The translations under genes were made by a program, and so were the position numbers. Below are positions 1 to 64,000 of a stretch of DNA of 64,000 nt, in pieces. A model generated the notes under the pieces. That model was given only the letters and a program-made list of their open reading frames with translations, searched no databases and was not told the origin of the DNA. The stretch is from Diplonema papillatum (Eukaryota > Euglenozoa > Diplonemea > Diplonemida > Diplonemidae), in assembly GCA_030068145.1 (NCBI GenBank), contig JAPJBO010000086.1, positions 315,001-379,000 of the forward strand. Direction: 5' to 3'. Every line of letters starts with the position of its first letter. The stretch's first letter is position 1.

Positions 1-349
1 AACCCGGATAACCCGCCGGGTAGGAGTACGGACTGTGCTGGTACTGCACAGTCTGGGGCTGAAAATGCTGCTGGTGCTGAAGCTGCTGCTGCTGGTGCTG
101 GTGCGGCTGGTGGTGCTGCGGGTGCTGAAACTGCTGCGGGTGGTACTGTGCCTGGTGAAGCTGGTGCGGAAGTTGCTGCTGGTGCTGGAACTGCTGCGGG
201 TGGTTCGGTGCCTGGTGATGCTGATGCGGAAGTTGCTGCTGGTGCTGAAACTGCTGCGGGTGCTGAAACTGCGGATATTGCAGCTGGTGCGGAAGCTGCT
301 GCTGATTTTGCTGTCGGGGGTTTCCAGATGCGTCTCGTTGCCTTTCCAT
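1..349 (-). CDS. Partial Gln/His/Pro-rich protein, N-terminal part, runs off the left edge
   Basis: On the minus strand an ATG at 349 opens a frame that stays open to base 1, about 116 codons, with no stop inside the window. It begins MERQRDASGNPRQQ and continues as Gln, His and Pro-rich repeats (QFQHPQQ, QHQQQLPHQ), ending at the edge in a Tyr/Ser/Pro stretch (YQHSPYSYPAGYPG). This looks like a low-complexity or prion-like domain. The same bases read on the plus strand give an Ala/Gly/Glu repeat that stops near 405. The minus frame is preferred because it has an ATG, more varied residues and no stop. The function is unknown, and a low-complexity repeat alone could keep a frame open by chance. 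Confidence 0.35.
   Translation of the reverse strand, partial: MERQRDASGNPRQQNQQQLPHQLQYPQFQHPQQFQHQQQLPHQHHQAPNHPQQFQHQQQLPHQLHQAQYHPQQFQHPQHHQPHQHQQQQLQHQQHFQPQTVQYQHSPYSYPAGYPG
40..300. repeat. Imperfect tandem repeat, GCTGGTGCTGAAACTGCTGC type
   Basis: Short units built from GCTGGTGCTGAA and GCTGCGGGTG recur through this stretch with point changes. The period is a multiple of three, so all long frames across it stay open. It underlies the Gln/His-rich minus-strand frame. Confidence 0.75.
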
Positions 350-955
350 CCTGTTGCTGTTCCTCTTTTGTTTCTCTAGTTAGGCTTTCTTCGTTATCTA
401 GTTAGGCTTTCTCCGGTGACTTTGGGCCTGCATTTCTGTGTGGTGACTTATGGAAACACTCCATCAAATTCTTCCTCGGTACGGTTGCCTTCTGAGCCGT
501 CGTCGCCGAAACCGGCGTCCGAATTTAACTTCTGTTTAATAGCTTCTAGTAAGCAAACCTCGAATACATCTCACAATGTGCCTCGGTTGTGTTCCTTAAC
601 TGGATTGCTGGCGCGATGGGATGAGCTGCCCGGCGAAATGTGGCCGCCATGGCGGCTGCAGTTGCGGGCGTAGCCGGCGCGACCGCAAGCAGACGGCTGC
701 GTGCGCAACCACCGTTGCCAGCTCGACCGGCGTGTGGGCACGGGCTTGCGCTGCCGTGGGCCCGATCGCGCTCTTCACGCTATCATGGGATTGTCCCAAT
801 GGCTTCTATCCCAATGGTCCTAGCCAGCAGCTCAAGTCGGGAGAAAGCAGACTGGAACGAATATTCCCTCCCTTCTTAAGCAGAGGCCAGACGCGCGGAA
901 GCGCACCTGACGAAGCGCCGTTCCTCCCTTAATAGGTTAGCAATTTCCCTCTCAA
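350..955. other. No recognised gene
   Basis: This 600-base stretch lies between the Gln-rich minus ORF and the end of the RT ORF. It contains only short overlapping frames with no recognisable protein. It could hold the 3' part of the retroelement on its right and the promoter of the minus-strand ORF on its left. Confidence 0.5.
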
Positions 956-3031
956 CTACACCTTGCTCGAGGACGCGCTCTCTCGGCCTGAGGCCACAGA
1001 AGCCAACTTCAGACCCAGCCTGCTCGGGAGATCCGCAATGTTCCGATCCCCGGGAACCCATTGGAACCAAACCCTGGCTCTCGCTTGCGCCAGGAACTCC
1101 CAGAGCGCATGAACAGGAGCCAGGAGCTGTTTCGTCCTGGACTTCCCTTGAACCAGGTTCCCAAGCACTGTCTGATTGTCTACCCAGACCGAGACAGTGT
1201 AGTCCTTCCGCCCCGTGAACCATAGTCGAAAGGCCACAGAGACCGCCGCGAACTCCAGAGCATGGATCGGCAGACCGGACCCCTGCGGAACCGCATAGGA
1301 GAAATACTCGACAGCCACCGGACGATCGTCTTCCAGTACTATACAGACGGCGCCTAAACCATACAAGCAAGCATCGGTGAGGAGGACGTACCTGATGGCA
1401 CAGCCACGCTGGACCGCCCTCACCGGCACCGATCTCTGGAACGTGCTCGGGTCCCCCTCCAACACTTTAACCCACCAGCTCAAGGCAACCTCAAGGGGCT
1501 CGCCGAGCTTGAAGCCGACAAAGGTCGACGAGGAATTGGCGCGCCTAAATATAGGCTGGAGAGGCACCCGGCCAACCTTGCCATACAGCGCCGTCGAAGC
1601 GAAGCCGAGCTTGCCTGCAAGCGCCGCTGCCTCACCCGGTGCAAGGGAGTCACGCGCCCGAACGTCTTTCAGCCGAGATACCAAGCCGTTTTTTCTTGCC
1701 CCGGAGAGAGAGATGCTCACTGCCTCCGCAGTTACCGCGAACACTAGGCCCAGGTGGCGAAATGCCCTGCCCTGTGTCGTTTTCTCCGGGTTGAACGTAG
1801 TACGCAGAATATCCTGAAGGAGCTCTAAGACGTCCGCCAGCACCCTGTCATCCTCCGACCTACAGGGCGCCGCGAAATCGTCAAAATACTGACATAGAGG
1901 CACCTTTAGACCAAGGCGAACAACGCTCGCCAGCACCTTGGCGAAGGCGTTGTAGTGCGTGACGGCCGCCGCCTCGCCGAAGGACAACCTTTCCATGCGG
2001 AAGAAACGCATCGCCCCATTCGGATCCTCAGCCACCACGCACCTGCACACTTCATCATTCCTGGCCCGGAGCTGGCGGTAAGCCTCTTTATGGTCCAGCC
2101 CTACTGAGTAGAATGAGGAGCCGTCGGGCGAACTGGCCGCCAGCAGCCTCGCCACCTCCGCGAACATGTCCGCTGTATCGAGGCGCACCTTCGTGGTAGT
2201 GAAGACGGCTTTGTTCACAAGGGCCATGCGACCATCGTCGCACGGACGCAGTTTCACCGGACAACCCTCCTGGTCGGCTTTCACCTGGCGAATAACAAAA
2301 CGCCGCAGAAACACAGCATTCGGGGGAGGCACCTGCACCTCTACCATGTAGCCCGCCTCCAGCTCCCTCTGGATGGAGTCCCAGACAGCACCCTTGTTCG
2401 CCGGGTTGTCTGACCGGATGGCCTTCGCCGAGCGCGCAAGTACATCGCTTTGGCGGCGCAGGAGCTGCTCGGTCGTGAGTTCGGGCACGCCTGGGCCAGC
2501 AGACGGATACAGAGACTCGTATCCTACACACCCGACCATCGGACACGCTGTCCTCAGGTTCTCCAACAGGTCGTCGGCACCGACCACGCCCAGGTCTGCG
2601 ACTAGCTCGGCGAGCAGTTCGACATGGCACGAGTCCCCCTCTCTCTTCCCGAGCTCGAGGGACCTTCTTCGCCAACGCACAAGGAAGTCTGATCGCATCT
2701 GCTGGGCCTCCTTCACTGGGGTCCTTGCACAATAAAGGATCGCAGAATACAGCGCGTCATCCATCCGCTCCACTTCCTTCGCCGAAGGCATCGCTTCCGA
2801 AGCACACTCTTCAGCAAACTTGTACCTTTCCACCACGTCGTGAACCTCTGCGGGTTTGAGGGGGGGAAGACAAGATCCCGACACTGCAGAGCAGCGCCCT
2901 TCCTTCGCTTGTTGCTGACCTTGTCGACGATGATGATGATGATGTTGATGATGTTGATGATGTTGATGATATTCATGATGCTGATGATGTTGATGGTCTT
3001 GATGGGGAGGGGTGCGGGAGGGACCTAGCAT
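956..3031 (-). CDS. Reverse transcriptase / RNase H polyprotein of a DIRS-like retroelement
   Basis: This frame encodes a retroelement polymerase of about 690 residues. The N-terminus is His/Gln-rich (from a GAT/GTT microsatellite), followed by an unassigned region and then an RT domain. The catalytic box is YFDDF near 1880-1893, preceded by a VGLDHKEAYRQL palm motif and followed by the RFRHLGLVF-type thumb entry. A C-terminal RNase H-like part shows LTDACLYGLGA, ALEFAAV, VWVDNQTVLGN and a final DRNIADLPSRLGL motif. That RT-RH order and the xADLPSR ending are typical of DIRS/Ngaro elements rather than Gypsy, and no protease or DDE integrase is visible. The ATG at 3031 is chosen; the frame is open a little further up to a GTG at 3073. 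It lies 78 bases downstream of the gag-like ORF in another frame. The frame is intact, so the copy may be young. Confidence 0.85.
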   Translation of the reverse strand: MLGPSRTPPHQDHQHHQHHEYHQHHQHHQHHHHHRRQGQQQAKEGRCSAVSGSCLPPLKPAEVHDVVERYKFAEECASEAMPSAKEVERMDDALYSAILYCARTPVKEAQQMRSDFLVRWRRRSLELGKREGDSCHVELLAELVADLGVVGADDLLENLRTACPMVGCVGYESLYPSAGPGVPELTTEQLLRRQSDVLARSAKAIRSDNPANKGAVWDSIQRELEAGYMVEVQVPPPNAVFLRRFVIRQVKADQEGCPVKLRPCDDGRMALVNKAVFTTTKVRLDTADMFAEVARLLAASSPDGSSFYSVGLDHKEAYRQLRARNDEVCRCVVAEDPNGAMRFFRMERLSFGEAAAVTHYNAFAKVLASVVRLGLKVPLCQYFDDFAAPCRSEDDRVLADVLELLQDILRTTFNPEKTTQGRAFRHLGLVFAVTAEAVSISLSGARKNGLVSRLKDVRARDSLAPGEAAALAGKLGFASTALYGKVGRVPLQPIFRRANSSSTFVGFKLGEPLEVALSWWVKVLEGDPSTFQRSVPVRAVQRGCAIRYVLLTDACLYGLGAVCIVLEDDRPVAVEYFSYAVPQGSGLPIHALEFAAVSVAFRLWFTGRKDYTVSVWVDNQTVLGNLVQGKSRTKQLLAPVHALWEFLAQARARVWFQWVPGDRNIADLPSRLGLKLASVASGRESASSSKV
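2926..2994. repeat. GAT/GTT microsatellite inside the RT ORF
   Basis: Runs of GATGATGTT and GATGTT units encode the His-rich tract at the N-terminus of the RT protein on the minus strand. The period of three keeps the frame. Confidence 0.85.
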
Positions 3032-3109
3032 GACCGGCTCGGGGTCCAGACTGCTTGGGGACGCCCTCGCCACGGCAGGGCGAGGCGATTCGGGCAGGGG
3101 ACTGACTAG

Positions 3110-4225
3110 TCACCTCGTAGTGTTTTGCCTCTTCGCGGGAGGAGCGCCTTCAGCTCCCGCGCTCGGCCTGACAACACCTTTGCCCCTGTGCTGCTGTCTG
3201 TCCCTCCAAGCTGGCGGGTTGGACTCCTTCTTCGCTGCCGGCTGCCTGGCTTCGGGCTTCTTCGCGGACTGCGCCATCAGCTTCATCTGCAGATGCATGA
3301 CTGTCTGGTCATCGAGGCGCAGGAGGCGGCCGCGGGCTTCCTCCAAGACCCTCGCGCCGGGTACCGCCTTCGTCACGCTGGCAAAAGCGCGACGGACAGC
3401 CTCGTCATACTGTCTCGCCAGGCTCGACCCGAACTGAGCCGCGATGTCCGCGACAAGCGCAGGGTAGCCGAAAATCACGGGCAACGGTTCCTCCCCAAAC
3501 GCCCCCGCCATCCCCGCTATCACGAACAGCCGCTGAAGAGCACAAACAAGCTGGATCGATGTTAGGACCTTTCTTTCCGACGACACCCAACCGGGCTCAG
3601 CAGGGGTAAACGGCGGCTTCGCGACGTCGACAAACGGCAGGGCGACATCCTGCCTCTCGAGGCGATGCTGGAAGGCGTTGAGGTCCACGTGTGACGGCTT
3701 GAGGGCAGCCGGCAGGTCTTCCAGGCCATACCTTCTGAGTTGTTGTGCCACCTCAAGCACCCGGAGCGGCTGGTCCTTCGGCCTGGCTGCCCTCGCGTCC
3801 TCCCGCCTCACGGCCTCCTCCTTCTCCCTTTGCTCGTGGCACCTGTACCACTTCTTCGCGGCAGACCGAAAGATCGGCGGCAGCTTCGCGTCCACGTTGT
3901 GCACGCCGTCGTTGACGGCACACTCCAGGAGGGACCCGTAGGCCAAGCCACCCAGGTGGGACGTCACTTTCACGAAGGTCTCCGCTGCCTCCCCCCGCAG
4001 GCCGGCCGCCCACGCTTCAAACGTCACTACGCGGAGGATCTTGTACAAACGCGGCGCAAACGCCTCTTCCTTCCACTTCGCCGCTGCCACCTCTTTGATG
4101 TCCGCACACACCTTGTCTGCCGACGCCTGATCCCAGTCCTCAAGGAGGTCCAGCCTGGGGGTCTCCCCGCTGTCGGACAGCAACACCTCGGCTCTGCCCT
4201 CCCAAAACCGTGCGACTCCAGACAT
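3110..4225 (-). CDS. Gag-like ORF upstream of the RT
   Basis: The product is 371 residues from the ATG at 4225 (MSGVARFWEGRAEV). The same frame is open further upstream only because it crosses the 21-bp minisatellite (FSSFRYI repeats), so the 4225 start is preferred. The protein has an alpha-helical, charged central region (EQREKEEAVRREDARAARP) and a basic, Gln/Lys-rich C-terminus ending KRQNTTR, as expected for a nucleic-acid-binding capsid-type protein. No CCHC knuckle is present. The Gag role is inferred from position, directly 5' of the RT ORF on the same strand, because I recognise no sequence motif. The RT starts in a different frame, so it would need reinitiation, a separate message or a frameshift. 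Confidence 0.6.
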   Translation of the reverse strand: MSGVARFWEGRAEVLLSDSGETPRLDLLEDWDQASADKVCADIKEVAAAKWKEEAFAPRLYKILRVVTFEAWAAGLRGEAAETFVKVTSHLGGLAYGSLLECAVNDGVHNVDAKLPPIFRSAAKKWYRCHEQREKEEAVRREDARAARPKDQPLRVLEVAQQLRRYGLEDLPAALKPSHVDLNAFQHRLERQDVALPFVDVAKPPFTPAEPGWVSSERKVLTSIQLVCALQRLFVIAGMAGAFGEEPLPVIFGYPALVADIAAQFGSSLARQYDEAVRRAFASVTKAVPGARVLEEARGRLLRLDDQTVMHLQMKLMAQSAKKPEARQPAAKKESNPPAWRDRQQHRGKGVVRPSAGAEGAPPAKRQNTTR

Positions 4226-4350
4226 GCTTACCTTCTTTCTCACGACACCCCAAAATCGAAGGAAGCTGCTTGGTAGATCTCGCTCCTGCCGGCGCTTCCA
4301 CGAAATTAGCTGAATTAAACGCTCAATATTTATCAGAACATAGCATATAT

Positions 4351-4434
4351 AACGGAAGCTGGAAAATATATAGCGGAAGCTGGAAAATATATAACGGAAG
4401 CTGGAAAATATATAACGGAAGCTGGAAAATATAT
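4351..4434 (+). repeat. 21-bp minisatellite, left block (4 units)
   Basis: Four nearly perfect units starting AACGGAAGCTGGAAAATATA lie directly upstream of the gag-like ORF. The same units, in the same plus-strand orientation, resume at about 6047, so a 1.6-kb element separates two blocks of one array. Confidence 0.9.
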
Positions 4435-4438
4435 GAGT

Positions 4439-6040
4439 CGATGCCAAAAGGGGGGGGGGGGGTTTGGGCGGAAAAATCCCCGCATAGTTCACCAGGGTCT
4501 GACGGGTACTGAGGCCCCATACCCTTCCTAAAACATCATTCTGCGTTCAAATACGCCCTCAGAAGCCTCCGGAGAGCCTTCTATGATGTCCCAAATGCGA
4601 TTTTGTGGGTTTTTAGGGGGTCCCCCCGTCTGCTGGCCGTAAACCGCCATAGAAGACACATATGCAACCTGATGCTGGGTCGCTCCTCGGAGCAAAATCT
4701 CGGCCTAAACACACGTTTTCGGCGTTCTCTATCATTCTCCAGGTGCATTCGACCCTCGGACTTCATAAATTATCTCGCTTACAGGTGTTCCGGGGTGTGC
4801 AAAAACAAGGCGAATGGACCCTACAGACCGTACCACGCCCTGCCTGTCTATACAGGCTTTGGGGTCGAATTGCGCCGCCTTGGCGCCATGTGCACCGTTT
4901 TGGTCTCGTTTGTGCTGCTTTGGGATCCACTAAGAACTCTGGTCTGATTTGCGGGACGCTTTGCTCGGTTTTGGTGCCCACTTTCACCGTTCAAAGTGCA
5001 TCCAGTGGTGAAGACTTTGCGCCGAAGCTGGAGAGGAAGCGACCCAGTAGGCGCCACTTCACCGTGAGCGGGTCTCGGAACAGGACTCAAACTGGCCCAG
5101 GTGATACTGCCGACCATGGCGGGTGTGTGCGCCACACAGTTTGTCTGACCAAGCTCACTGCACAGGAGCTTGCCACACATCCCTCGGGTCATGTGCCGCC
5201 TGTGCAAAGTCATCCAGCGAGAAGCACTTTGCAGCCATGGGTGAGAAAGGTGCCAGAAGGGAAGACATTGCCAGGAAAGCTCTGAAAGCCTGCCCTGAAA
5301 GCGGTGAAGCCTGCTTCAAAATCATGAAGTGAACGCGTCGTAGTCAACCGCTTCGACGACGATTGAGAACGGCTGATGATCGCCTGTTACTTAACGCTTG
5401 TCCTACTTCGTTCACCAAGCCTTGCAGAATCACCAGAGTAGCATGATGCAGGTAGAAGCCTGAACAGGCCTTAGAACAGTGAAAGTGGGCGCCAAAACCG
5501 AGGAAAGCGTCCCGCAAATCAGACCAGAGTTCTTAATGGACCCCAAAGCAGCACAACCGAAGCCCGAAACGGTGGATGTGGCGCCAAAGCCGGTGCAATT
5601 TGACCCCAAAGCCTGTATAGACAGGCAGGGCGTAGTTCGGTCTGTCCCCAATGCAGGGGGCCATTCTCCTTATCTTTGCACGTCCCGGAACACCTGTGAG
5701 TGAAAGAAACCACGAAGCCCGAGGGTCGAATGCGCCTGGAGAGTGCTAGAGAACGCCGAAAACGTGTGTTTGGGCTGGGATCTTGCACAGAGAAGCGACC
5801 CAGCTTCAGGTTGCATATGTTTCTACTATGGCGGTTTACGGCCAGCAGACGGGGGGACCCCCTAAAAACCCACAAAATCGCATTTGGGACATCATAGAAG
5901 GCTCTCCGGAGGCTTCTGAGGGCGTATTTGAACGCAGAATGATGTTTTAGGAAGGGTATGGGGCCTCAGTACCCGTCAGACCCTGGTGAACTATGCGGGG
6001 ATTTTTCCGCCCAAACCCCCCCCCCCCCCTTTTGGCATCG
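4439..6040. mobile_element. Foldback-like long palindrome inserted in the minisatellite
   Basis: The left arm (4439-4992) and right arm (5474-6040) are reverse complements over roughly 555-565 bases, joined by a non-repeated 480-base spacer. Matching landmarks are the outer CGATGCCAAAAGG plus a G-run (C-run on the right), an inner GGGGGTCCCCCCGTCTGC block, and an innermost end near CTTTCACCGTTC. Arms differ by scattered substitutions and small indels, so the element is not newly made. No transposase is recognised; overlapping frames in both arms are mirror images of each other. This fits a non-autonomous foldback element or very long-TIR MITE. I could not define a clean target duplication because both sides end in minisatellite. 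Confidence 0.75.
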
Positions 6041-6635
6041 TACCATATAAAGGAAGCTGGAAAATATATAACGGAAGCTGGAAAATATAAAACGGGAGCT
6101 GGAAAATATATAACGGAAGCTGGAAAATATATAGCGGAAGCTGGAAAATATATAACGGAAGCTGGGAAAAATATATAACGGAAGCTTGAAAATATATAAC
6201 GGAAGCAGAAAATATATAACGGAAGCAGAAAAATATATAACGGAAGCAGTTCCGATATATATTTTCCCGACTTAAGTGCTTCCGATAAGCTTAGTCCTCT
6301 TCTTTTTTCTTTTTTAATAGTACATCTGTACCAAGGCCCCCTGAAGAACAAGAAACTTTTGCCTTATCATTTCCATCACCTTTGGTCAGTTGATGCTGAT
6401 CGTCCGTTGCTTCGTTTATCAGTGCAAGCCCCAACTCCGGAAATGTTCTTACACAAAGATGTAAAAAAGAAGTAGTTAATTTTGAAAAACCTGTGGAAAG
6501 ATGCAAAGATCTTTGTAAATCCATGTGAAAAAGCAAGAAAAAAAAGAAAACAGCACTAACTTACAACAGCATGCGACCAACTCCACTACTCTCGTGCTCA
6601 CGTTATTGTTCATTAGCCTAGCCACACTAACACAG
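6041..6635. other. Right minisatellite block and AT-rich gap before the PDZ exon
   Basis: Bases 6047-6248 hold about nine degenerate units of the 21-bp minisatellite (GGAAGCTGGAAAA type, later shortened to GGAAGCAGAAAA). The rest is AT-rich and has no gene I can support. It may contain an upstream intron or exon of the PDZ gene. Confidence 0.7.
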
Positions 6636-6953
6636 AAAGAAGAGAATCTCGTCATCACTGAGTGCCGGCCCGGATTCGTGGGTCAGCGCGCCGGGCTCGC
6701 AGTGGGGATGAAGATTCTGAGCGTGAATGGGCAGCCCATCACGTCATCGGCCCAGTTCAAGGAAGCGGTGAAGCAGCTGCAGAGTCACCCGAGCTTCGTT
6801 TTCGCTGTCGAAAGAGGCTCGGACCCGAGTCAGGCTGCCGGCTTCCAAACGCCCAACCGTCAATTCGGACGCCCAGAGGCAGGTCTCACACCCGGTGCCC
6901 CAGGGGGTGGTGCATGGGGTCAAGGCCCGAGTCCAGGCCCCTTCTCGCGATAA
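6636..6953 (+). CDS. PDZ-domain protein, exon fragment
   Basis: This frame encodes a PDZ-like fold: VITECRPGFVGQRAGLAVGMKILSVNGQPI, then SSAQFKEAVKQLQSHPSFVFAV, matching the PDZ pattern of a G-x-A-GL turn, a GD/GM-x-ILxVNG strand and a final helix and strand. The tail is Gly/Pro-rich (GAPGGGAWGQGPSPGPFSR). Translation could start upstream at 6525, but an intron acceptor CTAACACAG at 6635 puts the first PDZ codon in phase, so I treat it as an internal or last exon. The upstream exons were not found. PDZ domains bind C-terminal peptides; the partner is unknown. Confidence 0.6.
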   Translation, partial: KEENLVITECRPGFVGQRAGLAVGMKILSVNGQPITSSAQFKEAVKQLQSHPSFVFAVERGSDPSQAAGFQTPNRQFGRPEAGLTPGAPGGGAWGQGPSPGPFSR

Positions 6954-7130
6954 GTAACTGCTGTCCCGTTTATCACTGCAAAAACCGTCAGTTTGGACCT
7001 CCAGGGGCAGGGCTTTCCTGTGCTCCGAGGGGGTGGCGCTTGGGGTCCAGCCCCGAGTCCAAGCCTTCTCGCGATAGGTAGCTGCAGCCTCGTTCATCAG
7101 CGCAAGATTTGTCAGTGCGGACCTGACATT
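6856..7130 (+). repeat. About 126-bp imperfect tandem repeat after the PDZ domain
   Basis: Two units, starting near 6856 and 6984, with a partial third start at 7107, share GTCA.TT.GGAC, GGGGGTGG...TGGGGTC..GCCC and CTTCTCGCGATA. The first unit encodes the Gly/Pro-rich tail of the PDZ exon; the stop codon TAA lies in its GCGATAAG. Confidence 0.6.
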
Positions 7131-7892
7131 GTTGCTCTCAAAATACGGAGGGAGTTTGCCGCGTCCCTAGCGACGAACGTAGTCGTCAGTCGCAACTGGC
7201 TAGCGTTTGCCTGCCAATCGGCATGCCCCCAAGACTGGGTGGAGTCGTCAAGAGCATGGACCGCCGCAGGCGATGCTGCCTCCTCCGTCTCGTAGAATAT
7301 CATCGTTTTCTTTGGTCCTCGCCTTTCTTGTTCTGTTTTTTTCTTCAGATTCCGTCTTGGATTCTCTCATTTTCTTTCTCTTTGACGGGGTTGCCTGCGT
7401 TGGGCTCGCGTTCATCGATTAGAAGCATACATTTATTTGCTACTTTTTCATCTTCTCTTCCCAAACTGAAGAAAGCCTTTTCGAGGGTGGGAATAACTGC
7501 TGTTTCCCCCTTCTGCTCCCCTCGGATTGTAAATGGAACGAGCGTTTGACAGAAACGGTGAAGGACAGGAGGTTCGACACGGGCTGTACAATGAAAGTTC
7601 GCAAAGTTTCCCTGATGTAGCACCTTCACTTTCCGAAACTGAACAAACGTCCCAGAAGTTCATTGCCAAAGACCGTCTTCCGGGGTTTCTGAAAAGCTCA
7701 TATTTGTTTGATGCCACATCAACACCACACCAAGGGAAACACTGGGGTATACTGGGTACACAAAGGGGGGCATGGCCAGCCCTGAGTACCTGTACAATGA
7801 AACGTCGCTGCTCGAAAAGCAAACTGGAATAACGCGGTGTCCTTCTTCCAGCACGATCTCGGTATGTTTTGCCACCAGGAATGAGGTAGATT
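7131..7892. other. No recognised gene
   Basis: Only short unrelated frames are present. The stretch could include the 5' untranslated region or an early intron of the membrane-protein gene that follows. Confidence 0.4.
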
Positions 7893-9125
7893 ATGTCCGC
7901 ACACGGTCCTCAGCGGCTAGATGGACGTGCTACCCCCTTTTTATGGTGCTTGCAACCTGCTGCTCTAGCCCTCAAGGGAATCTTGCGCTTGAAGGCTAGC
8001 ATAGCAGCTTGCCGGCTAGCATCACAGAAGGCACAAAAACCTTGTGTTTTGAGCACGAGTAGCGTCGAAGCTAATACGCACACTTCGCTTTTGGTCTGCC
8101 GTCCCTTGCCTGTAGTCCTTCCTTCACACAAACAGCTGGATTTTCCGTCGACGGTGTTCACGACAGTCGTTCTCGCAGCCCTCGCGCTGTACTTGGCCTG
8201 TTTGGTGCTGGTCAAGTACAACTACATAACAATATTCGGCGACGCTGCGGAGCTGGATGACGGAACGTGGGGCGAGAGGTGGAAGCTGCGCATTGCACTG
8301 TGCGCCAACCGGGACCAGGATGCCGGTCGTCCTGCCTCCCTACACCTCGCCAGCGTCAGCAACGGGTACTGGGTGCTGTTTTTCCTGTTCACTAGCCTGA
8401 AGGGTGTCAACGACGCCCTGCTGTACGCCATCAACCACTTCCACGACCGGAGGCACGCCGTCGCATACCTGACGTTCTCTTCGTGCGTTTTCGAGTCATT
8501 CGTGACCCTCTTCCTCACCCTTGCCTTGCTCAACCAGTACTACTACCGCGCCGGTTACGCGCCCTCATCAGAAATAAATGGAAGCGAGTCTTCCGACGCC
8601 GGTGATCGTGTCCGAAAGCTGTACCGTTGGCTTTCCCCCGAAGTTACTATTTTCGCTCTATGCTTAGCCCATGTGCTTGCCGCATGGTGGGCTGCGCCAT
8701 ACATCCCTGATGGATCGCCATACAGCGATCCATACAGCGTATTGGACATCGCGGCTAGCATTCAACGTCTGCCGACGTATGTCCTTCTGTTCCTTGTGTG
8801 CCGTCCGTCAGCCACATACGAGTTCGACAACGCGCCGACATTTGCCAGCCGGTGCTGCCTGGTTGTCGCCTTCATCACCGACACGCCTGCATCGCTGTCC
8901 TTTCACACGTGGACGCATAGCTTCCTGCAAAGCGCAGTCTCGTGGCATGCGTGCCCCCTCGACGTCCTTTCATGGGTCGACATTATTATCCTCCTTCGCA
9001 TCGCGTCTCTGCTGCTGTTCTGCGCATTCGTGAAGTCGGAGTTCAAACGAATATCCGAGATGGAGTCGTACAGCATGCTCCAGGTCTGCACTTACTTAAC
9101 TATGCGGTGTGCACTGCGCGGGTAG
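7893..9125 (+). CDS. Seven-hydrophobic-segment membrane protein, unknown family
   Basis: The frame gives 410 residues. After an N-terminal part that may be untranslated or intronic there are seven hydrophobic stretches: STVFTTVVLAALALYLACLV, NGYWVLFFLFTSLKG, AVAYLTFSSCVFESFVTLFL, VTIFALCLAHVLAAWW, LPTYVLLFLVC, FASRCCLVVAFITD and WVDIIILLRIASLLLFCAF. Topology is therefore receptor-like, but I see no DRY, NPxxY or other family signature. A possible acceptor (CACAAACAG) at 8132 suggests the true first exon could lie elsewhere. CTCCAG|GTCTGC near 9083 may be a donor, so the last residues shown may not be coding. No family is claimed. Confidence 0.55.
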   Translation: MSAHGPQRLDGRATPFLWCLQPAALALKGILRLKASIAACRLASQKAQKPCVLSTSSVEANTHTSLLVCRPLPVVLPSHKQLDFPSTVFTTVVLAALALYLACLVLVKYNYITIFGDAAELDDGTWGERWKLRIALCANRDQDAGRPASLHLASVSNGYWVLFFLFTSLKGVNDALLYAINHFHDRRHAVAYLTFSSCVFESFVTLFLTLALLNQYYYRAGYAPSSEINGSESSDAGDRVRKLYRWLSPEVTIFALCLAHVLAAWWAAPYIPDGSPYSDPYSVLDIAASIQRLPTYVLLFLVCRPSATYEFDNAPTFASRCCLVVAFITDTPASLSFHTWTHSFLQSAVSWHACPLDVLSWVDIIILLRIASLLLFCAFVKSEFKRISEMESYSMLQVCTYLTMRCALRG

Positions 9126-10746
9126 TATTCGACTGCACAAACAGCCCACTCTTTCGAATGAAGCGAATCAGAAAGCAACCGCACATGCTTCAATTCCTCG
9201 CAACATCATTCCATGAAAGCTGGTCGTGAGCCGTCGGGGTCCCAAAGTGAGTCTTGAGTAGCCAGACCGGAGACAAGCAAATGTCAGAAACATCAACAGG
9301 CATACAGCGGCAACTTGATTGTTGACAACTGACGAAACTGTGCACGACGGCTCGACGAGAGAGTTTGCCACGCTGTGCAGGCCGTACCGTTCGTGGAACA
9401 CGGAAAGCAAGCAGCAGACGGTGCTTTTCTGACCTGAATACTGCTGCTTCTCATTGCTTCCTCCATTTGTGGATCATGGCAACCGAAAGTGCCTGGTAAA
9501 CGGACGCACGTCAAGCCCGTTATTCGTCTGTTATTGATCGAACATGATGGCTAATTTCCTCCCCACTACACGCATACCGTACCAATGGCGGCCTGGTCGC
9601 ATTCGATCCGTAGCGCAGCGGGGAAGATGCCTAGCCTTCAGGACGAAAGAAGGCAGCACAGCCATTACAGTTGTGCGCACGGATTTATTACAAGAGCACT
9701 CGTGGCCGTCGTAACTTGAATGACTTTTTTCTTACAATGGCGTCATGGGGGGGCCTTCACGTGGCGACACTGGTTGACCGCACCTTCATTGGGTCGCGGT
9801 CGCCGATCCCCCAACCGCCAGCATCACGTACTTGATGCGACGCGGAACAAGTGCTGACAGCGCCCGGCGAATAGAGGGCTTTACTTTTCTCTTCCGACTG
9901 TTCAATCACTGTCGAGAAAGTTTGCGCCTATTGTGATGAGGTCGTTGACCAGGCCCCCACGAAGCCATATACACAACACGGCTACAACACGAGGATGCAG
10001 CCCTGCGTAGGCGTGCACTCAGCCAGGCTGCTAAGCACCCCCCGACCGGTCGATTTGCCACTTTTGTGGTGTTTTTTGATCCAGTCCAACAGATTGATTG
10101 TTCGAGCACTTGTGCAGGGACCCCTTCCTCGAAGGTTGCTCTCCTAGTAGGAGATGAGCTGCGAACACCCAGCTGCCAAGTAGACCAGAGTGGCTGGTTT
10201 GCAGAAATGGGATGGAAGTCCGATTTCTTGGAGGATTACAGCAGCATGATGGAGGAAATATTGCTTTGCCACTGGGGAAAACTGTCCGGAACAGTATTCG
10301 CAGACGAGAAAGTTAAACGAACCCAATCAACAAGTGCTAGAGAAAGCCTCCCCCTCAGAGCATTTTTGAATCGACCGCATGGTACGCGCGTCTGCTCATG
10401 CACAGCGCATGTGAACCCATGCGGTACCATCTGCTTAAGATGCTCCACGTCGTGGGACGTGGAAGGAGCGATCTTCGTCAATATGAAGGCTCGTCCAGCA
10501 TGCATACTGCATACGTGGGTGTGCCACGCGCGTGTAACGCGAGTCGGTACGTATGTGTAGAACGTGTGATGGCCCCCCCCAACGCGGCAGAAAAAGAACA
10601 AACAGGTCAGTGCCAACGTCGTCAAGAATGTCGTGACACCTCAGTTTTCCGCAGCAACAGATACGAGAAGATTCTAACCCCTTTCCCTGCGCTATTGACT
10701 AGTAACCAACATTCCCCCATATCCAAGTCAGTGCGTTTTACACGCA
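9126..10746. other. No recognised gene
   Basis: Frames here are short and show no family features, including one of 164 codons at 10,066-10,560. A tRNA box-A-like motif near 9611 has no box B partner. Confidence 0.4.
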
Positions 10747-10897
10747 GAGTCAAGCTTTAGAAGCTGGAGCTAACGTTGAAAGGCGGGTGTCAGACCCCCT
10801 TTTCGGGTGTACATTACACACGCGTTTGGGTACAGCACACCCGCGTTTCGGGTGTGTTGGCGCACCCACTTTAACTCTAACTTCTGAGGCTTGACTC
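10747..10897. mobile_element. Short MITE with inverted ends (copy 1)
   Basis: The ends GAGTCAAGC and GCTTGACTC are inverted, followed inward by AGAAGCTGGAGCTAA and TTAACTCTAACTTCT. The interior is rich in ACACCC/GGGTGT motifs that can pair. A second copy of the core lies at 16,603-16,694. No coding capacity. Confidence 0.65.
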
Positions 10898-11206
10898 CGC
10901 TGTATAGTGAGTAGCAGTCACAAGCAGCGTGGATGCCCTGAGTTTTCAACTGATTCTTAGGACACGGCTGTACGGGCGTTCTCCCCGAGACGTTTGCCTG
11001 GGCTCCTGTGCATAGGTAGTCCTGGCTGTGGCGAGCTAGGAACAGCGCCGCACAAACCGCATCGCTGGTCCTGTCTGCAAGTCCGCCCTACGTGTGTGTG
11101 TGTCCGTGGCTTGAAGGAGGCGAAACACGGTGCAGATGGGTCCAGCGCTATGTTGAGCACAACCCATTCCAAGCACTTTTTTTTTTTTTTTGCAATCCCC
11201 CCCCAC
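10898..11206 (+). repeat. Dispersed repeat C, copy 1
   Basis: From AGTGAGTAGCAGTCACAA through CCTGAGTTTT, TCCTGGCTGTG.CGAGCTA, GTGTCCGTGGCT and TTGAGCACA.CCCATT to a T-run and GCAATCCCCC, this matches 52,466-52,797 in the same orientation with moderate divergence. No coding capacity is apparent. The MITE at 10,747-10,897 abuts its left end. Confidence 0.7.
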
Positions 11207-11959
11207 GCCCCTGCAACAATAAGAAACGTAACGAGAATGAAAAGTACCACGCACAACCGTCGCCGATGCCGCGTCCTCGTCGACGTGTAGAGGTTGATCC
11301 TCGCGCGCGCGGAGCTTTTCCGCTGTGAAACCAGTGGTCCGAATCGCACCTATTGTTTTGTTTTCTTCTTCATTGCCCTTGCGGAAACGTCCCAGTTCTA
11401 GTTCAATGTGCTAAATCAGCCACCACCAACGCCCTTCGGATTCCTCCTTTTCTTCTTTGTGCTGAAGATGTGGTGGGGGCGGCTAATGCCGGAATACGCC
11501 CCGTCAGTTGGGCAATCAACCTGACACACGATGGTCCAATCATCAGCTTACACTGCCTGTTTGTGGCTGAAACGCCCAACCCTTAACTAGTCTGCCCGTC
11601 TAGGTTAGGATGCGCCGACATCAAAGGATCAAAAAGCAACGTTGGGCGCTTGGCTGCCACGAGCTAGTTATTCCTGTGGTAGTTTTTTGTGGCCGGCACC
11701 ATCCCTTGCAGCAAAACCAAAGGTCCCTTGGGCTATGCTTTGACACCAGCAACAAAGCAGAAACAACAAGGAAACAGCATTACACACACCATTTAGGGGG
11801 CATCCTTCTTCCTCTCGTATCACACTGTCAGCGAATTGTGTTTGTTGTGGTCCTTCACGGTCCGGAGCAGGCGGGCGTGTGCCAACTTCGCTTCCGAATT
11901 ACGTTGAGATACAGTAGAGGGGTGTGATATGGTCAGAGCCGTTGGTAGCAAGCGGTGAA
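11207..11959. other. Upstream region of the K+ channel gene
   Basis: I see no gene. The stretch presumably holds the promoter and 5' untranslated region of the channel gene. No TATA-like element could be assigned with confidence. Confidence 0.4.
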
Positions 11960-14900
11960 ATGCCGAACAAAGTCAGCTTCAGGTCCCCGCGATCCGTGAC
12001 GCTGCGGGAGAATCCGCTTGGCAGGAAGCGAAGCTTTTCTTGCGATCATGCCACCAATGTCGACAGCCTCAGTGCAAGCGACAGCGCAGTTGTGGACGTT
12101 AGCATGCAGATGACGACGACGAGCTCATTCAGCCGACCTCCGCTTCCTCCTTTGGCAAGCCCCGATCAATCAGTTACATCTTCGTCGAGGTGTCCATCGA
12201 GAGCACAATCCCAGCCGACTCCTGTGTTGCACACATTTGCGCAGGTGCGGGCGAGATCGCTGTCCCAGCCTGTTTTGACCCGCCAAGAGGACGCGCCCGC
12301 TCTCTCGCAGCCGCAGGAAGCGCCGGCATCGATCGCACCTTCTTCCACCGTCTCGGCGGCTCCTTCGACGACAAGATCATTGGTCATGACGATTCCGAGG
12401 CGGCAAAGCTTTGCGTGCCTGACCAAGGAACAAGTCGAGCGTGACATCCAGCGCCTTTCATCCCGACGGCTCGTCGCCGTCGCGAAAACCGTCACGCCAG
12501 GCGTCAGCGACTCGAGCCTACCGCTCGCTTCAACGGAACCGACCTTGCTGCAGTTCACGTGGAGAAACAAAATCTATTGTCTGTTCGACACGGAAGCGCC
12601 GATGCCAAGCGACGGCTATGCGCTGGTTGCTACCAGCTTTGCGTTCGTACTGGTCACAGCCGTTGTGGTCTCAGTCGTGGCGTTCATCCTCGAGTCCCTC
12701 CCGCAGCACGTGGGGGGCAACGGGGCCCTGCAGACGACGGAGATCTGCTGCATGGTTCTGTTTACGTTCGATTTCGTCATGCGCTTGCTCTTCACACCAA
12801 GAAGAGGGGCCTTCTTTCGTGACCGGTTCAACTGGGTCGACTTTGCCTCGATCCTGCCGTTCTATTTGCACATCGTTGTTTCTGCGGTTGTTCCCGGCGA
12901 ATACGTGACGAGCTTTATCTTTCTCAGAGTTCTTCGGCTCGTGAGGGTACTGCGCATCCTCAAGCTTACGCAATACAGTGCCACCGTAAACATTGTATGG
13001 TACGCGTTAGCGACGAGCTTCGAGTCGGTTACACTGATTGTTGTGCTCTTCTTCTTGTGCACAATACTATTCAGCTCGCTGCTGTTTCTAGCCGAGCAAA
13101 CGGGTTCAACGTTTGACGAAGAATCGCGGGTGTGGGTGAGAGATGACGGGACCTTGAGCCCGTTCACCAGCATCCCGCACACATTCTGGTTTGTCATGGT
13201 CACTTTGACCACTGTCGGCTATGGTGACTCCATACCGTTCACGGTGCTCGGGAAAAGTGTAACGTCCGTTTGCATCGTCGTCGGTGCCTTGTTGCTGGCT
13301 TGTCCTGTCATCATGATTGGCCAGAACTTCGCTCTTGCGATGAACTGTCGAAAAAGTTCGCTTGCCGTGACGGTAGACGAGCAAACAATTGCGAAAATTC
13401 AGCAGAACTTGCGAACCATACCAGTGGTAGACCAGCTTCCGAGAAGTCCAAGCTCACTTGAAGATGACCTGATGATCGTCATCAGAAGAGTGCCCTCCGT
13501 TGCCCACACTTCCGAGTCGACCGAAAACGAAGACAACAGCAGCGCTTCGAACGTGCCTTCTACACCGGACTCCGAGCTTTCCCGTATCATCGGCCTCAAT
13601 TTCACTTCCCCTGACCACGCTCCCTCCCTTGACAACTCCCACGCGCATCTCCTCAGCGCCGCCGCGTCGAAACTGGTGTCGGCGCCCGTGATTGAGATAA
13701 AAGGAAAGCTCGAGATCACCGTCCGCTGCCCGCATGTGAATGCTGCCGGGCAACAAGACCTCCATCCACGCAGCGGCAAGCGGAGTCCCACGCAAGAGCA
13801 GGCCGCCGAGACGCGGGTCATCACCGTCAACGTAAGCAGTAAAGACGTAGCCTCGGCAACGTTGCACATCGCCGACCTGCTGAAGGAAGCGGCAGGCGGG
13901 ATGAAACGAGACGGAAAGCAAGGGAAGCCGGTCGACAACAAGCTGAATTGGCCCCTCGACTATGACTCACGGAGTAGCACGTGGTCTGCCACTCCGAACG
14001 AAAAGCCGCCGCGGGGCCCGGTCGGGCCGGCTGGCCTCCGGACCAACGATTTCGACGACATCAGCATGACGAAGAGCTGCTCCACGCACGGCAGCAGCCT
14101 TTCGAAGCAGGATGCTCCCCGGCCGCGCCTGCGGACGCTCGGCGCAACGAGTCCCGCGTTGCTGCCGGGCGGCGAGCTCTATTCCCCGCCGCGCCTCCCG
14201 CCTTTGATGGCGAAGCAGCCGCCGTGCCCTGCCAACTCGCGCGCGGCCCCAGAGGAATTCACGAATTTGTCCCTTGTCCTCAACAAACCGTGCGAAGAAG
14301 ACGACGACGCCCTCGGCCCATCTTGTTCCGCGGCACCATCGCAGATCGGCGACGACCAGAGCACCAGGACCATGTACCAACGATCAGCCCGTCAGCCCCC
14401 AGGGAAGCTCGACGACACGGTGACCCATCCGTTGTCTGTGCCTCGATACAGCTACTTCTCCTCGTTCGACATGTCGTTTTCCAACAACGAGATCCCAAAA
14501 GTGGTCGCCCGCGACATCGCGGAAGACAGCCTGGAGAGCATCAACGTCCTGCACTTGTTGGCGGACGCTCCTGATACCCGGATTCTGGAAGCGGAAGGGC
14601 ATGCTTTGAGCAACCGCGCCATTTACTGCCCAGCCGCGCATGAGGTACGGTACCTCCCCATCTTCACGCTGGTTGCGGACGAGACAAGCCGCCGGGCCAT
14701 CGTGCGCGTGCTGAATGTGCTGAATGTCGCTTCCGGTATCAGTTTGGAGAACGGAGAGAAGCGAGGGGGATATGCGGACTTGCTTGCGGCGTCGTTTGAT
14801 GTCCTGTTAGACTCTGCTGAAGCGGCCGAAGCTGCCGTCGAAGTTGCGTTATCGAGTGCATCATCGAAGTTCTCGCACCGACCGCCTTTCTCGGTTGCGC

Positions 14901-15163
14901 TGCTCCCTGTTTTCATGAAGGCGGAAATCCCGCTGCTACCTGAAGGCAATTCACTGATCACCACGGAATTCCACAACCCGGGATGTGTCGCGACAGTGAC
15001 CATCACCTCATCGACAGCTGCCATCCAAGATCAACTCCTCTCGAAGCTTCCGGAGCTTCGCGTCGTGTTTCAGTGCTCGGTTCCCTTAACATGCACCGTG
15101 TCGCTTAAGGCGGAGACCGTTTCCTACACGAAGATCGTCCCTTTGGGCCCAGACACCGGGTGA
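11960..15163 (+). CDS. Voltage-gated K+ channel alpha subunit (six-transmembrane Kv type)
   Basis: This intronless frame encodes 1067 residues from the first ATG at 11,960 (MPNKVSFRSPRS); the frame is open to a GTG slightly upstream. Six membrane segments lie between residues about 220 and 460. S4 carries regularly spaced positive charges (FLRVLRLVRVLRILKL), the pore loop has the K+ filter TTVGYGDS near residue 418, and S6 contains CPVIMIGQNF, like the Kv PVP hinge. The protein should form tetrameric, depolarisation-gated K+ channels in a membrane. The N-terminal 210 residues are Ser/Thr/Pro-rich and no T1 tetramerisation domain is evident. The C-terminal tail of about 610 residues is unusually long: a disordered first half and a more folded-looking final 250 residues of unknown type. 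Confidence 0.92.
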   Translation: MPNKVSFRSPRSVTLRENPLGRKRSFSCDHATNVDSLSASDSAVVDVSMQMTTTSSFSRPPLPPLASPDQSVTSSSRCPSRAQSQPTPVLHTFAQVRARSLSQPVLTRQEDAPALSQPQEAPASIAPSSTVSAAPSTTRSLVMTIPRRQSFACLTKEQVERDIQRLSSRRLVAVAKTVTPGVSDSSLPLASTEPTLLQFTWRNKIYCLFDTEAPMPSDGYALVATSFAFVLVTAVVVSVVAFILESLPQHVGGNGALQTTEICCMVLFTFDFVMRLLFTPRRGAFFRDRFNWVDFASILPFYLHIVVSAVVPGEYVTSFIFLRVLRLVRVLRILKLTQYSATVNIVWYALATSFESVTLIVVLFFLCTILFSSLLFLAEQTGSTFDEESRVWVRDDGTLSPFTSIPHTFWFVMVTLTTVGYGDSIPFTVLGKSVTSVCIVVGALLLACPVIMIGQNFALAMNCRKSSLAVTVDEQTIAKIQQNLRTIPVVDQLPRSPSSLEDDLMIVIRRVPSVAHTSESTENEDNSSASNVPSTPDSELSRIIGLNFTSPDHAPSLDNSHAHLLSAAASKLVSAPVIEIKGKLEITVRCPHVNAAGQQDLHPRSGKRSPTQEQAAETRVITVNVSSKDVASATLHIADLLKEAAGGMKRDGKQGKPVDNKLNWPLDYDSRSSTWSATPNEKPPRGPVGPAGLRTNDFDDISMTKSCSTHGSSLSKQDAPRPRLRTLGATSPALLPGGELYSPPRLPPLMAKQPPCPANSRAAPEEFTNLSLVLNKPCEEDDDALGPSCSAAPSQIGDDQSTRTMYQRSARQPPGKLDDTVTHPLSVPRYSYFSSFDMSFSNNEIPKVVARDIAEDSLESINVLHLLADAPDTRILEAEGHALSNRAIYCPAAHEVRYLPIFTLVADETSRRAIVRVLNVLNVASGISLENGEKRGGYADLLAASFDVLLDSAEAAEAAVEVALSSASSKFSHRPPFSVALLPVFMKAEIPLLPEGNSLITTEFHNPGCVATVTITSSTAAIQDQLLSKLPELRVVFQCSVPLTCTVSLKAETVSYTKIVPLGPDTG

Positions 15164-16198
15164 TCCTGTGGGTCAAAGAGCGCGCAGATGAACAGTATTG
15201 CCCCCTACTGGGCCAGCTTCGTGTGTTGTGGGGAACGTGTTCTTGAACGAACGGATCCGACCAGCGCCGCGCGACCTAGGCTGATGTTGGCCGCGCAAGA
15301 TAGATCTTTGTTGCTCAATGTACCAACTCTAACCCACGCGAGATTACAGTCTCCCTGTCTCGTATGGCTATCGTTATGACTGCTGCGATCGCAGGGATGC
15401 CTTATCAGGTTTTCCCGCTGCTGCCGCTGCTTTCTTTCTCGTGATGCCAAAGCATAGACACGCCGCTGACACCGAAAACGACGGTAGCGGGCTCAGAGAC
15501 GTGTGGCGGGCAAACTAGAGAGGGGGGATCCCGCAAAGAAGCTCATCGCATCGTCGGTAAGCACGTTCTTCCGTCTCCCCTCCCCGCCCTTAGTGATTAC
15601 CTTCCGCTGGTAACTATCCGCTATGTATGTCCGTGGCTAAATATTATGTGGGGAATGGGAAATAGTGAGCGTATCGCATCACCGTTCTTGTATTCGCCCC
15701 TTCGTGAAAACGAGTGCAAAAGACTGGTTGCCGGCCGCAGATACATGGCCCAACCCGCCAGTTTCATGCGAATGGGAGCGACCTATGTACTCGCTCACAG
15801 ACCGCGAGCCCCAACTTCTCCCATTCCCACCCAAACCCGTCCCTACTCTGTCCCCTGCCTTGCTTCTTTCCCCCGAACCATACCCTTCGTTGGATGGAAC
15901 CTGCGTTTGCTACCGCAGATGTGGCCGGAGATATACCCTCAACGAGGCAGGAAGGCTCTGCGACCCTGCGATTCCGTGAAGTTCTACCATCTGGACGACG
16001 AACTGCCTTGTTGTTACCAGCCCCCGCACCTCCTTCCTCCGTTTCCTGACATCGGCTGTCCACAAACTGTGTTTATTCAGGAGGACCGAACGAGAGTAAA
16101 CTCCGAACATCTTGCTGCGGAGGCATGGTTTCTGACCCCTTCTCTGGGGACGGCACTGATCAGCGCACCAAAACAGACATTTCCGCATCACGCGTGAA
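15164..16198. other. No recognised gene
   Basis: This is the 3' flank of the channel gene. A frame of 183 codons at 15,646-16,197 has no family features, and several overlapping frames of similar length exist, so I do not call it. Confidence 0.4.
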
Positions 16199-16495
16199 AA
16201 GTACGTGCGCTCGGCTAAGGCCGGCGCGTGGCGAGACTGGAGGCAGCAGTTAAAGTTCGGGGAACAGTAAAATTCGGGCAAAGCTATGTTCGGGTGATGG
16301 TAAGTTCTGGTGAAGCTCAGTTCGGACGACGTTAAGTTCGAGTGATGCTAAGTTAGAGCGAAGCTAAGTTCTGGTGCTGAGCGCTGGTACTAATAAACGT
16401 TCGGGCACGAAGCGAAGTTCGGCCAGGGTGGTAAAGTCCGGGTGAAGCTAAGGTCAGTGCTCGTACCCGCGGGGGGGGGGGGGCCCGGCTATGTT

Positions 16496-17057
16496 GGCAA
16501 GTAAACGCGTTTCCATCAAACGGAAACGGCTCCGTGGTTTTGCAGGCTACCCACAAACCATGCTAACACCACCAGGGAATACTACACGGTGAGGTCCAGC
16601 CCCAGAAGTTGGAGCTAAAGAGGGTGCCCGAGTCACACCCGAAAAGCGGGTGTGGCACCCGCTTCTTAAACTCCAGCTTTAACTCCAGCTTCTGAGGCTG
16701 CTCACATCCCCGACAGGGTGTGTCAACTTGCAGCCAAAACCGAAAAGACTGTCGCGCATACGAACCTTGTCGAGAAACTTTACGGGGAGGTCTCCAGGCC
16801 CAATTCTCTGAGTGCTTGGTTGCCACCACTACGAAGGACCGCGCAGTTCGGGACTACTTCGGAGACAGCACCGTTTGCACAGATAAACTTGCTGGCTCGT
16901 TGGGAAATACCCCTAAAAAAAATTTCCCCCCGCCCATCCGAGGTGTGGTACCTTACACACCGCAATCTGCAGCAGCCGTTTTCCAAATAAGGAAACGCCG
17001 TTTCCTTGAAAGTATGGAAACGGAAACGGAAACGGGAAACGTTTCCGTTTACTTGCC
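16496..17057. mobile_element. hAT-like MITE nested in repeat A
   Basis: The ends GGCAAGTAAACG and CGTTTACTTGCC are perfect 12-bp inverted repeats; with two mismatches they extend outward to CTA(T/G)G(T/A)T. GGAAACG/CGTTTCC motifs are repeated beneath both ends, as in transposase-binding subterminal regions. The insertion interrupts repeat A exactly where its other copy is continuous. I could not confirm an 8-bp target duplication. No transposase is encoded. Confidence 0.65.
16603..16694. mobile_element. Short MITE (copy 2) inside the hAT-like MITE
   Basis: CAGAAGTTGGAGCTAAAG at the left is inverted as CTTTAACTCCAGCTTCTG at the right, around an ACACCCGAAAAGCGGGTGT hairpin. It matches the core of 10,747-10,897. 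It forms the third layer of nesting at this site. Confidence 0.7.
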
Positions 17058-17409
17058 ATCCTAGCCCAAGGGGGGGGGCAGCCTTTTCCCGCCCGCCCCC
17101 CGCGCCGGGGGCCGACGAGGTCCAAATACCGCGAGATACTGAGAAGCTCCGCAAAAAACGCAAATTCCGGGCACATTAGACCCCGAAACGCAACAAACCT
17201 CGAAAACAACCCCCGACCGGAAAAGTGTGATGGGCGGGCGGGGTCCGAACCCGGGCCTACCCCGGCCTGAAGGCCGAAGCCAGCTCACTCTGCCACCCCT
17301 ACGCTTTTGGGCAGGGGGGAAAAAAGTTAGCTCCGCGCTAGTATCTAGTCCAAAAACAAGACACTTTTTCACTGGAGAACAGCCGGGTTGGCTCGAATAG
17401 AGGCTATTC

Positions 17410-18227
17410 GCAGAAACCCAACCCTGCAAAAAATTCCTGTCACCATCGGGTTCATCCCTTGGCCGCGGAGCGAGACCGAATGCTTCGCAGGCCATGCTGA
17501 TCGAAGTTCGTGTATCAAGCAACCTTCTAACCTTTGCTCGACGCGAGACCGTGACTTGTGCTTAGTGCCTGAAAGCCCGTAGCAACCTCGGTTCTCGAAC
17601 TTCGGGCTGGGGTGGTGAAAGGATAGGGCGTTTCTGGCTTTGTAATTGAGTGTTTTTGTGCACTGCGCTCGCGTTAAAACGGCACCCATTTGTTTGTCTG
17701 AACACGACCGACAATCCCTACTGCTGAGCTCCAACTTTGGTTTGGTCTGCGGATAGGAGAACAACGTGCGCGCAATCCCGCTGTGAAAAAAACGAACCTC
17801 GTGAAACCTCCAAAACGGTAGAGATCCGTGCCAAGAAAAACTTTCACTCTAAAAAACCAGCCACCCTCCGATCTGACAGAAGCTGTCGACGGGGTTTGCA
17901 ACACCCCTCTGCTTCGAAAATTCCGATGCCAGCATCAAAACTGCATGAGAAAATGATCTCCCCCCCATGGTTTCAAACCACGGAGTCCTGGACTCCTTTC
18001 CCACACTGCTTCTGCGAAGCAGACGCACAAAGGGACGGAGCCACGGCATGATTCGGCAGCCGCTGCTAAACGAACATCGATGGGCGGCATAGAGAAAGAG
18101 AACTACTCTACGGCACCAGAAAGTCCAAAAATACCAACGTAAAGAAAGTTGACGTAGGAGAAGTAGAAGGAGAAAAAAGAAGTTGTTGACAACGAGAAAA
18201 GAAGACAAAAGAAAAAGAAAAAGAAAA
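17410..18227. other. No recognised gene
   Basis: There are no supportable genes. Near 17,925-17,970 a GATGCCAGCATCAAAA...TCTCCCCCCC motif resembles stretches near 18,521-18,586 and 23,716-23,793. Confidence 0.4.
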
Positions 18228-18420
18228 AGGCCGCTCCTGGTCCAGGAACGTGACGGTCAACCACAGCTTGCAAAGCTTGAGTCGGAGGCAGCACAGTGCC
18301 ACAACCCCGTCCGCTCTGCCCTGCGGCTGACCGTCTCGACGAGCTTGTGTTTCAGCGCGAGCGCCAAGCCCCAAGGTGCGCCAAGCCTTGATGCTTTAGT
18401 TTGGGAAATCGGTAGCCACG
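18228..18420 (+). repeat. Dispersed repeat D, copy 1
   Basis: The stretch from GGCCGCTC.TGGTCCAGGAACGTGACG through CCACAGCTTGCAAAGCT, CGTCCGCTCTGCCCTG and AAGCATCAAGGC-type sequence to GGGAAATCGGTAGCCAC is found inverted at 46,150-46,333. An A-rich tract (GAAAAAGAAAAAG) flanks it on the left, which could be the tail of a retroposed copy in reverse orientation. Confidence 0.75.
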
Positions 18421-19502
18421 ACCCGTAGGCCCGTGGCTCTGCAGTACCGCCGAACACGTGAAGCTTGGCTCCCGTGTAGCAGGCTTTCCCTCGTACCTCC
18501 TGTCGACAACGAAAGACTTGATGCTAACATCAAAACACATGAGAGGCAAGTAGCGCCTGAACACGAAACTAGGATTTCCCCCCGCAGAAAAGCCGCTTGT
18601 CGCTTGCAATTTTGTGATTTCGTGTCTGTATTTGTATATGTCTTCTTCATTTACACCCGACAAAAGCTTCACCTTTACCCTCCGTTTCTTGTATCATCCG
18701 GCGATACAGCAGTCAACGACGGACTTGGCGGGAGAAGAAGGCACTGTTAAGTTTGACCCTAATCTGACAGTGTGCAGAGGCGCGAAAGGTGTTGAACAGG
18801 AGCGAGGCCGCACCAATTAAAACCCCCTACTCAGGGGTTGCCGGCTACATTGGAGACACACCAAATTTCACAAAAAATCGCCCTTTCTTGCTCTAAGAGA
18901 ACCCATTCATGAACGGTCACACGGAGACCCTAAAACCCCGAAATTTCAAGCGAACTTTAACTCTAAAATCCCATGTCTTTCGCATGAAATCACCAGACGC
19001 TCTTGGGAACGTTTGTGTAAGAAAGTGGAACCATGTGAAACACTGTCGCCGCTTACCGGCCGAGCGGAAGGACCGGGTGGGCTCGATGAGGACGCTGGAG
19101 GCGCCGATGCTGTGGGGTGGTCTACGACACCGCGGCCGCATGTCGCTGGGGGGGATGGAGACGAAGATTCGAAGTCTTGGAGAGGAACTTCCCGCGTACG
19201 GCGCTCGGGGACGGAAAGAACTGGGCGGGGACAGGCGAGCGCAGCGTTCGACACCAAGTGAGTAGTTTGGCTGGGAGGGAGAGATATACGTATGTGGACG
19301 GTGCCTGCAAGCTGCAGTCTGAGTACTGGTGTAGACGTCACCAACGCTAAGTGTGGATTCTGAATCCGTTTCGACGCAAAATTCACTCTTTTGGAATCCG
19401 TGTTGTCGTTGACAGGGAACCACACGACTCCCGGCAGGTACCATTATCAAAAACGAAAGCGGAAGAACTCAAACAAAAAAGCGGACAGCAACAACGCAAA
19501 AA
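18421..19502. other. Upstream region of the P450 gene
   Basis: No coding region is supported. Frames of 100-177 codons on both strands at 18,909-19,450 overlap each other and show no family signal. Confidence 0.4.
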
Positions 19503-22500
19503 ATGTTATTTGCCGCGGTAGTTCTGGTCGTCGGCATCGTCGTGTTGGCGGTGTTGAAACTCGCGGCCCCTCACAAGACGGGATCGTTGAAAGGTCTTCC
19601 TTGGCATCAGCAGCATGAGTTCTTTTGGGGCAGCGCACGATACTTGAAGCGTCTGCTGGAAGGTAACGTGTTGACGTTATTCGAGGACAACCTTGAGCAG
19701 CACCGTGCAAACGACTTCAGGAACTACGGCTCGTCTATTGTCGGTGGCAAAACTGTAGTCGTCGTTTGCATGCCGGAAGACGTGAAGTGCATCTTGAAGA
19801 CTTCCTTCTCGAATTTCGAGAAAGATGTGACCTTCCAGGAAAACTTCCGCGAACTTCTCGGAAACGGGATTTTCAACGTCAACGCCGCGGAGTGGAAGAG
19901 CCAGCGAGCAATCGCTTCCCAGCTGTTCAGCAGACGGTCAGTATTTTTCTACCCCCTTTTTTTTGAGCCTGTTTTGATCATAGTTCTCTTTTTGTCCTCT
20001 TCAGAAGAGGACAAATTTTCGGGAAAAAAAAAGACTTTTTTTATGTAAAATTTGCCGTCTGTTTTCTAGACCAAGCTTGTGCATGCGGACTACGGTAGGG
20101 ACACCGCGCGCAGTTCGAGGGCATTGTGACCAGTCGCTGTATCCACGCACCTGCAGAAGACCAAAACCTGCCAGGCACCTTGCTTATTATGAAAGACAAG
20201 CATGCCAAAGAGACCAAGATGCGACTCTTCTTACGAGACGTCCACTGCAAATGAGGTAGAAGAAGCAGAAGAGGACGAAGAGAGCGACTTCGAATCCGAA
20301 CCTACGACGTGCCAAGTGACAAGAAGACGAAGACAAGCCTGTTGCCGACATGTCTGAAAACGCTCAGGCGTATTACAAGTATTGACATGGAAGAAAGAAG
20401 CGTGCGGGAAAGGAGGCTCTGGAGCAGGTTGCGCGAGAGGTTGGGTTTCTGACAAACCGTACCCTGGGACGACCGATAGGCTGGTGACGGTTTGATAATC
20501 AAGCAGCACAGGATCAGTGGCTTTCTCGTAGTTCCAGAAACGAAGAAAAAGAAGAAGCTGGAACAGAGCCTGGATCACCAAGGAAAAGGTGATCCGGGCT
20601 CTGTTCCAGCTTTCGCAGGCTCCTCGCCTACCGCGCGGTAGACAGCAATCCGGGGCGGACCGGCCAAGCTGTACCCAGCATATCTGCACCGGACGCCATT
20701 GCAACGAAGCGCTTCCAGTAGCCGTCTCGACTGAGGAATGGGAAGAGTACGAACATTTGCCTTCGCTGCGACAGCTTTTTCAGCGTTGCAAAAGAGGCGG
20801 CCCAACACATGCCGAACAGCACCGTTCGAACTTGCAAGGTCGCCTGCTTTCACTGAGCCAACAGGGCCGCCAAGAATTCATTGGTGTTTCGGGGCTTCCC
20901 CACATTGTTCACGAGGAAGACGCTGACTTTGACGATAGCTGTGACAAACTCAACGTCAAAATCAACACGTTCGACGCAATGAAATTCAGCTCGTTCATCC
21001 TAAAACCATCGGCGCACAAATAGCGTAAGTTTTGCTGCTCACTTTTTACCTCGATTTATCATTTTACGAGCTTTCTTTCACATCTATGCAGTCACCAAAA
21101 AATAGGCTGTATTTTACAAAAGAAAAAGTCTTTCTATTTTCGAAAGTGAAAAGAAGAAGATTTTTTCCGGCCGCTCAATTTTACATATCTTGAAGAATCT
21201 TTCGTAACTATGTTTGATGGTAAGTGTTCGAGCACTGCTGTACCGGGGAAAGCCTCCTGATGTGAGGAAGACCTCACATTATCGGCGGTACTGCAGAGCC
21301 ACTGGCAAGATGCTGAAGTACTGCACCGAACTCCGACTCAAGGTTTGTGCGTGGAACGTCTCGGGCTCGAATGCAAATAATCTGTTGCGAGTCTGCCCTG
21401 CAGACAGCGGCACGATGCCACAAGATAGGGATTGACCGTGAATCAGCTCATGTATGGAAATGTGGTACGAGTCTACAAAGAAAATCAAAATCTCCGACGA
21501 CCGACACACACACTCAGGCAACTCCGCGACCGCATGAGCCACGTATTCGGGCTTCACGCACAACAGTTGGTCAGAATACTCCGCGGGAAGCTTGACGGCC
21601 CGGTTGAGATTCAGCCGTATTTCTACAACTTCACCTTCGACGCCATCAACAGCATTGCATTCAATAGGTACGTGAACTCCCTCAGCGGGAATGCGGAGGA
21701 CTGCTCATTCCAAAAGGCGTTCGACCAGTTCCAACAGTGCGTTGTTTCTCGGTTCATCGTACCGTGGTGGAAAGTCAACCGAGCGCTGCAGCTGTCGCCA
21801 GAGGAGCGCACGATCACGAGCTGCGTCAAGAAAATTAACGAGTACGTGTTTGACGTGGTTGGCGACTACGTCGACGCGAACGGACAGGTTCGCGACGATG
21901 TGACGGACGACCAAACACTGACGGGGCTGTTCCTGCAGAGTGCGGTGGAGGAGGGGAGGCAGTTTAAAAAGGAGTTTGTCCGCGACATGATCTTGAACTT
22001 TGTCATCGCCGGGCGCGACACGACAGCCTCCGGCTTGACGTCGTGCATCGAATTCCTCACCGCCCCAGGCAACGAGCACTGGCAGCAGCAGCTCGGCGAA
22101 GAAGCGCTGCGTTGCTTTGCAGGGTCGACCACTGACCCTCTCACCTTCGATGACATCGCTGATCGATCGCCTATTGCTGAAGCCGTGTTCTTGGAAGCCA
22201 TTCGTTTGCACCCTCCTGTCCCGAGTAACGAGAAGGTGTGCATTCGGGAAACGAAGCTGCCGTCGGGTACAGTGTTGAAGGCAGGCGTCTACGCGAGTTG
22301 GGCTCCGATCTCCACCAATCGGATGCCGTCCGTTTTCGGGCAAAGCGCCGAAGTCTTTGATCCACAGCGCTGGATCACAGCCGCAGGACGCATCACGACG
22401 ATGTATGATGATTTCATGTTTCCAACTTTCAACGCGGGCCCCCGCCTGTGTCTGGGAAAAGGCATGGCCATCCTCGAAGCGAAGATCGCACTTCTTACCA

Positions 22501-22622
22501 TCTTCGCCGGCCTACGTTTCTCACGCACGCTTCCCAATCGCAAAGTCTCGCCCATCACTTCCATCACCTGGCAGCTGCAGCCGGGCTTTGAAGTGAACGT
22601 CCACCTTGCCCCGAGCCCCTGA
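19503..22622 (+). CDS. Cytochrome P450 monooxygenase, two exons
   Basis: Exon 1 is 19,503-19,936 and exon 2 is 21,518-22,622. The donor is CAGACG|GTCAGT and the acceptor CACTCAG|G; joining restores one frame of 512 residues across the expected helix C region (...AIASQLFSRR then QLRDRMSHVF...). An N-terminal hydrophobic anchor (LFAAVVLVVGIVVLAVL) points to endoplasmic reticulum membrane insertion. The I-helix oxygen-activation motif is AGRDTTA (about residue 309), the ExxR motif is EAIR (about 370), and the heme-Cys loop is FNAGPRLCLGKG (Cys about 455). All key residues are present. The overall pattern is most like fatty-acid hydroxylases of the CYP86/CYP704/CYP4 type; substrate is inferred only at that level. 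The single intron is long (1581 bases) and contains a strong hairpin. Confidence 0.93.
20555..20612. repeat. Strong hairpin in the P450 intron
   Basis: A 25-base arm starting AAGCTGGAACAGAGCC is inverted 8 bases later with one mismatch (GGTGATCCGGGCTCTG...). The transcript of the intron would fold into a stable stem-loop. It could be a processed small RNA precursor or a relic of an inverted insertion. Confidence 0.8.
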
Positions 22623-24341
22623 GTTTGCTGATCGTTTCTGCAAGACCAAAAGAAGAAGATCCCCACCCATGCAACAGCGAAGAAAATACATGGTTCGCTA
22701 CGGGCAGGCAGGACCCAAATGTCCGATGGTGCCCGCTTTTTTTTTACATACTTTCACCAGTGCTCCCGCTAACCTCACTTTTTGTGAGGAATTCCAAAAC
22801 CTGTTTGGGGCTTGTTTTTTTTTTTGTGCCCCCCAGGGATTCTGATCCCCGAAATTAAAAAGTCTGTAGCATCGCCGGAAAGATTTCTTTTTTAAGAGTA
22901 CATCTGTACTGACGGGAACATTTCCGGAACAATCACAGGAACATGAAACCTTCTAATGTAATATAAAGCACAATTACCGCAGAAAAGGATTGTTTATGCA
23001 ACGCATAGATTAGGAAGAAAAGTCCCTGCGAACTCTCGTAATCAGGGTTACCGTTTCTCCACTTCCTTTCAAGGAAGGATAGCAGAAACGGCTTTCATCA
23101 GATTCATTGCGTGATTCGTTCCAAGGCCCGTCAGCCACCTCATGAAAGGTGGTGGGACGAGCCCTCTGATTGACGAAGCACGTCTAAGGTCCGCCAGTAC
23201 TCCACAGCTTGATGTTGTCAACGAACAAGTATAAAAACAGAACAGAGGTAGCATTATCGCACCTATTCTATCCGTTCCCATTCCAAGGCTCCCCCCACGA
23301 TCTGTTGTGCCAGGAGAATTAGCTATATCCCTCAGACGCAGTGAAAGGGTGTGGAGGCCGAACGGGGGTCCAGATCGTTCTGGACTAGCGGGAATGATAC
23401 GAAACATGTACGCGTATTTTCTGAGCTGCGATTCAACTGTTCCGCGTGTGCGGGGTATAAAGCAAACATTGGGCGCTTTCCTGTATTGGCAGGCGGCTTC
23501 GTATCATGAATCCGTTTCTGCAGTCGCACTATTACTCGTTTTCCTCTCCATACTGTCGTGTGTGTGTTGTTCGGATGTGCTTATCGCCCAGTGCATAGTT
23601 CCGCAACAGTCCAATAATTGCCGGCAATCGTTACCATGCCGATCCCCCTCTTACCGCCACCATACCTACCCCTTAACTGATCCCCGCTCCCTTTTGTTTT
23701 TTCTGACAAGAAGACTTGATGCTAGCACCAAACATGCGTGCACGGCAGACAGTACTGCGCAAGCATCAAGCTAAGATGCTAAGATTTCCCCCCTCCCTCA
23801 AGTCAAAGCTTGGAGTTTGCTTCATAGGACCGAGTCCAGAGCTTACGCCTTGCCTTGATCCGGTACCAGCCCAGAGGTCTCAGCCTCAATCGAGTTAGTA
23901 CTGCATATCATGCAGTACTAACACATGCTTGCGGCCACTGGTGGCACACTGGAATACTCACTCGTGCAGAACAGTACTGTATTCTCGAAGAATACGTAGC
24001 TTTTCATACGCTGTCGCCAGGATATCTCGCGTTGCTCGTAGCCCCAAGTCTTTGTTTCACTTCCAAGACCCTCCCATGAGCAGCTCGTGAACGATTGGGC
24101 TCTTTCTTCCACGCATTTTTTCTTCCTCCCGGCTTCCGGCTTCACCCTCTCGTTTCCACCGCCTTGCAGTGAAAGAGACTGCCACGTCAGTCAACATGCA
24201 TCAGCGCGAGAAGATGCTGCAATCACGCCTTTTCCATGTTATCGACGCACGCTGTTGCATATACCTCTACCTTCACCCCAACCAATCCTTGGAGCTGCCT
24301 CGAGTGTTCTTACGGTTTACACCGATCCGCTTTACTTTGAG
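22623..24341. other. No recognised gene
   Basis: This is the 3' flank of the P450 gene and further intergenic sequence. It includes TCTTTTTTAAGAGTACATCT at 22,886, also found with one change at 6308, and the hairpin at 23,894. No coding region can be supported. Confidence 0.4.
23894..23922. repeat. Perfect 13-bp hairpin
   Basis: GTTAGTACTGCAT and ATGCAGTACTAAC are exact inverted repeats with a 3-base loop. There is no T-run, and it lies in non-coding DNA, so its role is unknown. Confidence 0.8.
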
Positions 24342-25092
24342 ATGAAGCCGCCACATTTGGTTCTCATTCCAACGGGATATCCGGAGGTGTACGACTACGG
24401 CTGGAACAAGGCACTGACGAACACCGTCGCTTTGTCAAACTTTCCGACCAATGACAAAACGAGGTACTGGCATCAGGTCAAGTACGGAGTGTTCCCCGAT
24501 AATCGACAGTCGTTGATCCTCATGATGATTACCACGGCTTATCCCGAAAACTCTGAACAATCTGTACGCCCTTACTTACTTACGGGGCCGTCGGAAACAC
24601 TAAACAAAACTGCGCATTTCTTTGGACAAGCGTCGACCCGGCGTATACGTAGCATTCGTTCAGCAGGCGTGTGTCAGCGGGCCCTGCCTGTACGGAGTTG
24701 CTGGATGGTGCTGCGTGAACATCAGGGAACCGCATTTCAGGTTGAGGGTTCTCATCGGGGAGCGACGCTCTCTCGAGGCCACTCAACTTGTTTGTTGCCG
24801 TTGCTGCGAAGGAGTAGAAAGGCACGGAAAGAAATGCACCGTCCCGTTTACGATCTTTGTCTCAATCCCTTTCCCGGTCGCTGCTCACCAACCAATTCTA
24901 TCTGCAGCCGACTACTCCGCCCATCTTTTTCTTTTTCCGCTTCCGTGCAAGAATAAAGGTTACCGTAAGGTCTCTCGAGCAGTCCGACCATCCGGAGTTC
25001 CTGTCTCTTTCGAAGTGCCCTTTTCGGCAATGCGAATCGCGACCGGGCATGCTGCAGCATCTCAGCGCAGATTTTTCTCGGTCGACAATTGA
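24342..25092 (+). CDS. Hypothetical two-exon protein
   Basis: An ATG at 24,342 opens KPPHLVLIPTGYPEVYDYGW...LILMMITTAYPENSEQS, ending at a possible donor CAATCT|GTACGC (exon end 24,563). An acceptor GGACAAG at 24,630 would join in phase to RRPGVYVAFVQQACVSGPCLYG..., which runs to a stop at 25,092. The second part is rich in Cys (CCVN, CCRCC) and aromatic residues. The intron would be only 67 bases, shorter than others here. I recognise no family. The composition is protein-like but the model is weak. Confidence 0.27.
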
Positions 25093-26187
25093 ATGCAACA
25101 CCTTCGGGTACGACAGGCCAATGCAGTGATCCAACACTTGTTGTTGTTTATATCCAGGCTGGGGAACACGCAGGAGCTCTTGGCAAAAAGTAATAAATCT
25201 CGGAGAAATGGGGGAAGGGCGGGGGGCTCCGCAGTCAGACGTGGCTTCGGCAACGTAGAAGGACAGTGACAATACCTCATAGCCTCTGTGCCGTATGTAA
25301 AGGAGGTTGGTAAGAGCCACAATCCAGGATAGAGAGAGGAATATCCATCGAAGTTCACGCGCGCGAGCCCCCGTTTTACAAGCCCCACTCCTTCTTTAGA
25401 GTGAAAGTTGTGCAGCGGGATCCGAATTTTTGTTTTCGAGAATCCCCAACAGGACGTGCAAGAAACACTCAATCGCTTTTACTCGCGCTAGTTCTTTTTA
25501 AAGAATTAAACAAAACCACGCATTTCTTCTCTTAAAAAAAGCACCTGCTGCTTGTAGAATACTCGGAGAGGCCGCCAGCTGCAAATTCTCAACCGAGGAA
25601 ATGTGCTGCAGCTCACACGAAAATACCAGGTAAATCTGGGTTCAGTGCAGGGTGTAAGCCTTCAGCAAATAAGACTGCGCTTTGTAAGTGTCCGGGTTCT
25701 CCCCACCGAAAAACGCACCCAACGGCCCCTCCGAGCATTGTTAGTTCAACTCTCACGCGTCAGCGTCTTCGCGAAGTCATCTGGGATTGGACAGTCGGAT
25801 CGCCAGGGGGCGCGTCCCACGAGAAAAAGGAAAACGTGAAGCAAGACCCGCCCTCTGCGCTGCCTCCTGCCGCTTCTGCTTTCGTTTACAGTAAGCTATC
25901 ACAGCTTCACCGAGGGAGTTGACGCACCACGAAAGTCGATGACAGAACTTTACATAGCCTTCAGGGTGTGCTCAGTTAGAAGAAATAGTAAGTTTTCTCC
26001 CGTTCTTTAAGAAGTTCTCGACAGACAATCCGAAGAGCAGAAACTCCCTGGGTACGAGCTACTACTACTTCCCTCTTGCTGCGATGGACGGCTCCTCTTC
26101 CAGGGTGAGACCGCAGGCGTGCGAAAGAAGAAATTTTCCCAGCGGAGTACTCCCCCCCCCGGCCCTCTGGTAGGATGCTGGATAAAC
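25093..26187. other. No recognised gene
   Basis: No supported coding region. TAAACAAAAC..CGCATTTCTT at about 25,507 resembles 24,601-24,620, a short direct repeat of unknown origin. Confidence 0.4.
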
Positions 26188-26195
26188 CCCTAGCA

Positions 26196-27358
26196 CAGTG
26201 GCCGAGCTTATGCATGTAAACTCGGTCAGCTGACCGAGCTTGCACTTTAAACCAGAAAAAACTCGGTCAGGCAAAAAAAAAAAAAAAAAAACTATGATTT
26301 TGAATTTTTGGGGAGGTTTTTTTTTGGGGGGGAAACTGGGTCCAGCAACCTCGGCCTGGGAGCTGGAGGGCGACCCTCTCAGCCCTGTTGGGTCTGGCTG
26401 ACAACTTTGGCTCCTTTTGCAAATTTACAAATTTATTTGAATCCTTCATGGCCTTCCACACAACAACTGCTCAACCGTACTTGATGGAGCCTGACAGGGA
26501 CAGGTGTGATTCAGCGCTTCACAACAGGGAACCTGTCCGTGAAGTACCCGGCAACCTGCAAACTTCTCCAGCTTGCCCCCATCCTTCCTCTGGGATCCGC
26601 ATCAGTGGAGCGCTTGTTCTCCAAACTTCGGTTGGTGTCGACAAGGTTGCGCAAGCTGGCTGCTGACAATCTGGCAACTGTTCTTTTCGTTGGCGTAGAG
26701 TGTAAAATGGGGGCACGAGGCATTGACGAAGAGACACTGGCAAAATACATTGCAAAATTCTGTGCAAACCCAAGGAGGCTGCACTACGCGTCGCTGGAGG
26801 AATAATTGGCTTGTCGCAATGCTGTGCAGCACTGGAGATCGACAGCAAGAGCAGCCCCTCAACAAGCCAGCAAGGCAACACAAGTTGATGCTGCAGATTT
26901 GGTTCTCAATCTGGTGTTTTAGCAGATTTATGTCACATTTGGTGTCCGTCTTTTGCTTCCTCTTTGTGACCCAGTATCGGAACCAGTAAAAACAAACTTG
27001 CATGTAACTCAAAAATTTGCTTGCTTGACAAATAAAGCTCGGCCCCTCTTTGAAAGACCCCTGACCGAGATTTTTTTCAACCTCTTTTTCGGATCTGGCC
27101 AGCCTAGTTCAACACCGGCAGGTAGAACCGGCGCTCCGAAGCCACACTTCCGCATGAAGCACTGTGGCAGGGCGTCTTGCGGTCTGAGACGGGTTGATGC
27201 ACACCGTAAAGAGAGCGTGTGCAGCTGGGGTTCCCAGGCTACTGCCAGCTGCTGTGGGAAGCGTTGCCGGTAACGTTGCTTGCTAATTTTAGACTACCAC
27301 TGCTGACCGACTTTGACCGAGTTTGGCCAAATCCTCGCCAGGTCAAGCTCGGCCCCTG
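26196..27358 (+). mobile_element. hAT transposon, internally deleted, with intact ends and 8-bp target duplication
   Basis: The left end CAGTGGCCGAGCTT and the right end (reverse complement CAGGGGCCGAGCTT) are inverted repeats with one mismatch. They are flanked on both sides by the identical 8-mer CCCTAGCA (26,188-26,195 and 27,359-27,366), the duplication length of hAT insertion. CTGACCGAG/CTCGGTCA motifs recur beneath both ends. Only the C-terminal dimerisation part of a transposase remains, so the copy cannot move by itself. Confidence 0.93.
26506..26805 (+). pseudogene. hAT transposase, C-terminal dimerisation domain remnant
   Basis: This in-frame remnant encodes KYPATCKLLQLAPILPLGSASVERLFSKLRLV followed by STRLRKLAADNLATVLFVGVECK. 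That is the hAT C-terminal dimerisation domain pattern: P-x2-LA then S-A-x2-ER-x-FS and a terminal R-x-x-L-x3-N/L segment. The DDE catalytic core and BED finger are missing from the element. The domain ends at a stop after HYASLEE. Confidence 0.88.
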
Positions 27359-27366
27359 CCCTAGCA

Positions 27367-29203
27367 AAACGAAACAGAAAAATAAATTAGTTAAACGCGA
27401 AAACAGAAAGATGTGGGGAGCCCTGTCCATCCGGAGCTACTCCATGTCACAGCAGGCGGGATTGCGGTCGATCATGTCTCTCCGTCCGAGTCCTTCGGCA
27501 ATAGTTCGATGGGCGGCGGACAGAAACATAAATTGAGGCTCCGTGCACGTCGAAGTCAGAAAGAGAACACAAAACCAACAAAGAAAACAAACAACCCAAC
27601 CGCACACAACACGAGCGGCACTTGCCCACCGGGGGGCGAAAAAGAATAAAAGAGTTTGCGGGGTCCGTACGCCCACACGGGATCGATGGAAGCACAAAAA
27701 AAAAGCGGAGCCCCGCTCGCCTCAGCAGCGGCTACGTTCTCTCTCTCGCTTGCAAGGAATGCGCAGGAAATGATGACTCGTCGCCTCCCTGTTTTTCTGG
27801 CTGTCCAGACTAGTCAAATACTGGACAGCGAGTCGCCTCCTCTCTTGCTTTCATCTTGACTCTCTCCTTTTAATCGTGTGGAAGAAGGACTTTGATAGAG
27901 CGGCCGCATCAGCATAAAGGCAGAACCACTATTCGCCCCTCAAATGTGGGAAATCAAGCGAAATGTCGAAGAGATGTGTGAACGGCCTTCTTTTTGTCCA
28001 GAAGGATTCCTGCCCCGGCAGAAAGCCCATTGCTGTTGAGAATCTCCATTTTTGCGGTCTTGCCACTACAATTGCCGCAGCCTCATCTGTAGTTGCACAG
28101 TTGATACGAACGGTAATCTCGGGCAGTGATGGGGTGACCTTTTGTAAGCCTGGTGCTGTGAGTAAGCGGGGGGGCTTGACCCGCTCGGTATGGTACACCT
28201 CTACTCTCAGCTGCACCCAAGCCTGCACTATGGATTCTCTCTAAGGCACACCGCACCGGTATCTGCACCCTCGGGTGTAGTGTCGGCTCGGCCAACGCAC
28301 GTTAACGCACAGTTGTGTGTCGCAGAGACACAGCCAGACTGCAGTCAGGTCAGAATGCAATCCTGTCCACCATGACCTGCAACTTTTGTCCACCGCTTCC
28401 ACACGCACCGTACCCACTCAGCCCCACTGCCCGCAACCAGCCCCCCTCCCCGCCCCACTCACGTCCACCTCTCTGCCCCATGCGTCAGCTCCCCCCGCCC
28501 CAGCTGACGCCAATACTTTTTTCCTAAGCTGGGGTGCTTCCAACGTGGAATGGGCTGTAAAAACCTATTTAGTAGCCGACGGCTTGACTCCTTGACGTGG
28601 GTCTCCGCAGCATACCCTTACAGGCGCTCCTACGTACTGACCGAGTGAGCAGAACAGCTCGCCTGAAAAAGACCTGCTCGGTTACGAAGCCTTGAACAGT
28701 TGGGCGTCCCCTGGCGGGTTTCTCCTCCCGCATCTTATCTGCAACCCACCACCCGGGTTTGCACTCTCTCTTCTATCTATTTTCCCCGCCACGCCCCGTA
28801 CCCAGTACCCATGACGTCCCCCAGTTCCTTTCCTCAACGGACCGCCTCTTTCACGCATACTTCTCATTGAGTTGTGCAAGTTGCAGGCGAGGCTCGTAGT
28901 CGGTCGACGGTTGCCCAGTTCGAACGCCTTGATCGAACGAATGCGGACGTGTATGAACACTGCGCAGGAGTCTTGTGACTAACAGATTCGCCGGCGCTCC
29001 TTTTCGAGTATCTCGGTGGCGTTCGAAGGGTGCCTGGGCAGTTTGAGGCCGGGCCGCTTCGTTTCGCAGGGCACAATAATTCAACATGTGGCTACGAATC
29101 CTCTCTTCGTTCCCGAACCAACACCGACGAAAATACCGCTCATTGTGATCGTTGCGATTAAAAAGAAATCCGTCAAACACAGTAATGGGAAGCGGGGAAA
29201 GGA
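27367..29203. other. No recognised gene
   Basis: A long stretch with only short, overlapping frames. A C-rich tract with CCCCGCCCC-type runs occupies about 28,375-28,510. I see no coding or RNA gene. Confidence 0.4.
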
Positions 29204-30262
29204 ATGAAGCGAACAATATGCGCGCTTAAGCTCAGCACAGATGCAGCTTGGCAGGCCCTCGGATTCACCCTCGCTCAGCAGCGGACGGCTACTGCAGACG
29301 AAGTTAAGGCGACCTACCGAGAGTTTGCCAAAAGGTACCATCCCGACGCCACCTTCCATGTGTGTGTTTCCATCTGTATGACACCTGAATAACATAAGTA
29401 GTCGAATGTGTTGCCTGGTACAAACAGCTGCTGTAATCGAGTGCGGACGGGTGGCCTCAGAGCACCTGGCGCTGCCACCGTGCTTCATGTGACCATTGCG
29501 AAGGCTAAAAAAGCGTAGGCGCGTGTTTCGACGGTTGACCAGAATTCCGAATCTGGAAATAAAACAGGGTGACGAGTAAGAAGTGGATCTCCACCACAGA
29601 ACCTGTAATAAAGGTGCAAAGCGTAGACACTGCGCATTTCAGTATCGCACTTGCATGAGTACCAGTTCCAGAACACGAGCGCAACCGAATTGCAGGCGTC
29701 GGAAGAAGATAGGCGCAGCGCTGTAGCAAAGTTCGCGAACGCGACCGACTCGCGGGATCTGCTGCTGGTGCACCTGGAAGAACGGAATAAGCCGGCGGCG
29801 CCTTTCGGCTGGGAGAAGGCGGGGGGTTCTTTCACGCACGAGGCTGGCAGCCCCGGCGGCAGCAGGTCGCGCCCGTCGAAGTTCGACATGCCGGAGCTGC
29901 AATCTCTGCTGAGGAAGCGGGGCGTCGGGTTCTCGCACCAAAACATGCCGCCGCCGCCTCCCGACGGGGAAGGTTCGCAGCGGAGGGCACCGCAACGCGC
30001 CCCGAAGGCACAAGGGCACAGCGCTGGGAACAGCTACCCGCCACCGCCGCCACCACCATCGCCGCCGCCGCCGCCGCCTAAAACGTATCCTGAAGGTTCT
30101 CCTATCGAAACGAGCGATGTGGAAGCAAGCGATGACGACGATGTCGAACCGCATGTCAGCAAAGAAGTCCAGAACATGCGCAAAGGAATCCGCGACTGGC
30201 ATGAAGTGCAGAAGCTGCAAGGCCTGAGCAGCGCACACCTCGGTCGAGAAACCCTGCGTTGA
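29204..30262 (+). CDS. J-domain (DnaJ-like) protein, two exons
   Basis: Exon 1 starts at ATG 29,204 and encodes the first half of a J domain: DAAWQALGFTL, then ADEVKATYREFAKRYHPDATFH with the essential HPD tripeptide. A donor T|GTGTTT near 29,363 joins in phase to an acceptor TTTCAG at 29,642. Exon 2 continues SEEDRRSAVAKFANATDSRDLLL, which fits helices III-IV. After the J domain come a short helical stretch (DMPELQSLLRKRGVGF), a proline-rich run (YPPPPPPPSPPPPPPK) and an acidic tail. Such proteins stimulate Hsp70 ATPase. The client and location are unknown; no transmembrane or CxxCxGxG region is present. The donor choice is the least certain part. Confidence 0.65.
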
Positions 30263-31033
30263 CGTCGTGCGTGCGAGTTGGCGTCTCGAGTCTTTGTCGG
30301 GACAGTCTTGAACGGGCTGGGCTCCGTTGCACTCGCAACAGAGCTCAAACCTTTTCAGGCCCCGCTGCTGAACGTCCCTTCGGCATCTCAAGCTCTCAAC
30401 ACAGCTTTTGTAGCGGCGTGACGACCTTCACGCGAAGAGTCATTGTTTTTGTTGTCTTGACCCACGATGTGCTCGACCTGGGGCCAGTGGAAACACCAGC
30501 TGCCCCGTTGATTCCTTTTCGCAAAGGTCATCCAAGGGCTCGCACCGCTTGTTCGATGCGCGCATGCAAATCTAGCTTCCCACCCCGCCCCCGACTCGTA
30601 GCGCAGCTACGGTTGAAAGAAATAAGGCGCAGTAAAACCTCTCAGCATTCGAGTGCGGTTGCCTCCACTTCTATTCCGCAGGCACACTTAACACAGGTTG
30701 CAGTTGTGCCTGTGTAGCGAAATGAGCCCTCCGCCGCCTTGCAGAGCATGCCTGTCCTCAGCGGTTCACAGTTGCGTTGGTAACTTGCCGAGTCGGAGTC
30801 CCAAGAAATAATGCCTGAAGGAACGTTAGGTAAGCACATTGGCACCTGGCACCTGGAAATGTGGTATACTTCCAGCGCCCGATAGTGAAATCAAAGCCAG
30901 CTGCCAATATGCTTCCCCCAGTCTTTGATGAGTTCGGGGTTGTATTGAACACCCTTTGCGTTGAGTACTCATTCGCTTTGACACAAACTCAGGACGACAG
31001 GGGGACCTAGGCTGATGTGTGCAGGACACGGAC
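30263..31033. other. Gap between J-domain and ankyrin/ART genes
   Basis: This holds the 3' flank of the J-domain gene and the 5' region of the next. An acceptor-like GTGTGCAG at 31,023 just before the ATG hints at a 5' untranslated exon upstream. No other gene is visible. Confidence 0.4.
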
Positions 31034-34000
31034 ATGGCTCGCACTGTGGACGATGTTCTGTATTACCGGCGGATGGAAGTGGTCGTGAACCGAGTCATGA
31101 TGAGACTCCTGGAGTGCGTCCTCAAAAAGAGACCGACGAATTCTAGAGAGGTCCTCATCGCTGTCAGGCAGGAGGCCAAAATGAATTTGCAGGGCACGGG
31201 GTGGCTGTGCGGAGCCTGCGGCAGCTCGAGCGACGGTGAAGACGTGTGCGGGTCGTGCGGCCTCGTGCGAAATGACGAAGTGCCCGTCTCCGAAGCAGGC
31301 GGCGACTCGCTTCTGCTGGCGGTGCGCCACCAACTCGGCCTCCGGGAGGAGGCACTGGCGATGAGAGAAAAGGTCGTCGAGGCGAAAGAGGCGGAACTAG
31401 GCATTCGTACGGTCAAGAACACAGCTTCCGAGCCGAAGCCGAAGGCCTTGAAGTCTTCTCGTTTCGGCGACGGTTCGGACGCGTTGCCTTCTTCCGACAA
31501 AGTGCCCGAGAAGCCGGTTCTGGTGCCGACAGGGTACCTGCCGCCGGCAGTCGCGTCCTCGGCGGACGGTCGCAATGCGTTGAAGTACCTTGCCATGTGG
31601 GCAGACCCGCGGGGTGTCGCCGTCTGGCCCCAAACCACGATCGACAACTTCGTCAGCGACAGCGACTTCCTCGTCGACACCTGGCGGAAGCGCGGCACAA
31701 CCGACAACGAGGCTGCGATGGTCGTCCGAACGCTGTTCGCCTACACGCACTCGCAACTGGCCCCGGAGGTGCTGTGGGCAGTGTGGGTGCCAACCGCGAC
31801 CGGTCGGGGAAGCACGCAGGCGGTGCCCAACAAATGGGAGCCGCTGATTAAAACCGCCGCGGCTCTCGAAGCGCAGTTCCAAGAAGCCCGAGACTCCGTC
31901 GTCCTGCGCCCGACGAGCGAAGTGCGCTCCATTTTTAAGCTCACTCCCCACACCGTGAGCCAAGCTGGAGCGATGCTCAGGCAACGGAAGTCGGTCGACG
32001 CTGTCGGTCTTCACATCTACACCAACCAGAGTAATCTGATGGTAGCTCGCTATGACAACAAACACCGTCGAAATCGACAGATCAGTCCCTTCAGCGACTC
32101 GGTCCTGTGGGTACCCGAAGGGGACGTCTTAAGGGGCAACCGGAATTTGATCCACGATGACCCCGCTCACAGCGAGCTGCCCTTCCCCGGTATTCTTGAG
32201 TACATTGCGGCAAATCTGCCGACGAGCGAGCTACGAGGTCGCACGAAGCAGCAAACCTGGGCCTGCAGGCCGTTCGCCGACGCCGAAGCGAAAAGTCTGG
32301 TGGACGACTGCTTGAACCAGTCCAACCAGCAGAAGCCGGACAAAAGGTTGCACGAACGTGCGGTCGAGCTGCTGAACCGAGCACATCTCCCGGAGCAGGA
32401 CGAGTTTCCCACCGTCGACGCCGACCTTTACCGCGAGATCTTCAAGAGGTCTGCCGCGTTCGACGACAGCAGGCTGATGAATCCCGAAGAAATTGCGCGG
32501 GCGTTGACGGTGCAGTGCCTGTTTTGGTACGGCAGGCACTATTTACTGGTCCTCAGCACGACGACCGTCGAGACGCGGGCGCCTCATTTTCTCGGGTGCG
32601 TCGACACCGGCGAAGTGATTCCCGTCTACCGCGTCGTCGCCAGCTACTGGCCGCAGCAAATCTTTTATCTGCTGAACATGTCTATGCGCGAAACTCAGCT
32701 CGGCAATCACGACGCAGAGCTGGTCATTAAAGCAGACCAGGAGAGCCAGGCAGTGGAAGGTGTTGCTGGGACGTACTATGCGCCCCAGCCGCTTTCTTGG
32801 GAAGACGGCACGTCGCACAGCCCACCTGCCTTCCGCAGGCGGGACAGGGGACTGTTCGGCACTGCTCATCGAACAATGGTCTCTTACACAGACGGCAACC
32901 AGTGGCGGGTGACGTACGGAACAGATGCGCCACAAAAGATAGTAAGGGAAGAGTCTGCGACTCTTTCATTGAAAGCTTGGATGCTGCCACAAGTGAGGCC
33001 GTTGATCTACTTCACGAACCGCGCACTCGAAGTCCTGCAGGAAGAAGGAGATACGCTGTACAAGACTTATCGAGGCATCGGTTGTGCGCTGTCGCGCGAT
33101 GTGTACTCTACTGGGAAGGTTTTTGTCTGGTCGCAGTACTCGTCAGCCAGTAAAGATCAAGGCGTTGCCGCTGCTTTCGCGAAACGAGACATGCCATCAG
33201 CAGTCTTCACTATTCATGGGTCGTCGTGCGTTCCAGTCATGCGATACTCAAGGTTCGGGCGGGAGGCCGAGCTGTTGTTCCCGTACAACTCGTCATTCAG
33301 GGTCGCCGAGTCACTCACAAAGGACCAGGCGCAGATTTTGGGAAAAGAGAATTTACAGCTGTTTACACTGGAAGAAGTGACAGAAGTTGACATGCACTGC
33401 ATCTTGGTGCGCCGGCTGCTGCCGTACGCTGCGACGACAGCGGCTGCTTCTGTTGTGTTCCAAGCGGAAGCCGCGCTGAAGGGCAACAAGTGTTTGGAGC
33501 TCTCCCTTTCGCACAACGCAGTCGGCCATGTTCCTTCGCACTGGCAGGTTTTCTTCCACGAGCCTTCACATGGTTGTCCGATTGACGGGTCCGCGTCGTG
33601 GGAAAAGCCGTCTTGCGAATCTCAACTGTTAGACACGCTAGAGCAGGCTTCCAACGGCCTGCCTCCGGTCAAAGAGAACGAAACACCCAACTACTTACTC
33701 GTCGCGTCTGAGTTCCCAGAAGGAAAGTCCGGTACCTTTGGTCTGAAGTCCTTGAAAGTGGCTAGCAACTGCGCCTTCGTCACGCAGGGGACTCACAAAA
33801 GGACGGGTACTGACACCTTAAGGTTTGAAATCGGCAGCGATCTATCGCAAGTCGTCAAATGGGAGGACAAATGGGTTCTTTATAACGAAGACGACGACGA
33901 CGATACTGAAGAAGTCAACAACGGCGGAAGTAGTCAGCCGGTGCGCAGGCGTGCGTCACCATATCTGCTGGGTGAGTGGCCAGAAGAAGGAGGCGAAATG

Positions 34001-37000
34001 GGGCCCGTCGTCAGGCCAGCGCAGTATTTCGATGTGCCAAATATTCTAGCACCACGGTGCCCTAACTATCACACATTGAGCTCGGTCGAACTCGACCGGG
34101 AGACTCATTGGTGTTCGGTGTGCGACAATGAGATGGCTGCAAAGGTTTACTACGCTTGCTCGAAATGCGACCACAAGGCACACCTGCAATGCCTCAACAG
34201 CGTCTCATGGGGCGGTATAAAGTTTTCATTGGAAGGCAATACACTCGTGAAGTATTTAAACAACGAGGTGGACGTCCCGCAGATCACCTCTTTGATGTCT
34301 TCGGTGTCCTCGCATATGACCAGTGTGTTCGTGGACCAAAACGGCTTCGAGACACCGTGCCGGCAAATGTGGCATTCAAGCGTGCAGCGTCTTGCAAGAT
34401 TGGCGGCCTTGGCGTTGATTCCTCACGACATCCCGCTGCAAGGCGAGGCCTACCAACCTGCAGGCAAACTGCTGCGTGCAGCGAATCGGCTCGCGCAGAG
34501 GAACGTGGACAGACTTCGAATATTGGGGAAGAGTGGCGAAAATACCAGCATTCGTCTGCAAATGGCGGGCCACCCGAAACTGTCAGGGAGTTTCTGGTGC
34601 GTCACGGCAGAGCTTCGCAGGACGGCCGCTCGACCAGGTTTGGCTGTCGGAGACGAGGGTGCAATCATGGCGGCGCGGATCGTGAGTCTCAACGTGCCGC
34701 TGAAGGTGGTGGGTTTGCGCAACAACAGCGTCGGGCTTGACGGCGCAAAAAGGCTTCTCGAGAGCGTGAAGCAGAACACGAGCGTCGTGGAAGCCACTCT
34801 GGGTGACGAAGTTGTAGTTGACCCAGAGCTCGAAATTTACAGGCAGGCGCTCTCCCTCAGGTGCATGTACCACAGCTGCAAGAGCAGAGGCGTCCCTTTG
34901 CTCGATGGACACCTGTCTGGTACCGGCGAGCAGTGGCCGCGCGTCTTCTCGCTGGCGTTGGGTGACATCCCGAATCTAGAGCTGCCCATAGCTGGTATCC
35001 TCGACCAACACCCCGTTGGCTGGCAGACAATGGCGCAGAACTTTAAGTTCCCCCCGCGGGCCAGTCCTTTGACACTGCACTACGCCTGCAAAGCCGGGCT
35101 AGTGCGCGCCGTCGTGCCGCTGCTGGACGACTGCAAAATTGACCCCAACGCATTAGACGACGAGAACGTGCCACCTCTGATGAAAGCCGTTCGACAACAC
35201 GCATTTGAGTGCGAAGAAGGCGAGGCCGCTATCAAGCGCCTCGTCACGAACGAAACTGTCAAGAGAAACGAGGCTCTGCTGCTGGCAGTCCGTGCATGCG
35301 GGCCAAAGGTGACTGGCGTGCTGCTGGACAAAGGAATGGCTTTGGAAGCGACGCAGAAAGCGGAGCTTCTCGTGAGAGCGGTGAAGAATCCCGCATACAA
35401 CAGCGACCGGACGGCCTTCGGTCGGCTTTTGAAAGAAGTCGGGCCAAACGACCTGACGGGCCATGCACTGCTGTGCGAGGCAGCCAAGGTAGGATCGTTC
35501 TACGCGATCGAAGATCTGGCCACTGCTGGCGCTCCAGTAGACGAGACCGACGAGTGGCAGAGGACAGCCCTTCACTTGATTGCGTCATCTTCCTCGAAGC
35601 TTTCCCTGGGCCCCGAGCAATTTAAGGTCGTCAAAATGCTGGCTACACCGAGCGTTCTCCAACACGTGGACCAAAACGATGAAACTGTGTTGATGGCAGC
35701 CGTCCGTTTGACCCCGCCGCTGGCGTTCTTCATACTCAATGAGTGCGTGACGCCTCGGGCGCACGACGTCAGGATCCTCCACATTGCGAGCGCTAACAAA
35801 TATTTTGACACCGCTGACTCTGTTGAGTCGCTTGCTCTCTTGTTCCCGAAGGAAGTCCCGCTTGAAAAAACCGAGTGCTTGCACCACGCGTGCGCCGCAG
35901 GGTTTCTGCACGTGGCGCGTTTCTTGATAGAGCAGAATGCCAGCGTCGTGCTCCAGAATGGAAGCGGCAACACGCCACTTCTTTGCGCCTGCGGGTCTTC
36001 TTCTTTCGACTGGGCCAAGTCTGACAACGGGCAACAGTTGATTGATGACCTGGCAAGAGACGTGTTGGAAGTTGTCAACTCCAGTGACGAATCTGCGTTG
36101 TACCGCGCCATGGCTAACGGCCTCATAGAGACTGCCGCTTACCTTTTGTCGCTGGGTGCAGAGATTCGAGGTGCCGACGGAGTGCCTGCTTCGTTTGCTC
36201 TGGCGAAGACGAACACCTTTGAGAGCCAGCCTCGCGGGCGTGAGATCATCAAACAAGTTGTGCAGCATGAGAGCGAGATGGGCACAGGCTACATGCATGG
36301 TACCAAGCTCAACGCACTCTACAATGCGTGCAAACAACGCCGCGTTGAGTACACGAGGCTGCTGCTAGAACTGGGTGTCAGTGCCGAAATGGGCGAAGGT
36401 TTTGAAACGGCACTTGGTGTGGCGTGCAGCAATGCTGTCTTCGGAGAGCACCTTGACGTTTTCGAGCAACTCATCGAACCGCAGTTGCTACTCAAGCTCA
36501 GCGATCCCGCCGCCGAAGACAGCCACCCGCTCCTCATTGCAGTGAGGAAGACAAACTTTGCAGTCATTCCCCCGCTGCTGAAGCGCCTCCCGACACAGAA
36601 CAAGGACAACGTCATTCTGAAGGCAGTGGGAAAGCTGCTATTGCTCGAGGGCTTCGACTGCGTCGAAGGAGCGGAGCTTCTGCAGGCGATGATGAAGCCG
36701 AAGAACGTAAATAAGCTTCTTGGCGGCATGACACCACTGTTCAGAGCTGTGGAAGCCGGATACCTTCACTTGACACGAGCTCTGCTCGACCTAGGAGCAG
36801 ATCCTTCAATTACGAATGCCAACGGAAGGAGCCACTTAGTCGAAGCATGCACGGTCGAGGCGTTTTCGTGTTCCGACGGGAGAGCTCTAATTCACAGGCT
36901 CGTCACACCGGCGCTTCTGAACGGGAACCCGAACCCTCTGTTTCATGCTACTTGCTATGGATGCATAGAAATTATGGAGGAATTGCTATCCATCGAAGGC

Positions 37001-38290
37001 ATCGACGTTTCGCTTGCCGTCGAAGACCATGACGAACAGAGTGTTGACAGGAATATCCTCCATGAAGCAAGCGATACCTCAGATTTGAACTCTCCTGAGG
37101 GCTGCTCCGTCCTTCGCCGAGTACTAGCTCAAGCTCCGCCAAGTTTCATCACAGCACGAACTACCGACAAGAAGAAGACACCTCTACATTTGGCTGCTGA
37201 GAATGCCCATTGGCTAATTCTAGAGCTGCTGCTACAAGCCAACTTTGATGCCGTCAAAGTGACTGACGGTCGCAACCGAACTGCATTGCACTACATTGCA
37301 AAGAACTGCAGCGCCATTAGTGCTGGACAAGAGATGAAAACCTTCCGCAACCTTGCTCGTAGACCTATTCTCAATATGCAAGATACCGACGGCAACACTG
37401 CGCTACACATTGCGGCGAAGTACAACGCATGTCAAGCAATTCTTTTGGTGTGTACTCTTCGACTTCTTGCAAGAGTTCTACACCAGGTTCCAGCCAAACC
37501 TGGTTCATACGATGGCGTTCAGATCGTAGCAATGAAATAGCAATTGCCTTCGGCTTCGTGTAGGAGTCAATTGGCAGCCAATGAGCGCCACATGTTTTAA
37601 ATTCAATCCCACAGCTCGAATGCGGGGCTTCGATAAATGTGGCCAACAGCATGAAGTCCACGGCGATGCACCTGAGCTGTTTTGCACGCACGTTTACATC
37701 GGAGATGTGCACTTCAATGCTCGACGCGGGTGCGAATGCAAATGCGATAAACGCGTGGGGACACGTTGCCCTCGATTATTTGCTTCACAAAAATCCCGAC
37801 TGCGACTTCGAGGTATGGTTAGTCTTCTGTTTCCTACAACCACCTAGCCGCGAATTGCAGCGAGTACATAATGCTCTAAACTACACCATGATTGCGCATG
37901 TAGCCTTCCATTAACATGACAACAACAACACCGATGCAGACGGCTCAATTGCTCCACTCCGCAACACGCGAGCCTATTTCAAAAAGCACCGCCGTGCGAG
38001 GGGCCAGGCTACGTTCCCTTTTGGGATTGCCAGACGAGCAGCTTGGCGAAGATGCTCCCGCGCACTACCCGCTTAGTGAAGCATCAACGGACGAAGAGGG
38101 GCCAGGCTACGTTCCCTTTTGGGATTGCCCGACGAGCAGCTTGGCGAAGATGCTCCCCCCGCGCACTACCCGCTTAGTGAAGCGGGTAGTGCAGAAGCAT
38201 CGACGGACGAAAGCTCAGACGAATGCTCGGTCGACAGCAAAAGCGACGGCGTCGGAGATCGTGAGCTTGATAAGGACTCAGAATGGATGA
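31034..38290 (+). CDS. Giant zinc finger / ADP-ribosyltransferase-like / ankyrin-repeat protein, three exons
   Basis: Exon 1 is 31,034-37,447 (donor TTG|GTGTGT), exon 2 is 37,705-37,812 (donor GAG|GTATGG) and exon 3 is 37,940-38,290; all junctions are phase 0, giving about 2290 residues. A RanBP2-type finger (WLCGACG...DVCGSCGLV) lies at residues 56-78. A mono-ADP-ribosyltransferase-like domain at about 660-760 has YRG, WSQYSSAS and REAELLF in the R-S-ExE order of arginine-specific ARTs. A Cys/His zinc module follows (CPNYHTL...HWCSVCD...CSKCDHKAHLQC, about 1010-1055). An LRR-like stretch (VVGLRNNSVGLDGAKRLLESV) precedes a long ankyrin array from about residue 1345. Modification of a protein target recognised by the ankyrin array is inferred. 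The region from residue 100 to 650 is unassigned. The stop TGA comes from the first bases of an adjacent transposon. Confidence 0.8.
37998..38193 (+). repeat. 98-bp tandem duplication in the last exon of the ankyrin/ART gene
   Basis: A unit starting GAGGGGCCAGGCTACGTTCC at 37,998 repeats from 38,096 with a 3-base insertion in the second copy. 98 is not a multiple of three, so the duplicated segment shifts the reading frame: the second copy gives the peptide GLPDEQLGEDAP only in another frame. Confidence 0.9.
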
Positions 38291-38309
38291 GCCAATTCAC
38301 CTACCCCCT

Positions 38310-38451
38310 GATCGAGTGTAATCGAGCGTAATCGAGCGTAATCGTTTGGATTAGAATGCAAAGAATCTGTGGCGATAATCTGCATCGCCGACGGCGCGGT
38401 TATCTCTTCGCACGTGATGTGTCATGCTTTCGCCTCTTTAGCTCGTCTTGA
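38310..38451 (-). repeat. Severely truncated LINE 3' end, copy 1
   Basis: These 142 bases appear identical to 42,505-42,646, the 3' end of the nested LINE. On the minus strand they comprise the last codons, the stop, a 90-base 3' UTR and a tail of GATTACGCTC/GATTACACTC units. Degenerate units of the same array (GAGCGTAATA, GAGTGTAGTA) continue to about 38,505 on the other side. Confidence 0.9.
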
Positions 38452-38813
38452 GCGTAATAGAGTGTAGTAGAGTGTAGTAGAGCGTTGTAGAGTGTGATCG
38501 AGATTGACACTAGTATTTTGGGTTCGACCACTGGTGGACCCCTGACTGGCCCATGGGCGACCATGTTGACCACTGACTGGCCCCAGAAGTGCCAAGCATA
38601 AGCATACGAGGGACGGAAACCGCAGGCAAGTGGGCGATGTGCATATGAGACCGGAAGCTTTCGGGGACTGCAGGCGAGTTGGTGGCGAAAAGGGACAAAG
38701 ATCTTCGAGCGACTGTGAGCAGCCTAGCAAGACGGGATGATGAACGATGATGAAAAAAGAAGAAGCGCTAGGCCGCTCGAAAGCACACGAAATCCGCACC
38801 TTGCGTTGCAGCA

Positions 38814-39827
38814 CTACAGCAGAAAGACGAGCTTCTTCCTCGGCTCTTGGCACTCCTCTGCCTTCCTCTTCACCAGGACAGTCCCTGGCGGGTCAGCATC
38901 CGGTAGCTCCACCGGCTGGTCAGGTAGCTCCGCCGGCGGGTCAGCATCCGGTAGCTCCACCGGCTGGTCAGGTAGCTCCCCCGGCGGGTCAGCATCCGGT
39001 AGCTCCACCGGCGGGTCAGCATCCGGTAGCTCCGAGGCCCTGTCTTCGGCTGTGCTCGTGCCTGCAGGCTTCGTCGGCTTCGGCTTCTTCCAGATGTCGA
39101 AAAGAGATCTGTAGCTGGACAGATCCTCTTTCGCGGCAGCGGCTCGCCTTTCTTCCTCTCGTCGCGCTTGAGCCCCAACTCGAGAGTCTTGCAAATGAGA
39201 CCCTCGCTTCTTCTCGACCGCAGCCACCGCGGTCTTCTCCAGCAGAGCGGCGCCCTTTTCACAGCCGCTTATGTGGGCTTCGTAGGGGGCTAGCCTGAGC
39301 TTGTCCTTGTCCCCCTCCTTGGCGACGAACACCACCTTTGAGCATCCCACGCAAGATACGGTGGGCGAGATGCCTTTACCGACCTTGAAGGCCGGTTGCA
39401 GGTCGGCGCCGGTTAACTTAGCGGCTAGCTGGGCCGCTGTGTTCGCTTGCTTGCCTGCCGCCCGCTTCTCGGTTGCGTCCAGCACGACAATAAGCTGTCG
39501 TGCGTCCGCTCTGGCTGCTGCGAACAAGTCCGCCGGCCCAACGACCTCGCGGATGCCGGTGTCATCGTCGTCGAGGCGCGCGGCGGATTTCGGCAGCGTG
39601 TACCGAACGGCGGTGGGGGCTAGGGAGACAGTAAAGCCCTCCCTTCGCGCGATCGGCACCGCTGCGTCTCGTGCCTTTTTGACGTACTGCGCAAGGTCGT
39701 CACCCCCCTGCTCAACGTACAAAACGGCCTCTGCGGCCGCTGTTCGGTCCTTTTTGGTAAGGAGCTTTTTTGTGCGCTCCCCCCAAATCACCTTCATGGT
39801 GAAGCTGATCTCATTCTCGCGCGGCAT
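38814..39827 (-). CDS. Transposon-encoded protein with Cys/His motif and ELPDADPP repeats
   Basis: From ATG 39,827 this encodes 337 residues (MPRENEISFTMKVIWGERTKK). The central part holds a possible zinc site, CVGCSKVV...YEAHISGC (C-x2-C...H-x3-C), which could be a DNA-binding finger. The C-terminal third has six or seven copies of an acidic, Pro-rich ELPDADPP(V/G/A) unit, ending in a basic KRKAEECQEPRKKLVFLL. It lies downstream of the 724-residue ORF on the same strand, inside the TIR element, so an accessory role in transposition is inferred. I recognise no family. Confidence 0.6.
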   Translation of the reverse strand: MPRENEISFTMKVIWGERTKKLLTKKDRTAAAEAVLYVEQGGDDLAQYVKKARDAAVPIARREGFTVSLAPTAVRYTLPKSAARLDDDDTGIREVVGPADLFAAARADARQLIVVLDATEKRAAGKQANTAAQLAAKLTGADLQPAFKVGKGISPTVSCVGCSKVVFVAKEGDKDKLRLAPYEAHISGCEKGAALLEKTAVAAVEKKRGSHLQDSRVGAQARREEERRAAAAKEDLSSYRSLFDIWKKPKPTKPAGTSTAEDRASELPDADPPVELPDADPPGELPDQPVELPDADPPAELPDQPVELPDADPPGTVLVKRKAEECQEPRKKLVFLL

Positions 39828-40156
39828 CTTAGAATTCAAACCCCCTGCAATAAAGTTCACAATGAAAGATTATCAATGCAGCACGAAGCGAAGCACAACC
39901 AGATCACACGCTTGAACGCACACAACATTCGAGACAAGGCATCGAATGCACGACAGCCACTGATAGAGAACGACAAGAACGCAAGAGAGATGGGACAAAC
40001 ATATGACGGCATGCGTTTTCGTAGAGTCCGTACAGGCCAGATGGTTTATGTAAGAGCAGCAAGAATGAGGACGTCGTCTGAATGAAAATGAGCCTGCTGA
40101 CCGCAAACAAAATTACTTGAGCAGAGGAACGAGAAGCTAAAGTGACCCATGGTTAA

Positions 40157-42331
40157 TCAGGAGTCAGCGCTTGACGAATCGTCGGCGCTGTCGGACTCGT
40201 CGGACTCGTCAGAATTGTCGGACTCGTCGGAATTGTCGGACCCATTGGACGAGGTACTACTGCCTGACTTGTTCGATGATTTCCCAGCCTTAACCGTAGG
40301 GTTCTTTTTCCGACGTTTCACAGAGTGCTTTCCCCCGGGCTTCTCCGGACGCTTTCGCCCGACCTTGCCGTAGGTAGTCGGCAGCTTGAAGTCGGACTTG
40401 TCGAAGGCGATGATGGCTTCGAGAAGGTCGCTCATTTTGCCCTTTTTGGGAAGGCGTCGCTTCATGCTTTGACTCAATACGCATGCGCGAGTGCCGTTTT
40501 CAGCAATCTCCTTCGGGGTCAACTGCTCGATTGCCTCCAAGCGTGTCTTCGCGATCTCTTCCCTTGCATCGCGCTTGCGCTGGCTTTCATCAGCAAGATT
40601 CTGTTTTCGCTGGGTGTGTGCTTCGAACTCGTCTGCCAGGCGGTGGGACCTTTCAATGCAGTTTTCCCATGAACGGTACACCGTATCACAAAGAGTCGAA
40701 ACGGCGCAGTCCCGAAGCAGCCACTCGCTGATCTCAGGTTCGTTTCCTCCTCGAATAACAGCTATACCCCTGAGTACCTCATCGGTGACAGTCTGGTTCT
40801 TGCAGTCTTCAACAGTCTGCTTCACCACACCTACAGGGGTTTCCGTTAAATTCGGATTGCAGTTCGGGGGTGCGTTGGCTGCATTCGACATGTTGATGTA
40901 CTTGTCGAATTCTAGGCGCTTGAAATGCCGCACGTATTTCATTACGTGCCCAACCAGAACTTCGGCTTCCTCGGAGACTGCAGTACACTCAATTTCTTGG
41001 GGTATGTCGGACTGTCGATGGGGAGCGAGGGCGTCTTTTAAAGCTGCTGCGTATCCAGATAGCTTTGCACCAGGCTTGTCCTCGACAAGGAAAACATCTT
41101 CGAGTTCCACAACACCGAACTTCAGCTTCGACTTGGATGCGGTTTCCACCACTCGGATCTGCAACGGGACGACGCATCCGAACCAGTCCTTCTTGCCCTG
41201 CACGACCAATTTCTGAAGATCGTGGTCACCCACATTCTTGCAGAGGCAACACAGGATGCTGCACCACGCCTCCTTGACGGTGCCGAGCTGGTCAAGATGC
41301 CAAAGCAAGTGCGTCAGAGGATAGCAGAGCGACGTGAACAGCAAGCGGAGGACGCGGAGCTTCGGAAGGAACGACGTGCCCACGAGGGCCTCATACAGCT
41401 TGAGGAACCGGTTTGGCACACGCTTCTTTGCTATTGGGCTGGACGCGTACAGCAGGACTTGCCGCGTGGAAAGATAAAGCCGCGCCCACTCGGCAAGAGG
41501 TTTTCCCCGAATCTCTTCTGAAAGGCTGTAAGCTCCGGCCGTCAGTGTTGAAAACCGACCGGCTTTGACTGGTGCCCAAAACACGCCTGCTGGGCTCACG
41601 CCAGCGTTTTCTTCCAGCCAGTGGTGGAAGGCATCGTTTCCTGCGATGAAATCATACGCCAATGGAATGAGTGATCGCAAAGGAAGGTCGGTCGCCAGAC
41701 ATTTTTGGACGGCTTTGTCAGCAAGGTGCAGGCGATGCACGGGCTCCATGATGACCTCGTCGACGGCCCCACAGGCGTACAACTCACTAGCCGTCGTGAA
41801 GAGGCCTCTGTCTGTAACAACCTTCTTCATCCTTGGGAGCAGTGCATCGCCAGGGAGATCGAACCCCAAGGCAAGGAGCGACTCTTGCAGCTTCTGAAAG
41901 TAGTCCAGCACGTACTGGAGATACTTCGTCGTCGTTGCTGGATCCTTCTGCCGCACAAGTGCTGCAAGCACAAGCCGCGTCCTCCACCTCTGCTCCATCG
42001 TGTCCAGGTACGAGAACGTCAGGCAGAGGATATCCTTGCTCCCCGGAAGCTCTCCTGCATCCCCGGCAATGACGAAGTCACCACCCCCAAGCCGGAGCAG
42101 AAACTCCATGTCACCGAGGACAAGGTGCCTACCAAGCGCTCGGCGAACAGCCCTATCGCCTGGAACTGGCCCGCACGGAATGCCGAAAGGCCCAAGTACT
42201 AGCTGCGCTAAATTGAATATATGCGAGCTAATGCGAGATACTGGTACCCGAGCCCGTACGCACTCGACAACCTGCTTCCGCAAGTCAGCCCGAACTTCCT
42301 GGTCTCCAGCTGCACGGCCTGTCTCGGTCAT
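40157..42331 (-). CDS. Large transposon protein, candidate transposase, no recognised family
   Basis: An uninterrupted 724-residue frame from ATG 42,331. The N-terminal half has conserved-looking segments such as GDFVIAGDAGELPGSKDILCL, VVTDRGLFTTASELYACG and EPVHRLHLADKAVQKCL, whose spaced Asp and Glu residues could be part of a DDE/D site. I cannot assign a catalytic triad with confidence. The middle is helical and Cys-containing (CSILCCLCKNVGDHDLQK). The C-terminus is basic (KVGRKRPEKPGGKHSVKRRKK) followed by a Ser/Asp acidic run. As the longest ORF in the TIR element other than the LINE, it is the best transposase candidate. The intact frame suggests recent activity. Confidence 0.6.
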   Translation of the reverse strand: MTETGRAAGDQEVRADLRKQVVECVRARVPVSRISSHIFNLAQLVLGPFGIPCGPVPGDRAVRRALGRHLVLGDMEFLLRLGGGDFVIAGDAGELPGSKDILCLTFSYLDTMEQRWRTRLVLAALVRQKDPATTTKYLQYVLDYFQKLQESLLALGFDLPGDALLPRMKKVVTDRGLFTTASELYACGAVDEVIMEPVHRLHLADKAVQKCLATDLPLRSLIPLAYDFIAGNDAFHHWLEENAGVSPAGVFWAPVKAGRFSTLTAGAYSLSEEIRGKPLAEWARLYLSTRQVLLYASSPIAKKRVPNRFLKLYEALVGTSFLPKLRVLRLLFTSLCYPLTHLLWHLDQLGTVKEAWCSILCCLCKNVGDHDLQKLVVQGKKDWFGCVVPLQIRVVETASKSKLKFGVVELEDVFLVEDKPGAKLSGYAAALKDALAPHRQSDIPQEIECTAVSEEAEVLVGHVMKYVRHFKRLEFDKYINMSNAANAPPNCNPNLTETPVGVVKQTVEDCKNQTVTDEVLRGIAVIRGGNEPEISEWLLRDCAVSTLCDTVYRSWENCIERSHRLADEFEAHTQRKQNLADESQRKRDAREEIAKTRLEAIEQLTPKEIAENGTRACVLSQSMKRRLPKKGKMSDLLEAIIAFDKSDFKLPTTYGKVGRKRPEKPGGKHSVKRRKKNPTVKAGKSSNKSGSSTSSNGSDNSDESDNSDESDESDSADDSSSADS

Positions 42332-42504
42332 TTTTTCAGACTAATATTCTTGTTTTTATTCCGATTTCAATATCCTGTCATCAGCACCTTTTTAGCCCCG
42401 GAAGAAGGTGCGTTAGTGGGTACGTTGAACCGACCAATCAAGATTGCCTGAGTGTTACGCCGTTAATCAATTACTGCAGTACCCCCCCAATTCACCCAAA
42501 AGTT

Positions 42505-44705
42505 GATCGAGTGTAATCGAGCGTAATCGAGCGTAATCGTTTGGATTAGAATGCAAAGAATCTGTGGCGATAATCTGCATCGCCGACGGCGCGGTTATCT
42601 CTTCGCACGTGATGTGTCATGCTTTCGCCTCTTTAGCTCGTCTTGATCGTCGCGCTCAGGCGCGCGTTTGGTGCTTCGCTTCTTCTTCGATTGCTCGTCG
42701 AGGTTCATCGGTTGCGCGTCGATTTCTGCTTTTTCCCAGCGCCTGGGCGATGGTCGTGGCGCATCGACGCGTCCTTTGCGTCTTTTCGGTACCGGCTCCG
42801 CCGCGGAGTCTGATTGCCGCTTCTTCGCTGGCGTTGGCGCCGTCTTCCCGACCTTCGCTGCTGATGTCGGCGTTGATGTTGCGGGTTCTCGCTCGTCTTC
42901 CTCTGCTTCCGGCAGAACGAGCACCACGTTCTCACGTTTCGCCTGTCTCGGCGCTGGCGCGGGACCCTCCGGCTCCGCCTTCCTCTTCTTCGCCGTTGTT
43001 TCTTCACCTCTCGCCACGGCCGCCCGGTGGTGCCCTTTCCTGCAGCAGTGCCCGGGTCTCCTACTCCTCAGGTCGGCGTGTTTCTTACAGCCGTCGCACG
43101 TCGGCATGCCATGATCGAGGCATCGGTGGTGATGGTTGCGACAGCACTCCGCTGTCGTCTTACACGTGGCGCACTGCGTCATCCGGTGCTCGGCACACAT
43201 TTTTACGGCTAGGCCATCACCCTCCCTGTGATGGGCCTGGCAGCACCACGCCACCGACTTGCCCCGGCGCTTACACACGTCGCACTTCACCTTTTGGTGC
43301 CCGGGGCACACCCGCTCACCCCACTTCTCGTGTCGGGGAATCCCTTCCGGCACGAGCCACGGATCCCCTCCGACGACAGCCGACTTCTTCCCTTTCCTCT
43401 TCTCCGTAGTGTCATCGAAGGCCGCCCATCTCGCCGCACGCTCCGCCCTTTCTCTTCCGTACGTCGGGAAAAGGTCCATCCCCCACGCCTCGCCGGTGAA
43501 CGCATGCCGGCTCGCCTTCAGCTGCGTCTCCAAGATTCCCATCGTCTCCTCGCCGCCGCGGAAAATTGGCCTCATCTCGTAGCCCGTGAGGCATGGGGGG
43601 GCCCCTACCGTTCTCAATGAACCTATCTTCTCCAGCTTTCTACCCGGCAGAAGCGGCCCCACCCCTTTCCGCTCAAGCGCTTCCCCGATCGTTTTCAGCA
43701 TCCGCGCCAACATTCTCGCACGGATACACAGCGGCGTCCCACCTGTCGTCGCCACTAAACTGCCCGGTAGATCGAGCCCGGTGTACACTTCGAAGTCTAC
43801 TGCGAGCTCTGCCGTCGAGACGTCACCCGCTACCGACCAGCACATCCCATCCAGCCAATACTGCAGCGCCCGGAACCACCTCTCTCCTGCTACCGCCGTG
43901 AAGGTCCCCGGTCCAGCGATCGCTTCGAAATTCAGCCGGCGCGGGGGGCAGTCGTCAGGGTGCAGTTGTCTCCAGGGGTGGCCGACTGCCCGGTCTCTTC
44001 CTTCTCTCTCCAGCCGTCGTCTCTCTTGCATGACTTCCGCCATGAATGTGTGCAGCACTTCGATGTTGATCCGACTTCCCTTCGGCAGAATCCCGTGTTC
44101 TTGCAGGCACGGAGGCCAAGTCGAGCGATCTGCGTCAACAATTTCGGCATACTGCTGTTGCATTCGGATTCGTTCATACGCCCGGCACTGCCACCAAATG
44201 TGGCCCAGAGTTTCTTCCGTCGCCTCGTCACAGCGTCTGCACAGCCCGTCACCTCCCCACAGCTTGGCAGCATGTGATTCCGTCATCACCGACCCTGCTA
44301 CGACCTCGGCAACGTCCCGCGCGGCCGTCAGCGTTGTCGACGCCTTCAGCCCGTAGGCATTCGTCGCTGTGTAGTCGACACCCGCCCGTACCCCTCCGAA
44401 GTTTGTGCGCCTCTTCTCGAGCTCCCCTAGTCGCCAGCCGTGAATCGCCTTTCTCAGGGTGTGCCCTCGCTCCCCCTTACTCTGTCGCACCAGCCTCAGC
44501 ACATTCCCTGCCTCGTCCTCGGCGTCGTCGAGATCTTCTGTCCATCGTATACCGAGCTTCTTTGCATGCTCGGCCGCAATACCGATCGGTCCCCATGCGC
44601 GGATTCTGCTGCCATACGCCCTTCGAACTGTTGCGACGCGGGCCCTCCATACCGGCCTCTTTCGGCACACTTCTGCGTAATCGAGTGTAATCGACGCGTA
44701 ATCGA
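42505..44705 (-). mobile_element. 5'-truncated LINE in a GATTACGCTC array
   Basis: The element reads on the minus strand. Its 3' tail (42,505-42,540) is three GATTACRCTC units. The 5' junction at about 44,680-44,705 is bounded by the same units (GTAATCGAGTG.AATCGACGCGTAATCGAGC on the plus strand). It therefore sits within a short array of its own tail sequence, as expected if target-primed reverse transcription starts at such arrays. The reverse transcriptase core is missing; only the region after it remains. Confidence 0.8.
42595..44670 (-). CDS. LINE ORF2, C-terminal region with zinc knuckles
   Basis: The frame has no ATG near its start (it opens with GTG) because the 5' part is lost. It begins in the post-RT region (LRKAIHGWRLGELEKRR) and has the cysteine motif that follows many non-LTR RTs, LCRRCDEATEETLGHIWWQCRAY (C-x2-C...H-x3-WxC). 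A long middle segment is unassigned. Near the C-terminus is a repeated Cys/His array (CPGHQKVKCDVCKRRG, CCQAHHREGD, CAEHRMTQCATCK, CCRNHHHRC, CDGCKKHADL, CCRKGHH) likely to bind nucleic acid. The end is Lys/Arg-rich. It cannot retrotranspose by itself. Confidence 0.8.
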   Translation of the reverse strand: MCRKRPVWRARVATVRRAYGSRIRAWGPIGIAAEHAKKLGIRWTEDLDDAEDEAGNVLRLVRQSKGERGHTLRKAIHGWRLGELEKRRTNFGGVRAGVDYTATNAYGLKASTTLTAARDVAEVVAGSVMTESHAAKLWGGDGLCRRCDEATEETLGHIWWQCRAYERIRMQQQYAEIVDADRSTWPPCLQEHGILPKGSRINIEVLHTFMAEVMQERRRLEREGRDRAVGHPWRQLHPDDCPPRRLNFEAIAGPGTFTAVAGERWFRALQYWLDGMCWSVAGDVSTAELAVDFEVYTGLDLPGSLVATTGGTPLCIRARMLARMLKTIGEALERKGVGPLLPGRKLEKIGSLRTVGAPPCLTGYEMRPIFRGGEETMGILETQLKASRHAFTGEAWGMDLFPTYGRERAERAARWAAFDDTTEKRKGKKSAVVGGDPWLVPEGIPRHEKWGERVCPGHQKVKCDVCKRRGKSVAWCCQAHHREGDGLAVKMCAEHRMTQCATCKTTAECCRNHHHRCLDHGMPTCDGCKKHADLRSRRPGHCCRKGHHRAAVARGEETTAKKRKAEPEGPAPAPRQAKRENVVLVLPEAEEDEREPATSTPTSAAKVGKTAPTPAKKRQSDSAAEPVPKRRKGRVDAPRPSPRRWEKAEIDAQPMNLDEQSKKKRSTKRAPERDDQDELKRRKHDTSRAKR

Positions 44706-44749
44706 GCTAAAGTCATTTTCAGGGGGGCTAGGTGAATTGGCTCAATGGA

Positions 44750-46149
44750 GTAATTTAAGTTGGTAAAGACTTGATTCTCGACTTCTGGAGCAGCAACAAC
44801 AACATAGCAGCGCAAGTTGGAACTGTGCGGTTATGCTTCGTTTCAATCACAGCCCCCTCCGCTGGTAGCCTCGCTGCAGTTCCTTACTGGACGGTGCTTC
44901 TTGATCCTGCACTGCCGAGCCATCTCCCCAGCGAACTTCGAAAAAAGGGTCGACAAAAACAGCTGCTCACCGAAACCAGTGTGAAAAGAGGAATCTCACA
45001 ACTACTACTTCCAGTTTAAGACCTGCGCCACCTTCGTGTCACACTACACGTTTGAACATCGATGCTGGCCCCAATGATGATTTTATTTCGAGCTATTCTA
45101 TGCGAGAAGCCGCTTCTTTGGTGTTTTACACCTCTGTTCCTCTCGCTGTACGTTCAGTTCCGATACGGTCGTTCACCGTCGTACTGGCAAGTGGATCCCA
45201 AAAGCGCGTTCTGCTGCTTCACAAAAGGACAACAGCTTGACTTTTCCTCATACATACCTGGTGCGTTTGGTTTTGGTTTATGTACTGCTTGTTACTGGCA
45301 GCGCAGTGCTGGGGTGTCGGTAGTTTCTACGGGGGTTTGTACTTTTTTTTTTTTTTGTTTTTAGCAACATTTGACATGCAATGGCCTCCACTGCTTTGTA
45401 ACGGTGTACATTTGTTCGGCGGGATTTCTCTTCAGGTTTTGGGGTATGATTTTAAAAACGAGAAATCGCATGTATTCCGCTCAGATTTTGACTGCACGAA
45501 GGAGTGGTCGAAAGTAGCGTCGGGCAGCAGAAATCAACAACAAAAAGGCGAGCGATTTACCGTAGGGGGTGGGAACGAAGGCAGAGACGACTTTCTAAAA
45601 GCGTGTCTCCTCGAACGTGAGCTTGATCCCCCGAGGAGACGCAAGCAAGCACAATGGGTAGGTGCCATTGCCCGATCCCGCATGCTTCGCAAACCTGCTT
45701 GGCAACCGAAGCTGCGAGCAAGTGCCTGAGCTCCTTGACGAACCCCAGTCTCAAACCATCGAAAGACAGACATCACCTTACCCTCTTTAACGTTTCACGT
45801 CAGTTTTGTGTCCAGGTTTCACGTAGTTTTGTGTCGAGTCATCTCGTTTTGCAGGCAAGCAACGGACTAGACGGCGCTGGTGATCACAATAAAGTACCAG
45901 GACCGTATGGGGCCGCAGACCAAAGGGACTTGTACCACGACCTTTTCGCCGGAATTCCAGAGCTCTATGCAGTACATTATTACCCATGCAGTACATTATC
46001 ACCCATCACTCGATTCGTAGTTTGCTTGTTACATTTGCCGTACGGGATGGTTTGACATTTGAGTGCTCCAGAAAAACTAGAAAATGTCGTGTGGTGTCTG
46101 AGCGTGGCAAATCTTTCTGATTCAGGGCCAAGATATTGCTAAGGGTCAA
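44750..46149. other. No recognised gene
   Basis: The first bases continue the original 3' flank of the ankyrin/ART gene, separated from it by the 6.46-kb insertion. Frames up to 149 codons show no family features. A run of Ts lies near 45,340-45,358. Confidence 0.4.
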
Positions 46150-46333
46150 GTGGCTACCGATTTCCCAAACTAAAGCATCAAGGCGTGGCACACCTTGGGG
46201 CATGGCGCTCGTGCTGAACACAAGCTCGTCGAGACGGTCAGCCACAGGGCAGAGCGGACGCTGATGCTGCTTTCGGCTCGAGCTTTGCAAGCTGTGGTTT
46301 ATCGTCACGTTCCTGGACCCGAGCGGCCTTTTC
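46150..46333 (-). repeat. Dispersed repeat D, copy 2 (inverted)
   Basis: It starts GTGGCTACCGATTTCCCAAA and ends TCCTGGACCCGAGCGGCC, the reverse complement of 18,228-18,420 with scattered changes and a small deletion. No coding capacity. Confidence 0.75.
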
Positions 46334-46379
46334 TTCCTTCTTCGGGTATCTGTCGTAGCTACGCCCAAGTTTCTCTAGG

Positions 46380-47896
46380 TATAGTGGTCAAACGATTCGC
46401 ATGCGATAATAATTATCGCATTATCGCACAAAATTATCGCATATAATCGGCATGCGATAATATGCGATAATTCATAATAGTGTATTTGTACAGAGGATGT
46501 ACCCCTGTAGGGGTGGGTTCCGGGGGAAAGTTTGTGACTTTCTCTGGGGTTTGTAGCAAGAGTGCTATGAGAACCTTTCTGTCAACCACATCCAGATTCC
46601 GTTGCCGCCCCAATCCCGCTAGCCCAGTAGATCGTGCCAGCTGATACTACGACAGATGAAGTTGTTCAGATGCTCCCCAGACGCAAGAAGCATAATATTG
46701 TGGAGGTCTTCAGAAGACATCAGGACCATGAGCCGGCTTGCACGAAGGCAGTGTCATGCTGGAACTCGACACACAGCCGAAACAAGACCAACCATGACTT
46801 GTGTACAAGGGAAGACTACTTCGGCGAGCCCCAGTGAAACAGCCGGAACCAGATAAACGCCGTAAGAGATGTCGACGCACCAGCACTAAAAAGAGGCAGG
46901 CCATCAGCACTGGTCAGCAACCGTGCAAGCTCTCTTTCATCGTCTTCATCAACGACTTCGGCGTTGCTGACACGGGAGCCTCAGCCTTCCCGGGAAGTGG
47001 CGACAAGGTGTATGCTCTTACGCTGCCTGGGTACGCCGCAATGCCGGGATCACGCACCGCCCACGTTTTGCAGCTGGAAGGAGGACGAAAGTGATGTTAA
47101 ACGGCATAGAAGCAGTTTGCTCCAAACCCGTGTATCTGCAGGACGTACCCTTCGCTCAATGGAAACTGAAGTTTCCCATCAAGGCGTTAGCCGCCGCCGT
47201 AGGCCGTGCAGTTGCAAAGAAGAAGAGAGCCCGCAGCGCTACGCGATCCCGCGAGGTGAGCTCACCCACCAGCCAGAGATTGGCATTGCAAGAGGCATCT
47301 GTCTGTCGTCGGGTTGCTGACGATGGTCTCAGCTATGAGTAGGGTACGGAAGTGGGTGCGAAGTCATGGATATGTCAGGCGGCGCCTACCAGTGCAAGAG
47401 TTGTTCGGTGGACGACTTCCGGATGAAGCAGGAGAAAATACAAGGAACTCTGAGAGCGTGATGGACACCCACAACGTACCGAAGCTTCTGCACACCAGCC
47501 ACCACCAACCAAGGCGGCTCGCGCAAGAAGGGATCGAGCCATGGTAGTTGTCAAGTTAGGTGACACTGGTAGTGGTCGGATGTCAGTTGTCGAAGCGTCA
47601 CGGTTGCATGGCGGATGACCGACGCATTCTAGAGGAGTGTACGAGTGAGAAAGGCTCGCAACGAGCTCCGCGGACTCGTTTTCTCACTTTCTGCGCCTGA
47701 GCCATCCTGCCTCGCTCCGGGTCTCCCAAAGCAGTCTGCGATAATGTGCGATAATCGTGCGATAATCATTATCGCACGTGCGATAATGTGCGATAATATG
47801 CGATAATCGTGCTATAATGCGAATGAAAATGCGATAATTGGCGCCAAAATCCCAAATGCGATAATATGCGATAATGCGAATCGTTTGACCACTATG
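46380..47896. mobile_element. hAT-like non-autonomous element with GCGATAAT subterminal repeats
   Basis: ATAGTGGTCAAACGATTCGC at 46,381 is exactly inverted at the right end (GCGAATCGTTTGACCACTAT, to 47,895). TCTAGG flanks both sides (46,374-46,379 and 47,897-47,902). GCGATAAT or its complement ATTATCGC occurs many times in the first 100 and last 170 bases, as direct and inverted units. The TAGTGGTC start resembles hAT ends, although the flanking repeat is 6 rather than 8 bases. The interior (frames up to 97 codons) has no transposase. Confidence 0.85.
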
Positions 47897-47902
47897 TCTA
47901 GG

Positions 47903-49278
47903 GGGTGCCCTGCCAAAAGTAAGAATATATGTCAGAACCCTGGCCGTGCTGGATAGTATCTTGTGGTTAAGGTCAGGGGGGCGGCTGACTGCACTATCAT
48001 CCACTGACCCACTACCACCTTGAGACAAACATGATACTTATACCTGCGCCGCGGAAGTTTTTGAACGGCCGCACTTGCGGCTTGGTCGCTGACGTGCCAA
48101 GTATACCGGATCACTCGTAGACCACTCGTTTCACATTGGTCCCATGGACCAGGCTAGAGGTCGACCAGTGAACAAGTCTCATCCCCTGGCTGTTTTCTTC
48201 TGCCGAATGTCGCCGGAGACTATACATACAGCAGAGCCTGCTGCCAGCAGCAGAGCCTGCTGCCAGCAGCAGAGCCTGCTAGCTCACAACCTCAATCAAA
48301 GCAATGCCTGTTCCAAGCTGTACGCTTAAATTCTCAGCTCTCCGGGCACTCTGGCGCCGTTTGCGCGTCGTTTGGAAAGACGCATATTCGCTCGTAATGG
48401 TTGCTGTGGACTGAGTGAACTGAAATAGCACGAACGATCCGACACGAACGAATTTGTAAGCACAGTACAAAGCCCCTCATGCGCCCTGCTGTTTTTACTT
48501 GCACGACTGTCAGAAACGGCGTTGCAAAACCATCCAGGGGATCTCTCTTGGATGAGGTACGAGGGGTCTCGCTGGAATGAGCTTGAGATCCACCTTGTTC
48601 TGAGTGACTGGACACTATGCAGTTTTTCAAAAGGCGTGTCCCTCTTCCGTTTCCAACCAACGTATTTTTTGCCAACCAAATTGGTGAAGCATCGAACTTG
48701 ATTCTGTAGATCAACGATTTGCGCCATCGTTTAAATGTTCAACAGATCTGAGAAGACCTTGTTTAAAGGATCTGTACACATTTTTACGTCGCCATGCGAC
48801 CTACGCCATCACTGTTTGTCCGTGGGAGCCCTATGCAAGCGCGTCGAAGCGTTGTTTTCGTCAACCGCCTTGAGTCCCTTTCCTCTCAAAATTACGAAAG
48901 CATCCCTCTCCAACAGTGCACCTTAGCGGGTGAAACAAAAGAGAATGCAACAACGATGTTAGTCCAGTAGTTCCATTTTTTGATTTTGCGGAGGCTTTAC
49001 TACAATCCTCTTGACGAATACATGACGCTGATCAGCCGTAAAAGCCACCGTGCTGCGTCAAGCTTTCAACTGAGTCTCGCTCTCTGACAAGGGTTGCCCT
49101 TGAACCGTGCTACTTCACGTGGCGGCAAGTCACCTCTGATCTCACGTGCGTTTCCAACTATCTCGGCCAGCGATGTTGGCAGTTAAGGCAGTGACCGTAC
49201 GACGTAGCCAGAAGTTATTAAACATCTGCAAGGAGGGGAGGGGAGCGGTAGGTGGAGGAGCCGCCTGAGAAGAAGTCG
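47903..49278. other. No recognised gene
   Basis: Intergenic sequence before VPS33. It contains three 21-bp copies of an AGCAGAGCCTGCTGCC unit at about 48,229-48,283 and otherwise only short frames. Confidence 0.45.
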
Positions 49279-52081
49279 ATGTCCAGTGCGAAGAAAAATG
49301 ATCGCACGATCGACGAAACCATCAAGCTGACGCAGCTGAAGGACTTCATCAAAGACGAAACCGTGGAAGCGTTGAAGCACCCGGAAGGCACCAAAAAGAT
49401 CCTTTGCCTCGATGGTTCAGTGACCGGAGCGTTGATGAGTGTCCTGGACTCGACTGACCTCAGCAACACGCTGAAGCCCCTTGGCGTCGTCGACATTCAG
49501 CTGCTCAACCATGAAAAGCTGAAAGTCGACATCAACTCCCCGAAAAGCGTTGTGTACGTCGTGCGGTCTGATATGACCGCCGTCAAAATGCTCGGCCGCC
49601 GCATAAAAGATGATATAGCTTCGAGCCGCGCCGTTTACGTGCACATGGTGCCGAAAACAACCGAAGTGTGCCTGCGGATACTGGATGAGTACGGAGTATG
49701 CTCTTTCATTGTAACGCTCACAGAAATGCCAGCAGGCTGACTCAGCTTCTAGCTGAACCCGAAAAGAAGTACACGCTCGCCAAAGACCAATACCAACAAG
49801 GACCGCTACTGCCGACAAGATTGGTACCGAATATTGTGCTGCTATAGCTCATGTCCAGGTCCAGGTGCGTGTTAGAAACATGAAGTGCTCAACAAATCAT
49901 GGTCTCCCCCCCCTCGCTTCACGTCGTGCTGACTTCACTCTGCTGACCATGAACGGAGACTTATGGTATGACACACGGACAGGTACGAAGCAACATCCGG
50001 GAGCTGAACAGCCTCGAGCTTGATTTGATCCCGCTCGAATACGATTTCATGACGATGGAGCTAGACACGTGCTTCCGAGAAATGACGCTCGATGGTGACA
50101 CGACAACTCTAGCTCACATCGCCCGCAGCTTGATGAAATTTCAAGCATTCTTCGGCCACATCCCAATAGTGCGGGGCAAGGGCCGATTTGCGGAAAAGGT
50201 GGCGACAATGATGCAGCGCATGGGAAGCGAAGTAAGCGACTCGTCAAAAAGCTTGGCTCCCGAGGTAGAGGCATTGTACATCTTCGACCGTGAAGTTGAC
50301 TGTTTGACGCCTGTTCTGTTTCAACAAACGTACGAAGGCTTGATCGACGAGTTTTATGGCATTCGTCACCAACTGTTCACTCCCCCGTTCGACGTCTCTA
50401 CAGAAGACCCGCAGTTGAACGGGAAGACTCATTTGCTCACTGCCGAAAAGGATCACGTGTTCACCATGCTACGTGGGAGCCATCTCAAGACGCTTGCCGC
50501 TGACGTGCAACGAGCGACGCAAGAAGTTAAGAAGCAAATGGACGAGCGCAACCATCTCGACAAGCTCGGTGACATTCGGGAGTTTATGGGACGGCTGCCT
50601 TCCATCACAGAGCAGAAGGCGAAGCTCGCCGTGCATATCTCGATTGCTGTGCAAGTCAATAGGATGGCGAATTCGCGCGAATACAAGGCGCTCCTCGAGC
50701 ACCAGAAGAATATGATCGACTGCCAACGTGAAAAGGAGGTTTCGGACTTCATCGAAGAGTGCATTTGCAAGGACAACCCGCTGCCAAAGGTTCTCCGGCT
50801 GGTCTGCATGTTTTCGATGACGTTCGGGCTCTCGCCCACCAAGTACCAGGCCCTCAAAACGCAGCTCGTGCAAAACTACGGCATACAGGTTCTGCTTACC
50901 CTCGACAACCTTGAGCGAACGCAACTAATACAACCCGGAGGGTATGACCACATTCTTACAATTTGTGTGGGAACGTGAGGAGTGCATTGGGGCTTGCGAT
51001 AAACGGTGTCGGACCCCCGCGACTTCGCAAATTGCGGCTTGGCGCTGCTCCGATGGCATAGAATGGGGTGAGTTTGCAGTAACGGCTTTCAACCCCCGGG
51101 AAAGTCACCGCGCAGCGGAAAACAGAAGCCAACGACAAACAGGAAACGCGCAAACATGTTCACGTCGGTGAGCCGAAACCTCCGCCTTCGCATGGAGACT
51201 CAAAAGGAAGAGGAAAAGGTGAAGGACATTTCGTTCGCCTACGGCGGGTGGGCGCCACCGCTTGTCAGGCTAGCGGAAATAGCCATCACCGGAAAACTGC
51301 AATGGTTTGTTTTGCTTTGTTTTTATCCACTGTGCAAGGTTTCCGTGCCTCCAAAAATCTTTTTAAGCTAGTGTCTAATAGTTGCCTCACAGGACTGTAG
51401 AGTAGCACTCGTTACCGAGGTAGTAGATGTTGCGCTTTCCGAAACCACCCGCCGAACTCTTTGCGGTACTGCGTAGCAAGGTGTAGAAGGCGGACGCTTG
51501 CCTTTCACGCCCAGGAGGAGGACAATGATCCACCTGACCACAGGAATGCGATGGAAGGGATTTTCAACCAGTACCCCGGGCCGACCTTCGGCACGCCAGA
51601 TCTGCCGGACGACATCATCAGCAGCCAGAGTCGCGTGATCATGCTGTTTTTCCTTGGCGGGATCACGTACGGCGAGCTAGCAGCGCTGAGGTGGGTGAAG
51701 GTATGCCTATGTATAGTTCCATCGGATGTTGCTGAGAGATAGATAGTGTGGGTTAGAATACAAGGAATCGATGGCGATAATCTGCATGCAGATAGAAATT
51801 ATCGTCACCATAGACCCCGCTTTCTCACATGACGCAAGTCATACAACTCCACGTCGCGCACAAGGCAAGATAACGAATCACCCCAGATACGGCATTTCCA
51901 ACTGCCTTCTTCCCGGTTCTGCACTTACTGCAAGCTATTTTTACGTGTTTCAACGTGAACACAGGCCCTCGCGCAAGAAAGGCTGGCAGAAGAAGGAGTC
52001 GAAACGTCGTTTATTATCGCCACAACGAAAGTGGTGAACGGGGTAAACTTCGTCGAGAAGTTGTATGGTGCTGTGCGATGA
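49279..52081 (+). CDS. VPS33: VPS33-like SM protein of the HOPS/CORVET tethering complexes, five exons
   Basis: Exons are 49,279-49,695, 49,983-50,941, 51,143-51,304, 51,544-51,700 and 51,965-52,081; every junction keeps frame, giving 603 residues, close to the roughly 600 of VPS33 proteins. Diagnostic segments are LDLIPLEYDFMTMEL, LYIFDREVDCLTPVLFQQTYEGLIDEFYGI, LPKVLRLVCMF, KDISFAYGGWAPPLVRL and ETSFIIATTKVVNGVNF, matching the order in the VPS33A/VPS33 family. As the SM subunit it would bind and template SNARE bundles at vacuoles, lysosomes or late endosomes. The ATG at 49,279 is the first in frame. Donors are GTATGC, GTATGA, GTTTGT and GTATGC. Intron 4 contains a relic of the window's LINE tail. 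Confidence 0.95.
51751..51790 (-). repeat. Diverged LINE 3' UTR relic in VPS33 intron 4
   Basis: TGGGTTAGAATACAAGGAAT then CGATGGCGATAATCTGCAT resembles 38,347-38,386 and 42,542-42,581, with about 34 of 40 positions shared. The similarity stops soon after. Preceding AGATAGATAG may be a decayed tail. Confidence 0.7.
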
Positions 52082-52415
52082 CCTTCGAATAGCGGACTCG
52101 TTACGATGGCATGTCCGGCGACATTGTTTCGCTCATTTTGCCTTCAGTTGCCCGCTCACGTTCCCAGTGTACCTCGCTCGGCGCCCGTGCCGAGAACCCT
52201 GCATTCTCCATTCTTTCGGGCTCTTGAAACCTTTCTGATGAGTTTTTTTAGCTGGGCAAGGATGCACTGCATTCTGAACCACGGAATGCGGGATCGTTCG
52301 TGCGTAGCAGGTCGCTCGTCTACATTGACGGAGATTCGGAAGGTTGTGAACGAAGTCAAAGAGAGCCGCACGGCGTGGAGCGTGGATCAGGAAGGCGGAA
52401 ACGACGCTCAATATA
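52082..52415. other. 3' flank of VPS33
   Basis: No further gene is seen; this probably includes the VPS33 3' untranslated region. Confidence 0.4.
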
Positions 52416-52961
52416 AAGGGGGGGGTCGAATAATAACACCTGTGTTTTAAAGTGTGAAAAGAAGACAAGTCAGTGCTGCCTAGCGAGTCGCAGTCACAAT
52501 CACTGGCGAGTGCCCTGAGTTTTTTAAATGATTGCTCAGACACGGTTGTAGGGGCCTTCTCCCCGTGACGGATTCTGCTTTGCTCTTGTAGCACGGGTGG
52601 TCCTGGCTGTGACGAGCTACTAACAGCCGCCTGACAAACCAGACTCACACCGCAGTCCTGTCTGCAGACATTCAGGTTCCGCGCTGATGATGGTCCGCCT
52701 TATGTGTCCGTGGCTCAAAGGACCGAAACACGGCGCAGACGGGACCAGTGCGGTGTTGAGCACATACCCATTTCAAGCACGTTCTTGCAATCCCCCTACT
52801 GTGTTATTATTTGATTTGTCGAATAATACAAAAATACCGACCTTCTAATCCACAAATAACGCTAAAAAGTTCGGCTACCCGAACAGTAGCAGGATCAAAT
52901 AGTGGGAGTGTTTTTAGACAACCAGACGTGTCAAATAGCTGTTATTATTCGACCCCCCCTT
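52416..52961. mobile_element. TA-flanked MITE with 22-bp TIRs, carrying repeat C
   Basis: AAGGGGGGG.TCGAATAATAAC at the left is inverted as GTTATTATTCGACCCCCCC TT at the right, differing only in the length of the G-run. TA lies immediately outside both ends, the duplication of Tc1/mariner-like insertion. The 546-base interior encodes nothing recognisable and includes repeat C (52,466-52,797), whose other copy at 10,898 lacks these ends. Confidence 0.8.
52466..52797 (+). repeat. Dispersed repeat C, copy 2
   Basis: It matches 10,898-11,206 in the same direction, including CGCAGTCACAA, TGCCCTGAGTTTT, GGTCCTGGCTGTGACGAGCTA, GTGTCCGTGGCTC and GCAATCCCCC. It occupies most of the TA-flanked element. 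Confidence 0.7.
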
Positions 52962-53331
52962 TAGGCGATGTTGATGCAAAAGTGTGCAGGAGGGTTGTCC
53001 TGACCACAACGGCAGCACGATAGCTTCAGCGAACCGGAGAAAGGTTTTGCTGTCGTTGTTGGCTTGTCCGGAGATGTAGCTTCAACCGCGTATTGCCCAA
53101 GAAGAGTAGTTGTCTTTCACTTCAGTTTCTCGGATTGCCACGAGGGACCCGTCAGGGCGAGTGCACGAGCAACTTGAAGGATTCATCTACTAGACGACCG
53201 CGGGCCACTGCGAATGGCTGCCTTCCGGAACAGAAACGACTCCAAAAGGATGCCAATTGGCTTTGAAAAAGAGAACCACAGGCAAAAGAAGAGGCGAGGG
53301 TCGCTTCCTCAGGGAGTCGCAGGCGCGGCGT
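52962..53331. other. Upstream region of the coiled-coil gene
   Basis: No separate gene is supported. The reading frame of the following gene is open back to about 53,257 without an ATG, and another frame has an ATG at 53,214 (MAAFRNRNDSKRMPIGF) that might be a small 5' exon. Confidence 0.4.
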
Positions 53332-55873
53332 ATGCCGCAAATGAAGCGCGATAAGGACGGCACAGGACAGCCTCCCCCGCCGTCGGGCAGAGGAAGAAAG
53401 GGCGCTAAAGGCACGTCGACGCCGGCGCGACGCGGGCTGAAGCTGAAACTGCCGGATCTGCAGCTCAATGAACCGGTTGGATTCGGCGTGGATCAGCAGG
53501 GCAGCGCTTGGGAGTCAGTCCCGAGGGAGTGGCGACCTGTTACGAGCCCGCAAGCAGCGTGGTCATGGTCACCAAACACGCAGCACAATGGATCCCCCAA
53601 CCGGCCTTTACGAGGGGGTAGTTCATTGCAAGCAGATGGAGAGGAAGCCCAGAGCCCATCTCCAGCAATCCGGGCGAGCATCCGGCTCCCATCACCGCCG
53701 GTTCCCCCACATCGACGGAGCCTGAGCGCAGGTGTTTCGACCACCCCAGCTGTGAAAGACCCACCTACGTCCCGCGAGCAAAAGAGCAGCCACGTTACCG
53801 CACGAGGCCGATCCACGAGTCCAGCAGCGAGGGTGACGTCGAAGAGGGCTGCTGTTGATTCAATGGACTGGAACCTGCCAGCCAGCATAACACCGCCACA
53901 CGGAGAGCAGCGACGGCACATGATGGAGCTTCTTGAAGTTGTCTCTGTTCTTCAGGGACAGCTGGATAGGGAGAGAGTAATCCGCAAAAAACAGGATGAA
54001 AACCTTGCGTCGTTGCAAGTCGAACTAGGTCGCGCCACGGAGGAATGCAAGGCATTAGTGGCTCATCTGCACGCAGTGGATCTGAGTTGCAAAGCGGTAT
54101 GCCATCCATTCCAGAAAAGATGCTATGTGACCTCAGTTGAAGACAGTGAGATCCGTCATGTTGAAGGAAAAATGGGAGTACTACCGTCGGAATTTTTCGA
54201 GACTGGAGGTCCTATGAACATGCAATGTGAATAGTCTCTATTCGAGCCAACCCCACTTTTCTCCAGTAAAAAAGTGTATTGTTTTTGGACTGGATTATAG
54301 TGCGGAGCTAGGTTTTTCCTCCCCTGCCGATATGCGTACGGGTGGCAGAGTGGTTGGGCGAAGGCCTTCGGGCATGGTGGCCCGGAGTCGAACCCCGCCC
54401 GTGACATTTTTCCGAGGTTTGTTGCGCTCCGGGGTCTAATGTGCCCGAAATTTGCGTTTTTTGCGGAGTTTCTCAGTATCTCGCGGTATTTGGGTCACCC
54501 CGTCGCCCCCCGGGGGGGACGGGCGGGAAAAGGCTGCCCCAGGGGGGCGGCGGGGGGTCCGGGGGGGCGCCCCACCCGGTTACCAGCGCCAAACTTTACC
54601 CGTGCTCGGTGGGTCCGAGGCCGGGCACGAGCACCGACCTTGGCTTCACCCGGACTTTACCACCCTGGCCGAACTTCGCTTCGTGCCCGAACTTTACTGT
54701 TCCCCGTTGTAGAACCAGCGCAGCCTGAGCGCTTGGCACCAGAACTTAACTACACCCGAACTTAGCAACGCCCGAACGTAGCATCACTCGAACTTAGCTT
54801 CACCAGAACTTAGCATTGCCCGAACTTGACTGTTCCCCGAACTTTACTGCTGCCTCCAGTCTCGCCACGCGCCGGCCTTAGCCGAGCGCACGTACTTGCA
54901 AGTTAGGGCCTAACTTAGGCTACTAAGCTATGGGAACTGATTTCAATCGCAGTACGTCAGAAGATTGCTAAAACCCCTTCCGAGACGCAGCTTGTTTCGA
55001 AAAGCAGGTCCGATATCAGTACCTGGCTTCGAGACAGAAGCAGGTCAACGAGTAAACCCCGCGTGTCAAGGTTGACCGCTGGCCAAAATGACTTTTCAAG
55101 ACAAGTTTACCACAGAGCGAAGACGAGTGCGCGCGGTTGAAGGCATCTGTATCAGACTACGAGGTGCAGCTTAAGGAGCTCCACTCCACGTTGGTATGCT
55201 TCACTCACAGAGTTTGAGTTGGACAGTTAAACACATTGCGGGTTTGCTCTCTACCTTGTTGCTAGCCGTCTCTACAGGTGTTCAGCGCAAGCGCCAATCC
55301 CGTTAGCAAGAGCCGCGTGAGCAGTGTCAAATCGATTTTGCTTTCGGCGCGCTACTATTGAGTCGGTTCTGCGAGAATCTGACATACGGGTTGCTGTTGT
55401 TTCAATGCCTTCCAGCACTGCAGGTACAGAAAGATCGCGTTTCGTTCCTTGACGGCAGAGAGGCGTGGTTGAACCAGAAGGTGGAAGAGGTGGAGAGACG
55501 CGAAATACAGGTTCGGATGCGCGAAAGCAGCGCGACAGACATGGAACGTCGTGTCGCTCTAGAGTGGAAAGAGCTCGAGCAGATGAAGGAGCTGGCTCGT
55601 AGAAATCATGACATGAAGATGTTAGGCGGTGCACGAGATACTCTCGGTCTTGGCCCTGCCACCCCCACACCTTTATCGCCAAGGGCCTGCGATGGATGGG
55701 TCGGCAGCTTACGTATGGCACCGGACTCAGGGTCAAAGACCGGTGATGCTGTGGGCAGGTTCGAAAGGCAAACATCCCACCCCTTACCGGTGCCTTTGAC
55801 TCCTCTGCGCTTGGACTCGCTGCTAAAACCGGAGCTGCAGCTTGACCCGGTAACCCCCGGCAATCGCGTATGA
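53332..55873 (+). CDS. Coiled-coil protein, three exons, unknown function
   Basis: Exon A is 53,332-54,096 (donor GCG|GTATGC), exon B is 55,116-55,193 (acceptor CCACAG, donor TTG|GTATGC) and exon C is 55,424-55,873. All joins are phase 0 and give about 430 residues from the first in-frame ATG (MPQMKRDKDG). The N-terminal half is basic, Ser/Pro-rich and probably disordered. From GEQRRHMMELLEVVSVLQGQ onward, heptad-like helices run through all three exons (RVIRKKQDENLASLQVELGR, ARLKASVSDYEVQLKELHST, VEEVERREIQVRMRESS), which strongly supports the splice model because the coil continues across both introns. The C-terminal 60 residues are Pro/Leu-rich. A structural or cytoskeletal role is possible but not shown. 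Intron 1 holds repeat A. Confidence 0.7.
54229..54897 (+). repeat. Dispersed repeat A with tRNA-like segment, copy 2 (uninterrupted)
   Basis: It runs from GAATAGTCTCTATTCGAGCC to GAGCGCACGTACTT. Order: about 100 bases of unique head, a tRNA-like block (54,338-54,402), AAATTTGCGTTTTTTGCGGA, G/C homopolymer runs, then 15-bp CCCGAACTTAGCNTC-type repeats to the end. It lies in intron 1 of the coiled-coil gene and matches 16,199-17,409 inverted. Confidence 0.88.
54338..54402 (+). other. tRNA-like segment, decayed
   Basis: ACGGGTG at 54,338 pairs over seven bases with CGCCCGT at 54,396, like an acceptor stem. GGTGGCAGAGTGGTTGGGCG resembles box A of Leu/Ser-type tRNAs and GGAGTCGAACCCC resembles box B and the T loop, but the T stem no longer pairs. 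The other copy has an intact GGTTCGGAC. I read it as the polymerase III promoter of a SINE-like repeat rather than a working tRNA gene. Confidence 0.55.
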
Positions 55874-56889
55874 CTGTGCTTCTATCAAGAGACAGCGAGT
55901 GCGTGCTTCCTGAGCTCTTTTTTGGTGCAATGTGTAGAGGTTTTTATTTAGCCTCGGTTCGGTCAACAACTCAAACCGGCTGAGGAAGCGAAGTTCGCTT
56001 AAAACCTTGCTCCCAAAACGCCTTAAAATCACACCCATCCCACACACACGCACAGGATTCGAAGTCCAAGTCAGGACTTGATACGTGGTCCCTAACGCGA
56101 TGAACGTGCGCGTTTTTTCCCATCTCTCATGCGCCACGCAGGCTGTTTCGTCCCTTAACATGTATTGAAAGGAAAGAGCATGCACCACTAACCTCTCTTC
56201 CGTGATTCTGCGCTGAACCTAATCCGACATATCCACGCGTGCGTTTTTGTTCTATGTGATCGCGTCCTTTTTGTTCAGGAAAACAGCTTGTATTGTTGTG
56301 AAAACGAGTACGTATGGAACAACAGACAGGAAGGAAATTCCAACTTCACCGTTTAGATCATGCGCGCCGCAAGCGTCGCAATGGACGAGGGAAGACAAAG
56401 ACCCTGCTAACCACAAATGTGCTGATGCTCACGAAAAACGGATCTGGCGCTTCCTTTGTTTGGTGCGCACTTACGGTAAAAGTCCCGTAGGGACCAGGGT
56501 TGCGGGTTTGAAAAAAGTGACTCCAGAAGGAGGGCTTGGCCAACAATCGATGATGCCTACGTGTGTATGTACAAATCCCGACAGACTGTTCCAAGCTCAT
56601 GCAAGATCTATGGACACAGTTTACCGGTAGAACTTGACCCAAAGACGCGTTCTTTTTGATCCTATTCGTGAGAGAATCGACCCGCCGAAAGACACCTCAC
56701 GGCGCGAAAAGCAACGACGGACTCTAAGCTACTGCGCCGAAAAACACGCAACCGCAAAACCTGCTCAGGTGTGGTCGGGGGGGCTGCTGAAGTCCGGGAC
56801 GGGTGCGGCATCCGAAAGCAGTAGATATACAATACAAAAAAAAGAACAGAAGCAAAGAAGACGAAGGAAGTAGAGAAGCCGAGACAAGG
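55874..56889. other. No recognised gene
   Basis: 3' flank of the coiled-coil gene and 5' flank of the polyQ gene. The frame of the polyQ protein is open back to 56,803 without an ATG. Confidence 0.45.
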
Positions 56890-58963
56890 ATGTTCGCCGA
56901 CGACACCTGCTCAACTTTTTCCGATGGGAGCACGTGGTCTGCCGCATTTGCCAGCGAGCCCGGCAGCGCGCTGCCAAGGAATACGAGCTGTGAGGGAGTG
57001 AAAAGCGTGAGCGGATGGAGCAATGGTTGGGAGATATGCGAATTCGAGCAGGCCAGCGGCGACAGGGCGAACGCCGTTGCTACGGCTTCTGGTGGTGATA
57101 GAGGCGGCGGTGTTCGTGGTGCAGGTGGTGACGACGATGGCAACAACGAACCGAACGTGGAGGGCCCGTTTGTGTCGAAAGTCGCTTCCGAACAGGCGAA
57201 GGAGCCCGAAGGCGTAAAGAAAAAGGGCGACGTAGCCGGGAGGCAGGCACGGTGGTGGCACTGCACGCAGGCGCGAACGCCGACCCCCAACCAACAGCAA
57301 GGCCGGCAATCTTCATTAAGTTCCTGGTTGGTTGTAGGCGGTTACGAAAGCGCGTCATTGGCTCGTTCGCCGACACCGTTATCATCCACTGCCATGTCGA
57401 GAGAACGATCCCCGCAGTCGACGCCGTCGCCGTCGCCATCAGAGCCGTACGAAACACCGACCGCCGGGGCCCCTACTCCAGCTCAACCGGCTGGTTCTGT
57501 TCAGGGGATCTTCGAGTTCATGAAGCGCTTTCAGCAGCTCGCAAAGCTGGAGGCCTACCACCGGGGCACGATCGAAATGTTGCAGGAACACCACCACCGC
57601 GGAGGCAGAGCTTTTTGTTTTACCGCGTTAACAACCATGGCCCACAGCTTCGCGTTGAGCAGAATAGCTGACGCCGGCCTAGATTGGCTGGAGATGGACC
57701 GCGCTGAGTCGCGTGCCTCGCGTATCGAAGGTGGCGATGACGCAAAGTATGCACTGGACGACGAGAAAGACGCACTCGACGGGCCAGATTGTGACGAAAG
57801 TGGAAACGTGTCAAAAGCGGAAGGTAAAGCGGGCGACGAAGCACGAGTGGCAGCGCCGGGTTGTTCGCTTTTATCATTGAGGAGGAGAAAGATCCAAGCA
57901 TCTGCCGATGTTGAGGATCCAACCCTGCGAAAGCAGCAGCTATCAAGATTGCACAGAGTGCACTTGCAACACCGCCAAGACTGCCGATTGAAACAGCACG
58001 GACAGTACACACCACCGCAACCTCTGTCGCACTCTTCTAGCGACAATACTCAGCCTGCTCATCGTACGGGCCAGAGTCTTGAAGAAGCAACGTCCCAAAA
58101 GTCGGTGCCGACGATCCCAGTTCAACCGCGTGCGCCTGAAGCCGTCTTCCCGCCGCATCCTCAGCACGGCAAAGAAGACAAGCCGCAGACCCCGACTGCA
58201 ACAGCTAAGGGTGCAACCGAATCTCGACCTGCAGTAGACCTTTTCTCACCGGATACCGTCACGTGCAAGACGACGACACCTGATGATCAGCATCTGGAAG
58301 AAGCCCGCGGTGAAGACACGGAGGGGGCGGCAAGCACGGAGTGGCCGAAACAAGCCCGTGACCCCTCGCTCCTACAAAAGCTGCAGCATCACAAGCAGAC
58401 AGAACCGCAGACCTGCGATACATTGGCAGGAGCCATGGCAAATCCAGAGGCAAATCCAGAGCCCGGCGAAACGTCGAGACCAGCGGATATGACGACGGCC
58501 CCGTTCACCGACGTGCCTCCCGCTGCTGCCCAGCCAGCGACTGTTCTTGTCATCGAAGAACAAATATCAGCAGTAGTTGCGCACGTCGTCCAGCCGGGTT
58601 CGCCTGTTGACGCGGGACCTGCATTTTTGCCTCTGGAACCCCCAGCACCTGCGGCTGGAGCTGCGGTGGACGCGTGCATACCGTCGGAGAACACGCAATC
58701 AACGATGCCTCTCATTATTGCTTGCCGCAGAGTGAGTCCGTCCGAATTGTCGTCGACTTCCTCTGCTCGCTCTCCAGAAACGAGCGAAACGCCTCTCGGA
58801 GGAAACGACAGCGGTGAAGGCGTGCTCGAAGAAAAGGGGACGTCGTCACATCGCCCCAGCGTGGTGGGGTCGGGCTCGGCGGCTGCACGTGCCGTAGCTA
58901 GTGAAATGGAGGCGACATCAAAGCACGAACAAATACGAGAACAAGAACAACAACCACAACAAA

Positions 58964-59000
<37 letters not shown>

Positions 59001-60459
59001 ACAGCAGCAGCAGCAACAAAAACAGCATCACTGCCAGCATCAACAATGGCAACAGGCAGAACAACATGAGCCAAAAGACGAACAGGAAGGTAGGCTTTGC
59101 GGCACACAGTCAGCGCAAGAAACGGAGCCGGTGGTGCGGGCACCCGCTCGCATTGAACCAGCTTTTGCACCTCCCCCGCGACTCAGCAGAATTGCAGTCG
59201 AACGGGGGTTGGTGCAAGGAAGGGACGCGACACCTCCCTCGCACGCAGGCGGTTCAAGAATCAAGCCGTCTCTGGACGTCAAGGTGCCGAGGACCAAGTT
59301 GTCAGTACATTCGAATTCGCCGAAAACCAGAGCGACCCTCAAATCGCTGCCGGCCCGCCCTGCCACGCCTCCAGGCACAGTAGTGGCCGCTGCTACCGTG
59401 ACACATAGCGAAACCGCTTCTGAGCTGCACCACGAGAGAGAAAACTACAGCAATGTTACGAAGGAGCCGTCAGCAAACAAAGTGTGGGGGCGTTACGCAC
59501 CGCCTCCACTGATTGACCGTCCTTTGCGTTCGGACCTGTCTTCAGCTTCTACATTTTCTGCACGGAAAGGACTTGCAAGGGAAGCTGCGACCCCCCCTGG
59601 TGTCCATCTTGCTCTACCGACTTCGGTTCGGTATCCGATGCCCCGCAGAGATTCAGTAGGTGGCGCTTCCGATTTTTTTGGAGCGAACAAGCCTGTCAGC
59701 CCGCACTCCTTTCAACGGACGCCTCAGCCGCGCCAGAAGCAAAACGATCACTGTGCTGTCGACATCGAAGCGCTTCAACGCGAGTCTGCAAGCATTCATG
59801 ACAACACAACAGACAATGCTACAGGCGGGACCGAGGTGCTGTTGAGAAGCGGGCAGGGAAAGGATGACGCCAGCCCGTCATGCGAAGCTTCGAGCATTGT
59901 CGACGCAGACTACTGGGACATTCGCAATTGGCAGCCAAGTGCACAAGCCAGCGAAGTCGAGAAAGGCGTGGCTAAAAATGATGGGCCTTGTATTGTGCAC
60001 GAGGATGCACGAACGCATGCGTCCCAAGCCCAAGAAGTCGTACCGAACGAGAGCTCAGTCGAGGCCGCGTCGTATGTAGGAAACGCGAACATTTCTCAAG
60101 CGTCTAAACAAGCGCAAATGACATTGCCTCCAGTTGCCTCCACGAGTACGCACACCCCGCCGCTGATTACTGAAAGAATTGTACCAATGGCTGTTGTCAC
60201 AACGACGGCGGCTGGTGTTGGGCTGTCGGTGGGAACGGGTGGTGGCACCAAGTGTGTCAACGTGTGTCAAGCATCCGGCGCATCCGGCTACTTTACGAAG
60301 GAAAAGTTACTCGTGGCACCTTCCTATCATCTGGTCAGACGCGAACGGGACCCATCGTATATGATGGCTGCCCGCAACATCATCGTTCTCTGCTTCTGTG
60401 TCCTGCTTCTTTATCTAGGCTTCTTCCGCGCGTGGCCGGACGCTCATCTTCTCAGATAG
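56890..60459 (+). CDS. 1189-residue polyQ protein with a C-terminal membrane anchor, unknown function
   Basis: The first in-frame ATG (AGG ATG TTC GCC) at 56,890 opens a single 1189-residue exon. Most of it is low complexity: Ser/Pro/Thr/Glu-rich stretches and a Gln tract of about 40 residues around 58,930-59,040. One more ordered segment, QGIFEFMKRFQQLAKLEAYHRGTIEML and TTMAHSFALSRIADAGLDWLEM, lies at about residues 204-275. The last 30 residues contain one hydrophobic helix (IIVLCFCVLLLYLGFF) followed by a short tail, RAWPDAHLLR, the layout of a tail-anchored protein. I recognise no family. The long open frame in a region of ordinary composition makes it very likely real. Confidence 0.7.
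58928..59040 (+). repeat. CAA/CAG tract coding for Gln
   Basis: Mostly CAA codons with blocks of CAG, giving near-continuous Gln interrupted by His and Lys. The mixed codons make it less prone to slippage than a pure repeat. Confidence 0.9.
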
Positions 60460-62061
60460 CTTCTTTCGCTTTGTACGTACCTCCCCGACCATCATCAATG
60501 ATATCAAAGCACCAGAATTATTATCACGAGATCGTGCTGGACACGCTCGACAGGCAAAGGTTGCATGTTTGCACTAGAAGAAGCAATGCTCTTTGCGTCA
60601 AAAGTCAGTATAACTCAGAAATCCGGTAGAAGTCCAAGTCACAAAAGGAGTGTCCACAGGACGTAGAAAGGCAGAGACGAAGAAGAGCTGAGAATGCCAA
60701 CAATTAGTAAAAAATAATAGGCGCGATGTTTGTTTGTACGTGCCGGGCCAAATACTGAACACGATCCCCGACTTCTATACTGTAACCTTGACGTTTGCCA
60801 AGGTAAGCCATGCACTACGCATACACTACGGCTACGCAAGCTTTGTCCATTCGACCAGAGGCTTGAGAGTCAAACTGTGAAGAGTCGCTTCACGGAACCT
60901 CAAATAAGCCAAGCCAATGCGACTCCTCATTTTTTCCTTTTCGAATTGGATCAACGTTCTTTCTTCCTCGATCACAACGTATCCATGTTTCCTTTTTCCT
61001 GCCTCGTGTTCTATCCCAGAGCATGCACTGGTAGAAAGGCTGATGTGCAGAGCAGACGGGACACGAATGTGAGTGCGCCCAACGGAACCCCATCCACTCT
61101 TACAGTCCTCCTTTCGAAACGCCTCGACATCTTTTCAAAGGCAGCAAATATCGCTGAACACCTCTCATGTAAGACCAAGGCAACCCGATTCGCTTTGAGC
61201 TCTGGCTGCTTTGTAAAAGGTCTTCCATTATGCGAGATTGACAGCACAGGAGTGTTGTTCGCGGCGTACTCTGAAAATATTTCGAAAATGACGATTCTTG
61301 CCCCGCGCTTCACCACTTGAGTGGGCAAAATGACAGCTCTTTGCAGCAATTGGCTCCGAACTACCGCATAGCACTTCGACTTTGAAGCGTCGTTGTGACT
61401 TCTAGCGGCAACTTCGTACAGGAGGTCCGGCCAAGAGAAAGGCATCGCAGAGAGATCGGTGTACAATAAGGGCTTCCCCGATTTTTATCTTCGACTCCTC
61501 GACTTCTTGTGGCTTGCCGCGTGTATACCAATTCTGTACGTCTATTCCTTACACTCCAGTTTTGTTTTTTTGGCCCCATTCTCCCCTAGCCACCGTTCTA
61601 TGCGGATCAATCGTTGCTTTGTACAAAAGGAGAATATGGGCAGTGTTTAACCGCATCTCGTCGATTCAACGAGCTGAAAGGCGTACCATAATATCATGAA
61701 AAGCATGGATTCTTTATTGCAGGCGACGCCTTTGTTGGACTAAATTAGTGATGCGGATGCTACTGACTCATATTCGTGGAAGAAACCTGGTCGGCGTACG
61801 AAATGTCACTCGTAACGTTTCCTTTTACTTGCAAACTCATCAAAATTGGATTTTTGCTGGCATTCGTGACATTCGGGTTTGTGTTTAGAGCAGACTAGTC
61901 TTTGCAGAAAATCCATTAATTTTCTCAACTCCCTCCGGCAGAAAGAGGCGGTTGCCGTAGTATCCCACTATCACTCGACGTTAGCTACCTTACTACGCGT
62001 TGGGAAGTCGACAGCCCGGGTAAGCCGCTGGCCTGGAGAGCTAGCAGGCCTGCTCGGCTCG
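60460..62061. other. No recognised gene
   Basis: A 151-codon minus-strand frame at 61,011-61,466 has fairly protein-like composition but no family match and no exon structure I can support. The rest is short frames. Confidence 0.4.
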
Positions 62062-63164
62062 CTAGCCTTGTCTCGGGTTTCCAGGTGGAGCCGCGCTTGA
62101 GCGGGGCAGGTGCCGAGCGGCGTTCCCGGCCGCCGAGTAAGGCAGGTCGAGCGATAGATACGGATCACTGGTGAGCTGGGGACGAGAGTCCGCATCTTCC
62201 GTCGACAAGAACTTCAGAGGCGGCCTGATCGGTTGAACACAGGGGTTCAACATCACCTCGTCCTCGTACCGCTTCAGACTTTCCTCGGAGCTCCATCCTC
62301 CGATTTTCTGAACCAGGTCCCGCTGGGTTCCCGCAAGGACGTAGCTCTGCGCTCCTCCCTTCCTGAGTGAGTGCGGAGAGTACAGCTGACGCTTGCGTCC
62401 ATCCTGGGAATTCCCGAAGCCTGCCTGTCCCAGAAGCCGATAAAGTCCCTTTCGGAACCGGTCGGGGTTGGTCTTGACCCTGGTGTTCACCCAGGTGCTT
62501 GCTGCCACGTACGGACAGATGGCGTGTCTCCCATACGCTCGGGCTCCTCGCCTTCATTGAAACAGTTCTACCGATTGCCTCTTGGTCGTTCTTCCTCCTG
62601 CACACTCGGACTGACACAACCTTCTGGACGTCGTCCATCATCATGTCCGCTTCGACGAACTCGCTCACCTGCAGGAGGAAGAAGAGCATGACCATGCTCA
62701 CAGAGACGACTTCGTGGTCTTCTTCGTCACCGCCGCCAACGCCAGTTTCCCGATCATCTCTGTCCCGATCGGCCAGCAGTCTTCCTCTCCGGCTCCTCTC
62801 TTGAGCGACTGGTTTACGAACTTCAGGTAGTCTTGGTCCGCTGCGGGCATCCCCTGGAAGTTGAGGGCGCTGTGGGTGCGTACATGCGATATGTAGCACT
62901 TTCCGTAGTAGGATGGCCGCAAAGCTTCATGGCTCCGCCGAAGGCCTCCAGCTTCCTCGCTGACGTCGGCCATGGCACCAGCTCCTTAAGCTCACAGAAG
63001 CCTTCATAGGCTGTCAAAGCCGAGCGGCGAGCGGAGCATGTGTAACAACATGCATTCCATTTCGTATCGCATCCCGCGCTTCCTCCGTCGAAAAGGCCGC
63101 CATCCTCTCGAGAAGGCTCCCTTTCGCGACTCCGCCTCGCTTCGCGACTCCTCTCTCGGTACAT
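62062..63164 (-). pseudogene. Tyrosine recombinase relic, DIRS/Crypton type, frameshifted
   Basis: Minus-strand pieces in different frames follow the order of one recombinase: SALTAYEGFCELKEL near 63,010; YGKCYISHVRTHSALNFQG...YLKFVNQSLKRG near 62,900-62,790; MVMLFFLLQVSEFVEADMM...SVRVCRRKND near 62,700-62,590; and WVNTRVKTNPDRFRKGLYRL...YSPHSLRKGGAQSYVLAG...IGGWSSEESLKRYEDEV from 62,508. The last has the catalytic HxLR, a Trp in the GGW position and the nucleophile Tyr. At least three frameshifts separate the parts. The usual first catalytic Arg before the SE pair seems replaced by Gln. Such recombinases insert DIRS, Ngaro and Crypton elements. No partner ORF is adjacent. Confidence 0.75.
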
Positions 63165-64000
63165 GACTTCACCTTCCTCCCCATTCTTGATGAATGCTCT
63201 GGGCGGGTGGGTGGGAAATTTTCTCGCTTTTGCTGCGAGGGAGTTGAGCTGTTGCTCTCGTCCGGTGTTCTTCGACGTCGCCGAGAGTTATCAGATAATT
63301 AATCTTCTTTCAATTCCATCCTGAGTGTTCTCATTGAAATGTCAATTAAATCATTTGCCGATAAGACGTTGGTCTTAGAAGACTATGGTTCAAGAATTTT
63401 CCAAGTGGGGGAGCAACCAAGCAGAAGTCGCCTCTAGACTTCCGGATTCTGTTTCAAAGTTGTTTCCCAACAAATCACCCCGGGCGTTGCAACTCCTGCT
63501 TGCAACCCGATGAGACAAAAGGGTTCTAGCGCAAAGCAGTTCCGCCGCGTGCATTGAAGAAGCCTCTTTCGCTTCTTTTTCGGCGCAAACGTACTGATCG
63601 TATTTCTAACCCGGCTGAGCTGAGTACATGTATACATACCTCGATGCCACCTTCCGCTCCCTCCCTCCTTCATATCCCCTCTCATCCTATCACCTCCAGT
63701 TTTACGAACACTCGAAACAGCTCTGTGAATAAACAACCCAAAGAAGGAAAAGGTCGCTGTCGTCTTCTCCCCGACACGCTGCCAACGTTCTTTCCAGTTC
63801 ATTGTTACTACGATGCAGAACGAATCAACCACTGGTTCAAAACACAGGGCCGGCGTGCTTGCCATGCCTCGCGTGCATTGAAAGCGTATCGGCGTACTGC
63901 GTGCGTCACCTGGGATGGAAGAAATACACGGAAACACGAGAGCCAAAGCAAATGCAGAAACGAAATAGAGTTATTGAGCATCAATCAAAAGAACGCCGTC
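63165..64000. other. No recognised gene
   Basis: A minus-strand frame of 170 codons at 63,434-63,946 lacks family features, and its composition does not look protein-like. Nothing else is seen to the window edge. Confidence 0.4.

What the first reader, a model, noticed from the sequence alone, without database searches (positions are those of the whole stretch)
31034..38290. ADP-ribosyltransferase-like domain fused to zinc fingers and a long ankyrin array
The R-S-ExE signature (YRG, WSQYSSAS, REAELLF) in the correct order and spacing sits between a RanBP2-type finger and a second Cys/His module, followed by LRR-like and many ankyrin repeats in one continuous frame. ARTs with ExE motifs are known in animals, bacteria and scattered protists, but I know of no described protein with this full domain order. 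The ankyrin array could select substrates for ADP-ribosylation, or the protein could act as an intracellular sensor or effector. About 550 residues before the ART domain are unassigned and may hold a new domain.
Basis: partly seen in the sequence, partly recalled or inferred. Interest (0 to 1): 0.78.

Follow-up and report, generated by a model that had tools for sequence, protein, structure and literature searches.

The report
Ankyrin-guided ADP-ribosyltransferase in a diplonemid
A marine protist of the diplonemid group carries a large protein that joins a toxin-type ADP-ribosylating enzyme to a long ankyrin array, probably an internal enzyme steered by its ankyrin part rather than a secreted toxin.

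Summary
The core observation holds. One + strand frame (ATG 31034, stop 37538-37540, 2,168 codons) encodes an R-S-E ADP-ribosyltransferase (ART): PF01129 E 8.5e-9, above its cut-off. A profile from eight distant family rows scores the protein 146.7 bits; the best of 500 shuffles scores 4.0. R680, E744 and E746 are invariant in 12 of 12 family rows, S704 in 10 of 12. Residues ~140-530 are a conserved module without Pfam or PDB identity. The RanBP2 and C1 fingers are near-matches only. The last ankyrin exon lies past a predicted intron at 37448. The genome is a diplonemid, most likely Diplonema papillatum. It has 22 PF01129 places, and five clear ART-ankyrin copies. The enzyme half is under strong purifying selection; the ankyrin half changes faster. 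Best reading: an intracellular mono-ART laid out like tankyrase, with ankyrins choosing the target, but built on an ARTC-type catalytic domain. A new variant of a known kind. Activity, targets and fold are untested.

The parts
31034..37447 (+). main exon of the ART-ankyrin gene (residues 1-2138); the ORF itself stays open to the stop at 37538-37540
   Evidence: the paralogue L013 aligns from its own Met to the same splice point
31061..31168 (+). possible RIIa/DPY-30-like dimerisation helix pair (residues 10-45), tentative
   Evidence: profile of three family rows: 4 PDB hits, all weak (E 0.35-1.5), two of them named DPY30 or dpy-30; no Pfam support
31199..31261 (+). C4 zinc finger, RanBP2-like
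   Evidence: Cys pattern kept in 3 paralogue rows, which fit the recalled RanBP2 consensus better than the window copy; no Pfam RanBP2 hit
31451..32623 (+). conserved N-module of unknown fold (residues 140-530)
   Evidence: alignment A2 of 8 family rows, three of them close copies of one another, with 20 invariant columns in this stretch; no Pfam hit for the window row at E<=5, best 0.2 in single other rows; best PDB hit E 1.6
32624..33388 (+). R-S-E ADP-ribosyltransferase domain (residues ~531-785): helix 1 with N548 and R552, then R680, S704, E744-x-E746
   Evidence: PF01129 E 8.5e-9; conserved residues; PDB profile hits; shuffle control
32699..32962 (+). ~85-residue insert within the ART domain (residues ~556-643)
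   Evidence: missing from the ARTs of L009, L010, L016, L023 and mostly from L026; present in window, L013, L011 and L020
34046..34198 (+). C1/DC1-like Cys/His module
   Evidence: C1_2 24.8 bits (cut-off 26) on the sub-fragment; Cys positions kept in paralogues, one His not
34706..34783 (+). single LRR-like unit (residues ~1225-1250)
   Evidence: read by eye; residues 1191-1260 are 67% identical to L013; no Pfam hit
35054..37447 (+). ankyrin array
   Evidence: Ank_2 E 6.9e-45, 9 stretches; 39-45% identity to L013
37448..37704 (+). predicted intron (GT..AG); L013 has a GT at the same place in its frame
   Evidence: read by eye; no RNA evidence
37705..37812 (+). predicted further ankyrin exon (36 codons); the 3' end of the gene beyond it is not resolved

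Best explanation
The gene encodes an intracellular, soluble mono-ADP-ribosyltransferase of the R-S-E (cholera-toxin-type, ARTC) class. The ART domain (residues ~531-785) binds NAD+ through R680 and S704 and transfers ADP-ribose with the ExE glutamates; ExE suggests arginine, by analogy, as the acceptor. The ankyrin array, helped by the C1-like, LRR-like and zinc-finger modules, binds a partner. That either brings the substrate to the enzyme (tankyrase logic) or gates the enzyme, and the N-terminal helices may dimerise it. Shown by sequence: the catalytic signature, the domain order, conservation of the whole frame in a paralogue, and faster change in the ankyrin half. Inferred: activity, arginine specificity, location inside the cell, and target choice by the ankyrins.
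For: PF01129 above its cut-off. R680, E744 and E746 invariant in 12 of 12 rows of A1 and S704 in 10 of 12; all four invariant in 7 of 7 rows of A3 and 9 of 9 of A4, which also keeps N548 and R552 of the first helix. PDB profile hits: 26 of 26 are ARTs by name or recall; 45 of 46, the other an enoyl-CoA hydratase at E 0.34. L013 keeps the same layout in one 2,177-codon frame at 48% identity; codon-position identities are 0.59/0.71/0.36 over 2,091 codons and 0.30 at fourfold sites. Identity to L013 is highest in the ART (83% first helix, 68% catalytic part) and lowest in the ankyrins (39-45%). dN/dS with codon-bootstrap ranges: N-terminus to ART 0.12 (0.086-0.162) for L013/L015a; post-ART 0.19 (0.12-0.27) and ankyrins 0.33 (0.27-0.42) for L013/C848. 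No hydrophobic N-terminus: best 19-residue mean 0.70 near the N-terminus, 1.57 in the whole exon. Tankyrase substrates bind its ankyrin clusters (PMC10789625, passages).
Against: No fold model: the single-sequence AlphaFold2 job failed (mean pLDDT 29). No RNA evidence was seen. The two L019 rows of the wider family have Pro where S704 stands, so some members may be inactive. The faster ankyrin change is still purifying (0.33), so it may only be weaker constraint; the 0.78 for L013/L017 comes from a broken copy, whose ART gives 0.73 on 7 changes. The dN/dS values come from different pairs. Genome searches for ADP-ribosyl hydrolases (PF03747) and macrodomains (PF01661) did not complete, so a reversal enzyme is unknown here.
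Confidence: 0.62

Rival explanations
1. Immune-type sensor: the ankyrin array recognises invader or stress molecules and unleashes the ART as a toxic effector that ADP-ribosylates the cell's own or the invader's proteins, in the manner of NLR proteins.
For: The same genome has an ART fused to a NACHT, pentapeptide repeats and a WD40-like stretch in one 1,359-codon frame (L026; NACHT 24.3 bits, below the cut-off of 26.7, and 28.9, above it; the WD40-like hit is below its cut-off). ARTs are named among effector domains of apoptotic and immune systems in PMC8195603 (passages). Copies multiply and break: C724 holds three, one intact and one in three ORFs, one matched only in two short ORFs. Conversion-like identity: L013 and C848 show dS 0 from about residue 735 to 900 of the L013 frame, 0.085 in 900-1000 and 0.18-0.48 in the bins beyond.
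Against: The window protein itself has no NACHT. Ankyrin dN/dS is well below 1 between L013 and C848. The NACHT-linked ART falls outside the nine-row clade of the window ART and is a long branch of unsure place. No PADLOC hit for residues 1-839, the only part scanned. Only three NACHT places were found in the genome.
Confidence: 0.22
2. Pseudo-enzyme scaffold: the ART fold is kept for binding only, and the protein is an adaptor.
For: No activity data; the two L019 rows lack the S704 serine; zinc-finger residues drift between copies.
Against: In the window and its three close copies all four catalytic residues are kept, and R and both E are kept in 12 of 12 rows although the other rows are only 27-51% identical to the window; the ART is the most conserved part.
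Confidence: 0.1
3. Secreted or injected toxin aimed at prey or competitors, since the nearest solved relatives are mostly bacterial toxins and effectors.
For: PDB neighbours are Vis, ExoT/ExoS, SpvB, HopU1 and others beside rat ART2.
Against: No signal-like N-terminus by hydropathy; a chain of over 2,100 residues with a long ankyrin array and zinc modules fits an intracellular protein (inference); PF01129 also holds animal ARTs (rat ART2).
Confidence: 0.05

Closest known systems
Tankyrase (PARP5; ankyrin clusters-SAM-PARP)
   Same: ankyrin clusters in one chain with an ADP-ribosyltransferase; ankyrins recruit substrates (PMC10789625, passages)
   Different: the catalytic domain here is R-S-E ART (PF01129), not H-Y-E PARP; the order is reversed (enzyme first, ankyrins last); no SAM hit; extra zinc modules and N-module
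OspC/CopC ADP-riboxanases of bacteria
   Same: N-terminal ART-like catalytic domain plus C-terminal ankyrin domain (PMC9239266, passages)
   Different: they have a His-Phe-Glu triad and are injected bacterial effectors; here the triad is R-S-E, in a nuclear gene of a protist, with an N-module, fingers and C1-like part
ARTC ecto-enzymes of vertebrates (ARTC1-5)
   Same: R-S-E triad; rat ART2 is among the profile hits
   Different: the human ones are GPI-anchored or secreted and face the ER lumen or outside (PMC10789625, passages); this one has no leader by hydropathy and sits in a large multidomain protein
Vis, ExoS/ExoT, SpvB, HopU1 bacterial R-S-E ARTs
   Same: best profile matches to the ART domain
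   Different: secreted or injected toxins without ankyrins (recalled); the SpvB alignment shown runs from helix 1 to the catalytic part without an ~85-residue insert

Membership tests
R-S-E ADP-ribosyltransferase (PF01129, ARTC class) | score above the curated Pfam cut-off | tested here: met
   35.5 vs 22.3 bits
R-S-E ADP-ribosyltransferase (PF01129, ARTC class) | R, S (first of the STS-like motif) and ExE residues in order | tested here: met
   R680, S704, E744, E746 in the window; R and both E in 12 of 12 rows, S704 in 10 of 12; all in 9 of 9 rows of A4
R-S-E ADP-ribosyltransferase (PF01129, ARTC class) | ART fold (split beta sheet) | tested here: inconclusive
   sequence profile matches ARTs of known structure; the single-sequence fold failed
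R-S-E ADP-ribosyltransferase (PF01129, ARTC class) | NAD+-dependent transfer to arginine | not testable with these tools
   needs an assay
Vertebrate-type ARTC ecto-enzyme | signal peptide and GPI anchor or secretion | tested here: not met
   judged by hydropathy only: best 19-residue mean near the N-terminus 0.70; the unresolved 3' end was not tested for an anchor
Tankyrase | PARP (H-Y-E) catalytic domain | tested here: not met
   no PF00644 hit at E<=1; the ART is PF01129
Tankyrase | ankyrin clusters | tested here: met
   Ank_2 E 6.9e-45; tankyrase-specific peptide-binding residues were not examined
Tankyrase | SAM domain | tested here: not met
   no SAM hit at E<=1
OspC/CopC ADP-riboxanase | His-Phe-Glu triad | tested here: not met
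   the triad is R-S-E
NLR/STAND sensor | NACHT or other STAND NTPase | tested here: not met
   no NACHT or STAND hit at E<=1 in the window protein; L026 has one
RIIa/DPY-30 dimerisation domain | profile match to RIIa or Dpy-30 | tested here: inconclusive
   weak PDB hits only; no Pfam hit

The most novel reading that the evidence does not exclude
Diplonemids run an intracellular surveillance system in which R-S-E ADP-ribosyltransferases serve as the effector domain on several recognition scaffolds: ankyrin arrays (this gene and its copies) and an NLR-like NACHT-pentapeptide-WD40 chain (L026). The ART core is homogenised by gene conversion while the recognition part diverges.
Probability: 0.18. 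Interest if true: 0.8.

Novelty: new variant of a known kind. Interest (0 to 1): 0.52.

Why it matters
By the review read here in passages (PMC10789625), human ARTC (R-S-E) enzymes face the ER lumen or the outside. A soluble R-S-E enzyme on an ankyrin scaffold would be a separately built answer to the problem tankyrase solves inside the cell. [quoted passage not shown] The family gives a defined test: does the ankyrin array choose the substrate or switch the enzyme? The ART-NACHT gene elsewhere in the same genome makes an immune-like system in a euglenozoan testable.

Tried and rejected
Structure prediction: one single-sequence AlphaFold2 job on residues 523-797 gave mean pLDDT 29 and was discarded; no fold search was run on it.

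Relatives elsewhere: viral contigs with A1 and A2, no relatives; prokaryote genomes with the single window ART domain (a query for close relatives only), none. Other eukaryotes could not be searched, so 'diplonemid-specific' is not claimed.

N-terminal module: no Pfam or PDB identity. Defence library: no hit for window residues 1-839, L026 or L010. Rejected: chance motif; two merged genes (L013 has the same layout in one frame).

Papers: seven answered searches (the last found 0). In titles and abstract starts of the listings I saw no paper on a diplonemid ART, an R-S-E ART with ankyrins in a protist, or an ART-NACHT protein. One search listed 15 of 645 papers; 14 of the 15, all the diplonemid and euglenozoan ones among them, showed zero uses of 'ADP-ribosyltransferase'. 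In 'ADP-ribos' and 'ankyrin' each occurred 0 times in the main text of the D. papillatum genome paper. Subscription papers and supplements were not seen.
Full report
Where it is. The window lies in a 271,365,524-base eukaryotic assembly of 2,910 contigs. Pieces of 18S rRNA are scattered widely: 252 exact matches of one 21-base word, two loci of them checked by Rfam. A 28S piece lies in the window. The D. papillatum genome paper (PMC10161547, passages) reports 280,293,864 bases in 6,181 contigs of 200 bases or more, a largest contig above 1 Mb, and about 3,600 scattered 28S pieces; contig C1 here has 1,009,103 bases, the longest I saw. The contig counts differ (2,910 against 6,181). The host is a diplonemid and most likely D. 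papillatum; the species is inferred.

Gene model. The frame from ATG 31034 is open to the stop at 37538-37540. At 37448 a GT follows residue 2138, and an ankyrin-like exon of 36 codons lies at 37705-37812 between AG and GT. L013 has a GT at the same place in its frame and an ankyrin-like stretch downstream (read by eye).

The ART domain. Pfam PF01129 matches residues 653-768 with E 8.5e-9; PF03496 matches below its cut-off. The genome has 22 PF01129 places, all over the cut-off, against 0 of 14 control genomes; C1811 repeats C724 over the ORF and C2171 looks the same as C2. Alignment A1 took 12 of the 22; left out were C1811, C26, C312, C826, C759, C156, C2, C2171, C281 and C73. In A1 R680, E744 and E746 are invariant. 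S704, the first serine of the STS-like motif, is kept in 10 of 12, the two L019 rows having Pro. It is invariant in 7 of 7 rows of A3 and 9 of 9 of A4. Profile A1 finds 26 PDB sequences at E<=1, led by Vis, ExoT and rat ART2, all ARTs by name or recall. Profile A4 (9 of the 22) finds 46, of which 45 are ARTs by name or recall; the other is an enoyl-CoA hydratase at E 0.34. A profile from the eight A1 rows other than the window and its three closest copies scores the protein 146.7 bits; the best of 500 shuffles scores 4.0 and the best of 241 other window ORFs 2.3.

A split ART. In A4 the helix with N548 and R552 aligns with the like helix of ARTs that lack a long insert (L009, L010, L016, L023, and L026 with a short one). 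In window, L013, L011 and L020 a longer stretch, ~85 residues in the window, lies between that helix and the next. So the ART domain spans ~531-785, and the Pfam match begins late probably because the insert breaks it. The insert has no assigned identity.

The N-terminal part. Residues 140-530 align in 8 family rows, three of them close copies, with 20 invariant columns. Pfam gives nothing at E<=5 for the window row and at best 0.2 in single other rows; PDB gives one hit at E 1.6. A protein search with this module plus the ART found 15 matches at 13 gene places, the window included: C86, C1343, C724 (three), C1811, C848, C620, C269, C252, C584, C103 and C553 (weak, E 3.4e-4). Ten of the 13 hold a PF01129 place; the others are C848 (matched only in the ART part, at a contig end), the middle C724 copy and C553. 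In that search C620 and C584 matched mainly in the ART part. Whether the module occurs without an ART is open. The first 50 residues resemble RIIa/DPY-30 helices only weakly.

Other modules. The first finger is C4; three paralogue rows fit the recalled RanBP2 consensus, the window copy less well. The C1-like module scores just under Pfam's cut-offs. The LRR label is by eye.

Family and evolution. Close copies besides the window: L013 (C724, 2,177 open codons), C1811 (identical over the ORF), L017 (C724, three ORFs), L015 (C1343, two ORFs), C848 (1,444 open codons from the contig end), and a C724 copy matched only in two short ORFs. Identity window/L013: first ART helix 83%, catalytic part 68%, LRR stretch 67%, N-terminal helices 63%, N-module 47-57%, insert 48%, finger and C1 42%, ankyrins 39-45%. 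Codon-position identities are 0.59/0.71/0.36 over 2,091 codons. dN/dS: L013/L015a N-terminus to ART 0.12 (0.086-0.162), 805 codons; L013/C848 post-ART 0.19 (0.12-0.27), 541 codons; ankyrins 0.33 (0.27-0.42), 798 codons. These are different pairs, so the contrast is suggestive; within L013/L015 the trend is 0.11-0.12 up to and in the ART, 0.24 after it, and 0.42 in 202 ankyrin codons. L013/L017 gives 0.78 in the ankyrins, but L017 is broken, and its ART gives 0.73 on 7 changes. L013 and C848 are identical over 102 codons of the ART and on to about residue 900 (dS 0); dS is 0.085 in 900-1000 and 0.18-0.48 in the bins beyond. That looks like gene conversion, though an assembly artefact is possible. 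A tree of 16 of the 22 ARTs (left out: C1811, C759, the two L019 frames, C2, C2171) groups the window with its three copies at 99/99 and nine ARTs at 97/96; the NACHT-linked ART is a long branch of unsure place.

Setting. The genome also has 26 PARP (PF00644) matches, several of them pieces on one contig, and three NACHT places (the NACHT model also rings in 11 of 14 control genomes, over the cut-off in 3). Hydrolase searches did not complete.

Reading. The sequence shows a conserved R-S-E ART in one chain with ankyrins, with the enzyme as the most conserved part. From knowledge of ARTs the triad predicts NAD+ use, and ExE suggests arginine as acceptor (recalled). From tankyrase (PMC10789625, passages) the ankyrins plausibly recruit substrates. 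It resembles tankyrase in layout but is not one: the PARP domain and SAM were tested and not met. It shares a catalytic-plus-ankyrin layout with OspC/CopC (PMC9239266, passages), but their triad is His-Phe-Glu. The immune reading is kept as a rival because of L026 and the turnover of copies.

Score. The ART call is secure (about 0.95). The mechanism as stated is 0.62. The architecture is new to the searches made here, in a known class of enzymes.

Noticed in passing
L026:3252-7328 (G000:C390): One 1,359-codon frame with an R-S-E ART, a NACHT (GDSGCGKT and LDALDE; 24.3 bits, 28.9, cut-off 26.7), pentapeptide repeats and a WD40-like stretch below cut-off: NLR-like layout with an ART at the front.
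   Followed up: partly
L010:2491-4377 (G000:C312): Uracil-DNA-glycosylase-like region (best PDB E 3.9e-9; no Pfam hit for it at E<=0.01) upstream of an R-S-E ART (PF01129 E 5.9e-14) in one frame.
   Followed up: partly
L023:2-7270 (G000:C156): Dynein-related AAA_5 ATPase domains (E 5.5e-32) in one frame with an ART (27.2 bits, cut-off 22.3).
   Followed up: no
window 11518-11671 (-): A 28S rRNA fragment upstream of an ion-channel ORF, fitting the scattered rRNA pieces described for D. papillatum.
   Followed up: partly
G000, 624 places: The spliced-leader 3' end occurs 624 times, more than the 110 SL RNA genes given in the paper, and the listed places are spread over many contigs; leader-bearing retrocopies are one possible cause.
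   Followed up: no
G000:C724:46000-98000 (L017, L033, L013): Three ART-ankyrin family copies within about 50 kb: one intact, one in three ORFs, one matched only in two short ORFs.
   Followed up: partly
window 956-3073 (-): Reverse-transcriptase-like ORF, below the Pfam cut-off.
   Followed up: no
L019:3994-5565 (G000:C269): Two near-identical neighbouring ART frames that keep the Arg and ExE but have YRV for YRG and Pro at the S704 position; possibly inactive.
   Followed up: no
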